Shown here one piece after another: positions 1 through 64,000 of a DNA stretch of 64,000 nt. Every line of letters begins with the position of its first letter. Positions within the stretch are counted from its first letter, which is position 1. Origin of the DNA: Haloprofundus salilacus (GTDB lineage Archaea > Halobacteriota > Halobacteria > Halobacteriales > Haloferacaceae); assembly GCF_020150815.1 (NCBI RefSeq), contig NZ_CP083724.1:248001-312000 (forward strand), in the 5' to 3' direction. The position numbers and the translations under genes are program-made. The notes under the pieces are model-generated. The model was not told the origin of the DNA and ran no database searches. It saw nothing but the letters and a program-made list of their open reading frames with translations.

Positions 1-1618
1 TACTCTCCTCGTACTTCGTCACGTCCTCTGTGTGGAGCGGGCCGAACGCCGACGAGACGATGTTGAACCCGGTCTCCGGGAAGCCGAACAGAATCTGGTC
101 GACGATGGGCGTCCGCGGGATGGTTTCGACCAGCGCCTTCCGCAGCTGTTTGTCGTCGAGACCTTGTTCGCGCTCGTTCGGCGTGAACATCCAGAACGTC
201 GGCGCGGTCTGGAACGTCGTCCCGATGTTCTCGTTGTCTTGGTTCTGGTCGAGGCTGCGGTCGATGCGACCGAACGGCTCGTAGTTGAGGTCGCCGTTGA
301 TGAGGTTCTCCCACACCGTCGACGCCTCGGGGATGACGCGCCAGAACCGCTTTTCGAAGGAGACGGGCGCGAAGTGGTCGTCGAACTTCGTCATGCCGAA
401 CTCGCTTCCTTTCTCCCAGTAGTCGAACATCATCGGGCCGCTGCCGACCGGCTCTTGGATGTTCGCCTGGCTCGGATTGTCGCGGTCGGCCCACTTGTGT
501 TCGGGGATGATGGGCAGGAGGTTCGCGACCGCGAGGTTGAACGGACCGAGCGGCTGCGACATGTTGATGCGAACCGTCTGCTCGTCGACGACCTCGGCGT
601 TGTCGATGTACTGCGACTGCGTCGAGTACAGCGGCACCTCGTTCTCGCTGATGTAGTTGTACGTGAACGCGACGTCCTCGGCGGTGAGGTCTTCGCCGTC
701 GTGCCACGAGTGGTCGGTGCGGATGGTGTACTCCATCGTGGTCTCGTCGACCCGGTTCCAGTCCGTCGCGAGGCTGACCTCGGGGTCGGGCTCTGCGTTG
801 TTGTTGAGCTGGACCAAGAAGTCGTACATCATGTTGAACTGGTAGACGTGCTTGCTCTCGTCGTTGTGGCCGAGCACGTTCATCGTCGAGAGCGTCTCGG
901 GCCAATAGCCCTTCAGGGTGTTCTCGCCGCCCTTCATCTCCAGGTTGATCATCGTCCAGTAGGAGTTGAAGCCGTTGGCGAGGTCCGCCTGCCAGTTGCC
1001 GACCTGATTTTTGTTGTAGATGGCCGCCTGTGGCATGTGCGTGATGGGCATCGTCGGCACGTCGTCCATCAGCGTCTTTTGGATCTCGTGCGCCTGGTTG
1101 ATTCGGGTGTCGGGGTCCGGTTCGGCCAGGTAGCTCTGCATCATCTCGTCGAGGTCGGGGTTCTCGTAGCCGGAGTAGTTACCCTGACCCGGACCGGTGT
1201 TCCCGGAGTTGAACAGGTTGTTCAGTTCCGTCACCGGTTCCGAAACGAAGAACGTGTGCCACGTCGCGAAGCTGTAGTTGTACTCCTCGGACACGCGGCT
1301 GAACAAGGTACCCCATTCGAGAACGTCGACCTCCATATCCAGTCCGAGGTCGCTGAACTGGTCCGCGATGAGGTTTATCGCGTCGTGTCTCGGGGGGTTG
1401 TAGCTCTGCGCGTTGTTGACGTAGGTGTACGTGGAAAGGCCCGAACCCGCGCTAGCACCTTCGTTGTCGCCGCTCCCGTTCCCGTTTCCGCTTTTGTTTC
1501 CGCCGTCGTTCTCGTTTCCTCCGGCACAACCGGCTAAGGCCGTCATACCCGCGACTCCGCCCGCCGTCGCTGCTTTTAGAAATCTCCGCCGATTTACGTG
1601 ATTGGTATCCTCTGGCAT
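1..1618 (-). CDS. ABC transporter substrate-binding lipoprotein, SBP family 5 (peptide/solute), incomplete at left edge, apparently permuted
   Basis: The reading frame starts at ATG 1618 and runs off the left edge, so the C-terminus is missing. Residues 8-35 form a twin-arginine lipoprotein signal (NRRRFLKAATAGG... ending in the lipobox LAGC), followed by a Gly/Asn/Ser linker, so the protein should be anchored outside the membrane and deliver a solute, probably a peptide or similar, to an ABC permease encoded beyond the window. The domain order is unusual. The segment normally found at the C-terminus of family 5 proteins (IADQFSDLGLDMEVDV..., GYENPDLDEMMQSY, then VPTMPITHMPQAAIYNKN) comes first, at about residues 60-210. 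The usual N-terminal lobe (EPDPEVSLATDWNR, SWHDGEDLTAEDVAFTYNYI) follows. Family assignment is secure; the permutation is my reading of motif order. Confidence 0.85.
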   Translation of the reverse strand, partial: MPEDTNHVNRRRFLKAATAGGVAGMTALAGCAGGNENDGGNKSGNGNGSGDNEGASAGSGLSTYTYVNNAQSYNPPRHDAINLIADQFSDLGLDMEVDVLEWGTLFSRVSEEYNYSFATWHTFFVSEPVTELNNLFNSGNTGPGQGNYSGYENPDLDEMMQSYLAEPDPDTRINQAHEIQKTLMDDVPTMPITHMPQAAIYNKNQVGNWQADLANGFNSYWTMINLEMKGGENTLKGYWPETLSTMNVLGHNDESKHVYQFNMMYDFLVQLNNNAEPDPEVSLATDWNRVDETTMEYTIRTDHSWHDGEDLTAEDVAFTYNYISENEVPLYSTQSQYIDNAEVVDEQTVRINMSQPLGPFNLAVANLLPIIPEHKWADRDNPSQANIQEPVGSGPMMFDYWEKGSEFGMTKFDDHFAPVSFEKRFWRVIPEASTVWENLINGDLNYEPFGRIDRSLDQNQDNENIGTTFQTAPTFWMFTPNEREQGLDDKQLRKALVETIPRTPIVDQILFGFPETGFNIVSSAFGPLHTEDVTKYEES

Positions 1619-1642
1619 GTTTGTGAGTATCTTTAACGGTAA

Positions 1643-1651
1643 CATAAATAT
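1643..1651 (-). promoter_or_regulatory. TATA-like box for the substrate-binding protein gene
   Basis: On the minus strand the sequence reads ATATTTATG about 25-33 bases upstream of ATG 1618. That is the usual spacing from an archaeal TATA box to a transcription start, so the mRNA is probably leaderless. No Shine-Dalgarno sequence is seen before this start. Confidence 0.5.
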
Positions 1652-1817
1652 CTTTCCACCTGTTCTGTCGTATGAGCAGGATAAACAAGAATCTACATGA
1701 TTAAAACCGAACCCGTTGAGCCATAGCTGACATATTTGTCGAATTTTGTCCGGAATCAACGCCGATGTCGGAGAGAAACCAGAAGACTATTGTGAAAAGA
1801 TATCACACCCCACTTCG

Positions 1818-3197
1818 ATGACCGAACTGCCAGATGCAGTCGTGGGTAGCGCCTACCGGAGTACGGTCGGGTGGGACCTCTTGGCCGAGTTAGAGGATCT
1901 GAACGACCGGATGCCGGGACACGAGGGCGAACGGGTGGGGGCGGACCTCGTGGCCGAAGCGTTCGAGGCGGTCGGACTCGACGACGTCTCGTTGGACCCG
2001 TTTCCCATCCCGGCGTGGTGGCGCGGCGACGCGAGCCTCACCGTCGCGCACGGAGACCGAGAGACGACGTTCGCTCGCTCGCACGAACTCGTCGAGTTGC
2101 CGGGGACGCCGTCGGGCGAGGTAACGGGCAAACTCGTGGACATGGGGTACGGTCTCCCCGAGGACTTCGAGGGCGTCGACCTCACGGGCGACATCGCGAT
2201 GGCGTCCAGCCTCACCCCCGACGACTACGGCCGGTGGGTCCACCGGTCGGAGAAGTACCACTACGCCGCCGAATCCGGGGCTGCGGCGTTCGTCTTCTAC
2301 AACCACATCGAGGGGGCGCTGCCGCCGACCGGAAACATCGGGAGTGTGAACGGACCGGGCCCGATTCCGGCCATCGGCGCGAGCAAAGAGACGGGCGCGC
2401 GACTCCAGCGGTACTGCGACGACGGCACCGTTGAGGCCGATCTGTCCGTCGCGGCAGAGGTCGGCCGCAGCACCTCCCACAACGTCGAAGCGACGGTCGG
2501 TCCCGAAACCGACGAAGCGGTGTTGTTCACAGCGCACGTCGACGGCCACGACGTGGGAACGGCCGCCAACGACAACGGGTTCGGAACCGCCATGGTCGTC
2601 GAAGTCGGCAAGATGCTGGCGCAGGTCGCAGACGAACTGGAGACGAAGGTCCGCCTCGTCGTCTTCGGCGCCGAGGAGACCGGCCTGTACGGCTCGTACT
2701 ACTGGAGCCACACCCACGACTTGGACGACGTGAAGTGCATCGTCAACGTTGACGGCGCGGGCTACTCGCGGAATCTCGAAATCCACAGTCACGGTTTCGA
2801 GGCGGTGGCCGACGCGTTCGACGCCGTCAGCGAGGAGTACGAGATTCCCGTCCACACCGAAGACGGGATTCGACCGAACAGCGACCACTGGCCGTTCGTT
2901 CAGCGCGGCGTCGCGGGCGTCCAAGGTCGGTCCTCCTCGGACGGTAGCGGCCGCGGGTGGGGCCATACGCACGGCGACACGCTCGACAAACTCGACGTGC
3001 GCGACCTGCGGGACATGTCGATTCTCTGCGCCGCGGGCGTCGCGCGACTCGCCCGAAGCGACGTCGAAGTCGACCACGTGGACGACGAAAAGATAAAGCG
3101 AGCGTGTCTGGACGAGGGCTTCGACGTAGGGATGAAGGCGACGGACTCGTGGCCGTGGGGTGAGCCGAAGGACTGGCCCTGGGCGGACGAACTGTAG
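1818..3197 (+). CDS. M28 family zinc aminopeptidase with PA domain
   Basis: A 459-residue metallopeptidase. A protease-associated insert lies at about residues 95-205 (AAAFVFYNHIEG region) and the M28 catalytic domain at about 225-445. Metal-ligand motifs are visible in order: AHVDGHDVG with downstream AANDNG (His and bridging Asp), FGAEETGLYGS (catalytic Glu and ligand Glu), VNVDGAG (Asp) and HTHGDTLD (His). Members of this family release N-terminal residues from peptides or hydrolyse related amide bonds. There is no signal peptide, so it should act in the cytoplasm. It is divergent from the substrate-binding protein at 1618, which suggests use of imported peptides or amides. The frame is open from a TTG at 1746, but ATG 1818 fits the start of homology better. 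Confidence 0.85.
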   Translation: MTELPDAVVGSAYRSTVGWDLLAELEDLNDRMPGHEGERVGADLVAEAFEAVGLDDVSLDPFPIPAWWRGDASLTVAHGDRETTFARSHELVELPGTPSGEVTGKLVDMGYGLPEDFEGVDLTGDIAMASSLTPDDYGRWVHRSEKYHYAAESGAAAFVFYNHIEGALPPTGNIGSVNGPGPIPAIGASKETGARLQRYCDDGTVEADLSVAAEVGRSTSHNVEATVGPETDEAVLFTAHVDGHDVGTAANDNGFGTAMVVEVGKMLAQVADELETKVRLVVFGAEETGLYGSYYWSHTHDLDDVKCIVNVDGAGYSRNLEIHSHGFEAVADAFDAVSEEYEIPVHTEDGIRPNSDHWPFVQRGVAGVQGRSSSDGSGRGWGHTHGDTLDKLDVRDLRDMSILCAAGVARLARSDVEVDHVDDEKIKRACLDEGFDVGMKATDSWPWGEPKDWPWADEL

Positions 3198-3459
3198 TCC
3201 GTTCGCAGGTCGTCGTCGCGGCCCTCACCGAGGTCGAACTCGAACACTCGGACTCACATTAATATAGTGTCTGTATACTAGTCGTAAATTGAAAACTGAT
3301 ATAGGAAAAACATAGCGTACTGGGTGAAGGCCGAATACATTCGTACTCCAACCCAAGCAGTCGAACGTGAACGGGTACACCGGCGAACAGCGGCACCCAC
3401 GAATCGTCAGTATCAGAGACGATACCGCTCGCCGCTGCGACTCGTTCGCGAGGAAATCC

Positions 3460-3894
3460 TCACAGCTGCTTCCTCATGCACGTGGCCGTCGTCGGGCACA
3501 GGTCGTCGAACTCGGTAGTCCGGCGAATCGTCGCCGGTGCGTCGGCCCGTCGTATCTCTCTGTAGCCGAGATTCGCGAAGAACCGCGGCGCGGTCGTGGT
3601 GAGGAGATAGAGCGTCTCGACACCCTCACTCCGCGCTTCGGTTTCAAGTGCTCCGCACAGTTGCTTTCCGAACCCCTCTCCCCGCATCGACTGTTCGACG
3701 ACGACCGACCGGAGGAGACCGTCCGAGTCGTACGCTTCGATACCGCCGATGCCGAGCGTCTCGCTCCCGACGTACGCGACGTAAAAACAGTCCACCTTCG
3801 ACTGTACGTCCCGACACGGGAGACCGTTCCTCTCCAGCAGCCTCTCGAGGTACGCGACATCGTCGGCACCGACTCGCCGGAGTGTCACGCTCAT
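3460..3894 (-). CDS. GNAT N-acetyltransferase, ArsN2-like
   Basis: A 144-residue GNAT protein. It shows the acetyl-CoA loop (RGEGFGKQL after LLRSVVVEQSM) and the C-terminal hallmark of the arsenic-resistance acetyltransferase ArsN2 group: YLLTTTAPRFFANLGY, then TTEFDDLCPTTA with a conserved Cys. Members of that group are found in ars operons and some acetylate organic arsenicals. No other arsenic gene is present here, and the next gene encodes an ectoine-hydrolase homologue. A different amine substrate, for example a diamino acid intermediate, is therefore possible but unproven. ATG 3894 was chosen because the longer frame to 4062 adds only low-quality sequence that overlaps the next gene's promoter. 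Confidence 0.75.
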   Translation of the reverse strand: MSVTLRRVGADDVAYLERLLERNGLPCRDVQSKVDCFYVAYVGSETLGIGGIEAYDSDGLLRSVVVEQSMRGEGFGKQLCGALETEARSEGVETLYLLTTTAPRFFANLGYREIRRADAPATIRRTTEFDDLCPTTATCMRKQL

Positions 3895-4054
3895 ACGTGA
3901 CGTACCGCCCGGTACGGCTAATACTTTTTCTCGAACCGACGAGATCGACCGTGTCATCGTTTTCGACAGATTTTGGCCGCTGTCGGGTCCGTCACCTAGT
4001 TGCAGTCGCTCGCGCGAATCCGAGTCCGCTATCCGTCCACGACTGGCAGCAGAA

Positions 4055-4094
4055 GTACACAAAATCCGTTTCTCACGTACACAAAAAAGTTATA
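4055..4094 (+). promoter_or_regulatory. Tandem GTACACAAAA operator-like repeats and TATA box of the ectoine-hydrolase gene
   Basis: Two copies of GTACACAAAA begin at 4055 and 4077, exactly 22 bases apart (about two helical turns). The second runs into an AT-rich box (GTTATA, 4089-4094) about 37 bases before ATG 4131. Related motifs occur upstream of other genes of the island at 10943-10960, 15074-15096, 17251-17260 and 17344-17360. A direct repeat on one helix face next to the TATA box fits control by a dimeric regulator. The regulator's identity is not shown by the sequence. Confidence 0.5.
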
Positions 4095-4130
4095 CAGTCG
4101 CTCCCCGAACCGACAAAGCGAGACGTTGTC

Positions 4131-5309
4131 ATGGACCAAGCGGTGTTCGATATAGCGGAGTACGACCGACGAATCGCCCGGACGAAAGCGCGGATGCGAG
4201 AGGAGGAGTTAGACGCCCTCGTCGTCAGTGATCCGGCGAACATGAACTACCTCACCGGCTACGACGGCTGGTCGTTCTACGTCCACCAGGCCGTCATACT
4301 CACTCCCGACCGGGACGAACCCATCTGGGTCGGTCGACAGATGGACGCGACCGGTGCGCGCGCGACGACGCGGCTCTCCGAGGAGAGCATCCGCCCCTAC
4401 AGCGACGACCACGTCCAGTCGCCGCGGGACCTCCACCCGATGGACTTCTTTGCGGGGGTGCTGTCAGACCTCGGCGTCGACGACGGCCGGATCGGTCTCG
4501 AAATGGACGCGTACTACTTCACCGCGAAGTCCTACACGCGCCTGCAGCAGAACCTCCCCGAAGCCGACTTCGAGGACATCACCTTACTCGTGAACTGGGT
4601 GCGCGTGAAGAAGTCCGAACAGGAACTGGAGTACATGGAGCAGGCCGCCCGCATCTCCGAGAACGCGATGCAGGCCGGTCTCGACGCCATCGGCGAGGGC
4701 GTCCCCGAGTACGAGGCGGCCGAAGCCATCTACTCGGCGCTCATCGACGGAACCGACGAGTACGGCGGCGACTACCCGGCCATCGTACCGCTGATGCCGT
4801 CGGGCGACTACACGGGCACGCCGCACCTGACGTGGACCGACCGCCCCTTCAGGAACGGCGACCCGGTGCTCATCGAACTGTCGGGCTGTCGGCACCGCTA
4901 CCACTCGCCGCTCGCGCGGACGACGTTCGTCGGCGACCCGCCCTCGGAGGTCGAGGAGACCGCCGAAATCGTCGTCGAGGGGATGGAGGCTGCGCTCGAC
5001 GCCGTCGAACCCGGCGTCACCTGCGAGTCGGTCGAGAAGGCGTGGCGCGACACCATCGCGAAGTACGGCGTCGAGAAGGCCGACCGCATCGGCTACTCGA
5101 TGGGGCTGGGCTACCCGCCGGACTGGGGCGAGCACACCGCGAGTCTTCGTCCCGGCGACGAGACGGTGCTCGAAGAGAACATGACGTTCCACACCATTCC
5201 GGGACTCTGGTTCGACGATTTCGGCGTCGAACTCAGCGAGACGTTCCGCGTCACGTCGACCGGCGCCGAACCGCTCGCCGACTTCCCGCGACGGCTGTTC
5301 ACCGCGTGA
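4131..5309 (+). CDS. doeA: Ectoine hydrolase-like M24 family protein (DoeA/EutD homologue)
   Basis: A 392-residue pita-bread-fold protein of the M24/creatinase group. Features shared with bacterial DoeA/EutD include [17 protein letters not shown] near residue 40, [14 protein letters not shown] and APHLTW-like [10 protein letters not shown] in the middle, RYHSPLAR near residue 256 in place of a metal-binding Asp pair, and [17 protein letters not shown] near residue 326. DoeA opens the ectoine ring to give N-alpha-acetyl-2,4-diaminobutyrate. Creatinase-type members lack the two-metal site of true Xaa-Pro peptidases, which fits the residues seen here. The gene is followed two bases later by glutamate dehydrogenase. 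Diaminobutyrate aminotransferase-like, BCCT and AOR genes are close by, which supports a solute-degradation role. The exact substrate (ectoine, hydroxyectoine or a relative) is inferred. Confidence 0.8.
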
Positions 5310-5311
5310 TT

Positions 5312-6607
5312 ATGACCGCAAAAAATTCGGACGGAACCGCGTCCGAGGCGAGCGACACCGCCGATGCAGAGTCGACGCTATCGAACGCCCGCCGACAGCT
5401 CGAACGCGCGGCAGCGCACGTCGACATCGACTCGGGCGTCGTCGAGCGATTGAAACACCCGACCCGAGTGCAGCGGGTATCCGTCCCGCTGCGCCGCGAC
5501 GACGGGTCGCTGGAGGTGTACACCGGGTTCCGCGCCCAGCACGACGACGTTCGCGGTCCCTACAAGGGCGGCCTGCGCTACCACCCGGAGGTGAACGCCG
5601 AGGAGTGCATCGGCCTGTCGATGTGGATGACGTGGAAGTGCGCAGTGATGGACCTCCCGTTCGGCGGCGGGAAGGGTGGCATCGCCGTCGACCCGAAGAC
5701 GCTCTCGACGAAGGAGCGCGAGCGACTCACCCGGCGCTTCGCCGAGGAGATACGCAACGCCATCGGCCCGAAGAAGGACGTTCCCGCGCCCGACATGGGG
5801 ACGGACTCGCAGACAATGGCGTGGTTCATGGACGCCTACTCGATGCAGGAGGGCGAGACGACGCCGGGCGTCGTCACCGGCAAGCCGCCGTCCATCGGCG
5901 GGTCGTACGGCCGCGAGGAGGCGCCTGGTCGGAGTGTCGCCATCGTGACGCGCGAGGCCGTCAACTACTACGACTGGGAGATCGAAGAGACGACCGTCGC
6001 CGTCCAGGGGTTCGGTAGCGTCGGCGCGAACGCCGCCCGCCTCCTCGACGAGTGGGGCGCGAAGATCGTCGCCGTCAGCGACGTCGACGGCGCCATCTAC
6101 GATCCCGCCGGTCTCGACACGAACGACGTCGAGAGCCACGAGGAGCGGCCAGGGATGGTCTCCGGCTACGACGCCCCGAAGACGCTCACGAACGCCGAGT
6201 TGCTCGAACTCGACGTCGACGTCCTCGTTCCGGCAGCCGTCAGCAACGCAATCACCGTCGACAACGTCGACGACGTGCGGGCAGGAATGGTCGTCGAGGG
6301 AGCCAACGGGCCGACGACGTTCGCCGCCGACACGATTCTCGAAGAGCGAGGCGTCCCCGTGATTCCGGACATCCTCGCGAACGCGGGCGGCGTCACCGTC
6401 TCGTACTTCGAGTGGCTCCAGGACATCAACCGTCGGGCGTGGCCGCTCGACCGCGTCAACGACGAACTGGAGACGGAGATGCTGAAGGCGTGGAACGCGG
6501 TCCGCGCGGAGGTCGACGAGCGCGATCTGACGTGGCGCGACGCCGCCTACGCGGTGGCGCTCTCGCGCATCGGCGAAGCGAAGGCGACGCGCGGACTGTG
6601 GCCCTGA
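5312..6607 (+). CDS. gdhB: Glu/Leu/Phe/Val dehydrogenase (glutamate dehydrogenase)
   Basis: A 431-residue NAD(P)-dependent glutamate dehydrogenase. The substrate lysine motifs are present ([24 protein letters not shown]), as is PAPDMGTD, followed by a Rossmann domain with [10 protein letters not shown] at about residue 230 and [12 protein letters not shown] near the end. It interconverts glutamate with 2-oxoglutarate and ammonia. It starts two bases after the ectoine-hydrolase stop, so the two are almost certainly co-transcribed. It would regenerate 2-oxoglutarate for the aminotransferases of the island while releasing ammonium. Haloarchaea usually carry several paralogues, so the gene letter is tentative. 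Confidence 0.88.
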
Positions 6608-6657
6608 CGTCGGGTCGGCGCTGACGGCTCCAGCTTCCCGCGCAGCGCTGATTTTCC

Positions 6658-9600
6658 TCAGCGGTTCAGCGCCTCGGCGACTTTCTCGACCGGATGCGGC
6701 GGCTCCAGTGCGGCTTCGCCGCGGTCACCCAGTTGCGTCCGACACGACGCGCCGGGGGCGACGACGACGTCGCCGCCGCTCTCGTCGACCTGGTCGTAGA
6801 GGATGCTGGCGATGGCCTCGCTCATCGAGTAGTGTTCAGCCTCGTAGCCGAAGCTCCCGGCCATGCCACAGCATCCGGAGTCGAGTGGGTCGACCTCGTA
6901 CCCGGCACGTCGGAGCACGCCGACGGCGTGGTGGTCTTTCCGCGTCGCCTTCTGGTGGCAGTGGCCGTGGTAGGTCAGCGACTCGGCGGGCGCAGACAGC
7001 GGCAGCGCCTCGTCGAGTCGGAACACGTCGAGGTACTCCATGACACCGTAGGTGTTCGCCGCCACGGCCTTGAGGTCCTTGAGGGGGACCGACCGGTTCG
7101 AATCGCACGCGTCCCGCGACTCGCCTAGTAGGTCGAGATAATCCGACTGGAGCATCACCGCGTCGGAGGGTTCGACGAGGACGACGTCCCAGCCGTCGGC
7201 GACGCGAGGAGCCAGCGCCGCCACGTTCGTCGCGGCGCGCTCTCGGGAACGGTCGAGAAAACCCTTCGAGTGGGCGGGCCGACCGGTCGAGGTGACGTCC
7301 TCGGGGAGTGCGACGTGGACGCCCGCCGATTCGAGCACGCGGACAGCCGCCTTCCCAGCCTCGGGGTGATTATAGTTCGTGTACGTGTCCGGGAACAGCA
7401 GCACCCGTCTGTCGGCTGCCGACACCGGGACGCGGGAGCCGCCACGCTCGTCGAACCAGTCGACGAACGTCTCGCGGCGGAACGTCGGCAGCGAGCGCTC
7501 TCGGGCGATGCCGACGGTCTTCTCCAGCAGCGTCCGCGCACCCGGAAGTTTCGCCGCCCAGTTCGAGACGGGGGCGAGCGCCGATCCGAGAGCGTTGAGT
7601 CGGTCGACCTCCGAGAACAGGTGGTCACGGAGGCTCGCGCCGTGGCGCTCGTGGTGGGCGTGTTCGACCTCGGCTTTGAGCTTCGCCATGTCGACCTCGC
7701 TGGGGCAGTCGCGCGCGCACCCCTTACAGCCGACACAGAGGTCCATCACCTCCCGCACGAACGCCACGTCGTGACTCTCCTCGGAGAGGTCGCCGCTCAT
7801 CGCCTGTCTGAGCATGTTCGCCCGCCCGCGGGTCGAGAGGCTCTCCTCCTCGGCGGCGCGGTAGGTCGGACACATCACGCCGCCTGTGGTGTCTTGCTTC
7901 CCCCGACAGCCGCCACAGCCGTGACAGAGTTCGGCCATCCCTTGAAAGCCGTTCGCCGTGTCCCACCGGAGCGCGGGGTCGAAGCCAGGGTCGAACTCGT
8001 ACTCCGGGTCGAATCGCAGATTCTCGGCCATCGAGACGGCGTCGGCGCGCGGCGGCGCGTCCGCCGGTCGCGTCTCCGACTCGGCGTAACCGCAGACCTG
8101 CCCGGGGTTCAACAGCCAGTCGGGATCGAACGTCGTCTTCAAGTCGCGGAACGCCCGCCAGAGTCGGTCACCGTACAGTTTGCGGTTCCACTGGGTCCGC
8201 GCGCGGCCGTCGCCGTGTTCGCCTGAGACGCTGCCGCCGAACTCGACGACGAAGTCGGTCACCGCGTCGGCGATTGTCTCGAACGTCTCCCGCCCCTCGA
8301 CGGTCTTGGTGTTGACGAGCGGGCGCACGTGGAGGACGCCGGGGCCGGCGTGCGCGTAGAAACTCGTGTTCGCGTCGTGGTCGTCGATGACCTCGCGGAA
8401 CCGCTCGACGTACTCCGGGAGTCGCTCCGCCGGAACCGCGCAGTCCTCGATGAACGAGATGTGCTTCTCGTCGGTCGTCCGCGACAGCAGGATGGGCGCG
8501 GCCGCCTTCCGCATCTTCCAGAGTCCCGCGCGCTCCGCGGCGTCGTGGGCCTCCAGTGCCGCGAACGCGCGAGCGTCGTCGGCGGGTTCGACGCTCTCGG
8601 ACGGCGTCGTCTCGGGGGTCGCCGACGGCACGCGCGAGGCGAGGAGATCCGCCACCTGCTGGCGACCGTGTTCTTCGGAGTCGGCGTAGAACTCGACCAG
8701 GAGCGCGCCGCGCGTCCCCTCCGGGAGCGACGCGGCGACATCGTGGAACTCGGCGGTCTCCAGCGCGAGGTCGATGAGCACGTCGTCGATGAGTTCGACG
8801 GCGGCGGGTCCGTGCTCGAGGATGGGCGCGACATCGGCGGCGGCGGCGTACACGTCTTCGTACGTTAACAGCGCGACCGCCTTCGTGTTCGGCACTAGTT
8901 CGAGCGAGACGGTCGCCTCGGTGACGATTGCGAGGGTTCCCTCGCTCCCGGCGAGCAGACGCGCGAGGTTGACAGTTCCCGCTTCGCTATCGGGGTCGAC
9001 TCGCGAGTCGTTGGGCGTGCGACGCTCGCCGCGCGCCTCGTCGACGAGCATGTCGAGGTTGTACCCCGAGACGTTGCGCTTCAGGTCGGGATACCGCGCG
9101 TCGATTTCCTCGGCCTCGTCGTCGAGGATGCGGACGACCTCTGCGTAGATGCGCGGCAGGAGGTCACTGTCGGGACCGTCGTCGCCCCACACCTCCGCGT
9201 CGGGGTCGGCCTTCTTGCGGAGTTCGTCGACCGCGATGTCGCCGAATCTCGTCACTGTCCCATCGGCGAGGACGACCTCCGCCTCCTCGACGTAGTAGTC
9301 AGTCTTGCCGTACACGAGCGAGTGCGCGCCGGTCGAGTTGTTGCCGATGGCGCCGCCGAGGACGCTCCGATCGCCCGCGGCCGGGTCGGGACCGAACTTC
9401 AGGCCGTGCGGAGCCGCGCGTTCGTTTAGCTCCGCGAGAATCGTTCCGGCCTGCGCAGTCGCTCTTCTTTCACCGGGGTCGACGTCGACGACGGCGTCCA
9501 TATAACGCGAAAAGTCGAGGACGACCGCCTCGTTGACGGCCTGTCCCGCGAGGCTTGTGCCGCCGCCGCGCGGGAGAACTGGAATCTCGCGCTGGGCGCA

Positions 9601-9831
9601 GTAATCGACGACTGCGGCGACGTCCGCCGTCGACGTCGGGAAGACGACGCCGACGGGGGTCACCTCGTAGGCTGAGGCGTCGGTCGCGTACAGCTGTCGC
9701 GTATACTCGTCGAAGCGAACGTCGCCGTCGACGCGCGATTCGAGATCGCGGACGAGACCCGGGCGGTCGACGTCGCCGCCGGCGTACTCGTACTTTGCAC
9801 GGGGGTCGGCGGAGGAGTCTGTCGCGGTCAT
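6658..9831 (-). CDS. FAD-linked oxidase / Fe-S (CCG-domain) fusion, D-lactate/2-hydroxyglutarate dehydrogenase type
   Basis: A 1057-residue fusion. Residues about 35-260 are the PCMH-type FAD-binding domain (LPRGGGTSLAGQAV; GAIGNNSTGAHSLVYG). Residues about 260-570 are the FAD-oxidase C-terminal domain. A ferredoxin-like segment with paired Cys clusters follows (CHGCGGCRGK and CVGCKGCARDCPSEVD). The tail holds CCG-type motifs (HGHCHQKA; DSGCCGMAGSFGYE). Such GlcD-GlpC fusions oxidise D-2-hydroxyacids and pass electrons to the respiratory chain. It lies nine bases after the D-2-hydroxyacid dehydrogenase stop on the same strand. The pair probably handles one hydroxyacid intermediate; which one is not visible. 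Confidence 0.87.
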   Translation of the reverse strand: MTATDSSADPRAKYEYAGGDVDRPGLVRDLESRVDGDVRFDEYTRQLYATDASAYEVTPVGVVFPTSTADVAAVVDYCAQREIPVLPRGGGTSLAGQAVNEAVVLDFSRYMDAVVDVDPGERRATAQAGTILAELNERAAPHGLKFGPDPAAGDRSVLGGAIGNNSTGAHSLVYGKTDYYVEEAEVVLADGTVTRFGDIAVDELRKKADPDAEVWGDDGPDSDLLPRIYAEVVRILDDEAEEIDARYPDLKRNVSGYNLDMLVDEARGERRTPNDSRVDPDSEAGTVNLARLLAGSEGTLAIVTEATVSLELVPNTKAVALLTYEDVYAAAADVAPILEHGPAAVELIDDVLIDLALETAEFHDVAASLPEGTRGALLVEFYADSEEHGRQQVADLLASRVPSATPETTPSESVEPADDARAFAALEAHDAAERAGLWKMRKAAAPILLSRTTDEKHISFIEDCAVPAERLPEYVERFREVIDDHDANTSFYAHAGPGVLHVRPLVNTKTVEGRETFETIADAVTDFVVEFGGSVSGEHGDGRARTQWNRKLYGDRLWRAFRDLKTTFDPDWLLNPGQVCGYAESETRPADAPPRADAVSMAENLRFDPEYEFDPGFDPALRWDTANGFQGMAELCHGCGGCRGKQDTTGGVMCPTYRAAEEESLSTRGRANMLRQAMSGDLSEESHDVAFVREVMDLCVGCKGCARDCPSEVDMAKLKAEVEHAHHERHGASLRDHLFSEVDRLNALGSALAPVSNWAAKLPGARTLLEKTVGIARERSLPTFRRETFVDWFDERGGSRVPVSAADRRVLLFPDTYTNYNHPEAGKAAVRVLESAGVHVALPEDVTSTGRPAHSKGFLDRSRERAATNVAALAPRVADGWDVVLVEPSDAVMLQSDYLDLLGESRDACDSNRSVPLKDLKAVAANTYGVMEYLDVFRLDEALPLSAPAESLTYHGHCHQKATRKDHHAVGVLRRAGYEVDPLDSGCCGMAGSFGYEAEHYSMSEAIASILYDQVDESGGDVVVAPGASCRTQLGDRGEAALEPPHPVEKVAEALNR

Positions 9832-9840
9832 CGACGGCGG

Positions 9841-10812
9841 TCAGACCGACTCCGGTGCGAGCACTTGGTTCGTGAGTCGCTCGCCAGCGTCCAGGCGGCC
9901 GACGTTCTCGGCAACGATATCTGCGAGCCGATCCCAGTGTTTCGGCGTGTGGCCGCCCGTGTGCGGCGTGATGAGACAGTTTTCGAGGTCCCACAGCGGA
10001 TGGTCGGCTGGGAGCGGTTCGGGGTCGGTGACATCGAGCGCCGCGCCGCGTATCTTGTTCGATTGCAGCGCCGACACGAGTGCGTCGGTGTCGACGATGC
10101 CGCCCCGGGCGGTGTTGACGAGCACCGCGTCGGGTCGCATCGTCGCGAACTCTTCTTCACCCAAGAGGCCACGGGTCAGGTCGTTGAGCGGGCAGGCGAG
10201 GACGACGTACTCGCTGCGCGAGAGGGCGTCGTGAATCGCGTCCTCGTCGAAGCCGACGACCTCGTCGGTCGGTCCGCCTTTCTCGGGGGTGTAACGGATA
10301 CCGATGGTGTCGACCTCGAACCCTTGGAGGCGCTGGACGAGCGCCTGGCCGATGGAACCGAGACCGACGACTGTGACGGTGCTGTCGGTGAACTCGCCTG
10401 ACTGGAAGTGTCGCCACTCCGAGCGCTGCTTTCGCCGCCACCCCTCGTGGAGTCGGCGGGCGAAGGTGAGCATGTTTCCGATGGCCTGTTCGGCGATGCC
10501 CGGCGCGTGGATGCCGCCGGCGTTCGTGACGGCGACGCCGTGGTCCTCGAGCGCGTCCATCGGCAGGTGGTCGGTCCCGGCGAACGTGCAGGCGAACAGT
10601 TCGAGGCGCTCGGCGCAGGCGAGCAGTTCCTCGTCGATACTAATTCCGGTGACAACGCGCGCCTCCGTGACGAGTTCGCGCTCCTGTTTCGGCGTTCGAG
10701 CAAGCGCGACCGACTGGTCGGGGAGGTGTTCGCGCAGCACTTCGGCGTACGATTCCATCGAGAGTCCTTCCGTCCCCTCGCGGAGGACGACGACGTCCGG
10801 GTTCGTGGTCAT
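9841..10812 (-). CDS. D-2-hydroxyacid dehydrogenase (NAD(P)-dependent)
   Basis: A 323-residue member of the D-isomer-specific 2-hydroxyacid dehydrogenase family. The NAD-binding motif GLGSIGQALVQRL lies at about residue 150. The catalytic Arg is in NTARGGIVDTDAL at about 230, the Glu in DVTDPEPLP and the His in ITPHTGGHTPKH at about 285. It reduces 2-oxoacids or oxidises D-2-hydroxyacids. It is the first gene of a two-gene unit with the FAD/Fe-S oxidase. It is divergent from the M20 hydrolase at 11016, with a TTTGTGTAAC motif (the reverse of the island operator) in the shared intergenic region. Confidence 0.85.
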   Translation of the reverse strand: MTTNPDVVVLREGTEGLSMESYAEVLREHLPDQSVALARTPKQERELVTEARVVTGISIDEELLACAERLELFACTFAGTDHLPMDALEDHGVAVTNAGGIHAPGIAEQAIGNMLTFARRLHEGWRRKQRSEWRHFQSGEFTDSTVTVVGLGSIGQALVQRLQGFEVDTIGIRYTPEKGGPTDEVVGFDEDAIHDALSRSEYVVLACPLNDLTRGLLGEEEFATMRPDAVLVNTARGGIVDTDALVSALQSNKIRGAALDVTDPEPLPADHPLWDLENCLITPHTGGHTPKHWDRLADIVAENVGRLDAGERLTNQVLAPESV

Positions 10813-10942
10813 GTAGATTGCTTCTCCGCCGGACGGCGGTGCGCGACGGTCGCCGACGCCTGCGAACCGCGTGAATCGCGTAACTCGTGCGACCCGCGAG
10901 ATCCGTCCGGCATGTACGGTCGTACGATTGTGAGAGTCCGAC

Positions 10943-10960
10943 TTAGTGTTTTTGTGTAAC
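10943..10960. promoter_or_regulatory. Operator-like motif in the divergent 2-hydroxyacid dehydrogenase / M20 hydrolase promoter
   Basis: On the minus strand this reads GTTACACAAAAACAC, close to the GTACACAAAA repeats before the ectoine-hydrolase gene. It sits about midway in the 203-base gap between the divergent starts at 10812 and 11016. No other strong feature is seen in the gap. Confidence 0.35.
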
Positions 10961-11015
10961 CGCTATCAACGGAAATCGTTCACAGTTAAGTGCGCGGGCC
11001 ATGTTACAATAGCGC

Positions 11016-12296
11016 ATGGTTGAGCCGATACGAGCACGATTGAGCGAGTTGCGACGAGAGCTCCACCGGTATCCGGAACCCGGCTGGTGTGAGTTCCAGA
11101 CGACCGCGTGGCTCGTCGAGGAGCTTCGAGCCATCGGCGTCGACGAACTCGCCGTCGGACCGGAGGCGTACGACCCCGACGACCGGATGGCCGTCCCGCC
11201 CGAAGACCGCCTCGAAGCGTGGTACGACCGAGCGCGCGAGCGCGGCGTGGACGACGAACTCCTCCGGAAGATGGTGGGCGGCAACACCGGAGCCGTCGCC
11301 GTTCTCGACCGAGGCGAAGGACCGACCGTCGGTCTCCGCGTCGACATCGACGGGCTGTTCATCGAAGAGTCCGACGACGCCGACCACGCGCCGACCGCCG
11401 AGGGCTTCCGCTCGGAGACCGGCGAGACGATGCACGCCTGCGGCCACGACGCCCACATGACGTGGGGGCTCGCCACCCTCGAAGCGATAAAGGAAAGCGA
11501 GTTCGAGGGCCGACTCGTCGTGTTCTTCCAACCCGCCGAGGAGGTGTCCGGCGGCGGGTGTCCGATGGCGAAGAGCGAGTACACCGACGAACTCGACTAC
11601 CTGTTCGCCGTCCACGTCGGTCTCGACCACCCGACGGGAGAGGTCGTCGCCGGCATCGAGCGCCCGCTGGCGATGTGTCACGTCGACGTCGAGATCGAAG
11701 GCACCTCCGCACACGCCGGTAAAGCGCCGCAGGACGGAGACAACGCCATTCAGGCGCTCGGAACCGCCATCCAGAACGTCTACGGCATTCCGCGCCACGC
11801 CGACGGGATGACCCGCGTCAACGTCGGGCGGGTCGAGGGCGGCACGGCGAGCAACATCATCGCCGAGGACGTCGGCGCCGTCGCCGAGGCCCGCGGCGAG
11901 ACGACGGCGCTGATGGAGTACGCGAAGGAAGAGCTCACGAGGACGTTCGAGACGGCCGCCGAGATGCACGGCTGCGAGGCCAACGTCGACGTGGTGAGCG
12001 AGAGTCCGCGCGCCGACAGCGACCCCGAACTCGTCGACGTCGTCGCCGACGTCGCCCGCGGCGTTGAGGGCGTCGACACCGTCGTTCCCACCGCAGACTT
12101 CGGCGCGAGCGAGGACGCGACGTTCCTCATGCAGCGCGTCCAACGCGAGGGCGGCTTCGCGTCGTACCTCATCGTCGGCACCGACCACCCGACGAGCCAC
12201 CACACGCCGACGTTCGACGTCGACGAGCGCAGCCTCAAAACCGGCGTCGAACTGCTCACGGGCGCGATTCTCGCCGTCGCGGAGGACGGACCGTGA
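11016..12296 (+). CDS. M20 family amidohydrolase/deacylase (AbgB/HmrA-like)
   Basis: A 426-residue zinc amidohydrolase of the M20D group. Metal and catalytic motifs are RVDIDGL, MHACGHDAHMTWG (about residues 140-150), FFQPAEEVSGGG (about 170) and the dimerisation-domain signature EIEGTSAHAGKAPQDG (about 230). The C-terminal ligand His lies in TDHPTSHHTPTF. M20D enzymes remove acyl or aminoacyl groups from N-acylated amino acids and aminobenzoyl-glutamate. There is no DoeB-type deacetylase in the window, so this enzyme is a candidate for removing acetate from N-acetyl-diaminobutyrate; that role is inference. Its stop overlaps the GTG of the next gene by four bases (GTGA), indicating translational coupling. 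Confidence 0.85.
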   Translation: MVEPIRARLSELRRELHRYPEPGWCEFQTTAWLVEELRAIGVDELAVGPEAYDPDDRMAVPPEDRLEAWYDRARERGVDDELLRKMVGGNTGAVAVLDRGEGPTVGLRVDIDGLFIEESDDADHAPTAEGFRSETGETMHACGHDAHMTWGLATLEAIKESEFEGRLVVFFQPAEEVSGGGCPMAKSEYTDELDYLFAVHVGLDHPTGEVVAGIERPLAMCHVDVEIEGTSAHAGKAPQDGDNAIQALGTAIQNVYGIPRHADGMTRVNVGRVEGGTASNIIAEDVGAVAEARGETTALMEYAKEELTRTFETAAEMHGCEANVDVVSESPRADSDPELVDVVADVARGVEGVDTVVPTADFGASEDATFLMQRVQREGGFASYLIVGTDHPTSHHTPTFDVDERSLKTGVELLTGAILAVAEDGP

Positions 12297-13636
12297 GTTC
12301 GCCGTCCGGGGGGTCCGGTGAGTCCGAGGGGTCCGGTGAGTCCGAGGGGTCCGGATTGTCCGACGAGATACCCTCCGCCGACGAGGTCGTCACCACCGCT
12401 GACGTCGAGGCCGCCGCGGAGCGCCTCGCGGACGTGGTCCACCGGACGCCGCTCGACGGGTCGACGACGTTCGCCGAGCGAAGCGGCGCCGCCGCGGTCG
12501 GACTCAAACTGGAGAACGTCCAGCGGACGGGGTCGTTCAAGATTCGCGGCGCGTACAACGCGATGGCCCAACTCCCCGAGGAGGCGCGCGAGCGCGGCGT
12601 CGTCGCCGCAAGCGCCGGAAACCACGCGCAGGGAGTCGCCCTCGCTGGACAGTTGCTCAAGATTGACGCCACCATCGTCGTCCCCGAGGTGACACCGGCG
12701 GCGAAAATCGAGGCAACTCGCGGCTACGGCGCCGACGTCGTTGTCGAAGGACGCGACTACGAACGCTCGTACGAACACGCGCTGGAACTCGCCGACGAGG
12801 AGAGCCGAGAGTTCGTCCACCCGTTCGACGACGAGCGCGTCATCGCCGGACAGGGGACCGTCGGTCTCGAACTGGTCGAGCAAGACCCGGACGTCGACAC
12901 CGTGCTCGTCTCGATAGGCGGGGGCGGTCTCGTTTCGGGCATCGCGACGGCGGTGAAAGCGCACGACCCCGATATCCGCGTCGTCGGCGTCCAACCCGAG
13001 GGGGCGGCCCACGCCAAGCCCTCGCTCGAACGCGACAAGATTCACGTGCTCTCGGAGGTCGACACCGTCGCCGAGGGCATCGCCGACGCCCGACTGCTGG
13101 TGAAGACGTTCGCTGTCGTCCGCGAGCGCGTCGACGACGTCGTCGCAGTGAGCGACGCCGACCTCGCAGTCGCGACAGCGCTGCTCGCGGAGCGGGCGAA
13201 GACGGTCGCCGAGGCAGCCGGCGCGGCACCAGTCGCAGCGCTGCTCTCGGGAGCAGTCGACGTCAAGGGAGAGCGCGTCGCGGCCGTCGTCTCCGGTGGG
13301 AACACGAACCTCACCGACCACGCCGAACTGAGTCGGGTCGGTCTCGAACGCCTCGGTCGCTACACCGAGGCCCGCCTCGAACTCGCGGGATGGCCGACAG
13401 TTCTCGGTGACGTGACGGAGACGGTCGAGGAACAGGGGGCGGAACTCAACGCGCTCGAACGCGTTCGACCGATGGCGGTCGACGACCTCAACCGGACACC
13501 GGTGCGAGTCGGCGTCGAGGGGAGCGGTCCCGACCACCTCCGCGACGTGTTAGCCGCGCTCGACGCGCTCGACGACGTGAGCGTCGTGAGGCACAGCCTC
13601 GACGCGGAGGTGCGGAGAGAGAACGAGTATAGCTGA
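12293..13636 (+). CDS. ilvA: Threonine ammonia-lyase-type PLP enzyme with C-terminal ACT-like domain
   Basis: A 447-residue fold-type II PLP enzyme. The lysine that binds PLP is in TGSFKIRGAYNAM (about residue 80), the substrate loop is ASAGNHAQG, and the phosphate-binding Gly-rich loop is VSIGGGGLVSG (about 207). Residues about 355-447 form an ACT-like domain. Relatives deaminate threonine or serine. The EutB protein of hydroxyectoine degradation is a distant relative, so a hydroxy-amino-acid intermediate is possible. The GTG start overlaps the preceding stop. The first 25 residues are Gly/Ser/Glu-rich, encoded by two perfect 18-base tandem repeats at 12313-12348. RidA, which removes the reactive enamine products of such enzymes, is encoded at 18090. 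Confidence 0.83.
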   Translation: MSSPSGGSGESEGSGESEGSGLSDEIPSADEVVTTADVEAAAERLADVVHRTPLDGSTTFAERSGAAAVGLKLENVQRTGSFKIRGAYNAMAQLPEEARERGVVAASAGNHAQGVALAGQLLKIDATIVVPEVTPAAKIEATRGYGADVVVEGRDYERSYEHALELADEESREFVHPFDDERVIAGQGTVGLELVEQDPDVDTVLVSIGGGGLVSGIATAVKAHDPDIRVVGVQPEGAAHAKPSLERDKIHVLSEVDTVAEGIADARLLVKTFAVVRERVDDVVAVSDADLAVATALLAERAKTVAEAAGAAPVAALLSGAVDVKGERVAAVVSGGNTNLTDHAELSRVGLERLGRYTEARLELAGWPTVLGDVTETVEEQGAELNALERVRPMAVDDLNRTPVRVGVEGSGPDHLRDVLAALDALDDVSVVRHSLDAEVRRENEYS

Positions 13637-13724
13637 CGATTCGCCGTTTTTACGGCTGTCGCGCGTTTTCCGCGGAGTCTTCGGACGCTTTTCCGCGCGT
13701 TTCGCGGACTCTCTCGTCGCCGCG

Positions 13725-15077
13725 TCAGGCGAGCGCCTTTGAGCCGACGTCGTGCATCGCCTCGTTGAAGATGCCGATTCCCAGTTCGATCTCCCGCTCG
13801 GTTGAGTCTAACGGCGGGAGCAGACGAATCGTCTTCTTCCCGCAGCCGAGGGTGAGCAGGCCGCGTTCCAGAGCCGCCTGGACGACGGCGTCGCGGCGGT
13901 CCTTGGTATCGAACTCGACGGCCAGCATCAGCCCTTTCCCGCGCACGTCGTCGACGTGGTCGGGCGCGCCGTCGCGCAGGAGTTCCTTGGCCTGTCGGCC
14001 GCGTTCGGTGGCGTTGTCGAGGAGGTCGTACTCTTCGATGGCCTCCAGCGTGAACGCCCCCTGCATCGAGGCGAGGAGGTCGCCGCCGCCGAACGTCGAT
14101 CCGAGGCGGTTCTTCTCCTCGGGGAAGATCTCCTTCTTCGAGATGGTCGCGCCGACGCGCAACGCCTTCGCGCTCGCGATGACGTCGGGTTCGATGGGGT
14201 AGTGGTCGGACGCCCACATCTCTCCCGTCCGGCCGACGCCCGACTGAATCTCGTCGACGACGAGCGGGATATCGTACGTCTCGCAGATGTCGCCCACCTC
14301 GGCGACGAACGACTCGTTCGGGAAGCGGTAGCCGCCGACGCCCTGAATCGGTTCGAGGATGGCGAAGGCGATTTCGTCGGGGTTGACGTGTCCGCCCTCG
14401 GGTTCGAGCACGTTTCGGAACTGTGAGCCGTCCTCGCGGGCGAACCCACAGTTGCAGTTGTCCGCGTCCGCGCAGTCGCAGAACGGTATCGTCTTGACGC
14501 CCGCGATCTCGGGGTAGTGGCGGGTGTACACCTCCTTCGAGAAGGTGAGCGACAGCGTGCCGAGGGTTCGACCGTGGAAACTTCCCTCGAACGCGTAGGC
14601 GTACTTCGCGGCCGGTTTGTGGTCGTGAGTTATCTTTATCGCGTTCTCGACGGCTTCCGCGCCGGAGTTCGAGAGGAACACGGTGTCCATCCCGTAGTGA
14701 CTCGATACGTCGACGAGTCTCTCCATCAGGTGGCTCGCCCCGGGGAACTCGGTGGTCTCGGGGTCCGGACCCGCGCCGAAGTACATGTCCTGACCCGCTA
14801 TCTTCATCGGCTCGACGAGGTCGAACTCACGGAGTTTCGAGACGATTTTCTCGTTGTTGTAGCCGAGCGGAGCCGCACCGATGTGACACGTGAAGTCGAG
14901 GAGGACGTTGCCGTCGACGTCGGTGACGAACGGGCCGTCGGCGTCGGCGGTCACGTCCCAGACGAACTCGTGAGAGTACTCGCTCGGTGCCGCGTGTTCC
15001 GTGTGGAACTCGATCCAGTCGCGCGCGTTGGGTCCGGGAAGCGCAGCTGTGTCGGGCTCCGCGGTATCCCTATCCAT
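13725..15077 (-). CDS. Class III aminotransferase (4-aminobutyrate/ornithine/diamino acid type)
   Basis: A 450-residue PLP aminotransferase of the acetylornithine/4-aminobutyrate family. Recognisable parts are FLSNSGAEAVENAIKI (about residue 135), EGSFHGRTLG, the Asp-containing VVDEIQSGVGRTGEMWA (about 275), and the TFGGGDLLASMQGA region near 325. The usual Schiff-base lysine should fall in IASAKALRVGATISKKE. A short Cys-rich insert (FCDCADADNCNCGF, about residue 205) is unusual and could be structural. The start at ATG 15077 lies inside a palindrome (15074-15096). The longer frame to 15158 is not supported. It probably transaminates an omega-amino or diamino acid of the island pathway. Confidence 0.8.
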   Translation of the reverse strand: MDRDTAEPDTAALPGPNARDWIEFHTEHAAPSEYSHEFVWDVTADADGPFVTDVDGNVLLDFTCHIGAAPLGYNNEKIVSKLREFDLVEPMKIAGQDMYFGAGPDPETTEFPGASHLMERLVDVSSHYGMDTVFLSNSGAEAVENAIKITHDHKPAAKYAYAFEGSFHGRTLGTLSLTFSKEVYTRHYPEIAGVKTIPFCDCADADNCNCGFAREDGSQFRNVLEPEGGHVNPDEIAFAILEPIQGVGGYRFPNESFVAEVGDICETYDIPLVVDEIQSGVGRTGEMWASDHYPIEPDVIASAKALRVGATISKKEIFPEEKNRLGSTFGGGDLLASMQGAFTLEAIEEYDLLDNATERGRQAKELLRDGAPDHVDDVRGKGLMLAVEFDTKDRRDAVVQAALERGLLTLGCGKKTIRLLPPLDSTEREIELGIGIFNEAMHDVGSKALA

Positions 15078-15096
15078 ACACAAAGAACGTGTATGG
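15074..15096. promoter_or_regulatory. Perfect palindromic operator over the aminotransferase start codon
   Basis: CCATACAC (15074-15081) and GTGTATGG (15089-15096) are perfect inverted repeats separated by seven bases. The start codon of the aminotransferase (minus strand, 15077-15075) lies in one arm. The same GTGTATGG-with-ATG arrangement is found at 17344-17361. A bound regulator would block transcription start or ribosome entry if the message is leaderless. Confidence 0.5.
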
Positions 15097-15196
15097 CATA
15101 CATTAAAACTTGTTATGCTGTGGCCACGTCGTCGACGCTGTTCGGTCGCGAACGCCACGAAAACCGTTCGAAAGAAGTCTATTCGACGACCGCCGG

Positions 15197-16837
15197 TCAG
15201 TCGTCGTCGGCGGGCTTTTTGCGCGTCGACGGCTGGTCAACTTCGTTCGGGGACCCGAAGAGCGTCGTCCGCTCTTGGAGCACTACGCGGCCGTAGTTCG
15301 AGCCGAACTCCCTGACGAGTCCGAGCAGCGCGAGCAGGCAGACGAACGCGAACGGCGCACCCGTGATGATGACCGCCGACTGGAGTGCGTTGACGCCACC
15401 GAGCGTCATCAGAATCGCGGCGAACATCCCGAGGACGACGCCCCAGAAGATCCGGTTGATGTTCGAGGGGCTGGCCTTCCCGCCGGTCGTCATCATCGAC
15501 ACCGCGAGCGTCGAGGAGTCGGCAGACGTGATGAAGAACGTGGTCACTAGCAGCATGAACGCGATCATGAACACCGAGCCGAAGGGGAACGCCTCGAACA
15601 GCGCGTAACCCGCGACGGCCTCCCCGTGCGTGCCGATGGGGCCGAGCAGGTCCGTGACGCCGTTGTGCTGGGCCCAGACGGCCGACCCGCCGACGACGGT
15701 GAACCACGGGATGGTCGCCGCCGACGTGGCGATGATGCCGGTGAACGCGACCTCGCGGACGGTCCGACCCTTCGAGATGCGCGCGATGAACAGGCCCGCG
15801 AACGGCGACCACGAGAGCGCCCACGCCCAGTAGAAGACGGTCCAGGAGTTCATCCACTCCGTGGCAGCGGGGTTGCCCGCACCCATCGCGCCGGCGCCGG
15901 TGAAGAGACTCATCGAGACGAAGTCGGTGATCATTCCGCCGACCGCCTGCGTCCCGAGCAGCACGAGGAACACCGACGGACCGACGATGAACGTCGCCAC
16001 CGTTATAATCCCGAACAGGATCATGTTGAAGTTCGAGAGCCGACGGATGCCTTTGTCGACCCCGAGCACCATCGACAGCGTGAACAGCAGCGTCATCGCC
16101 GTCACGACGAGGATGACGCCGGTGTTCCCGAGATCGATACCCCACTGGTAGTCGAGCCCGGTGATGAACTGACTGCCGATGAACCCCAGCGACGTCGCCA
16201 CGCCGCCGATGGTCGCGAAGACGGCGACAATGTCGACGGTCTTCGCCGCGACGCCGTCGAGGTTGTCCTTACCGAGGAGCGGCGCGAGCGCCGAGGAGAC
16301 CCGCAGCGGAATGTGCTCGTAGTTGTAGGTGAAGTAGCCGATGGCGATGCCCATTATCGTGAAGACCGCGAGCTGCGGGAGCGCCCAGTGGAACAACGTC
16401 TGCTGGACCGCGACTACCATTGCCTCCGGCGACCCGGCCGACACGTCGAACAGCGGCGACGGGTTGTCGTAGTAGAACAGCGCCTCGGTCGGCCCCCAGA
16501 AGACGACGCCCGCGGCGAACCCGGCTGAGTACAGCATCGCGAAGAACGAAAAGAAGCTGTACTCCGGCGGTTCGTCGCCGAGTGTGGCGTTCCCCCATGG
16601 CCCGACGATCAGGAACAGCAGGAAGACGACGACGAGGAAGACGATCACCAACAGCGCCCAGTTGAGATACTGGTTCATCACGCCGTTGGCGGTGTCGATG
16701 CCCCACTGGACGAGTTCCGGGTTGATGAAGTACAGCGCGATCAGGCCGACTGTCAGGGTCGCGCCGAAGAGGAACACCACCGGGTCGAGTTCCTCGCGGA
16801 AGCGACCGACCGCCCCTTTGTCGCTGGACGTCCCCAT
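15197..16837 (-). CDS. BCCT family betaine/carnitine/choline/ectoine transporter
   Basis: A 546-residue integral membrane protein with about 12 hydrophobic segments between residues 22 and 525. It carries the family's Trp-rich signature: the FWGPTEALFYY region early, then AWALSWSPFAGLFIARISKGRTVREV in the middle and FFITSADSSTLAVSMMTTGG later. BCCT carriers take up quaternary ammonium compounds and ectoines by sodium or proton symport. It is preceded by a strong Shine-Dalgarno sequence (GGAGGTGGTG) 5 bases before ATG 16837, unlike most genes here, so it has a 5' leader. A TATA-like CTTAAAT lies on the minus strand near 17040. Placement among ectoine-degradation-like genes supports uptake of the pathway substrate. 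Confidence 0.9.
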   Translation of the reverse strand: MGTSSDKGAVGRFREELDPVVFLFGATLTVGLIALYFINPELVQWGIDTANGVMNQYLNWALLVIVFLVVVFLLFLIVGPWGNATLGDEPPEYSFFSFFAMLYSAGFAAGVVFWGPTEALFYYDNPSPLFDVSAGSPEAMVVAVQQTLFHWALPQLAVFTIMGIAIGYFTYNYEHIPLRVSSALAPLLGKDNLDGVAAKTVDIVAVFATIGGVATSLGFIGSQFITGLDYQWGIDLGNTGVILVVTAMTLLFTLSMVLGVDKGIRRLSNFNMILFGIITVATFIVGPSVFLVLLGTQAVGGMITDFVSMSLFTGAGAMGAGNPAATEWMNSWTVFYWAWALSWSPFAGLFIARISKGRTVREVAFTGIIATSAATIPWFTVVGGSAVWAQHNGVTDLLGPIGTHGEAVAGYALFEAFPFGSVFMIAFMLLVTTFFITSADSSTLAVSMMTTGGKASPSNINRIFWGVVLGMFAAILMTLGGVNALQSAVIITGAPFAFVCLLALLGLVREFGSNYGRVVLQERTTLFGSPNEVDQPSTRKKPADDD

Positions 16838-17358
16838 CTGTCACCACCTCCTAACCGAACGGCGGTCCGACCGCTCGGACGCCGTCGCCCGTTCGAACCG
16901 GGCGTTGTCTTGTCGTTTCGCACCCTGTGCGCCGTCTCGTTCGCTGCGTGGATTGAATCTCGAATGCATGAGCCTGTCCCCTGTCAACGCTCACTGTGCT
17001 ATGCGGTGTCGCACGTCACGGTTATCAACAATTACACATTTAAGTATTACGGTTACTGAATCCCCTGGATACGATATTCGTTTATTACGCTCTAATCGTA
17101 ACGACGGTTGTACTCGAACAAACGCTCAATCCGGAGAGTAGGAGAGACGTGATCCAGTTCGCCGCCCGAATCCACAGGCGACGTATCAAGTGAGCGAGGC
17201 CGCGCATCGTGCTTGGAACCGCGACGAGAGACGGAAGTCGACGAGAACTAGTACACAAATTTTGAGCGAGTCGTTCGGCCACGAACGTTCCACATCTGGT
17301 GTATACCGGGGCAGTAGTAGTCGTAATGCTTACTTTCGTCAGTATACACAAACTGTGT
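16838..17358. other. Intergenic region with promoters for the transporter and the 17359 gene
   Basis: No convincing gene is present in these 521 bases. The minus strand carries the transporter's Shine-Dalgarno sequence at 16843-16852 and a probable TATA box near 17040. The plus strand carries a GTACACAAAT motif at 17251-17260 and, at its right end, the palindrome that overlaps the next start codon. Confidence 0.5.
17251..17260 (+). promoter_or_regulatory. GTACACAAAT operator-like motif
   Basis: A nine-of-ten match to the GTACACAAAA repeats upstream of the ectoine-hydrolase gene. It is about 108 bases upstream of the ATG at 17359 and 414 bases upstream of the transporter start. Confidence 0.35.
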
Positions 17359-17360
17359 AT
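17344..17360. promoter_or_regulatory. Perfect palindromic operator over the start codon of the 17359 gene
   Basis: ATACACA-AAC-TGTGTAT is a perfect 7+3+7 inverted repeat whose right arm runs into ATG 17359. It resembles the palindrome at 15074-15096 and places the start codon in the same position within the arm, which suggests the same regulator acts at both. Confidence 0.5.
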
Positions 17361-18030
17361 GGAGAACACCCCTGACGACACGAACGCCCCGGACGACGCG
17401 GAAGCGCGCGACGGTCTCGCCTACTCGGCGGACCGCGGACGCGGCATCCTCACCCCCAGCGACAGAGAGTACCTCCTCGGTCGGAAGACCGACTACACCG
17501 AACATTCGAAGAAGCAGAAACGCAATCGCATCCGCCGTCGCCTGCGAAACGCCATCCTCGACTTCACCATCCTCTTCGAACATCTCGAGGACCGTGACCG
17601 AGAGACCGTGTTCAACCCCGACGACGATGCCCGTGAGGCGTACACGCAGGGCATCACCGACATGCTCGCGTTCCTCCACCTGGGGACGATGGGCTACTAC
17701 ACACCGTTCAAAGATATGCTCGCGCAGGGCGTCAACAAGGCCGAGCAGGAGCTCGCAGGCTCCGATTATCGGATGGTGACCGTCGACTTCAACGTCGAAC
17801 CGGTCGGCCGAATCGACGTCGACGAGGTCGTCGACAAACTGGAGTACGGGGAGTTCGCCGACCTGACCGACGAGGAACTGCGCGCGTTCACCCGACTGCT
17901 CGCCGACTCTGAGGAGTTCTCCGCGGCGGACGTCCGTTCGGAGATGAAAGCGCAGATGACGGAGTTCATCGAGCGGATCGACACCGCGACGGAGCGGCGC
18001 GACCGACGTCTCGAAGAGTTAAGCGACTGA
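17359..18030 (+). CDS. Conserved haloarchaeal protein of unknown function
   Basis: A 223-residue acidic soluble protein that I recognise only as a haloarchaeal-type family. Residues about 25-80 contain RGILTPSDREYLLG followed by a basic patch (HSKKQKRNRIRRRLRNAI) and an LDFTILFEHL helix, which could bind nucleic acid. The remainder is mainly helical (RIDVDEVVDKLEYGEF; ELRAFTRLLADSEEFSA) and ends in a charged coiled-coil-like stretch. There are no membrane segments. The start at ATG 17359 sits inside an operator-like palindrome shared with an aminotransferase of the island, so it is probably co-regulated and could itself be a regulator. Function is not assigned. Confidence 0.7.
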   Translation: MENTPDDTNAPDDAEARDGLAYSADRGRGILTPSDREYLLGRKTDYTEHSKKQKRNRIRRRLRNAILDFTILFEHLEDRDRETVFNPDDDAREAYTQGITDMLAFLHLGTMGYYTPFKDMLAQGVNKAEQELAGSDYRMVTVDFNVEPVGRIDVDEVVDKLEYGEFADLTDEELRAFTRLLADSEEFSAADVRSEMKAQMTEFIERIDTATERRDRRLEELSD

Positions 18031-18089
18031 AAAACCGAGACGCAGAGGTTTCTTTTTTGAGACGACCGTGACTCCGCGTTGACGCTGGC

Positions 18090-18476
18090 TCAGCCGAGAT
18101 ACGCGACGGCGTCCATCTCGACGCGGACTTCCCCCGGGAGGCGCGAGACCTCGACACAGACGCGCGCCGGCGGGTCGCCGGGGAACTTCGCGCCGTACGC
18201 CTCGTTGACGCGGTCGTAGTCGTCGAGGTCCGTGAGGTAGACGGTCACCTTGACGACGTCGTCGAGGCCGTCACCTCCCGCCTCTTCGACAACGGCGGCG
18301 ATACTGTCCAGCACTCGCTCGGTCTGCGCCTGCACGTCGCCCGCGATCTCCTCGTGCGTCTCCGGGTCGACGGGACCGTAACCGGAGACGTAGACCGTGT
18401 CCCCGGCGGTGACGCCCTGCGAGTAGGGGTTGTCGTTGCGCGGTGCGTCGTCCGTGATGATTCGTTCTGTCGGCAT
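18090..18476 (-). CDS. ridA: RidA family enamine/imine deaminase
   Basis: A 128-residue YjgF/YER057c/UK114 protein. It shows the family pattern: NPYSQGVTAGDTVYVSG near residue 20, LDDVVKVTVYLTDLDDY near 80, and PARVCVEVSRLPGEVRVEMDAVA at the end with the substrate-binding Arg. RidA hydrolyses reactive 2-aminoacrylate and related enamines made by PLP enzymes. That fits the threonine-dehydratase-type enzyme at 12293 and the aminotransferases nearby. ATG 18476 is well supported; the longer open frame to 18806 is antisense to the next gene's 3' end. It lies 76 bases downstream of the aminotransferase gene on the same strand. Confidence 0.88.
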   Translation of the reverse strand: MPTERIITDDAPRNDNPYSQGVTAGDTVYVSGYGPVDPETHEEIAGDVQAQTERVLDSIAAVVEEAGGDGLDDVVKVTVYLTDLDDYDRVNEAYGAKFPGDPPARVCVEVSRLPGEVRVEMDAVAYLG

Positions 18477-18552
18477 CGGTTGAGTGGAATGTTGGGTCGG
18501 TCGCGTTCGGCAGTCGGTTACGATCGAAAATCGATTGTGGTCGGGAGTCGAT

Positions 18553-19932
18553 TCAGACGCGCTGTCTCTCGGTCGTGACAGCCTCGATAGCGTCGACGAT
18601 GACGTCGAGCGCCGTCTCGGCCAACTCCTCCGTGAGCACGAGCGGCGGGAGGAGCCGGAGGACGTTACCGTGGCGGCCGGCTTTCCAGACGAGCACGCCG
18701 TGCTCGAAGCAGTAGTCCTGTACGGCGTCGGCCGCGTCGTCGTCGGGGCGTCCCTGCTCGTCGACGAGGGCTGCGCCGATGAACAGTCCTTTCCCTCGGA
18801 CGTCACCGACGCGGGGGTTGCTCTCGCCGACTTCTTCGAGGCGCGTCCGGATGTAGTCGCCGAGGTCGCGCGCGTGCGCCAGCAGGTCGTGCTCCTGGAT
18901 GTACTCGATGGCGCGGGTGCCCGCCCGCATGGCTACGACGTGGCCCCGGTAGGTTCCGGCGTGATCGCCGGAGCCCCACGTGTCGAGGTCCTCGTGGTAC
19001 ATCGTCGCCGACAGCGGGAAGCCGGTGCCGCCAAGCGCCTTCGCCGACGTCATCACGTCGGGCGTCACGTCGTACCACTCGCTCGCCCACCACTGTCCGG
19101 AGCGACCGAGACCGCTCTGTATCTCGTCGAACACCAGCGGAACATCGTTGTCGTCGGCGATGTCGCGCAGTCCCTTCAGGAACCCTTTCGGGGGTGCGAC
19201 GACGCCGCCTTCGCCCTGAATCGGTTCGACGAAGATGCCGGCCGGGTTCGCGAGGCCGCCGTAGGGGTCCTCGAAGATGGCCTGCACCTCTTCGAGCGCG
19301 TGGTCGACGGACTCCTGCGGACCCTTCCCCTGCTCGAACGGGTTCGGGTACGGCGCGTGAACCACGTCGGCGAGCAGCGGCGTGTAGTTCCCCTTGAACC
19401 CCTTGTTCCCGGTGAGGCTCATCGCACCGCTGGTCGCGCCGTGGTACGCGCCGCGGAACGCGACGAGGCCCGTCCCGCCGGTGTTGTACTTCGCGAGTTT
19501 GATGGACGCCTCGATAGCGTCGCTTCCGGTTGGTCCGCCGAAGACGACTCGACTGTTTCCGCTCAGGCTCCCGGGCGCGATCTCGTCGAGTTTCTCGATG
19601 AGTTCGAGGCGAGCCTCGGTGGGAAAGTCGACGGTGTGGACGAGTTTGTCCGCCTGTTCGTGGACGGCCTCCAACACGTAGGGGTTCGCGTGGCCGACGT
19701 TCAACACGCCGATGCCGGCGAACATGTCGATGAACGTGTTGCCGTCGACGTCCCGGACGGTCGCACCCTTCCCCTCCTCGAAGGCGACGGGAATGTCCTC
19801 GGGATACGCCACCGCGCTGCTGTCGATCTCGCGCTGCTTCTCCAACAGCGCGCGGGAGTTCGGTCCAGGAACGGAATCTACGTTCGGTGCGTCGTCGTAG
19901 TGGAGCTCGGCTATCGGTGGCCCTGCGGTCAT
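18553..19932 (-). CDS. Class III aminotransferase, diaminobutyrate aminotransferase-like
   Basis: About 459 residues. The motif [19 protein letters not shown] (about residue 115) and [14 protein letters not shown] resemble diaminobutyrate--2-oxoglutarate aminotransferases (EctB/DoeD/Dat group) rather than acetylornithine enzymes. The PLP Asp lies in [18 protein letters not shown] (about 255) and the Schiff-base Lys in [17 protein letters not shown] (about 285). DoeD converts diaminobutyrate to aspartate semialdehyde in ectoine breakdown, which would fit the hydrolase at 4131. A TATA-like box (ATATTTAT, minus strand, 19955-19965) suits a leaderless start at 19932; ATG 19944 is an alternative four codons longer. 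Confidence 0.8.
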
Positions 19933-19953
19933 GGTCGACACCATGAGGAACAG

Positions 19954-19967
19954 TCATAAATATTTTG
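19954..19967. promoter_or_regulatory. Shared AT-rich divergent promoter, aminotransferase and AOR genes
   Basis: CATAAATATTTTGT can serve as a TATA element in both directions. To the left it is placed for a leaderless aminotransferase message starting near 19935. To the right a start near 19990 would give the AOR gene a leader of about 200 bases that contains three perfect hairpins (20026-20124). Confidence 0.4.
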
Positions 19968-20025
19968 TCCACGATTCCCATGGAAGACGTACACAGTATC
20001 CGTGAACCCCTCGGGTCAAGTGGTT

Positions 20026-20124
20026 CGAGAGAGCTATTCTCTCTCGTCACTGAGAGAATCAAAGATTCGCGAGCTCTGCGAACGCTTTGCGTTCGCCCGA
20101 TCACGAGACGGAGGAGTCGTCTCG
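20026..20124 (+). ncRNA. Candidate structured leader RNA of the AOR gene
   Basis: Three perfect stem-loops follow one another: CGAGAGAG/CTCTCTCG (20026-20046, 8 bp, 5-base loop), GCGAACGC/GCGTTCGC (20078-20096, 8 bp, 3-base loop) and CGAGACG/CGTCTCG (20104-20124, 7 bp). TTCGC at 20066-20070 could pair with GCGAA at 20078-20082 instead of the second stem, giving a mutually exclusive fold. The array lies 65-165 bases before the AOR start codon. Whether it is an RNA regulator, a set of protein-binding sites or an attenuator is not known. Confidence 0.35.
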
Positions 20125-20189
20125 AACGACCCCTTTCTGTAGACAATATGCGTAACCACTTTGATGGTGCGCGAACGACCGTCACGGTA

Positions 20190-21851
20190 ATGTTAAGCAC
20201 AGTTGGACCGCTCCTGACGGTCGATGTCGGTGCCAGGGAGAGCCGAACCGAAGCGATCGACGAGATTCTCGAGTCCTACATCGGCGGGCGAGGCGTCGCG
20301 ACGAGGCTCGCACACGAGCGGATTCCCTTCGATGCCGACCCGCTCGGCTCGGAGAACCGCCTGTTCTTCACAACCGGACCGATGCAGGCGTCGAATATGA
20401 GCTTCACGGGACGGATGAACTGCACCGGCGTCTCGCCGCTCACCGACGGCCTGCTCTCGTCGAACGCCGGCGGGTTTATGTCGCGGAACTTCGCCGACGC
20501 GGGATACGCCGCGGTCGAACTCGTCGGCGCGAGCGACGAACTGCTCGCCGTTCACGTCACCGACGAGGGCGTCGAGTTCAAGACCGTGCCGGAACTAGAA
20601 GGGGCGACCGTCTCCGAGGTCGGCACGTACATGGACGACGAACACGGTCTCGGCATTGAGAACCTCGCTGTCGCCGGTCCCGCGGGCGAGAACCGCGTCC
20701 GCTTCGCCTCCATCATGACTAGCGAGGAGCGTGCGTTCGGCCGCGGCGGTCTCGGAGCGGTGATGGGTTCGAAGAACGTGAAGGCGGTGAGCTTCAGCGG
20801 CGACTCGGCCCCCGACATCCAGATTCCGTCGGGGCAGATGGATATCCACCGCGAGGCCGCGACCGACGACCACATCATGAAGCGGCAGGGGACGGTCGCG
20901 GTGATGGACCTCGCCAACGAGATCGGCGGACTGCCCTCGTACTACTTCTCCGAGCAACAGTTCGAGGGCGTCGAAGGGATAAACGGCGACGCCGTCGAGT
21001 CGAAGAAATACAAGAAGGGCACCTGCTCGGCGTGCGCGTTCGCGTGTAAACTCCCGACGAGAGACGAGGAACGCGGCGTCGAGACGGAGGGTCCCGAGTT
21101 CGAGGTGGCGATGGCGTTCGGGTCGAACGCCGGCGTCGACGACATCGTCGACGTGATGAAGTCGAACAAGTTGTGCGACGAACTCGGGTTGGACGCTATC
21201 TCCGCGGGGAACACTATCGCCGCGTACCTCGCAAGCGAAGACGAGTTCGGTAATCGAGAGCTCATCTGGGACCTCGTCGAGAAGATAGCCCGCCGCGAAG
21301 GCGTCGGCGACGACCTCGCCGAAGGAATCGACCGAGCCCACGACGAACTCGGCGTGGAAAACTGGACGGTGAAGGGGTTGGACTTCGCCGCCCATGAGGG
21401 GCGCGTCCTCCACGGACAGGGGCTGTCGTACGCGGTGGCGAACCGCGGCGCGGACCACATGTACGCCGTCTTCTACTCGCAGGAGTACCCCCTCGTCCCC
21501 GAGGACGACGCGATGGACCCGACCGGACTCGACGGTAAACCCCGGCGACTCATCGAAAAGGAGAACCAGATGGCGCTCAACGACAGCGGCGTCGTCTGCA
21601 AGTTCTCCCGCGACTACATGACGCCCGAGCGGTACGAGATGCTGTTCGGCGCGTCGTTCGAGGAACTCCTCGACGTCGGGAACCGAGTCGTCACGCTCGA
21701 ACGCCACTTCAACAACCAGCGCGGTTTCGACCGCTCTGATGACGCGCTCCCGTACGACATCCCTGGCTTCGAGGCGGCGCTCGACGAGTACTACGAACTA
21801 CGCGGGTGGACCGAGGAGGGCGTGGTTCCCGACGACGCGGTGTCCGCATAA
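20190..21851 (+). CDS. aor: Tungsten-containing aldehyde:ferredoxin oxidoreductase
   Basis: A 553-residue AOR-family enzyme. The N-terminal domain holds the tungstopterin-contact motifs (YIGGRGVATRLAHE; FFTTGPMQASNMSFTGRMN) and the FGRGGLGAVMGSKNVKAV signature near residue 185. The 4Fe-4S ligands are Cys279, Cys282 and Cys286 (CSACAFACK) and Cys470 (SGVVCKFS). It oxidises aldehydes to carboxylates with ferredoxin as acceptor. It is divergent from the diaminobutyrate aminotransferase-like gene, so aspartate semialdehyde is a plausible substrate and AOR could replace the NAD-dependent DoeC. ATG 20190 was chosen because homology begins there; the long upstream frame overlaps hairpins. Confidence 0.88.
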   Translation: MLSTVGPLLTVDVGARESRTEAIDEILESYIGGRGVATRLAHERIPFDADPLGSENRLFFTTGPMQASNMSFTGRMNCTGVSPLTDGLLSSNAGGFMSRNFADAGYAAVELVGASDELLAVHVTDEGVEFKTVPELEGATVSEVGTYMDDEHGLGIENLAVAGPAGENRVRFASIMTSEERAFGRGGLGAVMGSKNVKAVSFSGDSAPDIQIPSGQMDIHREAATDDHIMKRQGTVAVMDLANEIGGLPSYYFSEQQFEGVEGINGDAVESKKYKKGTCSACAFACKLPTRDEERGVETEGPEFEVAMAFGSNAGVDDIVDVMKSNKLCDELGLDAISAGNTIAAYLASEDEFGNRELIWDLVEKIARREGVGDDLAEGIDRAHDELGVENWTVKGLDFAAHEGRVLHGQGLSYAVANRGADHMYAVFYSQEYPLVPEDDAMDPTGLDGKPRRLIEKENQMALNDSGVVCKFSRDYMTPERYEMLFGASFEELLDVGNRVVTLERHFNNQRGFDRSDDALPYDIPGFEAALDEYYELRGWTEEGVVPDDAVSA

Positions 21852-21891
21852 CGCGGGCGATTCGCCAACCGCTCTCCTCCCCGCTCGGCGG

Positions 21892-22689
21892 TCAGATGCG
21901 TTCGCCGCCACCCGACGGTGCACCGTACATCTCGGTCACCTCCCGCTCGAACGTCTCGACCGCCTTCGTCAGCAGTTCGACTTGCGCCGCCTTCGTCTCG
22001 TCGTCGATGGCGTAGGCCGGCCCGGAGAGGTTCAACGAACCGTACACCTCCCCGCGAGGAGATTTCACCGCCTTGCCGACGGCCCAGAGCCCTTCGATAG
22101 CCTCACCGTCGCTCTCGGCGTACCCCTGCTCGCGAACCTGCTGGAGTTCATCGAACAGTTTCTCCTCAGTGGAAATCGAGCGCTCCGTAGTCGCCGGAAG
22201 CCCCCATCGGTCGACTATCTCCTGCACCCGCTCTCGGGGGTACTCGGCGACGATCGCCTTTCCCGAAGCCGTCGTGTGGATGTGGAAGGGACTACCGTCG
22301 ACGAGGAACTGCGGAAAGTTCGTGAAGTCGAGGTCGCCGTACAGTGAGACGATCCGACCGCCCTCCTCGACAGCGAAGTCCGCCTCCAGCGCTGACTCCT
22401 GCGAGAGGTGAGCGATCGCCTCCTCCGCGATGCGCCGGTACTCCTTTCGGGTCCTGACGTAATCGCCGAGGTGACAGAACTTCGCGCCGAGGTGGTACCG
22501 GTTGTCCTCGCTGACGACGTATCCGTACTCCGCAAGCGTATTGAGGTGGCTGTGGACGGTACTCTTTGCGAGACCCGAGGCCTCCGCGAGGTCGGCCAGA
22601 CTCGCCCCCTCGAGTTCGAGGATGTGCTCGACCAACTGCAGCGAGAGTGCGGTCGTTTTGAGCACCCGTCCTGTGTCCCGTTTCGTCAT
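21892..22689 (-). CDS. IclR family transcriptional regulator
   Basis: A 265-residue regulator. Residues about 10-70 form a winged helix (SLADLAEASGLAKSTVHSHLNTL). Residues about 85-255 form the IclR effector domain (PFHIHTTASGKAIVAEYPRERV; EGLWAVGKAVKSPRGEVYGSLNLSGPAYAI). IclR proteins bind catabolic intermediates and repress or activate degradation operons. It is convergent with the AOR gene and is the only classical one-component regulator in the island. It is the best candidate to bind the GTACACAAA-type sites; a copy (GTACACACAA) lies about 180 bases upstream of its own start at 22870. Confidence 0.88.
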   Translation of the reverse strand: MTKRDTGRVLKTTALSLQLVEHILELEGASLADLAEASGLAKSTVHSHLNTLAEYGYVVSEDNRYHLGAKFCHLGDYVRTRKEYRRIAEEAIAHLSQESALEADFAVEEGGRIVSLYGDLDFTNFPQFLVDGSPFHIHTTASGKAIVAEYPRERVQEIVDRWGLPATTERSISTEEKLFDELQQVREQGYAESDGEAIEGLWAVGKAVKSPRGEVYGSLNLSGPAYAIDDETKAAQVELLTKAVETFEREVTEMYGAPSGGGERI

Positions 22690-23894
22690 AGCTATCGGTC
22701 AGACGGTACCCCTAAAACAGTTTGTGACCGCGTTCGCGTCGCCGTATCCGCGGATGCACCCGCCGTCCGGACCGCATCGTTTCGGATCGGTCGCCCCACG
22801 GCGCACAAACGAACGATGGCCATCTCGTTCGATTTTCACGATTCGTTCGCGAGACGTGAACACTTATCAGTACACACAAGGCGAAATACAAGCGGAAGTG
22901 TTCCGTTGTACCGTTCCAGCGAGGCGTAGGGGATCGAAAACCGTACGTGAGTCTCGATGAGTCGATGGGAGAAACTCCGTCGCGTCGAAGAGGTACGTCT
23001 CGGTGAGTGTATACAGGCGTTCACGAGAGGCGAATATTTTTATACTCTGCGAACTCGGTACGGCGCCGTTTCCATTACAGCACTATTTCTGTAATAGTAT
23101 ATTTAAGAATATATCGTATCGCGAAAATAGACGTGGATTTTGATCGACGCTCCCCTTTTATAGCGATGGTCGCGAGAGAGAAAACCGGATCGTGCGCGAA
23201 CGGAACTCCCGAATCGCCGAGTAGTGATAAACGTTCACACGACACGAACGGTGCAGCAAGCGACAACCGTCGCAGCATAACCCGCCGTTCACCCCTCTTT
23301 CAGCGATCTTCGCCGAAAATATTCACTCGGTGTAACCAGCTCACTCATCACGGGTACACCGATGAGATAGGCCCAACAGAGGTCGACGCACTGTGCAGCG
23401 AGTAGAACTGCATTATATTGTATAGATAGCACAATTTAATGAGATTCGATTGGCCGTTTACGGTATCTCCGAGTCGCTCTCCGAGCAACGAACCTCTGAG
23501 TGACCGTTTGAAGCACAGAGAACAGCCAACCCAGGCCATTTGTCGATGTTTTAGACCACAGTGGAGCATTTCCCGCGATTTTAATTGTCCGCTCTCGAAC
23601 GTTATACGCGAAAAATTGGTACAAATGTTGGTATTTATCATTTATTATTTTTAATATTACTTATTTATGTACCTTAATAAATAACGTTACGAATGCTCCC
23701 AATTCAATTCGTCTACAGAGGTGGTAGCGTATGGCACTGCCAATATTGTTTTAATTATACTTTATTGGCGGCAAGAGGGACGATTCGTAATCGGGGTCCC
23801 AGCGCACCCGAGCGACGTAGTTGTCGAGGTCGTCGGTCACCTCCGGACGGGCCGACACCTCTCTGCAACCCTTCGGCGGGAGCCTGACACCGCT
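22690..23894. other. 1.2 kb AT-rich region without a recognisable gene
   Basis: The stretch from about 23030 to 23780 is clearly more AT-rich than its surroundings. Its short open frames have no recognisable motifs and unlike-haloarchaeal composition (rich in Lys, Cys, Phe, Ser). A GTACACACAA motif lies at 22870-22879. The region may be the scar of an excised or decayed mobile element, but no transposase motif, inverted terminal repeat or target duplication was found by eye. Confidence 0.4.
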
Positions 23895-25052
23895 TCAACT
23901 CGGCAGTCGCCCCGCGCGTTCGAACAGTACGAGGACGAAAATCAACCCGCCTAAGCCGAGCGCGGCGCTCTCGAACACTGCGTTGTACGAGTAGCCCCCT
24001 TCGATGAGGAAGCCGAGAGCCGAGGAGCCGAGCGCTTGCGTGAGCATCCAGACGGAACTGAACACGGCGTAGGCGCTCCCCCGCGTCGAATCCGGGAGCG
24101 TGTCAAGAAGGTACGTGTCGACGGCCGGGAAGAGCGCGTGAACGACGAAGCCGACTACACAGGTGACGAGACCCAGCGCGAGCACCCCCTGCACCGCGGT
24201 CAACGCGAACAGACTCGCCGCGAAGGCGCCGACGATTCCGAGCAGGTACGGGACCTGCGGTAGCCTGTCCGCCAGGTCGCCCCCAACGAAGAACGCGGGG
24301 ACGCCGGCGGCGAAGACCACCGCGAGCATCGCTCCCGCCGCCTGGTCCGACAACCCCTTCGACTGCATGTACAGCTCGTAGAAGTTGAACAGGCCCTGCC
24401 AGACGAACACCGGCGCGCCGACGATCACCAGCGAGGTGAGGATGATGCGCCACTCCGAGAGCGCGCCGGCGACGAAGTCGCGGTCGGCCTGTCCCGCGCT
24501 CGGCATCTCCATCCGCATCGCGGCGACCCACGTGTAGGCCGTTATCGCCGCAGCGCCGACGGCGATTATCCACAACGAGAGTCGCCAGTCGACCAGGAGC
24601 GTGAGCGCGACTAACGGCGCGGCGACCACCGCGGCGACCTGACTGGCGGCCCCGTGGATACCGACGACGCGGCCGACCCGTTCGGGGTACAGTTCGCTCA
24701 AAAGCGGGTTCGCCGAGACGAAGTAAACGCCGGAAGCCAGTCCCATGAGAAACGCGCCGACCATGAGGTGGGGAACCGTCGCCGCGGTCGCCGCAAATCC
24801 GGAGGCGACCGCGAGTATCGCTCCCGAGACGACGACGATGTGGTGTCTCGGGAACTTGGTGAGCAGCCAGCCGGTAGGGAGCCGAAGGGACGCGCTCCCG
24901 ACCCACGTGAGCGTTACGATGAGTCCGGCCGTCGCCTCGCCAATGTGAAATTCGGCGATGAAGACGTCTAAAAGCGGTGCGAAGACGATTCTCGCGAGAT
25001 TGATGAGGAAGACGAGTCCACAGAGGGAACCGAATAAACGGGCGCGAGACAC
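23895..25052 (-). CDS. MFS transporter
   Basis: A 385-residue major facilitator with about 12 hydrophobic helices and no signal peptide. The N-terminal half carries LVFLINLARIVFAPLLDVF and, between helices 2 and 3, the motif-A-like RLPTGWLLTKFPRHH. The C-terminal half has the corresponding GGDLADRLPQVPYLLG. The substrate is not visible. The protein starts at a GTG (25052). It follows the island after a 1.2 kb AT-rich gap, so it may export or import a pathway metabolite or be unrelated. Length and topology are normal for the family. Confidence 0.83.
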   Translation of the reverse strand: MSRARLFGSLCGLVFLINLARIVFAPLLDVFIAEFHIGEATAGLIVTLTWVGSASLRLPTGWLLTKFPRHHIVVVSGAILAVASGFAATAATVPHLMVGAFLMGLASGVYFVSANPLLSELYPERVGRVVGIHGAASQVAAVVAAPLVALTLLVDWRLSLWIIAVGAAAITAYTWVAAMRMEMPSAGQADRDFVAGALSEWRIILTSLVIVGAPVFVWQGLFNFYELYMQSKGLSDQAAGAMLAVVFAAGVPAFFVGGDLADRLPQVPYLLGIVGAFAASLFALTAVQGVLALGLVTCVVGFVVHALFPAVDTYLLDTLPDSTRGSAYAVFSSVWMLTQALGSSALGFLIEGGYSYNAVFESAALGLGGLIFVLVLFERAGRLPS

Positions 25053-25317
25053 GGTCGTAGTTTTCCGCAGGAGGTCTCAAGCGTTCCGTTTCCGGAACGG
25101 TTCGCGCCGTCCGACGTGCCCCGTCGACGGGGCGACGCGTCGGCGTCTGACGGACCGCGTTCGAGGGGTCGTAGGCGAATCAGGGTCGTCAGAGCGGACG
25201 ACGCGTCGCTCCGGTCGGGTCCGAGTGGCTCCTGTGAATTGACCGCGAGGGATACGGATGCTGGGCACATACTGTTCCGCCGTTTACACTGAAAAAATTA
25301 GGTAGAAAATTCACGGC

Positions 25318-25372
25318 CGAGCAACGAAGTACACTACGTTGGCGAGCAAGACATTCCCACTTCGGTTGCTCG
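25318..25372. repeat. Long imperfect inverted repeat
   Basis: CGAGCAACGAAGT (25318-25330) pairs with ACTTCGGTTGCTCG (25359-25372), with a single unpaired base, around a 28-base loop. It lies in the 350-base gap between the MFS gene and a probable broken gene. It could be a transcription terminator or a remnant element end. Confidence 0.35.
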
Positions 25373-25406
25373 CCGTATACACGCAGTCAGACGAGTGGCG
25401 AAGAAG

Positions 25407-25729
25407 TTAACGAGAGACCTTCACGCCACTCTCTCGGCTGTCGTTGACAGGACGTTCCCCTCTCAGGTTACGACGGATCGCTTCCAACTCGTCGGTCGTC
25501 AGCGGTGGCTCTCGCTCGTCTTCTGCGCCCACGTCTCCGTAACAGGGACGACGAGGCGTTCGAGTCGCTCCCGAAGCTCTTCTTTCATCTCGTCAGGACT
25601 GTTCGAGTGTCTCGCCACGTTCTCGATCGGAAGGTAAAGCCCGCTGGAAACTGCGTCGTCGAGGCGGTCGTCGTCGATCGCGACTGAAAGGGTAATCGCG
25701 TTGGACCTCGCTCCCTCACGATATGGCAT
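25407..25729 (-). pseudogene. Possible frameshifted small gene of unknown function
   Basis: From ATG 25729 a 76-residue frame (MPYREGARSNAITLSVAID..., then MKEELRERLERLVVPVTETW) is haloarchaeal in composition. It then runs into a less plausible tail and stops at 25499. In the next frame, from about codon TGG, the sequence continues as GAEDEREPPLTTDELEAIRR and ends at 25407, again with typical acidic composition. This pattern suggests one protein of about 105 residues interrupted by a single-base shift near 25520. I do not recognise the family. It could also be two unrelated chance frames. Confidence 0.35.
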
Positions 25730-25960
25730 ACGTTACCATACGGAGTCGCGCTTTTGAACGTTGTCCATAACGGAGCTACTACGTCCTCCGACGGAGGGGA
25801 CGTCCGAAGTGAGACGCTCGTCGTCGCCGACCGCGTTCTCCGGTACGTCTCTCGCTCGCCGATGGTGGAGCAGGCGAGCGAGAGAGTCACTGAACGACAG
25901 AGATACTCTTGCGCGCACCGTCGGCGGGCGGACCGTCGGCGGGTGGAACGACGGGGAGAG

Positions 25961-27637
25961 TTAGGACTCGCGTTCAATCACCGGGGTGGTCTCCGCGAAG
26001 TCGGCGAACAGCGCCTCCAACAGTTTCGACAGTCCGATTCGAACGTGTTGGTGAAACGTCGGCGACGAGACGCCGAGCGATTCGGCAACTTCCTTTCCTG
26101 AACTGTCCCGGGGCCAGTTGAAGAATCCGGCCCGGTACGCCGTCTCGAGCGCCGCTCGCTGGCGCTCGGTCAGGTCTTCGGTGAGAACCGTCTGCACCTG
26201 CTGTGCGGACGTATCGTAGCGGGTCTGCTGACGTTGGGCGATCAGTTCGGCGCCGGGATACGTCTCCTGCATCGCCTCGGTCACGCGCCACATCTCCACG
26301 CTCGGCGGAACGTGGATCGTCAAGAAGTAGTCCCCATCTTCGATGGTCGCTTTCTGGACGTACCCGCCTTGAGAGGCTAACATCGAGATGACGGGTGGCG
26401 TGTTGAGGTGGAGTTCGAACTGCGCGGTGCCGAAGTTCGTACTGATGATTTTGACCTCCTCGAAGTGAGGAACCTGTTCGACAAGCGCTTCGAGCGACGA
26501 AATCATCTCCTCGGTTACCGTACCGTACGCGAGGTACGAACCGTCACCGATGGGAATCGCCCGGTCGAACGTGATCGGTCCTTCCGGAATCTCGGTGACG
26601 TCAAACTGCTCCAACATCCCTCGGACCTGAAACTCGACTTCCGTGATATCGTCGCTCATCAGGGCCGCCTTTCGGTCGAGCGCCGCGATTGCGTGGCCGA
26701 CGACTTCGCCGAGATGACTAATGACGGCGTATTCCTCGCCGTCGAAGGCGTACGGACGCCCCGCATACACGTTCAGCACGCCGTAGAGAAGGCCCTCGTG
26801 GACGATCGGAATCGCCGCCGACGACTCGAAACTGTACTTTTGGGCGTGTTCGCGCCAGTGCTCGTAGTCAGGGTTCGTGGAGATGTTCTGGGTCACCTGC
26901 ATCTCTTGGGTTTTGATCGCTCTGCCGGTCGGCCCCCTCGACGTCTCGCTCTCGTCGACGGTGATGGTGATATCGTCGAGATACCCCTCGACGCCGGCCT
27001 CCGTCCGGACGGTGACCTCCTTGCTGTTCCGGTCGACGACGCCGACCCACGCGAAGAGATACGAGTCGGACGTGGCGAGACGTTCGCAGACCAGTTGCTC
27101 GATCTCGCTGCGCGTAGACTGCTGAAGTAGCGCTTCGTTGATGTCGCGAACGATGGCGTTGAGGTTATTGAGCGCCGCGAGCTGTTCGCGCTGATGGGCT
27201 AACCGTCGCTCTCGACTCTGTCGCTCGATGGCGTAGCGAAGCGACCGGTGCAGAAGCGGACTTGTGAGTTCGTCCTTGACCAGATACTCCTGTGCACCTT
27301 GTTCGACGGCCTGTAACCCGACCGTCTCGTCTTTTAGACCGGTCAAGACGACGATAGGGGTTTGCGTCGTGCGTTCGAGTACCGTTTCAAGCGTGTCGAG
27401 ACCTGTACTCTCCGGCAGACCAAGGTCCAGTAACACGACGTCGACCTCGTGAGTCTCCAGCATATCGAGACCCGCGGTGAGACAGTCCGCGTGCCGAAGA
27501 GACGGTACGGCGACTGTTGCTCCTTCTTCCCCCCGGTTCGAGGAAGGGAGGCTCTCTCGGAGATACTCTTCGATGAGCCGAACGTCCCCCGGGTTGTCTT
27601 CGATCAGGAGAACGTCGAGTTCGCTGCTGGGTATCAT
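25961..27637 (-). CDS. Receiver-GAF-bacterio-opsin-activator HTH regulator
   Basis: A 558-residue response regulator. Residues 8-130 are a receiver domain with the acidic pocket (LLIEDNPGD), phospho-acceptor Asp in VVLLDLGLPES and the conserved Lys in EYLVKDEL. Residues about 150-325 contain a GAF domain (AWVGVVDRNS; GPTGRAIKTQEMQVTQNIS; YGVLNVYAGRPYAF). A BAT-type domain follows, and residues about 490-545 are the HTH_10 DNA-binding domain (LTERQRAALETAYRAGFFNWPR; VAESLGVSSPTFHQHVR). It is the third gene of a kinase-receiver-regulator cluster and its ATG overlaps the upstream stop by four bases. It should be the transcriptional output of that pathway. Confidence 0.87.
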   Translation of the reverse strand: MIPSSELDVLLIEDNPGDVRLIEEYLRESLPSSNRGEEGATVAVPSLRHADCLTAGLDMLETHEVDVVLLDLGLPESTGLDTLETVLERTTQTPIVVLTGLKDETVGLQAVEQGAQEYLVKDELTSPLLHRSLRYAIERQSRERRLAHQREQLAALNNLNAIVRDINEALLQQSTRSEIEQLVCERLATSDSYLFAWVGVVDRNSKEVTVRTEAGVEGYLDDITITVDESETSRGPTGRAIKTQEMQVTQNISTNPDYEHWREHAQKYSFESSAAIPIVHEGLLYGVLNVYAGRPYAFDGEEYAVISHLGEVVGHAIAALDRKAALMSDDITEVEFQVRGMLEQFDVTEIPEGPITFDRAIPIGDGSYLAYGTVTEEMISSLEALVEQVPHFEEVKIISTNFGTAQFELHLNTPPVISMLASQGGYVQKATIEDGDYFLTIHVPPSVEMWRVTEAMQETYPGAELIAQRQQTRYDTSAQQVQTVLTEDLTERQRAALETAYRAGFFNWPRDSSGKEVAESLGVSSPTFHQHVRIGLSKLLEALFADFAETTPVIERES

Positions 27638-28092
27638 TGGTTATCACACGGCGGGAGCCGAACAATGGAGAGCCAGAACGATTTGAAAGACTGTATCGTC
27701 TCGATGAACTCCACCGGGTTGACCGGTTTCGTCAAATAGGCGTTGGCCCGTAGTTCGTAAGATTTGACGATGTCCGACTCCGCCTCCGAACTCGTGAGCA
27801 CGATGACCGGAATCCTCGAGAGGTGCGGGTCATCGCGTATCTCCTCGAGCACTTCGTCGCCGTTTTTCCCCGGAAGGTTGAGGTCGAGAAGGATGATATC
27901 CGGACACGGTGCGTCGGCGTACTCGCCGCGTTTGAAGAGGAAGTCGAGCGCTTCAACTCCGTCTTTCGCGACGTGGAGCGTGTTCTCGATCTGTCCCTCC
28001 TTGAACGCCTCCCGTGTGAGTCTGACGTCGCCCGGATTGTCTTCGATGAGCAGGATCTCCGCCGGGCCGCCAGAGTGGTTCCAACTACTCAT
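27634..28092 (-). CDS. Single-domain response regulator (Rcp1-like receiver)
   Basis: A 152-residue receiver domain with no output domain. The acidic pair is in LLIEDNPGDVRLT, the phospho-acceptor Asp in IILLDLNLPGKNG, the Thr/Ser in IVLTSSEAE, and the Lys in AYLTKPVNP. Such proteins shuttle phosphoryl groups. Its ATG at 28092 overlaps the stop of the upstream histidine kinase by eight bases, and its own stop overlaps the next regulator's ATG by four. It is therefore translationally coupled and probably links the two. A start at 28104 (four codons longer) is also open. Confidence 0.88.
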   Translation of the reverse strand: MSSWNHSGGPAEILLIEDNPGDVRLTREAFKEGQIENTLHVAKDGVEALDFLFKRGEYADAPCPDIILLDLNLPGKNGDEVLEEIRDDPHLSRIPVIVLTSSEAESDIVKSYELRANAYLTKPVNPVEFIETIQSFKSFWLSIVRLPPCDNQ

Positions 28093-31000
28093 CTCGACCA
28101 CCACTCGCCGGCAGCGTGAACGAGACCGTCGTCCCCTCGCCGACCGCTGATTCGATCCAGATGTCGCCGCCGTGACGCTCGACGATGCGCTCGGTCAGCG
28201 CGAGACCGATTCCTGTTCCCTCGTGTTCGTCCTGCGCGTGGAGGCGCTTGAACACCTCGAAGACCCGGTCTGCCTCGGCGGGGTCGATACCGATGCCATT
28301 GTCGCTGACCGAGATAGTCCATTTTCCGTGCCTCTGCTCGGCGCTGACCGTTATCCTCGGGGGATCGTCTCCGCTGTACTTGATTCCGTTGTCTAACAGG
28401 TTCTGAAACACAATGCGTAACTGTCCTTTATCACCCTCGACACGAGGGAGCGACTCCACCGTGATCTCGGCGTTACTCTCTTTTATTTTCATCTTGAGGT
28501 CGTCGCGGACGTCCGCGAGGACGTCGTCCAGTTCGACCGGTTCGAATGGGTCTCCGCGGGTGTCGACCCGGGAGTACTTCAGTAGGCCGTTTATCATCTC
28601 CCGCATCCGGTCGGCGCCGTCGACGGCGAACTCAAGGAACTCCCGGCCGTCCTTGTCGAGTTGGTCCGCGTAGCGGCGCTCGATGAGTTGGAGGTAGCTC
28701 GACACCATCCGCAGCGGTTCCTGCAGGTCGTGGGAGGCGCCGTAGGCGAATTGTTCGAGGCGCTCGTTCGACGCTTCGAGCTTTCGTTCGTACTTCCGGC
28801 GTTCGGTGACGTCCTGCACGACGAGCATCCCCGCGAACACCTCGTCGTTGGCGTCTCTGACTGGCAGGGTGTGCGCGAACAGGTTTCGGCCGGCGTATTC
28901 GATCTCGAAGGAGTTCGTCTCCCCGTCGAGCGCCGCCCAGAAGTGTGGTTCGACAGTCTCCATGACGTCGTCCGGGTAGAGTTCAAGGATATTGTGGCCG
29001 ATTCTGTCCTCGGGGTCGACGCCGGTGGCTTTCATGAACTGACCGCCGGCGGCCGTGTAGCAGAGGTTTTCGTCGAACAGGGCGACGGCGCCGTTGGGGA
29101 AGTGCTCGGCGAGCGTTCGGTATCGACGTTCGCTCTCCTCTAACTTCCGCTGGTTCGCTCGGCGCTCGGTGATGTCGGTGATGGTGATGACACCGCGGGT
29201 CACCGTGCCGTCCACGCCTCTGACCGGCATCCCCTGCGCGCTGATGATTCGTGACTCGCCGTCGACGGTCTCGATTTCGAAGACATCCGACTCCGTCACC
29301 TCCTCTCCGGTGAGCACCCGGGACATCGTCCACTCGTCGGGTTCGACCGGCTCCTCCGTGTCCGCCCACACCGCCGGAAACTGTCGGTACTCCTCGACGG
29401 ACTCGGCATCGAACACGTCCCCGCCCCATATCTCCTTGGCCGTGTCGTTGGCTTCGACAAGTTGGCCGTCGGCGTTCGCGACGATGACGCCGACAGGGAG
29501 CACCTCGAACAGGGATTCGAGTTGGTTCTTGTTTCGCTGGAGTTCCAGTTCGGCGCGCTTGCGGTCCGTGATGTCGGTGAGCGCGCCCGGGAACGTGAGT
29601 GGGTTCCCTGCCTCGTCGTACTCGACGCTGCCGCGAGCGACCACCCACCGAAGTTCGTCGTCGGCGTTCCAGACGCGGTATTCGGACTCGTACTCGCCGT
29701 CCGATTCGACGGCCTCCTCGATTTCGGCGACGACCCGCTCGCGGTCGTTTTCGTGGATTGCCGAGATGAACTGTTCGAGCGACACGCCCTCGCGGGCCGC
29801 CTCCGGGTCGACCCCGAACGTCTCGGCGAACGAGGGCCCGACGACCATCTCGTCTCGCCGGACGTTCCACTCCCAGGTGCCGACCGCTCCCGCTTTGGTC
29901 GCCGCCTCCAACTGTGACTTCGCCTCGCGCAGGGTTCGCTCCTGTTCTTTCTGCTCAGTGACGTCCTGGGCCATCGACATCCCGGCGAAGACGTCACCCT
30001 CCTCGTCGGTGATCGGAACCGCGTGGATGACCCACTCTCGGCCGACGTACGAGAGTTCGACCGAACCCGACTCGCCGTCGAGCGCGGCTCGAAAGACAGG
30101 TTCGAGGTCGTCTGCGACGTCGTCACTCCACGCTTCCCGTGGTGTCCGATTCTCGACGTCCGCTGAGGAGACCGGAAGGTAATCGAACGCTCGCCCCGCC
30201 GCGAGCGTGTACCGAAGGTCGTCGTCGAACAGAGTGACGATGCCGTTCGGGAAGGATTCGGCGAGCGTCCGGTAGCGTTGCTCGCTCTGTTCGAGGGCGC
30301 GTTCGCGCTTCTTCCGCTCGGTTACGTCCCGGAAGTACACCGACAGTCCCGTCGCAGAGGGGTAGGCGCGCACCTCGAACCACGCGTCGAGCGGCTCGGG
30401 GTAGTACTCCTCGAAGGAGACCGTCTCCTGTTCGTACATTGCCCGTTCGTACTTCGTCTCGAACTCCCGACCGAGCGCCTCCGGAAACATCTCCCAGATC
30501 TGTTCACCGATCAGCCTCTGGCCGTCCGGGTTGATAAGCTCGTGAGCGCGCTCGTTGAGATGGGTGAACCGCCACTCCTCGTCGAGTGCGAAGAAGGCGT
30601 CCGAGATTCGACCGTAAATCTCCTGCAGTTCGTGTTTCGTTTGCTCGTTCTCGATAGCCGACGCGAGCACGTTGGCGACGCTCTGGACGAAGTTGGCGTC
30701 GTGCTCGGTGAACTCGCGACGGTGAGTCGTGTGCACACCGAGTACCCCCCACGGCGCTTCGACCGACCCGATGACGACACTGATGCCGCTGACAACGCCG
30801 TGTTCGGTGAGCAACTCGGTCTCGGAGAACCGCGTCTCAGTACGCAGGTCGTCGACGATCACCGGCTCTTCCGTGACGAGCGTGTGTCCGGCCTGCGAGT
30901 CGCGCTCCGCCGGAACGGTGGTGTTCCCGGTGAGCCCGTCCCTCCAGCCGACGCCCTCTCGCAGAACGAGTTCGTCCCCACCCGGTAACAGTTCGAGCGC

Positions 31001-31165
31001 TTTGCAGTATTCGGTGCCCAACGTCTCGGCGACGGCCGCCGTCGCCTCGCGGAGCAACTGGTCGAGATTATCCGTCTCGAGTGCCCGTTGACCGAGTTCG
31101 GCGGCGACCTCCTGCTGTCGTATTCGAGCGAGGAGTTCAGTGTCAGTCGATGGGGACGACTCCAT
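28085..31165 (-). CDS. GAF/multi-PAS sensor histidine kinase
   Basis: A 1026-residue soluble kinase. It contains a GAF domain at about residues 35-175, five PAS domains (about 185-300, 310-420, 430-545, 560-675, 690-800) each ending in a TERR/TDRK-type linker, a HisKA domain with the phospho-His in ASHDLQEPLRMVSSYLQLI (about 820), and a HATPase domain with the N-box QNLLDNGIKYSG and G-boxes (VSDNGIGID; GTGIGLALTERIVERHGG). No transmembrane segment is seen, so it senses cytoplasmic or diffusible cues; individual ligands are unknown. It heads the three-gene overlapping cluster. Its kinase core is nearly the same as that of the kinase at 40472, so the two may be paralogues. Confidence 0.9.
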   Translation of the reverse strand: MESSPSTDTELLARIRQQEVAAELGQRALETDNLDQLLREATAAVAETLGTEYCKALELLPGGDELVLREGVGWRDGLTGNTTVPAERDSQAGHTLVTEEPVIVDDLRTETRFSETELLTEHGVVSGISVVIGSVEAPWGVLGVHTTHRREFTEHDANFVQSVANVLASAIENEQTKHELQEIYGRISDAFFALDEEWRFTHLNERAHELINPDGQRLIGEQIWEMFPEALGREFETKYERAMYEQETVSFEEYYPEPLDAWFEVRAYPSATGLSVYFRDVTERKKRERALEQSEQRYRTLAESFPNGIVTLFDDDLRYTLAAGRAFDYLPVSSADVENRTPREAWSDDVADDLEPVFRAALDGESGSVELSYVGREWVIHAVPITDEEGDVFAGMSMAQDVTEQKEQERTLREAKSQLEAATKAGAVGTWEWNVRRDEMVVGPSFAETFGVDPEAAREGVSLEQFISAIHENDRERVVAEIEEAVESDGEYESEYRVWNADDELRWVVARGSVEYDEAGNPLTFPGALTDITDRKRAELELQRNKNQLESLFEVLPVGVIVANADGQLVEANDTAKEIWGGDVFDAESVEEYRQFPAVWADTEEPVEPDEWTMSRVLTGEEVTESDVFEIETVDGESRIISAQGMPVRGVDGTVTRGVITITDITERRANQRKLEESERRYRTLAEHFPNGAVALFDENLCYTAAGGQFMKATGVDPEDRIGHNILELYPDDVMETVEPHFWAALDGETNSFEIEYAGRNLFAHTLPVRDANDEVFAGMLVVQDVTERRKYERKLEASNERLEQFAYGASHDLQEPLRMVSSYLQLIERRYADQLDKDGREFLEFAVDGADRMREMINGLLKYSRVDTRGDPFEPVELDDVLADVRDDLKMKIKESNAEITVESLPRVEGDKGQLRIVFQNLLDNGIKYSGDDPPRITVSAEQRHGKWTISVSDNGIGIDPAEADRVFEVFKRLHAQDEHEGTGIGLALTERIVERHGGDIWIESAVGEGTTVSFTLPASGGRDE

Positions 31166-31475
31166 TCTATACGTTCTACTGAGGTGTAAGCGTTAAAGCT
31201 TCACGGTGGGCCGAAGTGTCCAAAATGTTATGTGTCGGTCGTCGACTACTCGCCGGCTGGCGCTCTCGTCGCGACAGTCGCCGTCGAGGAGCGAGAAACG
31301 GTGAAGAAAACGGTGGGTCCTTTCGCCGAGTTTGGACTCGACCCAGATGGGAAACGGGTGGCCGGTCATCGATGGCCAATGAGCGTGGGCAACTATATGT
31401 CCCGGGAGGTGAAAACCGAAAGCGGACCGGTCAGCGCGGATTCGCGGAGATCGGTGGCAGACGAACGTGGAACCG

Positions 31476-32006
31476 ATGGACGAACTCGACGAACTCGACC
31501 CGGCGTACTACTCGATAAACTCGACAGCGTCGGTGCCGGAGTTTCTGGCCGTCTCGAAGGTCTACGCGCGTGAAGTCGTCGAGCACTACGGGCTGAGGGT
31601 CACCGTCAGCGACCTCGAATGGGAGGTGAGCAAGCGCGCGAAACGGCGGGCCGGTGCGGTCAGGTACCGAGACGGGAAGCCGGAAGCGGTGTCTCTCACG
31701 TGGGAGTTGTTCGAAAATCGGGGATGGGAAGCTGCCGCCGAGACGATACGTCACGAACTCATCCACGTTCATCTGCTCAACGAAGCGAACGACGGCTCTC
31801 ACGGGGAACGCTTCCGGCGACTGGCGGGCGAACTCGGGACGCACGTCAACTGCGAGCGATTTGCCGAGCCGAAGTGGTGGATACGCTGCGAGTCCTGTGA
31901 AACCAAACTAGCGAGGTATCGGCGGTCGAAACTCGTCGAGAACACCGAGTCGTATCGGTGCGGTGGATGCGGCGGGGCACTTCGGGTAGAGGAGAACTGC
32001 GACTGA
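31476..32006 (+). CDS. SprT-like zinc metalloprotease-domain protein
   Basis: A 176-residue protein. The metalloprotease helix ETIRHELIHVHLLN (about residue 92) gives HExxH-like His and Glu, and the downstream third ligand lies in DGSHGERFRRLAGELG. A C-terminal zinc ribbon has CESCETK and CGGCGG. This is the SprT/Spartan architecture. In eukaryotes the relative Spartan degrades DNA-protein crosslinks; the haloarchaeal role is not established. ATG 31476 is preferred over GTG 31467 three codons upstream. The gene stands alone. Confidence 0.82.
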   Translation: MDELDELDPAYYSINSTASVPEFLAVSKVYAREVVEHYGLRVTVSDLEWEVSKRAKRRAGAVRYRDGKPEAVSLTWELFENRGWEAAAETIRHELIHVHLLNEANDGSHGERFRRLAGELGTHVNCERFAEPKWWIRCESCETKLARYRRSKLVENTESYRCGGCGGALRVEENCD

Positions 32007-32383
32007 AGAGCGCCGAGAGCGGCGGAAGGAGTTGGGCGCTCGGGAGTGGCCGAGAGATGCCGTCTCACCGGTAATTTCGGCTCGACATCGTCGGTTTCAA
32101 CGAAGGACGCGAACTCGTCACCGTCATCGCCGTAACCGATAACCCCGCGGCATACGTCTGTTTCAGATCCCGACGACGAACGCGGGTGCGGTACTTCTAC
32201 CAACAAGTTTACAACAGCCACGGCCTGCGCTTCGAATGCGCCTGTCCCCGAGAAAGGCGCGAACGGGTTGGCCATTGGTAAACTTCCCAATCCCCGTTTC
32301 TCCGTATCCTCCGACTCTGAGCGTCGGCGAGCGAAACGACCGACGAGAGAGAATGACCAGTCAGCCTTTGGGTCGGGACGCCG
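32007..32383. other. Convergent intergenic region, nothing recognised
   Basis: 377 bases between the convergent SprT-like and HTH regulator genes. The open frames here have no recognisable family features, and no clear terminator hairpin was found. Confidence 0.3.
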
Positions 32384-34861
32384 TCACCGTCGGGACGTGT
32401 CGCCGAAGACGAGATCGAACAGTTCGCTTTCGCCCTTTCGGATGTGTCGGTTGACGGTCGGTTGGGAGACGCCGAGTATCTCGGCGACTTCCGTACCCGT
32501 CGCCCGCCGCGGCCAGTCGAAAAAGCCCGCGAAGTACGCGGTTCTGAGCACCTCCTCTTGGCGGTCGGTGAGCCGTTCTTTGTACAGCGTCCGAAACTCG
32601 GATTCGGTCCGAACCGGACGGTCCAGTTCGCGTCGCACGACGAGTTCGGTTCCCTCGTGGCTGTTCAGAACCATCTCCAGAAACGCGCGGACGTCGCCGT
32701 TCTGCGGTAGTTCGACGGTGAGCACTCCGGCATCGTCCGACGCGACGAGTTTAGTCGGTCGAGCGCCGTAATCGAGCAACCCGCTGAGGAAACTCTCCGG
32801 GGAGAGCGTCGCTTCGAAGAGATGGCCGCCCTCTCGCTCCGAGAGGACGTCGATATCGCGGACGACTGGACTCCGCGCGGCCGCCTCGACGACGCTCTCA
32901 GGGTCGGCGTCGAGGAGTCTGAACAACGCACGGAGCGACCCGTTTGACTCCTCTACGAGCGTCTCGAACTCGACCCGCCCTCCCGTCTCTTCCGCGAACC
33001 GCAGGACGGGGAGAGACCGGTCCGAAATCTCGAAGGTGAGTTCCACCGTTCGGTCGCTCACGAGCGCTTTCTTCCGTTCGAGCGCGTTGATGGCGAACCC
33101 GGCCATCTGCCCCAGTTCTTCGAGAACGCTCACCTCCAACTCGTCGAAGACGTTCGCTTCCGCGGCGTAGAGGTTCAACACCCCGTACAGCGTCTCTTTG
33201 TATCGGATTGGGACGGAGATGCTGGCACGGTACCCTCGCTTCAACGCCTCCGCCCGCCACGGTTCGAACGGCGGGTCGGTGCGGAGGTCGTTCTGAACCT
33301 GCGGTTCGTGCGTCCGAATCGCCCGTCCGCCGGGTCCTTGCCCGATTTCGCTCTCGTCGGCCGTCACCGTGATTCGGTCGAGATACCCCTGCTCGACGCC
33401 CGCGTCAGCTTTCGGAACGAGTTCGCCGCCGACGAGCTCCTGCTCGCCGACCCACGCGAACCGATACGGCTCCGAGTTCGCCAACTGCGTGCAGACGGTC
33501 TGCTCTATCTCCTCGCGCGTCGTCGCCTGCGTCAGCGCCCGAGTCAACTTTCTGACTACTTCGTCGATGCGGTTGACCCGCTCTAAGGTCGCCGTTCGGC
33601 GCTCCAGTTCCCGCGTTCGCTCGCGCAGGTCTTCCTCGCGCTCGGTCCGTCGCAACGCCGCCCGGACGTTCGCCGCCAGGAGGCGAGCGAGGACGACGTC
33701 GCTCTCGTCGAACGACGCGGGCGACGTCGCACCGCTGACGAGCACGCCGAACTTCCCCAGCGGAAGGACGAGTGCGCTACGAAGCACCGTTTCCGACTCC
33801 GCCATCCCCGTCTCGGCGGGTACGTCGTCGAACACTTCGTTCGTGTCGGCGACGTACGCGTCCCATAGTACGTCGCTCTCCGGCGGGAACAGCGACCCCT
33901 CTCCGACGAGTTCGGCCACCTCCGGCGTGCGGGAGACGGTCGTCAGCGTCCCCGTCTCGTCGTACCGCTCGATGGACGTGAGCGGCAGGTTCAGCGTTTC
34001 GCGGGCCGCCTCCACAGTGAGGTCGCAGATTTCCCGCTCGGTCGTCGCCAGCGTCAGCGACCGCGCCGCCTCGGTGAGGTCGGTCAACTGCTCTTCGCGG
34101 CGCCGCCGCTCGGTTACGTCGCGGAGGACGCCCGTGAAGTACCGGTCGCGGTCGCTGCGAAACGCCGAAAACGAGACGCGTAACGGGACTCGGTGCCCGT
34201 CTCTGTGGAGACCTGGCAGCTCGATATCGTTCCAGTCGAGCTGTCTCTCGCCGGTTTTCAGGTACTGTTCGAACCTGCGGCGGTGGCTCTCGACGAGTTC
34301 GTCGGGGATGAGAACCGTCAGCGGGTCCCCTTCGAGTTCGTCGGGGTCATAGCCGAGAACGTCAGAGATAGCGGGGTTGACGAATTCGATGACGCCCCGC
34401 TCGTCGACCGTGACGATGGCGTCCGACGTGATTTTCGTGAGGATGTCTAACTGCAGGCGGGACGACGCCGTCGACTCGGTGGTCGGGTAGTCGACGTGGG
34501 CGAGTATCAGTCGTCCGAGCGCGTGAGCGTCGTCGCCGCCCGTCGAGACGTAGTCAGTGACTCCGGCGCGCTCGGCTTCGCAGACGAGACGCTCCGAGTG
34601 CGCCTCCGTGCATAGAATTGTCACGGTCGACGGTTCGCGCTCCGTGACGGTCGAGAGAAACGAGACGCCGTCGGTGTCGTCCAACTCGTAGCGGGCGACG
34701 ACGCAGTCGACCCGCGCGTTCGCGACGACGTTCGACGCGTCGGCGACGCTGGTGACGGTTCTGAGCGTCGCTCCCGGATGGCCGGCCTGCAGTCGTGCTC
34801 GAAGCGCGCTCTCGTCCGAGTCCGGATCGAGATAGAGGACGTGAGGCCCGTCGGACATCAT
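32384..34861 (-). CDS. Pseudo-receiver/PAS/GAF/bacterio-opsin-activator HTH regulator
   Basis: About 825 residues from the tandem ATG at 34861/34858. Residues 3-115 have a receiver-like fold (VLYLDPDSDESALRARL), but the phospho-acceptor position in VDCVVARYEL is not Asp, so it is probably not phosphorylated. A PAS domain follows at about 118-235 (ITSDAIVTVDERGVIEFVNP). Two GAF domains lie at about 245-390 and 430-565, then a BAT domain and an HTH_10 DNA-binding domain at about 740-795 (LTDRQEEVLRTAYFAGFFDWPR; VAEILGVSQPTVNRHIRKG). It should be a one-component transcription regulator sensing small ligands or redox. The frame is open to 34948, but that extension looks non-coding. Confidence 0.85.
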   Translation of the reverse strand: MMSDGPHVLYLDPDSDESALRARLQAGHPGATLRTVTSVADASNVVANARVDCVVARYELDDTDGVSFLSTVTEREPSTVTILCTEAHSERLVCEAERAGVTDYVSTGGDDAHALGRLILAHVDYPTTESTASSRLQLDILTKITSDAIVTVDERGVIEFVNPAISDVLGYDPDELEGDPLTVLIPDELVESHRRRFEQYLKTGERQLDWNDIELPGLHRDGHRVPLRVSFSAFRSDRDRYFTGVLRDVTERRRREEQLTDLTEAARSLTLATTEREICDLTVEAARETLNLPLTSIERYDETGTLTTVSRTPEVAELVGEGSLFPPESDVLWDAYVADTNEVFDDVPAETGMAESETVLRSALVLPLGKFGVLVSGATSPASFDESDVVLARLLAANVRAALRRTEREEDLRERTRELERRTATLERVNRIDEVVRKLTRALTQATTREEIEQTVCTQLANSEPYRFAWVGEQELVGGELVPKADAGVEQGYLDRITVTADESEIGQGPGGRAIRTHEPQVQNDLRTDPPFEPWRAEALKRGYRASISVPIRYKETLYGVLNLYAAEANVFDELEVSVLEELGQMAGFAINALERKKALVSDRTVELTFEISDRSLPVLRFAEETGGRVEFETLVEESNGSLRALFRLLDADPESVVEAAARSPVVRDIDVLSEREGGHLFEATLSPESFLSGLLDYGARPTKLVASDDAGVLTVELPQNGDVRAFLEMVLNSHEGTELVVRRELDRPVRTESEFRTLYKERLTDRQEEVLRTAYFAGFFDWPRRATGTEVAEILGVSQPTVNRHIRKGESELFDLVFGDTSRR

Positions 34862-35439
34862 ACGATGGGAGACACACCTTCGTTGAGAGCGGATGCCGCA
34901 GTCGTGGTCGGGGAGACTCTCTCGGCTATCCAGTGTGCCGCGATCCACTAAAAATCTTTCATATCGGATTGGAAATAATTATGCGGAGATGAAGCGTCGC
35001 TCCAGTCGTCACCGTGCGTTCGGCTGACACGCTATCGTGTTTCGCCGCCGAAAGGTGTTCCAGTTCCGCGAGAAGTGAGATTCGCGACGGTCCCGCCGGT
35101 AACCGTCGAAACGAGAGACCTGATGGGGTGGCGGCCGTGCTTGTGCTTGTGCTGATTCGCGTGCCTGAGGTGTGTCAGTGCCGGGTGTGTCCACGGTCGG
35201 TGTGTGAGACCGTGATGGCAGCGGGTTCCCGACAGAACAGTGGAGGGACGGACGCCGGATGAATGTACTCGGCATACAGATACGCCCCCGCTCGACCGGG
35301 GGTTGTTCATATTCTACGTCCGCCGGTGCGCCGTCGCTCCGTCGCCCCGTCGCCCCGTCGTCCTGTCACTCGTCGCTCTACCGATGCGAACGCTCTTGAG
35401 TCGTTGTCCCGAACTTTTCGAAAAGATGGAGTTGTCCAC
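34862..35439. other. Non-coding region with low-complexity repeats
   Basis: 578 bases between the divergent HTH regulator and TraB-family genes. No gene is recognised. An AT-rich stretch at about 34950-34985 may hold the regulator's promoter. A hairpin of CCCCC/GGGGG pairs at 35285-35301 precedes a T-rich stretch. A short GTCGCCCC tandem repeat occupies about 35332-35360. Confidence 0.35.
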
Positions 35440-36294
35440 GTGAGCGACGATGTCGGAACGGTAACGCTCGTAGGCACGGTCCACGTCACCGAGGAGAGTG
35501 GCGAGAACGTCCGAGAGGCGATACGGCGACACGATCCGGACGTCGTCACCGTCGAACTCTGCTCGATGCGACTTCGACAGCTATACTCGCCGGATACGAC
35601 GCTACAGACCCTCCGAAACGCGGTCGAGAGCTATCGGTCGCTCTCGCGAGCCGGATTCGTGCTGAGCCTCCTGTTTAAACTCTCCCAGCGCACGTACTAC
35701 GACGACACCGAGGTCGACCGGGACGACCGGGACATGTTCGCGGCCATAAACGCGGCAGAAGCGTCGGGACGCCGAACCGCGGCCGTCGACCGGCCCATCG
35801 AGGAGACGCTCGACGAACTCGGCGAGGTAATTCTCTCGGGCGCAGACGAGTTCCGAACGTCGACCGAGCGACGACTGCGGCAGGCGTTACGGGGCGAGTG
35901 GCGCGAACTCGCCTCTGACCTCCTCGTCGACGCCACGGCCCCGACGACCGGTCTCGTGCGCCTTCTCGGACTCCACTTCTGGTGCGGGACGCTGACCGCC
36001 GACAGCCCGGCGGCGAAGGCAGCCGTGATGGAGCAGCTCTCACCCGAGCAGGCGGCGTCGTTCCAGAACGCGCTCGAACACCTCGCTCCCGAGTTCGTCC
36101 GCGTGATGATTCGAGAGCGCGACGCCTACATGGCTCGCCGACTCGAATATCTGCGGCAGGAGGGCAACGACGTGGTTGCCGTCGTCGGAAAGGCACACGT
36201 CGAGGGAATCCGTCGGCACCTCGAAGACGGAACGTTCGTCGATAGTGCCGAACGGCCGCCGTTCGTCAGCTTGCGGCGGCCGAACGACGGGTAA
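35440..36294 (+). CDS. TraB family protein
   Basis: A 284-residue protein of the TraB/PrgY/GumN-like fold. Its N-terminus has the GxxH pattern in TLVGTVHVTEESGENVREAI. A central VTVELCSMRLRQL holds the conserved Glu, and the second GxxH-type motif is VVAVVGKAHVEGIRRHL near residue 260. Related proteins include regulators of bacterial pheromone response and predicted metal-dependent proteases; archaeal function is unknown. Some archaeal homologues have C-terminal membrane helices, which are absent here. GTG 35440 was chosen because the preceding frame is low-complexity repeat translation. Confidence 0.78.
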   Translation: MSDDVGTVTLVGTVHVTEESGENVREAIRRHDPDVVTVELCSMRLRQLYSPDTTLQTLRNAVESYRSLSRAGFVLSLLFKLSQRTYYDDTEVDRDDRDMFAAINAAEASGRRTAAVDRPIEETLDELGEVILSGADEFRTSTERRLRQALRGEWRELASDLLVDATAPTTGLVRLLGLHFWCGTLTADSPAAKAAVMEQLSPEQAASFQNALEHLAPEFVRVMIRERDAYMARRLEYLRQEGNDVVAVVGKAHVEGIRRHLEDGTFVDSAERPPFVSLRRPNDG

Positions 36295-36615
36295 TCGTGT
36301 GCTTCGGTTCCGCGCGGACGAAGACAATCATCGAGTGATACGAAGTCCAGCAGTACAGACGACAAGCGTCTCAGTGTGTTCCTGAGTCGAGATTGTGTCG
36401 ATCCGGCCCGAGGCTGTATTTCGGCTACAGTAGCTCTCGACTACTCCGATTTGGTTTCGTTGGCGTGGGAGTTGAGCCGGTGCACTCCGCTCTCGGAACG
36501 GATAGAGTCAGAACGGGCGACTGCGATGATTGTGACTCGATCAGTCGACGAGAGTTAAAGCACGGCATACCGCGAGTGTCTACAACTGTCGGCGGCAAAC
36601 AGCTGTGTACCGAGG
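36295..36615. other. Convergent intergenic region, nothing recognised
   Basis: 321 bases between the TraB-family and reductase genes, which converge. I see no gene and no clear terminator. Confidence 0.3.
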
Positions 36616-37272
36616 TTACTCAGTTACGTCATCTAACGCAAACGAGCCGTAGTCGATCTCGCCTGCCCGCTCGAACCGGAGCATCTGGACTCCCGTACCC
36701 GACGTCTTGACGTCCGTCAGTTCGAGGGCTGCAGGAATCGTCCCGTCTCCGAACAGTCGCTTCCCGTCTCCTAGGACCAAGGGGAAAACCCAGAGCCAGA
36801 ACTCGTCGACGAGGTCGTGTGCGAGCAGGGTCTGGATCAGATTGTGGCTCCCCTGGACCATGAGTACGTCCCCGCGCTCCTTTTTGAGATCCTCAACGGC
36901 CACTGCGACGTCGCCCGACAGGAGCGTCGAGTTGTTCCACTCTACCCCATCGAGAGTCCGTGAAGCGACGTACTTCGGCATGTCGTTGAGTTTTGTCGCC
37001 ACGGGATCCCCCTCCGAATCGACGTTGGGCCAGTGTGCGGCGAAAATCTCGTACGTCTTGCGACCGAGCAGCAGTGCGTCGGCCTCGGCGAACTGTTCGT
37101 CCATCGTCTCGCCCATCTTCTCATCCCAGTAGTTGACCGTCCATCCGCCGTGTTCGAACCCGCCGTCACGGTCCTCGTCAGGACCACCTGGTGCCTGCAT
37201 CACGCCATCAAGAGTGAGGAACGTCCCCACGACGAGCGTTCCACTCGTGTTGTGTGGTCGGCTTTCGCTCAT
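36616..37272 (-). CDS. RibD C-terminal/dihydrofolate-reductase-fold family protein
   Basis: A 218-residue protein of the DHFR-like RibD_C group. Motifs are TFLTLDGVMQAPGGPDED at the start, LLLGRKTYEIFAAHWP (about residue 70), YVASRTLDGVEWNNSTLL (about 105), and MVQGSHNLIQTLL followed by ELWL-type FWLWVFPLVLGDGKRLF (about 145-170). The family uses NADPH to reduce various small substrates; true DHFR active-site residues are not obvious, so folate is unlikely. Its start at ATG 37272 is clear. The gene stands beside the IS element at 37423, with its 5' end 150 bases from the element's left hairpin. Confidence 0.82.
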   Translation of the reverse strand: MSESRPHNTSGTLVVGTFLTLDGVMQAPGGPDEDRDGGFEHGGWTVNYWDEKMGETMDEQFAEADALLLGRKTYEIFAAHWPNVDSEGDPVATKLNDMPKYVASRTLDGVEWNNSTLLSGDVAVAVEDLKKERGDVLMVQGSHNLIQTLLAHDLVDEFWLWVFPLVLGDGKRLFGDGTIPAALELTDVKTSGTGVQMLRFERAGEIDYGSFALDDVTE

Positions 37273-37478
37273 ACAGCGACGAGACGTGAGAACGAGTGAT
37301 AAATGCGTATTCTGCTGTATCTGACGGTCGAAGTATTCAGACGAAACGGCGAACGAAGTAGGCGAGACGACCGTCAGGAGTTCCTCGGCGCGTTCGGCGA
37401 CTACCTGAGTCAACGAGAGAGTCCCGCCGTTCACGGCAGGCATGAATCCGACAACTGCGGAACAACCGCCGACGCCGC

Positions 37479-37610
37479 TCAGTCGGGGGTATCCAAGTCG
37501 TCGGCCGCGTGGACAAGCATCCCGCGCCACGTTAGTCCGTACTTGTTCTTCACGTCTTTCAACCGCTTGTACTGCTCCTCGTCCGGCACTTCGATGTGGA
37601 TGTTCGTCAC
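37479..37610 (-). CDS. Small ribbon-helix-helix-like protein divergent from tnpB
   Basis: A 43-residue frame starting at GTG 37610: [20 protein letters not shown], then [19 protein letters not shown]. One beta strand followed by two helices matches the ribbon-helix-helix fold. It sits inside the element's left part, 45 bases from and divergent to tnpB, over the tnpB promoter region. It could repress tnpB or be an accessory factor. The start codon is uncertain because there is no upstream ATG in frame. Confidence 0.5.
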
Positions 37611-37654
37611 AACTGAGTCTATGGATAACCATAGACTTATGTTTTACCATCCCG

Positions 37655-38941
37655 ATGGAGTATTCAATGAGGCGAACCAACACGTTTGAGGTGGTTCCCC
37701 AGTCCGACGAGGACGAGGAGTTGCTTCGACGCCTGTTGGACGCTTCTGCCGCTCTCTGGAACGAAATCAACTACGAGCGCCGCGAAAACTACGCCGACCC
37801 AGACGGAGATGTGTGGGACATTAGCGAGTATCGAGGTCGCTACGGCGGTGTTCTCGGTGCGTCTACGGTTCAGCAAATCGAACGCAAGAACCGTGAAGCG
37901 TGGCGGTCGTTCTTCAGCCTCCAAAAGAAGGGTGAAGCCAACGGCAAGCCCGGATACTGGGGCAACACAGAAGATGGCCGAGAACTCCGCACGTACATCC
38001 GCAATACGTCGTACTCCGTCGAGTGGGGCGACTACTCCCGCCTCGAAATCCTCGTCGGCAAAGATCTGAAAGACGAGTACGGGTTGGGACACCGCGAACG
38101 CCTCCGGCTCGAAATCCGGGGCGAACCCAACTGGAAAGAGTACGACAAGCAGGGCCGGTTAGAGTTGTTCTTGGACGAGCAAGCACAATCGTTCAGGGCC
38201 TTTCAGCCAGTTACTATCGACGATTCTCGGCTGGCATCACCACTGGCTTCGGAAGAAGCCGCTCTGGATATTGGTGCTAACAACCTCGTCGCCTGTACGA
38301 CCACGACCGGCACGCAACTGCTGTACGAAGGGCGCGACCTGTTCGAGCGATTCCGCGAGTCGACGCGGGAAATCGCCCGGTTGCAGTCGCTGTTGGACGA
38401 TAGACGGTACAGTAGTCACCGAATACGTTCGCTGTACCGACGCCGGACACGCCGCCGCGACCACGCCCAAGACGCGCTTGCCCGCGACCTCATCGAACGG
38501 TTGCACGCCGAAGGCGTCTCCACAGTGTATGTTGGGGCGCTCACGGACATACTCGATACGCACTGGTCGGTGCGGGCAAACGAGAAGACGCACAACTTCT
38601 GGGCGTTCCGCGCGTTCATCAAGCGACTCGCCTGTACTGCCGAGGAGTACGGCATGACGGTAGAGGTTCGGTCGGAAGCGTGGACTTCCCAAGAGTGTCT
38701 GCAGTGCGGTTCGACCGACCGGACGACGCGCCACCGCGACACGCTAACGTGTCCGTGCGGCTTCGAGGCGCACGCGGACCTCACCGCTTCGGAAACGTTC
38801 CTGAGACGGCATACCGACGTAGCACGGCCGATGGCACGGCCTGTGCGCCTCAAGTGGGACGACCACGACTGGTCAGAGTCACCACGCTCAGTTCCCAACG
38901 AGGAGCGCACGAACCCGCAAGTTGCCTCCGTGGGCCGGTAA
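37655..38941 (+). CDS. tnpB: TnpB-family RNA-guided nuclease homologue, RuvC-II glutamate absent
   Basis: About 428 residues (ATG 37655; 37667 also possible). The RuvC-I Asp is in [12 protein letters not shown] (about residue 212). The zinc finger is CLQCG...CPCGF near 350-375, and the RuvC-III Asp is in AHADLTASE. At the RuvC-II position, where TnpB proteins have a Glu in an EDL-type motif, this protein reads [10 protein letters not shown], so the acid is missing. Many haloarchaeal relatives have the similar VGDLTDV sequence as I recall it, so the whole branch may differ and this copy may also lack the Asp. The C-terminus [14 protein letters not shown] is typical. The guide RNA is expected from the 3' end and right hairpin. 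Confidence 0.83.
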
Positions 38942-38995
38942 GCAATACCCCAGCGCGAGGAAACCCCGGCGTTCACGCCGGGGAGGATGTCATTG
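38890..38995 (+). ncRNA. Predicted omega/reRNA region at the right end of the first TnpB element
   Basis: In TnpB systems the guide RNA scaffold overlaps the tnpB 3' end and the element's right end. Here the tnpB stop (38941) is followed by a GC-rich stretch and the 8-bp perfect hairpin at 38964-38983. Boundaries are approximate and based on family knowledge, not on a folded model. Confidence 0.35.
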
Positions 38996-39469
38996 GTAGT
39001 ATTCTTCGCGTTCGACGACGGTGGCGAACCCGACGTTCTCGGTCACTTTCTCGATTTCGACGGTAACCCGCTCGTTCACCTCGGTGTCGGGGACGATGAC
39101 GACGTATCCGCGTTCGACGCGGGCGATGCCGTCGCCTTGTTCGCCCAACCCCTCGATGTCGACGGTTCGCCGCTCGCCGACTTCGACCGGCGGGGACTGT
39201 GAGCCTCGCGTTGACGTCGAATCGGCCGGGCGCACCGAGCGTCCCGACGTCGACGCTCTCGCCCCGTCTGACGCGCTCGACTCGCGGCCCGCCTCAGGAG
39301 AGAGAACCGCCAGACTGTACACGTCTCCGGGCTCGATATCGCCGAGTTCGATCTCCCGTTCGGGGAGTTCAACGACGTACGACCCGTCTTGTTCTTCGAT
39401 CGTTGCAGTGCACAGACACAACAGATTTCCAGATACGTCCATTTTCTGCTCGTTGCTGTACGTACGCAT
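38990..39469 (-). CDS. TRAM domain protein
   Basis: A 159-residue protein. The C-terminal TRAM domain (about residues 95-150) reads VEVGERRTVDIEGLGEQGDG, then YVVIVPDTEVNERVTVEIEKV. TRAM domains bind RNA and in archaea act as RNA chaperones. The first 50 residues form a separate small domain (GNLLCLCTATIEEQDGSYVV), joined by a Ser/Arg-rich linker. A TATA-like TATAATC on the minus strand near 39491 fits a leaderless start at 39469; ATG 39442 is an alternative. It is divergent from the DnaJ-ferredoxin gene. Confidence 0.8.
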   Translation of the reverse strand: MRTYSNEQKMDVSGNLLCLCTATIEEQDGSYVVELPEREIELGDIEPGDVYSLAVLSPEAGRESSASDGARASTSGRSVRPADSTSTRGSQSPPVEVGERRTVDIEGLGEQGDGIARVERGYVVIVPDTEVNERVTVEIEKVTENVGFATVVEREEYYQ

Positions 39470-39694
39470 AGCACCATTGTTAAAATACTGATTATACAGT
39501 TTGGCACCATTCGTCGCGAATCGTCGCTTGTCGAATCGAGGAACGATACCTCGTCGACGTTCCCGTCGTCGCGCGTGTCGTCGGTCGTCGATCGGAGCGG
39601 TCTCCGCTTTCGTCCTTCGTTGTTTTCCGACGCAGGCGCGGCCGCCCCGTCTCCGAGCGAGGGCATTTATACTCGCCATTTCTTAACGGTAGAC

Positions 39695-40405
39695 GTGGTA
39701 TCCCCGTTCGACGTTTTAGAAGTCGATTCTGACGCGGACGACGCGGAAATCGAGCGCGCGTACCGCCAGCGGGTAAAGGAATCTCACCCCGACCACGGTG
39801 GCTCCGCGAGGGAGTTCCAGTTGGTGTACACGGCGTACCGACAGATTATCGCGGGCAACACCGACGCGGAACTCGAAGTCGCCTCGGAGGACGCCGGCGG
39901 GCGTCCAGCGGAGGCGTCCCAGCCGCGACCGGAGTCCGAGCGGCCCGACGCGGAGTCCGAAGCGGAGGACCCCGAAGAGACGGGGTCACAGGTTGAGTTT
40001 CTCAACTACGAGACGCTCGCCGACCACGGCTGGCAGATAGACGACGAAGACCTCTTCGAGAAAGCCTCTGAGGCCGACCTCGACCCCGCCGACCACGGGC
40101 GGTTCCTCGTTAAGCCGCGCGAGAATCTGCTCGAAGCGGCCGAGAGCCGCGGCTTCGCGTGGCCGTACTCCTGTCGAGGCGGTGCGTGCGCTAACTGTGC
40201 AATCGCCGTCGTCGACGGAGCAGTGCAGATGCCGTCAAATCACATCCTCCCGTCGTCGATGACCGACAACGGTATCCAACTGTCCTGTATCAGCGCGCCC
40301 GTCACCGACGAGATGAAAGTCGTCTACAACGTGAAGAACCTCCCCGGTCTCGACGAACTCCGGTTGCCCTCAGACCCGTTCGACAAGGCGCAATTGAACG
40401 ACTGA
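39695..40405 (+). CDS. DnaJ-domain/2Fe-2S ferredoxin fusion protein
   Basis: A 236-residue fusion. Residues 1-55 are a J-domain (SPFDVLEVDSDADDAEIERA with the HPD motif in ESHPDHGG). An acidic Pro/Glu-rich linker follows at about 60-105. Residues about 108-230 are a halophilic plant-type ferredoxin: VEFLNYETLADHGW, the insertion typical of halobacterial ferredoxins (LFEKASEADLDPADHG), and cluster Cys in CRGGACANC with the fourth in LSCISAP. A tethered J-domain suggests that Hsp70 (DnaK) assists folding or cluster loading of this ferredoxin, or that it serves Fe-S assembly. GTG 39695, with TTTATA about 25-30 bases upstream, gives a leaderless start. Confidence 0.85.
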   Translation: MVSPFDVLEVDSDADDAEIERAYRQRVKESHPDHGGSAREFQLVYTAYRQIIAGNTDAELEVASEDAGGRPAEASQPRPESERPDAESEAEDPEETGSQVEFLNYETLADHGWQIDDEDLFEKASEADLDPADHGRFLVKPRENLLEAAESRGFAWPYSCRGGACANCAIAVVDGAVQMPSNHILPSSMTDNGIQLSCISAPVTDEMKVVYNVKNLPGLDELRLPSDPFDKAQLND

Positions 40406-40471
40406 CTTACGGCTACATCGGGTTCTGTTCCAGTGTTTTACGTGTTTCTGAAAGCGGATATCCGGCTGATA

Positions 40472-43324
40472 CTACTTCGATGCGCACTCGTCAGAACGCG
40501 CTGTCACTGCTGGCAGTGAGAACGAGAACGTGGCTCCCTCGCCAGGTGTCGACTCGACCCAGATATCACCACTGTGACGTTCAACGATTCGTTCACAGAG
40601 CGCAAGGCCAATCCCGGTACCAGCGTGCTTCCTCTCCCCGTGTGCCCGCTGAAAGATCTCGAAGATACGCTCTTGGTCACCCGCGGAGATCCCAATCCCT
40701 TCGTCAGCAACCGATACGATCCATTTTGATCCGTCCCGCTCGGCAGAGACGTTAACTCTCGGGGGTTCGTCACCGCTGTATTCGATCGCGTTCGAGAGCA
40801 AGTTCTGGAATACTTGACGTAACTGACTCTCGTCCCCCTCGACGCAAGGAAGCGATTCGCCGCGGATTTCGGCGTCGTGTTCCTCGAGTTTTACTTGGAG
40901 GATCTCGCGAACGTCCTCGAGAACGGCTTCTAATTCGATCGGCTCGAACTCGTTACCTTGGGTCTCGACCCTCGAATAGTGCAGGAGGCCCTCGATCATC
41001 GAGCGCATCCGATCAGCACCGTTAATCGCGAACTCGAGGAACTCCTCACCGTCCTCGTCGAGGAGGTCACGATAGCGGTGTTCGATGAGTTGGAGGTAGC
41101 TCGACACCATCCGTAACGGTTCCTGGAGGTCGTGGGAGGCAGCGTACGCAAACTGCTCTAAGCGCTCGTTCGACTCCTCCAGTTTGCGTTCGTACTCCCG
41201 ACGCTCGGTAATATCCTGAGACATTCCTAACGCGGCGAAAACGTCGCCGTTATCGTCTCGTACCGGTACAAACTGGAACTGGTAGGTCTGACCGCCGAGG
41301 TCCATCTCTAACGTATCGGACTCACCATCGAGTGCGGCTTCGTAGCGTGGCACGAGTTCGTCGGCGATCTCTGGAGGCAAGATTTCCCTTACGGGGGCTC
41401 CGCTCAACTCCTCGATCGAAGCGTTCACCGCCTCGAGTGGTCTGCCACCGAGGGTCCGATACTCGAGGTTCCTGTCGACGAGAGCGACGGCTCCGTTCGG
41501 GAAGTGATTGACGAGAGTGCGGTAACGCTGTTCGGACTCCTCGAGTTTTCGTTCGCGCTCGATCCGTTCTGTGATGTCGTGGAAGTATATCGAGAGCCCT
41601 GACTCGGATGGATACACAGAGAACTCCAGCCACTCTCCGCGTTTTTCGGCGTACAGCTCGAAGCTGACGGACTCTTGGGTTTCCATTGCCGTGTGCAACT
41701 GCTCCCAGTAGATACTATCCTCCGCCTCGGGGAACAGTTCCCAGATGTTGCGATTTAACAGCTCATCCTTGGGTCGACCCATAACCGCAGCGGCTCGCTC
41801 GTTGAGGTGCGTAAATCGCCACTCCTCGTCGAGGGCGTAGAACGCATTGGAGATTCGACCGAGAATCTCGCTCAACTCCGTTTCGAGTTCGGCCTTTCGC
41901 TTTTTGAGCTGTCGTTCGTGCTCTTTCAGCTCCGTGATGTCTTCACCCGCCATTATCATGCGCTCGATTGTTCCATCGGCCCCGAACAGCGGGGCGGCGT
42001 TAACGTTCACGTGTAGCTGTCTGCCGCTCGGCGATTCGATGACGAGTTCTTCGTCGAGCACCGGTTCACCGGTCCGTAACACGCACGCCGACGGCATCTC
42101 GGGTGGTTCGAGGGGTTTGCCGCTTGGATCAAAAACGTGCCATTCTTCGATGTCTTCGGGTTCTTCGATGAACTCCTGTTCGGAGAGTCCAAGGAGCTCT
42201 TGGGCCCTCTCGTTGGCCATCACTGTATTACCTTCTGCGTCTTGGACGATGATTGCAATCGGTACAATCCGCAACAGTTTCTCGGTGAGGGTACACTCGC
42301 GACGAAGCTGACGTTCGTGCATCTTCTGGTCGGTGATATCGTCGATGGAGAACACGATCCGGTCATCGTCGTACTGACTGTGTTCGATCGGAGCGGCGTT
42401 GAGAGAAAGCCACCGACGACCGATATTCGGGAGGTGAATCTGACACTGGTAATCGTACACTGGTTCTCCCGTTTCGGTGACCTGCTTCCACGGCCACTCG
42501 TCGACCGGTATCGGTTCGTCCTCTTCGTCGAGAAGTATCCACGATTCGGCGCTGTACCCCTCGAGTTCCGACTGGTCCATACCCAACCGGTCGAGCAGTC
42601 GCTGGTTGACGCGAACGAACTCGCCGTCGGACGTGCTCACGAAGATACTGACCGGGACAGTCTGGAGAATCTGCTCGGTGAGATCACGCTCCTGATACAG
42701 TCGCTGCTCGTACTCTCGCCGTTCGGTCATGTCGCGAGTGACCTTCGTGAATCCCTGTAGCGAGCCGGTGTCGTCACGGATGGCGGTGATGGTGACGTTC
42801 GCCCAGAATCGCGAGCCGTCGTTGCGTACCCGCCAACCCTCGTCCTCGACGGCGCCCTCCGTCGCTGCGGTTTCGAGGTTCTGTTCGGGCACCCCTTCAT
42901 CGACGTCTGTGTCGGTGTAGAACCGGGAGAAGTGTTCGCCGACGATTTCGCCTTCTTCGTAACCCTTGATCCGTTCGGCCCCCCTGTTCCAGTTGAGCAC
43001 GACACCGTCGGCGTCGAGCATGAAGATGGCGTAGTCTTCGACCGCTTCGACGAAGGCGGTGAACTCCTCTCGAGTGGGCTGCTGGTCGACTGACGGGCTT
43101 TTCTCTGAGCGCCACCAAACTCGCGTTGATTCGTCTATTTGCTTGGTTTCCAGGTCGCCGTGTTCGGCCAGTTCTGTGAGGTTCTCCTGTATGAGTTCCC
43201 GAGGGTACTGTAGGTCCTCAGCAACCTCTGTGGCAGTTATTGGCGTATACAGGTGCTCTTGCCGCGTGAAAACTCCCCAGATGTCTTCCGAAGTAACAGT
43301 CGGGGGAGACCCAGGTGAGTCCAT
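40472..43324 (-). CDS. Winged-helix/multi-PAS sensor histidine kinase
   Basis: A 950-residue soluble kinase. Residues about 10-70 look like a winged helix (TATEVAEDLQYPRELIQENLTELAEHGDLETKQI) ending with VWWR. Five PAS domains follow at about 90-205, 215-345, 355-475, 490-605 and 615-725. HisKA has the phospho-His in ASHDLQEPLRMVSSYLQLI (about 745), and the HATPase domain has QNLLSNAIEYSG and GTGIGLALCERIVERHSG. There are no membrane helices and no adjacent response regulator. The kinase core is close to that at 28085. The N-terminal winged helix is an unusual partner for a kinase. Codon choice appears somewhat less GC-rich than the neighbours, which may mean a recent arrival. Confidence 0.88.
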   Translation of the reverse strand: MDSPGSPPTVTSEDIWGVFTRQEHLYTPITATEVAEDLQYPRELIQENLTELAEHGDLETKQIDESTRVWWRSEKSPSVDQQPTREEFTAFVEAVEDYAIFMLDADGVVLNWNRGAERIKGYEEGEIVGEHFSRFYTDTDVDEGVPEQNLETAATEGAVEDEGWRVRNDGSRFWANVTITAIRDDTGSLQGFTKVTRDMTERREYEQRLYQERDLTEQILQTVPVSIFVSTSDGEFVRVNQRLLDRLGMDQSELEGYSAESWILLDEEDEPIPVDEWPWKQVTETGEPVYDYQCQIHLPNIGRRWLSLNAAPIEHSQYDDDRIVFSIDDITDQKMHERQLRRECTLTEKLLRIVPIAIIVQDAEGNTVMANERAQELLGLSEQEFIEEPEDIEEWHVFDPSGKPLEPPEMPSACVLRTGEPVLDEELVIESPSGRQLHVNVNAAPLFGADGTIERMIMAGEDITELKEHERQLKKRKAELETELSEILGRISNAFYALDEEWRFTHLNERAAAVMGRPKDELLNRNIWELFPEAEDSIYWEQLHTAMETQESVSFELYAEKRGEWLEFSVYPSESGLSIYFHDITERIERERKLEESEQRYRTLVNHFPNGAVALVDRNLEYRTLGGRPLEAVNASIEELSGAPVREILPPEIADELVPRYEAALDGESDTLEMDLGGQTYQFQFVPVRDDNGDVFAALGMSQDITERREYERKLEESNERLEQFAYAASHDLQEPLRMVSSYLQLIEHRYRDLLDEDGEEFLEFAINGADRMRSMIEGLLHYSRVETQGNEFEPIELEAVLEDVREILQVKLEEHDAEIRGESLPCVEGDESQLRQVFQNLLSNAIEYSGDEPPRVNVSAERDGSKWIVSVADEGIGISAGDQERIFEIFQRAHGERKHAGTGIGLALCERIVERHSGDIWVESTPGEGATFSFSLPAVTARSDECASK

Positions 43325-43500
43325 GGCTGATAGGGTAGGGACGAGTCGATAAACGTATGGCGTTCAGAAGAAGACAAATATCTGATATCAAGTGATCTGT
43401 TTACTCATGCCAAGGGGACGGATTTCTCGCTGATGTGCGGTGTCGCTCGCGCAGTGCGACTGCCTCCGCAGTCACCTCAACAGCTTTGGACGGACTAGTT

Positions 43501-46007
<2,507 letters not shown>

Positions 46008-46458
46008 TGATTACCTTCTCGCAGTGGGAATAATGTTGAGGCTGTAAAAAATCTATTTATTGATACCGGAGCTGTGGTTCATCTTCCGGCAATTTCCGTC
46101 GCGGACACGCGGTCAGAAACGTCCGTAACCGTCGCACGTTTCGGGGCCCGTTTTCGCTATCAGTCGGCGTATCTCCACCCCGAACCGAGTTGCGGATCGA
46201 CCGCTGTGCCGTCACTGGAACGTCGCGTTTCGGGAATTGAGGGACTCCCACGGGCGTTCGAATCGCCTCGAAGGACGGATCGGGGGACCGGGCTGAAGGT
46301 AAGGAACACAACTATTGAACACATCTACTGAACACAAACGGTGAACATCTACGCGGCGCAGCTGTTGGCTCTGCGCTCCAATCGTCGTTCACGACAGCAC
46401 AAAGCCACCGCACGTACGCGACCGCGGTATTTTCTCACTCCGCGTGGTATCCGAACGT
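46008..46458. other. Intergenic region upstream of katG and the 46459 gene
   Basis: 451 bases between divergent genes. The AT-rich stretch at 46030-46075 probably holds the katG promoter. The rest shows no gene. Two short AACACA...TTGAACA-like direct repeats occur at 46306-46335 (ACTATTGAACACA, ACTGAACACA), of unknown meaning. Confidence 0.35.
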
Positions 46459-47559
46459 ATGTCAGGAGAGCTTCTCGTGTACGGTTCGTACGGTTACATC
46501 GGCGCGTTAGTCGCTCGAACCGCCGTCGACGAGGGACTGTCGCCGGTGATAGCTGGACGCCGCGCCGATCGAGTCGAGGAACAGGCGCTGGAACTCGGCG
46601 TCGACCACCGCGTCTTCACGCTCGACCACCCGGACGTCGTCCGTCAACACGTCGCCGACTTCGACGCGGTGTTGAACTGTGCAGGACCGTTCTCGCGGAC
46701 CGCAGCGCAGTTGCGAACGGCGTGCCTTCGCGAGGGGACTGATTATCTGGACCTCGCCGGCGAAATCGACGTGCTCGAAGCCGCCGCCGAGTTGGACCGG
46801 GAGGCCGAACAGGCCGACGTCGTTATCCTTCCAGGCGTCGGGTTCGACGTCGTTCCGACCGACTGTCTGGCTGCACACCTCGAATCGCGGCTTCCGTCGG
46901 CGACGTCGCTGACGCTGGCGATGGACGGTCTCGGTACGTTCTCGCCGGGGACGCTGAAGTCGATACTCGAGGAATTGCCGCAGTCGGGCGTCGTCCGCGA
47001 GAACGGCGAACTGCGGACGGTACCCGCGGCGTGGCGAACGCGGCGGTTCGACTTCGGGCGCGGCGAAAAGACGGGCGTGACGGTTCCGTGGGGGGACGTG
47101 TCGGCGGCGTACTACACGACCGGTATCAAGAACATCGAAGTGTACGCGACTGTCCCGGAGTTCGCAGTCAACGTGATGCGTCGCACGCGGCCGCTCGTCC
47201 CCGTACTAGCGACGAGACCAGGACAGCGACTGCTGACAGGAGCGGTCGACGCTCTCGTCTCCGGACCGACCGCACAGGAGCGCGCACAGAGCGCGAACCA
47301 CATTTTGGGCGAGGTCGAAGACGACGAGGGCAATCGGGTCGCGACGCGACTCAAGACGCCCGATACGTACGACTTCGCAGCGCAGGCCTCCGTCGAGTCG
47401 ACGCGACGGGTGCTCGACGGCGAGGTCTCCGCGGGGTTCCAGACGCCCGCGTCGGCGTTCGGCTCCGAGTTCGTCACGGAGTTCGACGGCATCGAGCGCG
47501 AAGACCTCGACACTGCATTACCCCTCGGGTCCAGTGTCGGCGCGACCGAAAGGGAGTGA
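46459..47559 (+). CDS. Saccharopine dehydrogenase-like (trans-acting enoyl reductase type) oxidoreductase
   Basis: A 366-residue protein with an N-terminal Rossmann fold: LVYGSYGYIGALVARTAVDE, an Arg-Arg NADP patch (IAGRRADRVEE) and VLNCAGPFSRTAAQLRTACL near residue 75. The conserved DLAGEIDVLEAA segment and LPGVGFDVVPTDCLA follow. The architecture matches the saccharopine dehydrogenase/trans-acting enoyl reductase family, whose members act in lysine metabolism or lipid and polyketide reduction. The real substrate is not evident. ATG 46459 is preferred to the GTG at 46444. It has no operon partner. Confidence 0.8.
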   Translation: MSGELLVYGSYGYIGALVARTAVDEGLSPVIAGRRADRVEEQALELGVDHRVFTLDHPDVVRQHVADFDAVLNCAGPFSRTAAQLRTACLREGTDYLDLAGEIDVLEAAAELDREAEQADVVILPGVGFDVVPTDCLAAHLESRLPSATSLTLAMDGLGTFSPGTLKSILEELPQSGVVRENGELRTVPAAWRTRRFDFGRGEKTGVTVPWGDVSAAYYTTGIKNIEVYATVPEFAVNVMRRTRPLVPVLATRPGQRLLTGAVDALVSGPTAQERAQSANHILGEVEDDEGNRVATRLKTPDTYDFAAQASVESTRRVLDGEVSAGFQTPASAFGSEFVTEFDGIEREDLDTALPLGSSVGATERE

Positions 47560-47943
47560 GGAATCGACCGACCCGAGCGTACGGCGAGAAATTCCGGGTT
47601 TGAGAGAGGTGCTGACACTCTCTCGTCTTGGTGCTGGTCGGAGCGCCGAATTCGTCTGTCGTCGGTTCTCTCTTCGGACAGAGATAGTCAATGTCGGGGA
47701 CAATATCCGGGTGTTTAGAAGGCTAAAACGACGTTCTAACACTGTTCTCGAATACCGTAGTAATAAAGGGATCCACCGGAGAGTGCCTCTCTGTAGTTTG
47801 GTTCGGAATAGGGCAAGATGGGACATTGCATCGTCGATATTCCAGCGCTACTAGACCGTATTCTGACACTATCTACAGATGATCCTCCCTAAAGAACATG
47901 ATTGTAATCCATAACAATACACCCACTGTTCATTCGATGGCTC
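47560..47943. other. Intergenic region, nothing recognised
   Basis: 384 bases of moderate GC between two plus-strand genes. No gene-like frame, repeat or clear promoter was seen apart from AT-rich stretches near 47750-47770 and 47905-47930, the latter a possible promoter for the surface protein. Confidence 0.3.
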
Positions 47944-50835
47944 GTGGTGAACGGTTCCACCAACCAGAAATCGATGAAATCCGCCCTACTCGTGGTCGGT
48001 CTTGCAGTGGTGGTCGTCCTCTCGACGGCCGTCGCGTTCGTAGGACTACCGCTTGGCCAAGCGGCAACCGACGACGCGGCGTCGTCGGCGAATAACGACA
48101 CGGTCGACGAGACCGGAACCACCTCGGACGCCGAGACCGACAGCAGCGAGACGAATACGGAATCGTCGAGCGATACGTCCGCAGACGACGCGGACGATAC
48201 AGACGATAGAGAAGACGATTCGGACGACTCCGACGACTCGGACAGCGACGAATCGTCGAACACGAACAAGCAGTCGAACTCCAACGACGACGAGTCGTCG
48301 AACACGGGAGACACGCCCGCGGGCGACTCCGACGACTCGGACGACGGAGAACACTCTGACTCCGAGGACACCGACGAGCGCGAGTCCATCGAGTCCGTCA
48401 CGCTCACCTCCGAGAACCCCCAGGAAGTCACGGTGACGAACCCCAACTCGTTCGCCGTGCGCCTGACTCTCGAGTTGGACGGTGAAGAGCGCGTCTACGT
48501 GCCCGCCGGGGAAACACACACCGTTCTCATCGCCGACGAGCACTTCGACGGTGAGTCGCTCGACCTCTACGCGAAGACACGACTCGCGGACGGCGACCGG
48601 ACGGCCATCCCGCTGAACAACGTCACCGGTGAGGAACCGCGAGACGTCGACGTGCCTGTCGAGCGGAAAGGTACGAGCGTCGAATCTGTCGAACTCAGCT
48701 CCGACCGCCCGAACCAGTTCAGTGTCACCAACCCGAACGAGTTCGACGTCACGTTCAAATACGTCGTCAACGGCGACACCAGAGACGTCAACGTCTCCGC
48801 CGACGACACGACCGTCGTAGAGTTGTCTGAGAGAGATTACGAAGAGAATGCATCGGCCACGTCCATCGCCGCCGAGACGCGACGCACGGACGATATGGCC
48901 GTCGTCCCGCTGAACGACTACCTCGCGTCGACGCCGGAGGCGACCGACATGCTGGTGTACCGCGACGAGATGCCGACTGAGTCGTATGACGCAGTCGAGT
49001 TCTGGTCGGACGCGCCCGAGCAGGTCACCATCTACAACCCGAACGACGCGACGGTCAACGTCACGTACTTCGAGACCGCCAGAACAGTCGAAGTCGGTCC
49101 GAACGAGACGAAGACGATTGATATCGAACACCGTCACTTCGACGACGGGAATGCCGAAGAGCGGGGTCTCTACGAAGCCTCCGCAGCCGACGTATACACC
49201 GGCGTCGAGGTGCCGGCCGACGCGAACGACGTGACCATCTACCGCGACCACGTGACGGTCGACACGGACACACCCGGTCAGTTCACGGTCAACAACCCGA
49301 CTGACAGTGCTGTCGACTTCAGCGCGTACTACATCCTCGACGGCGAGGGACGTGATCACGGGGATGTGCACGGTGGAAACTTCACGCTCGCACCGGGCGA
49401 GTCGCACACTGTCGACTTCACCGAACAACTCGGCAACGAGTCCCAGAGCTTCAAGGCGTACGCCTACCGCGACGGACACTCAGACGAAGACAACCAAATC
49501 GCCGTGAACGGTGATCTCCACGGCTACGACTCGTTCTACGTCGAAGGCGATAACTCGAACGACTCGGACAACTCCGAGGAGACGCCCGAGAACACGCTCA
49601 TCGCGGAGTCGAACGAGTGTGGCCAGATCACGGTGACGAACTACTATGGCGAGAACGTGATGGTAGAGATTCAGTGGGCCGACACCCACGAGTTCTCGCT
49701 CGCCCCCGGCGAGACCAAGACGTACACGGTGCCAAACCCCGACGGCAGAGAGAACATGTCGTTGGCGGTCGCTGGTGTATATCCGGCCGACTCAGAGGAC
49801 ATGTACCGGTACACCAACAACCAGCACGGACCAGCAGACATCACGGTTGGGTTCTGTACTGACGACAACAACGACTCGCGCGAGTCTATCTACGCCTCTT
49901 CCGAGGAAGCAGGCAACGTCACGCTCAAAAACCCGACTGCCAAAGTCATCGAAGTCGAATTCGATTCGCTCGACGAATCCGTTGGAGAAGTCGGTACTGT
50001 TGAATTGGAGCCGTTCGAGCGGAAAACCGTCGCTGTCCCGGAGACGGACCACGAGGAAGACATCTTCCTCGGAGCGACCGCAGTTGAGACGGGGATGGTT
50101 CTCGACGTGAACGGAGAGCCCGGAGACACGCACGTTCCAGTCGTCACTGACGAGTACGAAACCGTCGAGTTCGAGTCGAACGCACCCGAACAGTTCACCG
50201 TCTACAATCCGAACAACGAGACGGTCGAGGTCTCGTACTTCGGCGAACTCGGTCTGACCGGCGTCGGTCCGGTCAAAGTCGGCCCCGACGAGACGAAGAC
50301 GGTCGATATCGAACACCATCACTTCGACGACGGGAACGCAAACGAACGAGTGCTCTGGAAGACGGCCGCATACTCCACCGATACCGGTGCAAAGGTACCG
50401 ACCAATGGAGACGATGTGACCGTCTACCGTGACCACGTGACTGTCGACACAGACACGCCTGGACAGTTCACGGTCGACAACCCAACCGATGGTGAGATCG
50501 ACTTCAGCGCGTATTACGTCCGCGACGGCGTGGGTAACGGTTACGGCTCCGTAGATGGAGGAGAGTTCACGCTCGCACCGGGCGAGTCGCGTACCGTCGA
50601 CTTCTCCGAACAGCTCGGAACCGGTCCGCAGAGTTTCAAGGCGTACGCCTACCGAACTGGCGACACTGACCAACTCAACCCGCTCGAAGTGAACAACGAC
50701 CTCGACGGCTACAGTTCGTTCTACGTCGACGGAGCTGACGACTCTGACTCCGACGAGACAACCACGACGACAACGCCAACCAACGAAACAACCACGACGA
50801 CCACTGACTCGAACAGTTTCTCCATCGTCGCGTAA
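47944..50835 (+). CDS. Large secreted or membrane-anchored repeat protein
   Basis: A 963-residue acidic protein. Residues about 11-36 (MKSALLVVGLAVVVVLSTAV...) form a hydrophobic signal or signal anchor with no lipobox. Residues about 40-140 are a Ser/Asp/Glu/Asn low-complexity stalk. Eight divergent beta-rich repeats of about 90 residues follow, each with a FTVxNP-like core and a later LAPGETxTV-like strand. Repeats 3-4 and 7-8 are nearly identical pairs (DHVTVDTDTPGQFTV, HFDDGNA), so an internal duplication happened. Many N-x-S/T sequons and a Thr-rich C-terminus suggest heavy glycosylation. No PGF-type C-terminal anchor is seen, so attachment, if any, is N-terminal. GTG 47944 or ATG 47974 may start it. 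Probably a cell-surface protein. Confidence 0.8.
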   Translation: MVNGSTNQKSMKSALLVVGLAVVVVLSTAVAFVGLPLGQAATDDAASSANNDTVDETGTTSDAETDSSETNTESSSDTSADDADDTDDREDDSDDSDDSDSDESSNTNKQSNSNDDESSNTGDTPAGDSDDSDDGEHSDSEDTDERESIESVTLTSENPQEVTVTNPNSFAVRLTLELDGEERVYVPAGETHTVLIADEHFDGESLDLYAKTRLADGDRTAIPLNNVTGEEPRDVDVPVERKGTSVESVELSSDRPNQFSVTNPNEFDVTFKYVVNGDTRDVNVSADDTTVVELSERDYEENASATSIAAETRRTDDMAVVPLNDYLASTPEATDMLVYRDEMPTESYDAVEFWSDAPEQVTIYNPNDATVNVTYFETARTVEVGPNETKTIDIEHRHFDDGNAEERGLYEASAADVYTGVEVPADANDVTIYRDHVTVDTDTPGQFTVNNPTDSAVDFSAYYILDGEGRDHGDVHGGNFTLAPGESHTVDFTEQLGNESQSFKAYAYRDGHSDEDNQIAVNGDLHGYDSFYVEGDNSNDSDNSEETPENTLIAESNECGQITVTNYYGENVMVEIQWADTHEFSLAPGETKTYTVPNPDGRENMSLAVAGVYPADSEDMYRYTNNQHGPADITVGFCTDDNNDSRESIYASSEEAGNVTLKNPTAKVIEVEFDSLDESVGEVGTVELEPFERKTVAVPETDHEEDIFLGATAVETGMVLDVNGEPGDTHVPVVTDEYETVEFESNAPEQFTVYNPNNETVEVSYFGELGLTGVGPVKVGPDETKTVDIEHHHFDDGNANERVLWKTAAYSTDTGAKVPTNGDDVTVYRDHVTVDTDTPGQFTVDNPTDGEIDFSAYYVRDGVGNGYGSVDGGEFTLAPGESRTVDFSEQLGTGPQSFKAYAYRTGDTDQLNPLEVNNDLDGYSSFYVDGADDSDSDETTTTTTPTNETTTTTTDSNSFSIVA

Positions 50836-51018
50836 AAAGAGACGCGAACCGGAATCGCCCGGTCCGGCCCCACCGCCGGACCGAACCGACTGACAGCGAC
50901 AGTCGTCGCTCGACCGTTTTCTTGATCGAAACGGATGACCTGAGCACAAACACTGTCACTCACCGAGAGTCCTTTCCGCTGACCCCACACGAGAGACCGC
51001 GCCGATAACCAACTCAGT

Positions 51019-51037
51019 GTACTGTCGGAGACAGTAC
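51019..51037. terminator. Perfect hairpin between convergent genes
   Basis: GTACTGTC-GGA-GACAGTAC is a perfect 8-bp inverted repeat followed by AATTATTG. It lies in the 304-base gap between the convergent surface-protein and thiD ends, so a two-way terminator is the simplest reading. The rest of the gap shows no gene. Confidence 0.4.
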
Positions 51038-51139
51038 AATTATTGTCAATAGTTATACTTTATGGACGATGTCAGGTGCTCCGGCGTTGAGGCGATCGAA
51101 CGCGACATAGGACCGCGTATGCGTCGCCGACGACGGCAG

Positions 51140-51973
51140 TTACCGAGACGAGGGGTGCCAGCGTTCGGCGTCGACGAGGTGGTCGACGCTCCCCGGTCCG
51201 CGTCCGACGTCGGCGGGTCGAGCGATTGCGGCGTGAGTGAACTCGATGCCTCGTTCGACCGCCTCGACCAGTTCGTCTCCGTGCGCGAGTCGGGATGCGA
51301 TGGCGCTCGACAGCGTACATCCCGACCCGTGGGTTCGGTCGGTGCGGACGCGCGGGTTGGAGAACGTCACCGACCGATCGGGCGTGACGAGCGTATCCCG
51401 GACGGTATCGGCGTCGGTATCGACGTGGCCGCCTTTGAACAGGACGGCGTCGGCGCCCCAGTCGAAAAATGCCGTCGCGGCCTCGCCTCTCGATCGCTCG
51501 TCGCTCGGGTAGACGCCGGTGAGAGCCTCCGTCTCGTCGGCGTTGGGCGTCAGGAGCGTCGCGCGCGCGAAGAGGTCAACGTATGCGTCGACGGCGTCGT
51601 CGTCGAGCAGTCTGTCGCCCGAGGTAGCGACCATCACCGGATCGAGAACGACCGGACCGTCGGAGTCACGCAGACAGTCGTCGATGGTTTCGACGGCCGA
51701 TGCGGCCGCGAGCATCCCCAGTTTGACGGCAGCGACATCGAAATCGCCGGTCACCGCCTCGAACTGCGCCCGAATCTCTTCGTCGGGCAGCACGTGGGTG
51801 GAGTCGACGCCGCGAGTGTGCTGCGCCGTCGCCGCCACAACGACGGAACCGCCGTAGACGCCCAGACGAGTCATCGTCTTCAGGTCGGCCTGGATCCCCG
51901 CGCCGCCGCCGGAGTCGCTGGAGGCGACGGTCAGCGCGTACGGCCGCGTCGTCGCTTGCTCCGGGACGGTCAT
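51140..51973 (-). CDS. thiD: Hydroxymethylpyrimidine kinase/phosphomethylpyrimidine kinase
   Basis: A 277-residue ribokinase-fold enzyme that phosphorylates hydroxymethylpyrimidine twice for thiamine synthesis. Motifs are ASDSGGGAGIQADLKTM near residue 16, VLDPVMVATSGDRLLD near 110, and the catalytic RTDRTHGSGCTLSSAIA near 225. No C-terminal ThiN domain is fused, unlike many archaeal ThiD proteins. The ATG at 51973 overlaps the SDR stop by four bases (ATGA), so it is the last gene of the thiE-thiM-SDR-thiD operon. Confidence 0.92.
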   Translation of the reverse strand: MTVPEQATTRPYALTVASSDSGGGAGIQADLKTMTRLGVYGGSVVVAATAQHTRGVDSTHVLPDEEIRAQFEAVTGDFDVAAVKLGMLAAASAVETIDDCLRDSDGPVVLDPVMVATSGDRLLDDDAVDAYVDLFARATLLTPNADETEALTGVYPSDERSRGEAATAFFDWGADAVLFKGGHVDTDADTVRDTLVTPDRSVTFSNPRVRTDRTHGSGCTLSSAIASRLAHGDELVEAVERGIEFTHAAIARPADVGRGPGSVDHLVDAERWHPSSR

Positions 51974-52701
51974 CGGAACTGCATCCCTCCGTTGACGTTG
52001 AGAATCTCGCCGTGCGCGAAGGAACTGTCGAGAAGGTAGCGAACGGCCTTCGCAATCTCCGCCGGCGAGCACGCGTAGTCGGGCAGATGGGTGTCGAGGG
52101 TCTCGTGGCCCAGAAAGTCGGTTGACTCCAGATAGTCTACGATGACATCATTCATCGAGGTGTCGACCGGACCGGGGGCGATAGCGTTCACCCGTACGTC
52201 GTCCGGGCCGAGTTCCCTCGCCAACGCGCGAACCAGACCGTGCAACCCTGACTTGCTGGCAGCGTAACTCGTATCGACGGTCCCGGCGGTGCCGCCGATG
52301 CTGGAGAGGAAAACGAGCGACCCGGCGGACTCGCGTAGATGCGGAACAGCCGCCCGCGCAACTCGGAATGAGCCGACGAGGTTCGCCTCGACGACGCGGG
52401 ACCACTGCGCGTCCGTCGACTCGTCTATCGTCGCCGGGTCGACGACGCCGACAGTGTGGACGACGGCGTCGACGCCGTCGAGTCGGTCGGCCGCGGCGTC
52501 GAAGAAACTCGCGACGGACGCCGAATCGGTGACATCCATGTGGAAGGCGCTTCGCTCGAAGCCGGCGGGAGCGCCGTCGACGAGCGCGTCGGCCGTCTCG
52601 CCTTCCGTCAGATATGAGAACGCGATGTCCGTCTCTGAGAGCGATTCGACGACGACGCTGCCGATGCCGCCGGTGCCGCCGGTGACGACGACCCCCGTCA
52701 C
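51970..52701 (-). CDS. Short-chain dehydrogenase/reductase embedded in the thiamine operon
   Basis: A 243-residue SDR. The cofactor motif is VVVTGGTGGIGSVVVE at the start. The catalytic Ser is in VFLSSIGGTAG, and Tyr and Lys in TSYAASKSGLHGLV. NAIAPGPVDTSMN follows. It most resembles 3-oxoacyl-ACP reductase-type SDRs. It starts at GTG 52701, overlapping the thiM stop by four bases, and its own stop overlaps thiD by four. Such tight coupling implies a role with thiamine enzymes, but no SDR step is known in the thiazole/pyrimidine salvage pathway. The substrate is unknown. Confidence 0.87.
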   Translation of the reverse strand: MTGVVVTGGTGGIGSVVVESLSETDIAFSYLTEGETADALVDGAPAGFERSAFHMDVTDSASVASFFDAAADRLDGVDAVVHTVGVVDPATIDESTDAQWSRVVEANLVGSFRVARAAVPHLRESAGSLVFLSSIGGTAGTVDTSYAASKSGLHGLVRALARELGPDDVRVNAIAPGPVDTSMNDVIVDYLESTDFLGHETLDTHLPDYACSPAEIAKAVRYLLDSSFAHGEILNVNGGMQFR

Positions 52702-53534
52702 GCCGACACCTCCCGAATCCGTTCCGAGAGGTCGGCGTCGAGGTCGTCTCCGGCGTCCATCCCGGCGACCGCGTCCAGAAACGCGACCTTGTAGCTCGCC
52801 GGTCCCTCGTAATCGCCGTACTCGCCCGCGGCGGCCCGTTCTCCGGCGAGACCGTACGCCGCGGTTCCGGCGAGAGCGGCGGAGAGTGAGTCCTCCAGCG
52901 CGGCCGCGAAGACGGCGAGCGTTGCGCCGAGCATGCAACCGGTTCCGACGACGGTGCCCATCATCGGATGCCCGACGTCGACTTCGTACGCCGCCTCCGC
53001 GTCGGCGACGACGTCCGTCTCGCCGGAGGCGACGACGACGGCCCCCGTCCGTCGGGCGCACGAGACGGCGGTCTCGGCGATGCCGGCGTACTCGCCGACC
53101 GACTCGACGCCGCGAACTTCGGCGTCCTCGCCCGCGAGCGCCGAGATCTCGGCGTGGTTACCGTTGACGACGGCGGCGTCGAGTTCGGTGACGAGGCGCG
53201 CGGCGACCGCGGAGCGCGTCGGCGTCGCGCCGACGCCGACCGGGTCGACGACGACCGGAACGTCCCGTTCGTTCGCGGCACGTCCGGCGGTCAGCATCGC
53301 CGTCTCGCCGCGCTCGCTCACGGTTCCCATGTTCAACAGGCAGCCGTCGGCGCTCTCGACCATGTCGGCGACCTCCCGAGTGTCGTCGGACATGACCGGC
53401 AGGCCGCCCCAGTGGAGCGTGACGTTCGCCACGTCGTTGACGGTAACCTCGTTCGTGAGCGCGTTGACGAGCGGAGTGTTCGCTTCGACGGCCGAGAGCG
53501 CTTCGGAGACGTCGAAGTCGGACGCGTCGGTCAT
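52698..53534 (-). CDS. thiM: Hydroxyethylthiazole kinase
   Basis: A 278-residue ThiM. Typical elements are PLVNALTNEVTVNDVANVTL near residue 22, GGLPVMSDDTREVADM, VVVDPVGVGATPTR near 95, the VNGNHAEISAL loop and GTVVGTGCMLGA near 195 with the catalytic Cys. It phosphorylates the thiazole moiety with ATP for thiamine salvage. Its ATG at 53534 overlaps the thiE stop by four bases. Confidence 0.92.
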   Translation of the reverse strand: MTDASDFDVSEALSAVEANTPLVNALTNEVTVNDVANVTLHWGGLPVMSDDTREVADMVESADGCLLNMGTVSERGETAMLTAGRAANERDVPVVVDPVGVGATPTRSAVAARLVTELDAAVVNGNHAEISALAGEDAEVRGVESVGEYAGIAETAVSCARRTGAVVVASGETDVVADAEAAYEVDVGHPMMGTVVGTGCMLGATLAVFAAALEDSLSAALAGTAAYGLAGERAAAGEYGDYEGPASYKVAFLDAVAGMDAGDDLDADLSERIREVSA

Positions 53535-54175
53535 CGTGCCCGCCTCCCGGTCTCGACGGCCGACGCGAGTCGACGCGTCGTCGCTGCAGGGTCAGACGCG
53601 CCCGCGATTTCGGAGACGACCGCGACTCCGTCGGCCCCGGCTTCGACGACGCGCCCGGCGTTCTCTGCCGTGATGCCGCCGATCGCGACGACAGGGATGT
53701 CGACGGCGTCCGCAATCGCCGCGACCGCCTCGACGCCGACGTTCGACTGGGCGTCGGACACGTCCTTCGAGGTGGTATCGAAGACCGCCCCGACGCCAAG
53801 GTAGTCCGCACCCGCGTCGACCGCCCGCCGAGCGCCCTCGACCGTCGAGACCGAACGACCGACGACCGCGCCGTCCGGGAGTTGCGCGCGTGCGACCGGA
53901 ACCGGCAGGTCGTCGTCGCCGAGGTGGACGCCGTCGGCGTCGACCGCGACGGCGATGTCCACGCGGTCGTTGACGACGAGCGGGATTCCCGCCTCGGTTG
54001 TCAGTCGTCGGAGTGTGCGCGCGAGTCGATAGCGCTCCCGCGCAGTCGCGTGTTTCTCCCGCAGTTGTACGACGTCGACACCGCCGTCGATAGCCTCGCG
54101 CACTATGGTCTCGCTCGACCGGCCCTCAGAGAGGTCGGCCTGCGTGACTAGATACGTGTCCATCGGTGCATTCAT
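53531..54175 (-). CDS. thiE: Thiamine phosphate synthase
   Basis: A 214-residue TIM-barrel enzyme joining hydroxymethylpyrimidine diphosphate and thiazole phosphate. Motifs are VDVVQLREKHATAR near residue 35, PLVVNDRVDIAVAVDADGVHLG near 65, and the phosphate-binding IPVVAIGGITAENAGRV near 160. First gene of the four-gene operon. The start may be ATG 54175 or ATG 54163, four codons later. No THI-box riboswitch pattern was recognised upstream. Confidence 0.9.
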   Translation of the reverse strand: MNAPMDTYLVTQADLSEGRSSETIVREAIDGGVDVVQLREKHATARERYRLARTLRRLTTEAGIPLVVNDRVDIAVAVDADGVHLGDDDLPVPVARAQLPDGAVVGRSVSTVEGARRAVDAGADYLGVGAVFDTTSKDVSDAQSNVGVEAVAAIADAVDIPVVAIGGITAENAGRVVEAGADGVAVVSEIAGASDPAATTRRLASAVETGRRAR

Positions 54176-54477
54176 CGGTGGTATTCATCAGTGATGGCCT
54201 TATCGACAAAACGCTTGCTATCGGTTACCGAGGGGAGGAGACGATCGTCGTATCACCGGCTTTCGGCGGATACAGAGCACTGCGACCGGAGGTTTACTGC
54301 ACCCGGCAGTACGGTGCGGATTCAGACGAATCCGCTCAACAGCGTCACGACCGCGTACGCAACTGTCGCGGCTGCCCTCCCGACGAGAACATCTCGGACC
54401 TGTCGACGTCCCATCAGCGGTCGTCACGAAACGTCGACTTGCGCCGACGGCGAAGAACATGAGACCGGCGAGGGCGA
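54176..54477. other. Intergenic region upstream of thiE, nothing recognised
   Basis: 302 bases upstream of thiE and downstream of the hexapeptide-protein gene on the same strand. Open frames look like chance. The part nearest thiE should hold the operon promoter, but no strong TATA box stands out. Confidence 0.3.
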
Positions 54478-54999
54478 CTACTCGTCGAACAGTTCGTCGT
54501 GTCTGTCGACCAAGTTGCCGTACTCACCCGACGAGTACTTCGAGAAGATTTCCTCAGCGCTGACTCGTTCGTCCGACAGCGGCGTGACGCGGGCGGGGAC
54601 GCCGCGGACGTACGATTCGGCGGGAATGTCGTACTGTTCGGGGACGACAGCACCCGGGGCGACGACGCTTCCCGCGCCGACTCGAACGCCGGTGTTCACC
54701 GTCGAGTTGAACCCGATGAGCGACCCCTCTTCGACCGTCGCCTCGTTGATGACCGCGCCGTGGCCCACCATCACTCGGTCGCCAACCGTCGCAGCGTGGA
54801 CGACGGCGTTGTCGCCAACGTGGGACTGGCGGCCGATTCGGACCGGCCCGATGTCGCCGCGCAGGACAACGCCGGGCCAGACGCTGGCGTCCGCATCGAC
54901 GACGACGTTGCCGACGAGCGTCGACTCGCGGCTTACGTTGGCGTCCGCGTGAATCTCCGGTTCGACTCCCTCGAAGCGGTAGTGGCGCTTGTCGGTCAT
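54478..54999 (-). CDS. Gamma-carbonic-anhydrase-like left-handed beta-helix protein
   Basis: A 173-residue hexapeptide-repeat protein of the YrdA/PaaY/gamma-carbonic-anhydrase group. The family's Arg/Asp pair is in VLRGDIGPVRIG, and Gln and first zinc His are in RQSHVGDNAVVHAA. The second His is in VMVGHGAVI. The third ligand, usually His in a VHAC/LHGC-type motif right after, is replaced (VINEATV, Asn-Glu). Carbonic anhydrase activity is therefore doubtful; many such proteins act as acyltransferase-like or assembly factors. The trimeric beta-helix repeats span residues about 15-125, then a helical tail. ATG 54999 chosen. Confidence 0.83.
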   Translation of the reverse strand: MTDKRHYRFEGVEPEIHADANVSRESTLVGNVVVDADASVWPGVVLRGDIGPVRIGRQSHVGDNAVVHAATVGDRVMVGHGAVINEATVEEGSLIGFNSTVNTGVRVGAGSVVAPGAVVPEQYDIPAESYVRGVPARVTPLSDERVSAEEIFSKYSSGEYGNLVDRHDELFDE

Positions 55000-55117
55000 A
55001 GGTGAGAGTAGGAAACCGACGAGCAAAATCGTTCACCCGCGAGCGGTCCACACTCGTGGAGAACCGACCGTCGTATCCGACCGCTTTGCTTTGACCGATT
55101 CAGTTCGCTTTGCCCAC

Positions 55118-56569
55118 TTACTTCGCCTTGAGGTTGTGGACGACGTCCAACCGGTCGACGATCTCGGCGGTAGGTTCGAGGGCGTCGGCGATGGCCTCGG
55201 CGGGTTTGTACGCCATCGGCGCTTCGTCGAGCACCGACTCGACGACGGACTCCGAGTAGATGCCGTCCATCGCCTCGTCGAACGCGTTGAGCGAGAGCGA
55301 CTCGAACGCGGCGGTCCGACTCATCACGCGACCCGCGCCGTGGGGGGCCGTCGAGTGGTACGCCTCGTTCCCCTTCCCGCGGGCGAGTATCGACCCGTCG
55401 GCCATGTTGAACGGGACGACCAGTCGCTGCCCCTCCCGCGCCGGCGTCGCACCCTTCCGAATCGTCAGGTCGCGAAAGTCGATGAAATTGTGCGTCGACT
55501 GGAACCGGTCGACCGGGTCGACGCCGAGCGCGTCGCAGACGGCGTCGCTCATCAGCTCTCGGTTCCAGCGGGCGTACTGCTGGGCGAACAGCATGTCGAC
55601 GAAGTAGCCGTGAGCTTCCCTGCCTTCGAGCCAGTCGAGTTCGGACTGCTGTCGGTCTTCGTTGGTCGGCGGTCGGATGGCGGAGAGCCTGTCGAAGGCG
55701 TCTTCGATGTTGCTCCCGTCGAACGCTTCGCGGACGCGCTCTCTGCGGATGTGGGACTCGCCCTTACCGCCGGTGACCCACTCGAAGAGGTCCGCGTCGC
55801 CGACCGTCTCGGGATCGAACTTCAGGAACCGTTCGTCGCCCTCCCGAATCGACTCGCGAATCGCGTCGGCGGCGCGGTAGTCCGACGCTCGCCCCTGCCA
55901 GTACTGCGCGACTGCGAGTCCGAGGTACCGGGAGCCGCTGTGGATGACCAACCAGTAGTCGCCGGACTCGCGCGCGCGGGCGAACTCGACGAAGTGGTTG
56001 CCGCCGCCAAGCGTTCCAGCGCTCTGGATGATGTGTCCCATCGACGGACGACGGTCCGCGAGGACGCGCTGACAGAGCGACTCGAAGTACGCCCCGTCGT
56101 AGCCGTCGAACTCGAATTCGACAGGGTCGACGGGTTCGCCGAACTGGTCGCGGTAGGCGGCGTCGAACCGCTCGAACTGCTTGTTCGTCCGGTCGAACGG
56201 GAACTCGTCGACGAGATGCGGCGCGTCGTCGTAGTCGTGGACCTCCCGGCCCATCGGGACGGCGTCGCGGACGCGCCTCTCGCGCTCCGGGTCCGAAAGC
56301 GGAAGTTCATCGCCGAGGTTCGTCACGCACATCCCGCAACCGATGTCGACGCCGACGATGTTCGGGACCACTCGCTCGGCCAGCGGCATCGTGAATCCGA
56401 TAGGCGCGCCGGACCCCCAGTGGGTGTCAGGCATGACGCGCACGGGTTCGGTGAACGCCGGGTGATCGACGAGCGTCCGTATCTGCTCCAAGCAGCCGTC
56501 TTCGACCAGGCTCTCGTCGTCAACCATCACGCGGGCGGTCGTGTACTCCCCGTTCACCTCTATCGGCAT
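55118..56569 (-). CDS. RtcB family RNA ligase-like protein
   Basis: A 483-residue RtcB-family protein. Metal and guanylylation motifs seen in order: VMPDTHWGSGAPIGFT, VGVDIGCGMCVTNLG (metal Asp and Cys), SAGTLGGGNHFVEFA (His), VIHSGSRYLGLAVAQYW (His), FQSTHNFIDFRDL (His), KGATPAREGQ, and the GMP-accepting His in TAPHGAGRVMSR. Canonical RtcB joins tRNA exon halves and repairs 3'-phosphate breaks. The sequence looks closer to the bacterial-type RtcB paralogue than to the usual archaeal tRNA ligase, and no archease gene is next to it. It may be an RNA repair enzyme. ATG 56569 chosen; the longer frame to 56605 adds a poor extension. Confidence 0.85.
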   Translation of the reverse strand: MPIEVNGEYTTARVMVDDESLVEDGCLEQIRTLVDHPAFTEPVRVMPDTHWGSGAPIGFTMPLAERVVPNIVGVDIGCGMCVTNLGDELPLSDPERERRVRDAVPMGREVHDYDDAPHLVDEFPFDRTNKQFERFDAAYRDQFGEPVDPVEFEFDGYDGAYFESLCQRVLADRRPSMGHIIQSAGTLGGGNHFVEFARARESGDYWLVIHSGSRYLGLAVAQYWQGRASDYRAADAIRESIREGDERFLKFDPETVGDADLFEWVTGGKGESHIRRERVREAFDGSNIEDAFDRLSAIRPPTNEDRQQSELDWLEGREAHGYFVDMLFAQQYARWNRELMSDAVCDALGVDPVDRFQSTHNFIDFRDLTIRKGATPAREGQRLVVPFNMADGSILARGKGNEAYHSTAPHGAGRVMSRTAAFESLSLNAFDEAMDGIYSESVVESVLDEAPMAYKPAEAIADALEPTAEIVDRLDVVHNLKAK

Positions 56570-56774
56570 GGTATCTACCGATTCGTTGCACCGGTTGGTT
56601 ATCAAACTGGCCTGTGAGTGTCACGCTGACACAGACCCGTCTGCGGACCGAACCGCTCCTGAAAGATTCGAATGGAGAATAGTAATCGCTGGAGAGATAA
56701 TGTAAATACTGAAAGACACGGTATTCGACCGATAACGTGCGACCTATAACCCCGACCGCTCGTACCAACTTCAT

Positions 56775-57017
56775 ATGTCCAGAGTCGAACTGACGCTGCC
56801 CGACGACCTCTCGGACCGAATCGACATGCTCGTCGAACAGGGCGAGTTCCTGACCCGCCAGAAAGCCATGGAAGAACTGCTCTCGATGGGTATCTCGACG
56901 TACGACACTGTCGACGACGAGGACCCAAAGATGGAGGAAGGGCTGTTCAACCAGGCCGTTACCGACCAGCAGGACCCCGCAATACGCGACGAGGGCAGCG
57001 ACGACTACGCGTTGTAA
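56775..57017 (+). CDS. Ribbon-helix-helix domain protein
   Basis: An 80-residue protein. Residues 1-45 fit the ribbon-helix-helix DNA-binding fold (MSRVELTLPDDLSDRIDMLV, then FLTRQKAMEELLSMGIS). The acidic tail (DEDPKMEEGLFNQAVTDQQD) is a haloarchaeal feature. A TATA-like CCTATAACC about 25-30 bases upstream gives a leaderless ATG 56775. Targets are unknown. The second TnpB element begins a few bases after its stop. Confidence 0.75.
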   Translation: MSRVELTLPDDLSDRIDMLVEQGEFLTRQKAMEELLSMGISTYDTVDDEDPKMEEGLFNQAVTDQQDPAIRDEGSDDYAL

Positions 57018-57021
57018 ACTA

Positions 57022-57070
57022 CCCCACCCTACTCCCTCGGCGCTACGCGCCTCGGTCCTTGAGGGTGGGG
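57022..57070. ncRNA. Right-end hairpin / predicted omega RNA end of the second TnpB element
   Basis: CCCCACCCT (57022-57030) and AGGGTGGGG (57062-57070) form a perfect 9-bp stem, with a nested 5-bp stem GGCGC-TAC-GCGCC at 57039-57051. It lies 23 bases after the tnpB stop on the tnpB strand, where the right end and guide-RNA scaffold of IS605-family elements are expected. Confidence 0.45.
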
Positions 57071-57092
57071 CTTTGATGTGGACTCCCGGCGA

Positions 57093-58319
57093 TTAGTCTC
57101 CAGTAACAGGCTGGTGACTCTCGCCGTTCAACGTCCCACCATTCACACGCAGGTCTACTTCTGCGTCTCCGTCCCCCGGCTTGGGCGAGGAACGGAGTCT
57201 GTGTATCCGTTTTCGGGCGTAACGTAGCCCGATGTTCTTCGCGGCGTTGTAGTCCGCGTTCACTGTGTACCCGCACTTCACACAACAGAACTGTTCGCCG
57301 TGGCGATTATCGTCGTGCGTGAACCCACAGTCCGTCCGAGAACAGCGTTGGGACGTGTGGTTCGGCGCGACTTGCTCTACGGAAATACCCTGTTCGGGGG
57401 CCTTGTAGGAGACGTACTCGAACAGGCGTCGGAACGCCCATATGTGATGCCACTGCGCATGCGGAAGCCGTTCTCGAATATCGGTCAAGTCCTCGAACGC
57501 GATAACGTTGCAGTCGTGTTCGGCGGCTTCCGTGACGATTTCGTTGGCGACCGTGTGGATGTACTGTTTCCGCCACGCTTCATCGCGCTTGCCGAGTCGG
57601 AGCAGGGCGTTGTGAGCAGCTTGCGTGCCACGCTGTTGTATCTCGCCACGTCGCTTCTCGAACTCACGGCACCAGTGGTCGTAGTCGTCTCCCTGCCAGA
57701 AGCGCCCGGTGGAAGTGACGGCGAGACTGTTGACGCCGAGGTCGATACCGAGGACCGTTTGGTCGGGGTGCCAGGTATCTGCTGGAACCTCCGCGTTGTC
57801 ACCGTTAATCCGCCGTGTCGAGATGTTGAGGTAGAACTCGTCTGTTGCCGTGTCGTACCGGAGCGTACTCTCGCGGAACTCGTAGTCCTCGGAGAGTACG
57901 TACCGCTCGTAGGGAGTCGGACTGTCTGCGGGGAGAACGAACGGACATTCGACTCGGCCCTCAACTGTCGCCAATGACGCTTTGCGTCGGTAGAAGGTCG
58001 CGCTTCGCGTGTCGTAGTCCATCGTTTCGGCGGTGAACGTCGGACAGGAGACGCGCCGTCCCTTCTTCCATCGTTCGACAACACCTTTGATAGCTTCGAC
58101 GGCACGACGTATCGATGCTTGGACAAGTTGCGCCTGCAACTCCGTCTCGGCTCGAAGTTCGGCGTAGAGTGTGTCTCGAACCTGCCGTTTGTTGGTCTTA
58201 CACTCAGCGTATGAGGTGTCGGACCAACAGTAGTTAGCGGTTCGGTTCGCACAGTACAGATATTGATCGGCAGTTCGGTGGAGTGCGTCGCGTTGCTCGT
58301 CAGAAACAGAGAGTTTCAT
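57093..58319 (-). CDS. tnpB: TnpB-family RNA-guided nuclease, catalytic residues intact
   Basis: A 408-residue TnpB. The RuvC-I Asp is in VLGIDLGVNSLAVTS (about residue 192), the RuvC-II Glu in NVIAFEDLTDIRERLP (about 278) and the RuvC-III Asp in VNADYNAAKNIG (about 370). The zinc finger pairs are CSRTDCGF and CVKCGY. All catalytic residues are present, unlike the first TnpB in this window. Relatives cut DNA guided by an RNA from the element's right end, favouring element retention. ATG 58319 gives the usual N-terminus MKLSVSDEQ; the frame is open eight codons further. Confidence 0.88.
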   Translation of the reverse strand: MKLSVSDEQRDALHRTADQYLYCANRTANYCWSDTSYAECKTNKRQVRDTLYAELRAETELQAQLVQASIRRAVEAIKGVVERWKKGRRVSCPTFTAETMDYDTRSATFYRRKASLATVEGRVECPFVLPADSPTPYERYVLSEDYEFRESTLRYDTATDEFYLNISTRRINGDNAEVPADTWHPDQTVLGIDLGVNSLAVTSTGRFWQGDDYDHWCREFEKRRGEIQQRGTQAAHNALLRLGKRDEAWRKQYIHTVANEIVTEAAEHDCNVIAFEDLTDIRERLPHAQWHHIWAFRRLFEYVSYKAPEQGISVEQVAPNHTSQRCSRTDCGFTHDDNRHGEQFCCVKCGYTVNADYNAAKNIGLRYARKRIHRLRSSPKPGDGDAEVDLRVNGGTLNGESHQPVTGD

Positions 58320-58472
58320 GACGGCGGTTCGACGCACATCCATACTTCAGAGGAGTTCCGACGGTACTTGAACATTCGGGAGTCGGTCGGTCGCAGTATG
58401 CCGGTTAGCTCGTACCATGTCGGTTTCCTCTCCGGCCTACTCGCTCGCTACGCTCGTTCCTTGAGGCCGGAG

Positions 58473-58807
58473 GCTCCACCTTGAATCATGCTGAACCGCT
58501 TCAGTTTTCGCCTCGCGCGCTCGCTTCGGCGGCGGGCGGGGACGCCGTAACGATCGCCGACAACGCCTCGACGAACGTCGCACGGCCGCGGCTCACAACT
58601 CAGCCAGCGGGTCGTGCATCCGCCTCCGCGAACGAGTCGCAGCGTCAGTACGATGCACGGGGTCGAACTCCCACCGACGGTCACGGTGGTCAGTCGCAAT
58701 TGGTTCCCCGAAGCGCTGCACACCGGCTGTTAGTCGATTCCTATGCTACGTGTTAGCAAGACTTAGATAGTACCGATGCTAACCAGTAACCGCAACCGAA
58801 CGAAACG
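58473..58807. other. Intergenic region, nothing recognised
   Basis: 335 bases between the second TnpB element and a small conserved gene. No gene-like frame. A short imperfect inverted repeat (GTTAGCA...TGCTAAC, 58752-58782) lies just upstream of the next gene and may be a regulatory site. Confidence 0.35.
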
Positions 58808-59131
58808 ATGCCCTCGATTACCAACGACGCCCCGACGGTCGAACTGGAACTGAGCCTCGAAGAGCAGTGGGTACTCCACCACGTGCTCACCGACTACATC
58901 GACGTCGCCAGCGGAGAAGGCGCCGACCTCCCGAAACCGGTTGTCGAGATCGCCCTCGCCGAGAAAATCGAAGCGGGGACGTTCGCGTTCACCGCCTTCG
59001 AGCTCGACAAACTCCTGTTCAGATGCCGGTTCCACGCGCGAAACGACGCCGTGCCGGACGCGGACCGGACGGTGGCGCAAGCGTTGGCCGATCGAATAGA
59101 CAGCGTCAACGGACAGCCGATTCTTCGCTAG
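58808..59131 (+). CDS. Small conserved haloarchaeal protein of unknown function
   Basis: A 107-residue acidic protein: VELELSLEEQWVLHHVLTDY, then a helical middle (PKPVVEIALAEKIEAGTFAF) and a C-terminal helix. Composition and GC bias are those of a real haloarchaeal gene, and an N-terminal strand followed by helices is predicted. No known motif. The nearby imperfect inverted repeat may control it. Confidence 0.65.
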   Translation: MPSITNDAPTVELELSLEEQWVLHHVLTDYIDVASGEGADLPKPVVEIALAEKIEAGTFAFTAFELDKLLFRCRFHARNDAVPDADRTVAQALADRIDSVNGQPILR

Positions 59132-59303
59132 CGCTCTTCGGCGGAAAAGCGACAGGTCGGGAGGCAGGTACAGCAAGCTTTCGGTGGTAAGCCTACGAAC
59201 AGAGGTCTTCTCGTGTGTACAACGTGAGCCACCGAAGTTAGTATCGGTTGAGGGACTCACCGACAACTACCAAAAAATCAGTCACACGAGGTATTTGGCG
59301 AGA

Positions 59304-59879
59304 TTACGACTCTTCGACGACGAGCGCGCCCTTCATTCCCAGTCCGCGGTGCGGCGTACAGAAGTACAAGTACGTCCCCGGTTCGTCGGCGGTGTACTCG
59401 AACGTCGCGTTGCCTCGCGAGTAGAGTTCACTCTCGAACGCTCCGCCTTCGTCGACGACGTTGTGCGCGCCGCTCGCGGCGACCCACTTCCAGACGACGG
59501 TCGTCCCCCGCGAGACGCGGACTGCCGCGGGGTCGTACGCGTACGGGCCGCTGGCGGCGTCCGCACCGACCGTGACGGTGACCTCGTCGGTTCCCGTCTC
59601 GTCGACGACGCCGTCGTAGTTGAGCGCGTCCGCCATCCACTCGTCGACGTCGGCGGCGGTCTCCAAGTCGCCGCCGTCCGAGGCGTTCGAACCAATCGAA
59701 CCGGATGAGTCGTTCGAGCTGTCCGAACCGCCGGAACCGTTCGACGACTCCGTCGTCATCCCGAGACAACCCGAGAGCGTCACACCCGCCGTAGCCGTCG
59801 TGGTGAGTGCGAGAAATCTGCGGCGCGTCGACCGCGTCGCCGCGTCGTCAGGACGGGACCGCGGTGACTTCGGGTCCAT
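59304..59879 (-). CDS. Halocyanin-like blue copper lipoprotein
   Basis: A 191-residue exported copper protein. A twin-arginine signal (STRRRFLALTTTATAG) ends in the lipobox LSGC, so it is anchored outside the membrane. A Ser/Gly/Asn-rich linker follows. The type 1 copper domain (about residues 95-190) has its ligands in ASGAHNVVDEGG (His) and YLYFCTPHRGLGMKGAL (Cys, His, Met). It carries electrons between respiratory complexes or to terminal oxidases. No partner gene is adjacent. Confidence 0.92.
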   Translation of the reverse strand: MDPKSPRSRPDDAATRSTRRRFLALTTTATAGVTLSGCLGMTTESSNGSGGSDSSNDSSGSIGSNASDGGDLETAADVDEWMADALNYDGVVDETGTDEVTVTVGADAASGPYAYDPAAVRVSRGTTVVWKWVAASGAHNVVDEGGAFESELYSRGNATFEYTADEPGTYLYFCTPHRGLGMKGALVVEES

Positions 59880-60199
59880 ACCTGCTTTAGGACGAAGCGC
59901 AGTGATAATGCTTCCTAAGCGACGACACGGCGGGACAGCTGACGAAACGGACGGGGCGACGTGGGAATTATAGCCAACTCAGTTTAGCGTTCAGCCAGAG
60001 GCGGTCAATCGTGACCGAAAGAGAACACCGATACATGAATTGTAGCGGGTCCAATTGACTTAATAGATATTCTGGTAGTTGCGTCTAAATTTACAGTATA
60101 GTGAATTGATTATTCCGTCGAACGACTGCGCGGTGGACACGCTGGAACCGAAATGCGAGCACGGAACACCATTTTTACGTCGGGGGTCGAACAAGGAAC
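59880..60199. other. Intergenic region with divergent promoters
   Basis: 320 bases between divergent genes. The AT-rich stretch at 60057-60115 is the likely promoter region; TTTTTACG about 25-32 bases before GTG 60200 could be the TATA box of the lipid-kinase gene. Nothing else is recognised. Confidence 0.35.
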
Positions 60200-61165
60200 G
60201 TGAACGAGAACGGCCACCGGTCGGCACGCAGCCAGAACGGCGAGCCACCGCGGCTCATCGGGGAGGAAGGTCACCGGAGACTCGTGATGAATCCGACGAG
60301 CGGCGGCGGTGCCCACCGAGAGCGACTGCTGGAGTTGGCTGACGAGTACGGCTACGAGGTCGTCGAGACGGCCGAGACGGGACACGCGACCGAACTGGCG
60401 AAGACGGCCGTAGCCGACGATATCCGGCGACTCGCCGTCGCGGGCGGCGACGGAACGCTCCACGAAGTCGTCAAGGGACTCGTCGAGGCGGACGCGCTCG
60501 ACGACGTGACGCTCGGAATCGTCCCCGTGGGAACGGCGAACATCTTCGCGAGAAACGTCGGCGTCGACGACGCCGAATCCGGGTTCAACCTGCTCGAGAA
60601 CGGCGAGAGACGGCGAATCGACCTCGGAATGGCCGACGGCGAACCGTTCGTCGTCTCCGCTATTGCCGGATTGACCGCCGAGACCAGCGCGGCGACGGGC
60701 GCAGAGTTGAAGGAGCGCCTCGGGTCGCTTGCGTTTTTCTACACCGGCATCAAGAAGACGATGGAGTTCGAGAGCCTCCAGCTGGAAGTCAAGACGATCT
60801 CACAGGGCGAGGAGACGACGTGGAACGGAGAAGCGCTGTGCGTGCTCGTCGGCAACGTCCGACAGTTCGCCAAGAAAGGTGGACAGGCCAACGCCGAGGA
60901 CGGACTGTTCGACATCGTCATCGTCGAGGAGATGCCGCCGCAGAGCGCCGTCACCGAGGCCGCCGCCCATCGGATGCTCGGTAAGGATACCGAACACGTC
61001 GTCCACCTTCAGGCGAGTCAGTTGACCGTCGAGGGGTTAAATAGCGAGACCATTGCGTTCAGTCTCGACGGCGAGGTGAGTAGCCACGACCGACTCGTTC
61101 TTCACACGGTGCCCCGGAGGCTGTCGGTCGCCGTCGGTCCGACCTACGAGGCAGACCCCGCCTGA
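60200..61165 (+). CDS. Diacylglycerol/sphingosine kinase-family lipid kinase
   Basis: A 321-residue DAGK-like protein. The nucleotide-binding GGDGT motif is in LAVAGGDGTLHEVVKGL near residue 82, preceded by VMNPTSGGGAHRERL. PVGTANIFARNVG near 115 is the usual GTxNxFA motif, and the C-terminal beta domain includes LFDIVIVEEMPP and SLDGEVSSHDRL. Relatives phosphorylate diacylglycerol or other lipids. Archaeal substrates would be archaeol-type; not proven. Start at GTG 60200; the N-terminal 25 residues are polar. Confidence 0.85.
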   Translation: MNENGHRSARSQNGEPPRLIGEEGHRRLVMNPTSGGGAHRERLLELADEYGYEVVETAETGHATELAKTAVADDIRRLAVAGGDGTLHEVVKGLVEADALDDVTLGIVPVGTANIFARNVGVDDAESGFNLLENGERRRIDLGMADGEPFVVSAIAGLTAETSAATGAELKERLGSLAFFYTGIKKTMEFESLQLEVKTISQGEETTWNGEALCVLVGNVRQFAKKGGQANAEDGLFDIVIVEEMPPQSAVTEAAAHRMLGKDTEHVVHLQASQLTVEGLNSETIAFSLDGEVSSHDRLVLHTVPRRLSVAVGPTYEADPA

Positions 61166-61319
61166 GGGACCGTGGTAGAAGGGTGACGAAGCGGCGACGA
61201 GGCGATGAACTGACGGCGACAGAACGGCGATAAGACGCCTTAGTACCGGCACTTCGACGGGTCGTCCCTCCAAGGAGGCGCACGATACGACGCTGCGGAC
61301 CGACGGGAGCCGGTCGCTG

Positions 61320-61598
61320 TCAATCGAGCGAGACGTACTGACCTTCCCACTCACGTCGCTCGCGGAGGCTCTCTCGTCCCTTCTCGGTGATAGCGTAGTA
61401 GTTCGTCCGGCGGTCTATCGGCCCTTTCTCCACGTAGGACTTGTTGACGAGCGTGTCGAGGTTCGGGTAGAGACGACCGTGGTTGATCTCGCCTTCGACG
61501 TACTCTTCCAACTCGTTTTTGACTTCCTGGCCGGACGGCTGTTCCTGACCAGCGATTACCCACAGCAGGTCGCGTTGAAAGCCGCTGAGGTCGTTCAT
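61320..61598 (-). CDS. PadR family transcriptional regulator
   Basis: A 92-residue winged-helix protein typical of haloarchaeal PadR regulators: FQRDLLWVIAGQEQPSGQEV, then EGEINHGRLYPNLDTLVNKS and DRRTNYYAITEKGRESL. It lacks the C-terminal dimer helix of larger PadR proteins, as is usual in this group. A TATATG-rich stretch at 61649-61672 upstream may carry its promoter and operator. Target unknown. Confidence 0.88.
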   Translation of the reverse strand: MNDLSGFQRDLLWVIAGQEQPSGQEVKNELEEYVEGEINHGRLYPNLDTLVNKSYVEKGPIDRRTNYYAITEKGRESLRERREWEGQYVSLD

Positions 61599-61984
61599 AC
61601 GCTACCGAACCAGATTCCTACGTAAAGTTGCTCGTAAAGTCATATTCAGTTATATGTCGTATGTTCTTATATGAAGGCGGCAGCGCCGGCGTCAACCGCC
61701 TGGAAGGAGCCGCTGACGAACGACGAGAACAGTCACCCGGTATTGACAAGCAGCACAGTCATTAGTTTCGTACAGTTCTCTCCGTGTGACTGTTGGAGAG
61801 TACCCGGTCTCGCCCGGTCCGGGTTCGGTGAGAAGCGAATTCGCGTCCACCATCTTCAGCAGTCACCCGACAGGAGTGGTGCTCAGTTCGGAACGCCGTA
61901 ATGGGGGTACGGCGTCTCCGATCTCCGGTCACGCTCGGTGCACGGCATTCTCCCGAAACACCACGGAGAGACGCATCGAACGGC
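61599..61984. other. Intergenic region, nothing recognised
   Basis: 386 bases. The AT-rich repeat-like stretch at 61640-61672 (TTATATG, CTTATATGA) is probably the PadR promoter. Plus-strand open frames in the rest do not look coding. Confidence 0.3.
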
Positions 61985-63268
61985 TCAGTCGCCCGAGACC
62001 GTCACCTCTCCGATGCCGTACTCGTCGCCCCACCGTGCGACGATAGCGACGATGAGACCGACGACGCCGAGGGCGACGACGGCGATAGAGGCGAACGCGA
62101 CTCGGAAGTCGAACGTCTCGATGAGCACGCCGAAAAGCGGCGGCGCGACGGTGCTACCGACCATGATACCAATGGTGACGACGGCGAAGTTTCGTCCGAG
62201 GTCGGCGCGGGCCGAGAGGACGTCAGCCAGTTTGTCGCGGGCGGGTGTGCTCAGACTCCCGACGCTCCCGGCGACGACGGCGGTGACGATAGCCGCTGAC
62301 GGCGGCAGAACGAACGACGCGAGCAGGAGGACGAACACGGCGACGAGCGCGTAACTGCCGACGATGAGCGGCGCTGGCGCGAACCGGTCCGAGAGGTCGC
62401 CGCCGACGAGCATGAACACCGCGCCGACGCCGAACATCACCGAGAGCGTGAGGCTCGCCGTCGACGACTCGACGCCGTACCCCTGTTCGAGGAGCGTGAC
62501 GACGAACGAGGTAATGCCCCACATCGCCGTCGAGGCGACCAGCGCCAGCAGACCGAGCGCGAGAATCGTCGGCGAGTCGAGCAACGCCCGCGTGCCGGCG
62601 CGGAGTCGGCTCGAGAGCGACGGAGTCTGCGACCTCTCGTCGGGGCGCTCCGGCCCGTTCGGTCGACGAACCGACGCGGGGACGTATCGAAGCGAGACGA
62701 CCACCGCGAGGACGGCGTACAGGAGACCGACTGCCCCGATGAGAGCGAACGCGTGGCGCCAGTTTAGCCCGTCGAGCGAGGAGACGGCGACGATGACGAC
62801 GGGCGGCGCGGCGAACCCGATGTTTCCCGCGAAGCCGTGGACGCTGAACACCCGCCCGCGGTTCGCCTCGGTCGTCGCGTCCGAGAGAAGCGGGTAATGT
62901 GCCGGGTGGTGACCGGCGACGCCAACGCCGAGGAGTATCTGGCCGACGAGAAGCCACTCGAACGTCGGCGCGGCCGCGAGGACGAGTGCGCCGATGCCTC
63001 CGAGAACGAGGCAGAGACCGAGCGTGAGTGTCCGGTCGTACGTGTCGGAGAGATAGCCGAACGGGAGTTGGAACGCCGTGTTGATGAACGCCTGCGCTCC
63101 CATCGCGAAGCCGAGCGTCGCGATCGTCACGTCGAACTCCGTCGCCAACACGCCGAGAATCGGCGGGAAGAGAACAAGATGCATGTGGTTGACGACGTGC
63201 GACCCGCTCACGAGGCTCAGCACGACGAGTGCCTCTCGGGGGAGCGTCCGCAGCGAACTGAACGACAC
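61985..63268 (-). CDS. MFS transporter
   Basis: About 427 residues with 12 hydrophobic helices. Motif-A-like loops are FQLPFGYLSDTYDRTLTLGL near residue 65 and LVGGDLSDRFAPAPL near 290. A conserved GVGVAGHHPAHYPLLSD sits in helix 4-5, as in fosmidomycin-resistance/aromatic acid-type carriers. Substrate unknown. GTG 63268 is my choice of start; the frame is open to ATG 63412, but the added N-terminus is Ser/Arg-rich and atypical. It is divergent from the metallo-beta-lactamase-fold gene. Confidence 0.82.
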   Translation of the reverse strand: MSFSSLRTLPREALVVLSLVSGSHVVNHMHLVLFPPILGVLATEFDVTIATLGFAMGAQAFINTAFQLPFGYLSDTYDRTLTLGLCLVLGGIGALVLAAAPTFEWLLVGQILLGVGVAGHHPAHYPLLSDATTEANRGRVFSVHGFAGNIGFAAPPVVIVAVSSLDGLNWRHAFALIGAVGLLYAVLAVVVSLRYVPASVRRPNGPERPDERSQTPSLSSRLRAGTRALLDSPTILALGLLALVASTAMWGITSFVVTLLEQGYGVESSTASLTLSVMFGVGAVFMLVGGDLSDRFAPAPLIVGSYALVAVFVLLLASFVLPPSAAIVTAVVAGSVGSLSTPARDKLADVLSARADLGRNFAVVTIGIMVGSTVAPPLFGVLIETFDFRVAFASIAVVALGVVGLIVAIVARWGDEYGIGEVTVSGD

Positions 63269-63548
63269 GCGGGAGTGATGACCGTCTCGGTAGTTAGTAC
63301 TGCGTGAACCGGAAGGGACTGACTCGGTTAAATCGACTGCCGAGGCGGCGAAGCAGGTCGTGGACGCGGTCGAAAACGCGAGCACTAACGAGGGGATTCG
63401 CCTCCGCGTCACCCGAGAAAACGCGACGGTGAGATGCAGACGACGTCGAAGAGATCAGTTAGGGAGAAACCGTCGCCGCATTCGCTCGGAGAACCGCCGC
63501 GGAGGGCGGTACGGATTTCACGACCGGCGACGAGTGTCGGGACGGAAC

Positions 63549-64000
63549 GTGAACGAGAGCCACCGAATCGACGTGAGCAGGGGAAGCCTCGAAGGGACGA
63601 ACAGCGCGTACGTGCTCCCGAAACGCGGCGTCGTCGTCGACCCGGGACCGCCAGGCGACGACGCGTGGGACCGCCTCGTCTCCGGTATCGAAGAGACCGG
63701 ACTCGAACTCCGCGACGTATCGTCGGTGCTCGTCACCCACTGGCACGTCGACCACGCGGGACTCGCGCCGCGACTCTGCGAGACGAGCGACGCGACGCTG
63801 TACCTGCACGAGAGCGACGCGGCGTTCGTCGCTGACTACGCGGCCGCGAGACGAGAGCGCGTTGACCGGGACGCCCGAAAACTGGCGGCGTGGGGCGTCC
63901 CCAATGAAACCGTCGAGTCGGTGGTCGCGGGCGATAGGCCGTCGCCGATGCCGGACGAGTATCCGGTCGAGTCGCTCGTGGACGGCGACACTGTCGTGGG
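63549..64000 (+). CDS. Metallo-beta-lactamase-fold hydrolase, incomplete at right edge
   Basis: The first 150 residues are present from GTG 63549; the frame runs off the window. The fold begins with GSLEGTNSAYVLPKRGVVVD (strand with the Asp in VVDPGPPG). The zinc-binding motif is SVLVTHWHVDHAGLAPRL near residue 65, followed by LYLHESDAAFV. Relatives include glyoxalase II-like hydrolases. Substrate cannot be judged from the fragment. Confidence 0.83.
   Translation, partial: MNESHRIDVSRGSLEGTNSAYVLPKRGVVVDPGPPGDDAWDRLVSGIEETGLELRDVSSVLVTHWHVDHAGLAPRLCETSDATLYLHESDAAFVADYAAARRERVDRDARKLAAWGVPNETVESVVAGDRPSPMPDEYPVESLVDGDTVV

Follow-up and report, generated by a model that had tools for sequence, protein, structure and literature searches.

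Several described systems come close to the one considered here. The bacterial regulator EnuR, of the MocR/GabR type, represses genes for the uptake and catabolism of ectoine, with N-alpha-ADABA and DABA as inducers (PMC5924519). For archaea, a 2026 survey of ectoine clusters described putative clusters in Halobacteria, containing genes for an aminotransferase and a BCCT transporter; the archaeal cluster for ectoine catabolism was termed provisional, and no regulator is named in the passages of the survey on Halobacteria clusters (PMC13188858). In Rhodobacter sphaeroides, acuR-acuI-dddL forms a leaderless, autoregulated catabolic operon, whose transcript starts at the AUG of the regulator gene; the operator of AcuR is an 8-bp inverted repeat with a 6-bp spacer which overlaps the promoter, and acrylate acts as the co-inducer that relieves repression (PMC3017554). 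Haloarchaeal TrmB recognizes a 19-bp, partly palindromic site and inhibits recruitment of the polymerase when bound downstream of the TATA box (PMC10817205).

The window, i.e., the whole stretch of 64,000 nucleotides from Haloprofundus salilacus which was analysed, contains the following features:

4143-5309, plus strand: DoeA/EutD-like ectoine hydrolase domain (TIGR02993, 472 bits over 386 residues, cut-off 613)
9841-10812, minus strand: D-2-hydroxyacid dehydrogenase
10966-10982, plus strand: degenerate counterpart of the putative operator, TCAAC-N7-GTTCA, with 3 mismatches; a half-site GTGTA is at 10954-10958
11016-12296, plus strand: M20 amidohydrolase, DoeB2-like (101 bits, below the family cut-off of 550)
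12293-13636, plus strand: PALP, a threonine ammonia-lyase/EutB-like PLP enzyme
13725-15077, minus strand: AT1, a class III aminotransferase (PF00202), start covered by site 1
15074-15096, minus strand: site 1 as extended palindrome, CCATACAC-N7-GTGTATGG; the ATG is 15077-15075
15075-15094, minus strand: core of site 1, TACAC-GTTCTTT-GTGTA, including the G of the ATG and one flanking base
15102-15108, minus strand: TATA-like element TTTTAAT of the AT1 promoter (-31 to -25), conserved in 84 distinct orthologous promoters
15197-16837, minus strand: BCCT transporter, between the two sites
17330-17333, plus strand: TATA-like element TTAC of the DUF promoter (-29 to -26)
17343-17361, plus strand: site 2, TATAC-ACAAACT-GTGTA plus the TG of the start codon; the ATG is 17359-17361
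17359-18030, plus strand: DUF, a protein of 223 amino acids with no Pfam or NCBIfam family above cut-off, start covered by site 2
18090-18473, minus strand: RidA-family protein
18553-19944, minus strand: AT2, a second class III aminotransferase, diaminobutyrate transaminase-like
20094-21851, plus strand: aldehyde ferredoxin oxidoreductase family protein
21892-22689, minus strand: IclR-family regulator, BhcR-like (107 bits, below cut-off)

Because of the DoeA/EutD-like gene, the cluster probably serves haloarchaeal ectoine catabolism.

An earlier, sequence-only reading of this DNA had pointed out an ATACAC/GTGTAT palindrome at the starts of both AT1 and DUF. Both palindromes are real and far above chance expectation: the pattern ATACAC-N3..15-GTGTAT matched twice in the window versus a mean of 0.00 in 100 shuffles, and ATACAC-N3..12-GTGTAT occurred at three places in the 3.73-Mb genome, namely the two sites and one with a 10-base spacer. 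The same reading found it odd that the spacers differed by two bases, which proved to be an illusion of register. Site 2 can be read as ATACAC-N5-GTGTAT (17344-17360) or, in the N7 register, as TATAC-N7-GTGTA (17343-17359). In 84 distinct AT1 promoters, with starts taken from the protein alignment, the left arm matched on average 4.67 of 5 bases at -16 (7-base spacer) versus 3.30 of 5 at -14 (5-base spacer). The corresponding values for DUF were 4.63 and 3.12, a count resting only on the 43 of 104 distinct promoters which have GTRT|ATG, where the start was then set. Two spacers as a biological feature were thus ruled out by the orthologous promoters of both genes, and since 7 bases fit best for AT1 and DUF, one common geometry applies to both sites of the window. 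The centre of site 1 is at 15085, that of site 2 at 17351, each -8 from the A of the start codon (15077 and 17359, respectively). Both palindromes are therefore read as one putative operator, TAYAC-N7-GTRTA, with its centre at -8 and lying downstream of the TATA element. The TATA-like positions -30 to -25 were conserved at 89-100% in the 84 AT1 promoters, and the conserved, dyad-symmetric site stands at a fixed distance from the TATA box and the start codon. The AT1 and DUF promoters are probably leaderless, judged by this spacing. The earlier suggestion that such promoters have a regulatory site across the probable start of transcription is supported in part; its two spacers are not.

The reading which we consider rather probable draws on what the sequences show: a conserved site of fixed geometry, placed almost exclusively at AT1 and DUF starts, which goes together with DUF, is degraded at AT1 in genomes without DUF, and has its dyad at the same position as those of DUF paralogues; DNA binding, dimerisation, repression, a ligand and leaderless transcription are what we infer from this. 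One operator would lie over the probable leaderless starts of AT1 and DUF, and its most likely binder would be the DUF protein (17359-18030). A dimer of DUF would cover the start of its own gene and that of AT1 and block RNA polymerase, until a metabolite of the pathway releases it from the DNA. Such a system would resemble acuR-acuI-dddL in being leaderless, autoregulated and catabolic, as proposed here from sequence (PMC3017554), but the latter has a bacterial -10/-35 promoter, a regulator of the TetR family and one operon instead of two separate starts; the AcuR operator is described as overlapping the promoter, and the comparison is made without its exact distance to the ATG (PMC3017554). 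With TrmB, whose effect depends on where it binds with respect to the TATA box, it would share a partly palindromic site; however, TrmB senses sugars, its motif occurs at 67 promoter places of 58 genes (PMC10817205), compared to one or two matches of TATA element plus site in each of 79 genomes here, and its family has a winged-helix domain (PF01978), which is missing in DUF. Like EnuR, DUF would be a regulator of ectoine catabolism induced by pathway intermediates, but EnuR is a GntR/MocR protein with a PLP-binding aminotransferase domain (PMC5924519), and neither a GntR-type DNA-binding domain nor an aminotransferase-like domain was found in DUF.

A scan of 292 haloarchaeal genomes with TTAM-N9-TAYAC-N7-GTRTATG gave 82 matches in 79 genomes, one or two in each; the same pattern read backwards matched in none of the 292. 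Exactly at AT1 starts were 64 matches and at DUF starts 15, and one more was at an AT1 gene truncated at the end of its contig; thus, 80 of the 82 fall at start codons of these two genes. The correct distance between TATA element and site is 9, a family-wide search with N13-20 yielding two overlapping matches in one of 119 genomes. The site recurs across genera and families. TAYAC-N7-GTRTA occurred 139 times in 134 loci, versus once for a control with each arm reversed; selection of these loci was based on the presence of DUF or AT1, with some genomes counted twice, whereas the register test used distinct promoters. When TATA element and ATG were omitted, the pattern had 8 places in the genome of the window, 6 of them away from AT1 and DUF (backward control: 1). 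Two of these six were looked at: C1:810287 is at the ATG of a broken reading frame, and C1:1642875 also ends in GTGTATG; none of the six was counted as a target.

Loss of the palindromes in close relatives which keep the genes had been named as evidence against the sequence-only reading. Among the four genomes of the same genus, retention held fully for AT1, with a complete site in all four, but only partly for DUF, with a complete site in one, while in the other three the right half is intact and the left arm has 4 of its 5 bases. Deviations in the left arm occur in several lineages which possess DUF; at AT1 of Haloferax, one of these, 3 of the 5 left bases are present. No GTRT|ATG was found at the start in 61 of 104 distinct DUF promoters, many of them in loci with DUF behind M20 on one strand; autoregulation of DUF through this site is therefore not universal.

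An orthologue of DUF (E < 1e-60) is present in 78 of the 79 site genomes and in 93 of all 292 (counts and Fisher values uncorrected for relatedness), a co-occurrence which partly reflects the linkage of all cluster genes. Fifteen genomes with DUF lack the strict pattern. The promoters of 14 were read (DUF-bearing G159 was left out); in 10 the site is complete at AT1 or DUF but the TATA element differs in distance or sequence, and 4 have one or two mismatches. Six genomes without a DUF orthologue, according to a search of genomes, had AT1 of at least 65% identity and a DoeA-like neighbour among the matches listed. None of the six has a full AT1 site, the bases retained being 3, 6, 6, 6, 3 and 9 of 10, the last in G178; in G323 the TATA-like box is kept and the site is gone (L248). 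Also examined was a paralogue of AT1 in the genome of the window, with 62-63% identity, which has no site (L256). In a tree of AT1, whose rows carry a label when the fetched locus contains DUF, five of the six, representing four separate cases, are nested among labelled rows; the nearest neighbours of DUF-less G006 retain only 9 and 8 of the 10 site bases. G148 and G302 possess a paralogue of DUF, 35% identical. Clear losses of the AT1 site coincide with an absent DUF orthologue.

In other genera the operator is also found at the M20 gene, immediately upstream of its TATA element. Twelve sites near M20 genes were present in the 134 loci, two (L087, L245) at another M20, 60% identical, and ten at the M20-PALP gene; these ten strict sites are located upstream of its TATA element. 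DUF-bearing loci L082, L090 and L264 and the window itself have no good site at the M20 gene, and the loss of the M20 site in DUF-less genomes is for this reason weak evidence.

Over their own starts, paralogues of DUF have palindromes of other sequence at the corresponding position, one of them being ATAATC-N7-GATTAT. The starts were chosen blind to dyads, and 86 loci gave 76 rows, L330 being without a usable start and nine being repeats with identical upstream DNA. At centre -8, these promoters had 3.80 of 6 complementary pairs, versus 1.17-2.39 at 18 other centres and 1.54 at centre -8 of 95 control genes; at least 5 of 6 pairs were present in 32 of the 76, versus 0 of the 95. Following collapse at 70% identity, 54 rows had 3.20 pairs, with at least 5 pairs in 13. 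Arms of the same gene matched better than re-paired arms (0 of 20,000 shuffles as good for the 54 collapsed promoters); in a stricter re-pairing, with 48 distinct arm pairs and the three inner pairs only, 11 of 20,000 were as good. A second copy of the dyad is present 42-43 bp upstream in five paralogue loci. The family occurs in 115 of 194 haloarchaeal genomes searched, ectoine members included, and the best reading is that DUF belongs to an undescribed family of putative autoregulatory DNA-binding proteins.

The operators could lie over leaderless starts and yet belong to another regulator, either the IclR protein encoded nearby or a transcription factor from an unlinked gene, which we regard as somewhat unlikely. 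The IclR protein has a proper DNA-binding domain and DUF has none; its gene is 3.9 kb downstream of DUF here, and several genera also have it close to the cluster. However, orthologues (E < 1e-80) occur in 16 of the 292 genomes, of which 15 belong to the 79 with the site, and G006 has a 75% identical IclR protein in the same cluster with no site at AT1. The distribution of this BhcR-like protein does not follow the sites, and it was rejected as the binder; its gene is too rare for that of the regulator. An unlinked factor would leave unexplained why DUF paralogues have different dyads at the same position. The regulator might instead be an activator or act in both ways, repressing from sites over the start and activating from sites upstream of the M20 TATA box. 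For haloarchaeal TrmB, sites downstream of the TATA box mediate repression and sites upstream of it activation (PMC10817205), and the ten strict sites at the M20-PALP gene would fit activation, but a start-covering site at AT1 and DUF is hard to square with it, and opposite control of genes in one pathway would presumably be odd; we consider this unlikely.

Far less probable is an RNA hairpin of both arms which hides the start codon and controls translation. The right arm includes the AT of the ATG, and a transcript leader of at least 17 nt could form the hairpin. Against this, the conserved TATA-like element at -31 to -25 puts the start near the ATG and would leave the left arm untranscribed, and the ten strict M20-PALP sites are upstream of a TATA element; that 72% of the protein-coding transcripts of Haloferax volcanii are leaderless (PMC4983044) was also counted against it. 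Equally improbable would be that shared ancestry and the composition of the core promoter (-10 region, start context, TATA box) alone account for the conservation, with no dedicated regulator. The AT1 and DUF sites do fall in core promoters, and the AT1 genes are orthologues of each other; but the 139 occurrences versus one for the arm-reversed control, in loci selected for DUF or AT1, the missing dyad at -8 of the control genes, and the AT1 promoter of DUF-less G323, where the box has outlasted the site, argue otherwise.

Repression by DUF, if true, would name the missing regulator of the provisional archaeal ectoine pathway; an unnamed family would become a class of transcription factors open to testing, each with an operator recognizable at its own start codon, and a clean case would be at hand of one DNA word being operator, transcription start and start codon. 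It appears moderately probable that DUF is the founding member of a hitherto undescribed family of DNA-binding regulators, spread throughout the haloarchaea and lacking any known DNA-binding fold. Its subfamilies would have their own half-sites (often RTAnnC) with 7-bp spacing and centre at -8 from the own start codon, by which each gene would switch off its own leaderless transcription, some members having the additional copy 42-43 bp upstream; the member studied here would also control ectoine catabolism. Against curated Pfam DNA-binding domains, DUF had no match above cut-off (best: Phage_int_SAM_4, 14.5 bits, cut-off 27). Nineteen paralogues gave only scattered matches of one or two members to Pfam (best E 0.0004, RPN13_C; cut-offs not given). 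A sequence search of the PDB with DUF and paralogues yielded no convincing match, troponin C (E 0.007, paralogue profile) being taken as chance, and two scans of viral contigs gave no relatives of DUF. The full-length model of DUF was unusable (pLDDT 50). For an N-terminal fragment of 94 residues (pLDDT 78.9, pTM 0.65), a short helix, a helix of 36 residues and a third helix were predicted; Foldseek found nothing at E ≤ 0.001 among solved structures, and the best Z of VIA-align, 6.2 (GARP-SNARE, syntaxin chains), was within the range of common arrangements. In PHROGs, one family of unknown function was matched by 6 of 20 members, with a best E of 0.005.

Palindromes overlap the start codons of two genes of the window:

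ATG at 15077, minus strand: palindrome 1, over the start of AT1, a class III aminotransferase gene (13725..15077)
ATG at 17359, plus strand: palindrome 2, over the start of DUF (17359..18030), which encodes a 223-aa protein proposed here as the regulator

Chance expectation within the window accounted for neither palindrome, and on this point the sequence-only reading, which had placed both start codons in palindromes, was borne out. In the whole genome, ATACAC-N3..9-GTGTAT occurred at these two places only. The spacers had been considered odd for one dimeric regulator, since they differ by two bases; this is explained by the left arm, which fits best at -16 (A of ATG = 0) in the orthologous AT1 promoters and in those DUF promoters that have the right half GTRT at the start codon, and by site 2, TATACACA, where ATACAC with a 5-base spacer can be read by eye and relatives preserve TATAC in a 7-base register. 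Among AT1 promoters (84 distinct sequences, AT1 identity ≥72%), the right half GTRT/ATG (slash, codon boundary) was found in 80 and the full form TAYAC-N7-GTRT in 65, the consensus being TTTTAAT at -31 to -25, followed by (G/A)TAYACA-N5-TGTGTATG. GTRT/ATG was present in 43 out of 104 distinct DUF promoters, 34 of them with the full form. Retention in the same genus held for the AT1 site (complete in 4/4 genomes) and in part for the DUF site, which was complete in 1/4 and had one left-arm mismatch in the rest; in Haloferax, the left arm at AT1 was down to 3/5 bases. As a common operator, TAYAC-N7-GTRTA is proposed, centred at -8 and following a TATA element.

A search of 292 genomes of the class with TTAM-N9-TAYAC-N7-GTRTATG yielded 82 matches in 79 genomes, and the backward-read pattern gave none in the same genomes. 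Comparison with the AT1 and DUF matches listed assigned 64 to AT1 starts and 15 to starts of DUF; 3 were elsewhere, and one of these, in G014, is an AT1 gene truncated by the contig end. In 134 fetched loci (1.89 Mb), which were selected for holding DUF or AT1 and represent some genomes more than once, TAYAC-N7-GTRTA occurred 139 times (76 on AT1 starts, 44 on those of DUF, 12 close to M20 genes and 7 in other places), compared to a single occurrence of a control with each arm reversed. Of the 12 sites near M20 genes, ten were directly in front of the TATA element that serves M20-PALP (11016..12296 and 12293..13636, plus strand, in the window); a third half-site was also seen at this promoter in many loci, and the copy in the window is degenerate. 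The palindrome without TATA and ATG is less exclusive, with 8 places in the genome, 6 of them away from AT1 and DUF.

A perfect TACAC-N7-GTGTATG was observed over another ATG of this genome (C1:810287; locus L098, 1501-1630). The reading frame that follows resembles acetoacetate decarboxylase and is interrupted, both by a stop codon in frame and by a change of frame. About 105 bp upstream of DUF, at 17249-17266, the near-palindromic TACACAAATTTTGAG (counterpart in L006, TATACAGATTCTGTG) recurs loosely in three same-genus genomes (L005, L006, L008) and is possibly a second site.

Profile searches identified the following products:

AT1, class III aminotransferase
BCCT transporter
RidA
second class III aminotransferase
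AOR-family protein
IclR regulator
D-2-hydroxyacid dehydrogenase
M20 amidohydrolase
threonine-ammonia-lyase/EutB-like enzyme (PALP)

Further upstream, an M24 peptidase-like protein reached 472 bits with the DoeA/EutD family of ectoine hydrolases, for which the cut-off is 613. A large part of this gene set stays together across many genera, and a 2026 survey describes, for Halobacteria, putative clusters that combine EutD with aminotransferase and BCCT genes, and terms them provisional (PMC13188858). Because of gene content, score, linkage and these clusters, the predicted function is probably ectoine catabolism.

Candidates for the binding protein were DUF and IclR. A DUF orthologue (E<1e-60) was encoded in 93/292 genomes, and only one of the 79 site-bearing genomes lacked it (78/79); since cluster genes travel together, pathway-keeping genomes without DUF are a better test. 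At least six genomes with AT1 and without DUF (G006, G323, G148, G302, G305, G178) were found among listed AT1 matches of ≥65% identity, all with a DoeA-like gene near AT1. None had the full site at AT1: five retained 3 or 6 of 10 bases, and G178 still 9. In the AT1 tree (midpoint root), G006, G323, G148/G302 and G305 were nested among DUF-bearing entries, with long branches for G305 (L260) and G178 (L259); the two closest neighbours of G006 themselves had 9 and 8 of 10 site bases. Close IclR orthologues (E<1e-80), in contrast to DUF, were present in 16/292 genomes, and G006 has the IclR gene and lacks the AT1 site. In G007, which encodes DUF elsewhere, a second AT1 copy (80% identical; L266, C5:110000-124000) adjoins a BCCT gene and has 9/10 site bases.

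For DUF, no match to a Pfam or NCBIfam family exceeded the cut-off, and its distant paralogues gave weak scattered matches only; no known DNA-binding domain was found in DUF, and structure prediction gave no decision. Family members occurred in 115 of 194 genomes searched. Nineteen aligned paralogues (27-42% identity to DUF) share the core RGxLTPADRxYL ... RIRxR ... LDF ... DRxxvF. Paralogue starts were set, blind to dyads, at the nearest ATG upstream of this core, and complementary pairs were counted for six-base arms 7 apart, with centres from -20 to -2. In 76 distinct promoters, centre -8 scored 3.80 of 6 pairs, the remaining 18 centres 1.17 to 2.39; at least 5 pairs were present at -8 in 32/76. 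After collapse of similar promoters the values were 3.20 pairs and 13/54, and 95 further genes from these loci that begin with ATG, with starts set by longest frame, gave 1.54 pairs and 0/95. A strong dyad at -8 was missing in over half of the paralogues; there was no rival position. Dyad sequences were subfamily-specific (ATAATC-N7-GATT/AT; ATACTC or ATACCC with GAGT or GGGT; GTAYAC-N7-GTRT/AT for the ectoine member), and arms of the same gene paired better than arms of different genes (0/20000 re-pairings as good, 54 collapsed promoters). In L318, L324, L328, L329 and L334, a second operator copy precedes the first by 42-43 bp, close to four helical turns. Autoregulatory DNA-binding proteins would be expected to leave such a trace, with a separate palindrome for each member in one fixed position over its start.

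The ATAATC-N7-GATTAT subfamily (L271, L281) is located between genes for an MMPL-type transporter and a class I aminoacyl-tRNA synthetase; other members adjoin a PCNA gene (L269) or a proteasome gene (L267).

DUF dimers are proposed to occupy the AT1 start and that of the DUF gene itself and to let go upon a pathway metabolite, as bacterial EnuR is described to be released by N-alpha-ADABA (PMC5924519). For Haloferax volcanii, 72% of transcripts are given as leaderless (PMC4983044). Haloarchaeal TrmB is reported to repress from downstream of the TATA box and to activate from upstream (PMC10817205); the M20 sites, which precede the TATA box, may serve in activation or may simply keep factors away. 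The nearest published design found is the acuR operon of Rhodobacter, described as leaderless and autoregulated (PMC3017554). Among the matches listed in open-licence PubMed Central for haloarchaeal ectoine regulators or regulation over leaderless starts, no title or abstract was on the DUF family or the sites. A perfect TATACGAAAATCGTATA palindrome, with spacing identical to that of the operator, was noticed about 200 bp upstream of an IclR gene in L080 (7708) and L186 (3565), which probably represent the same genome.
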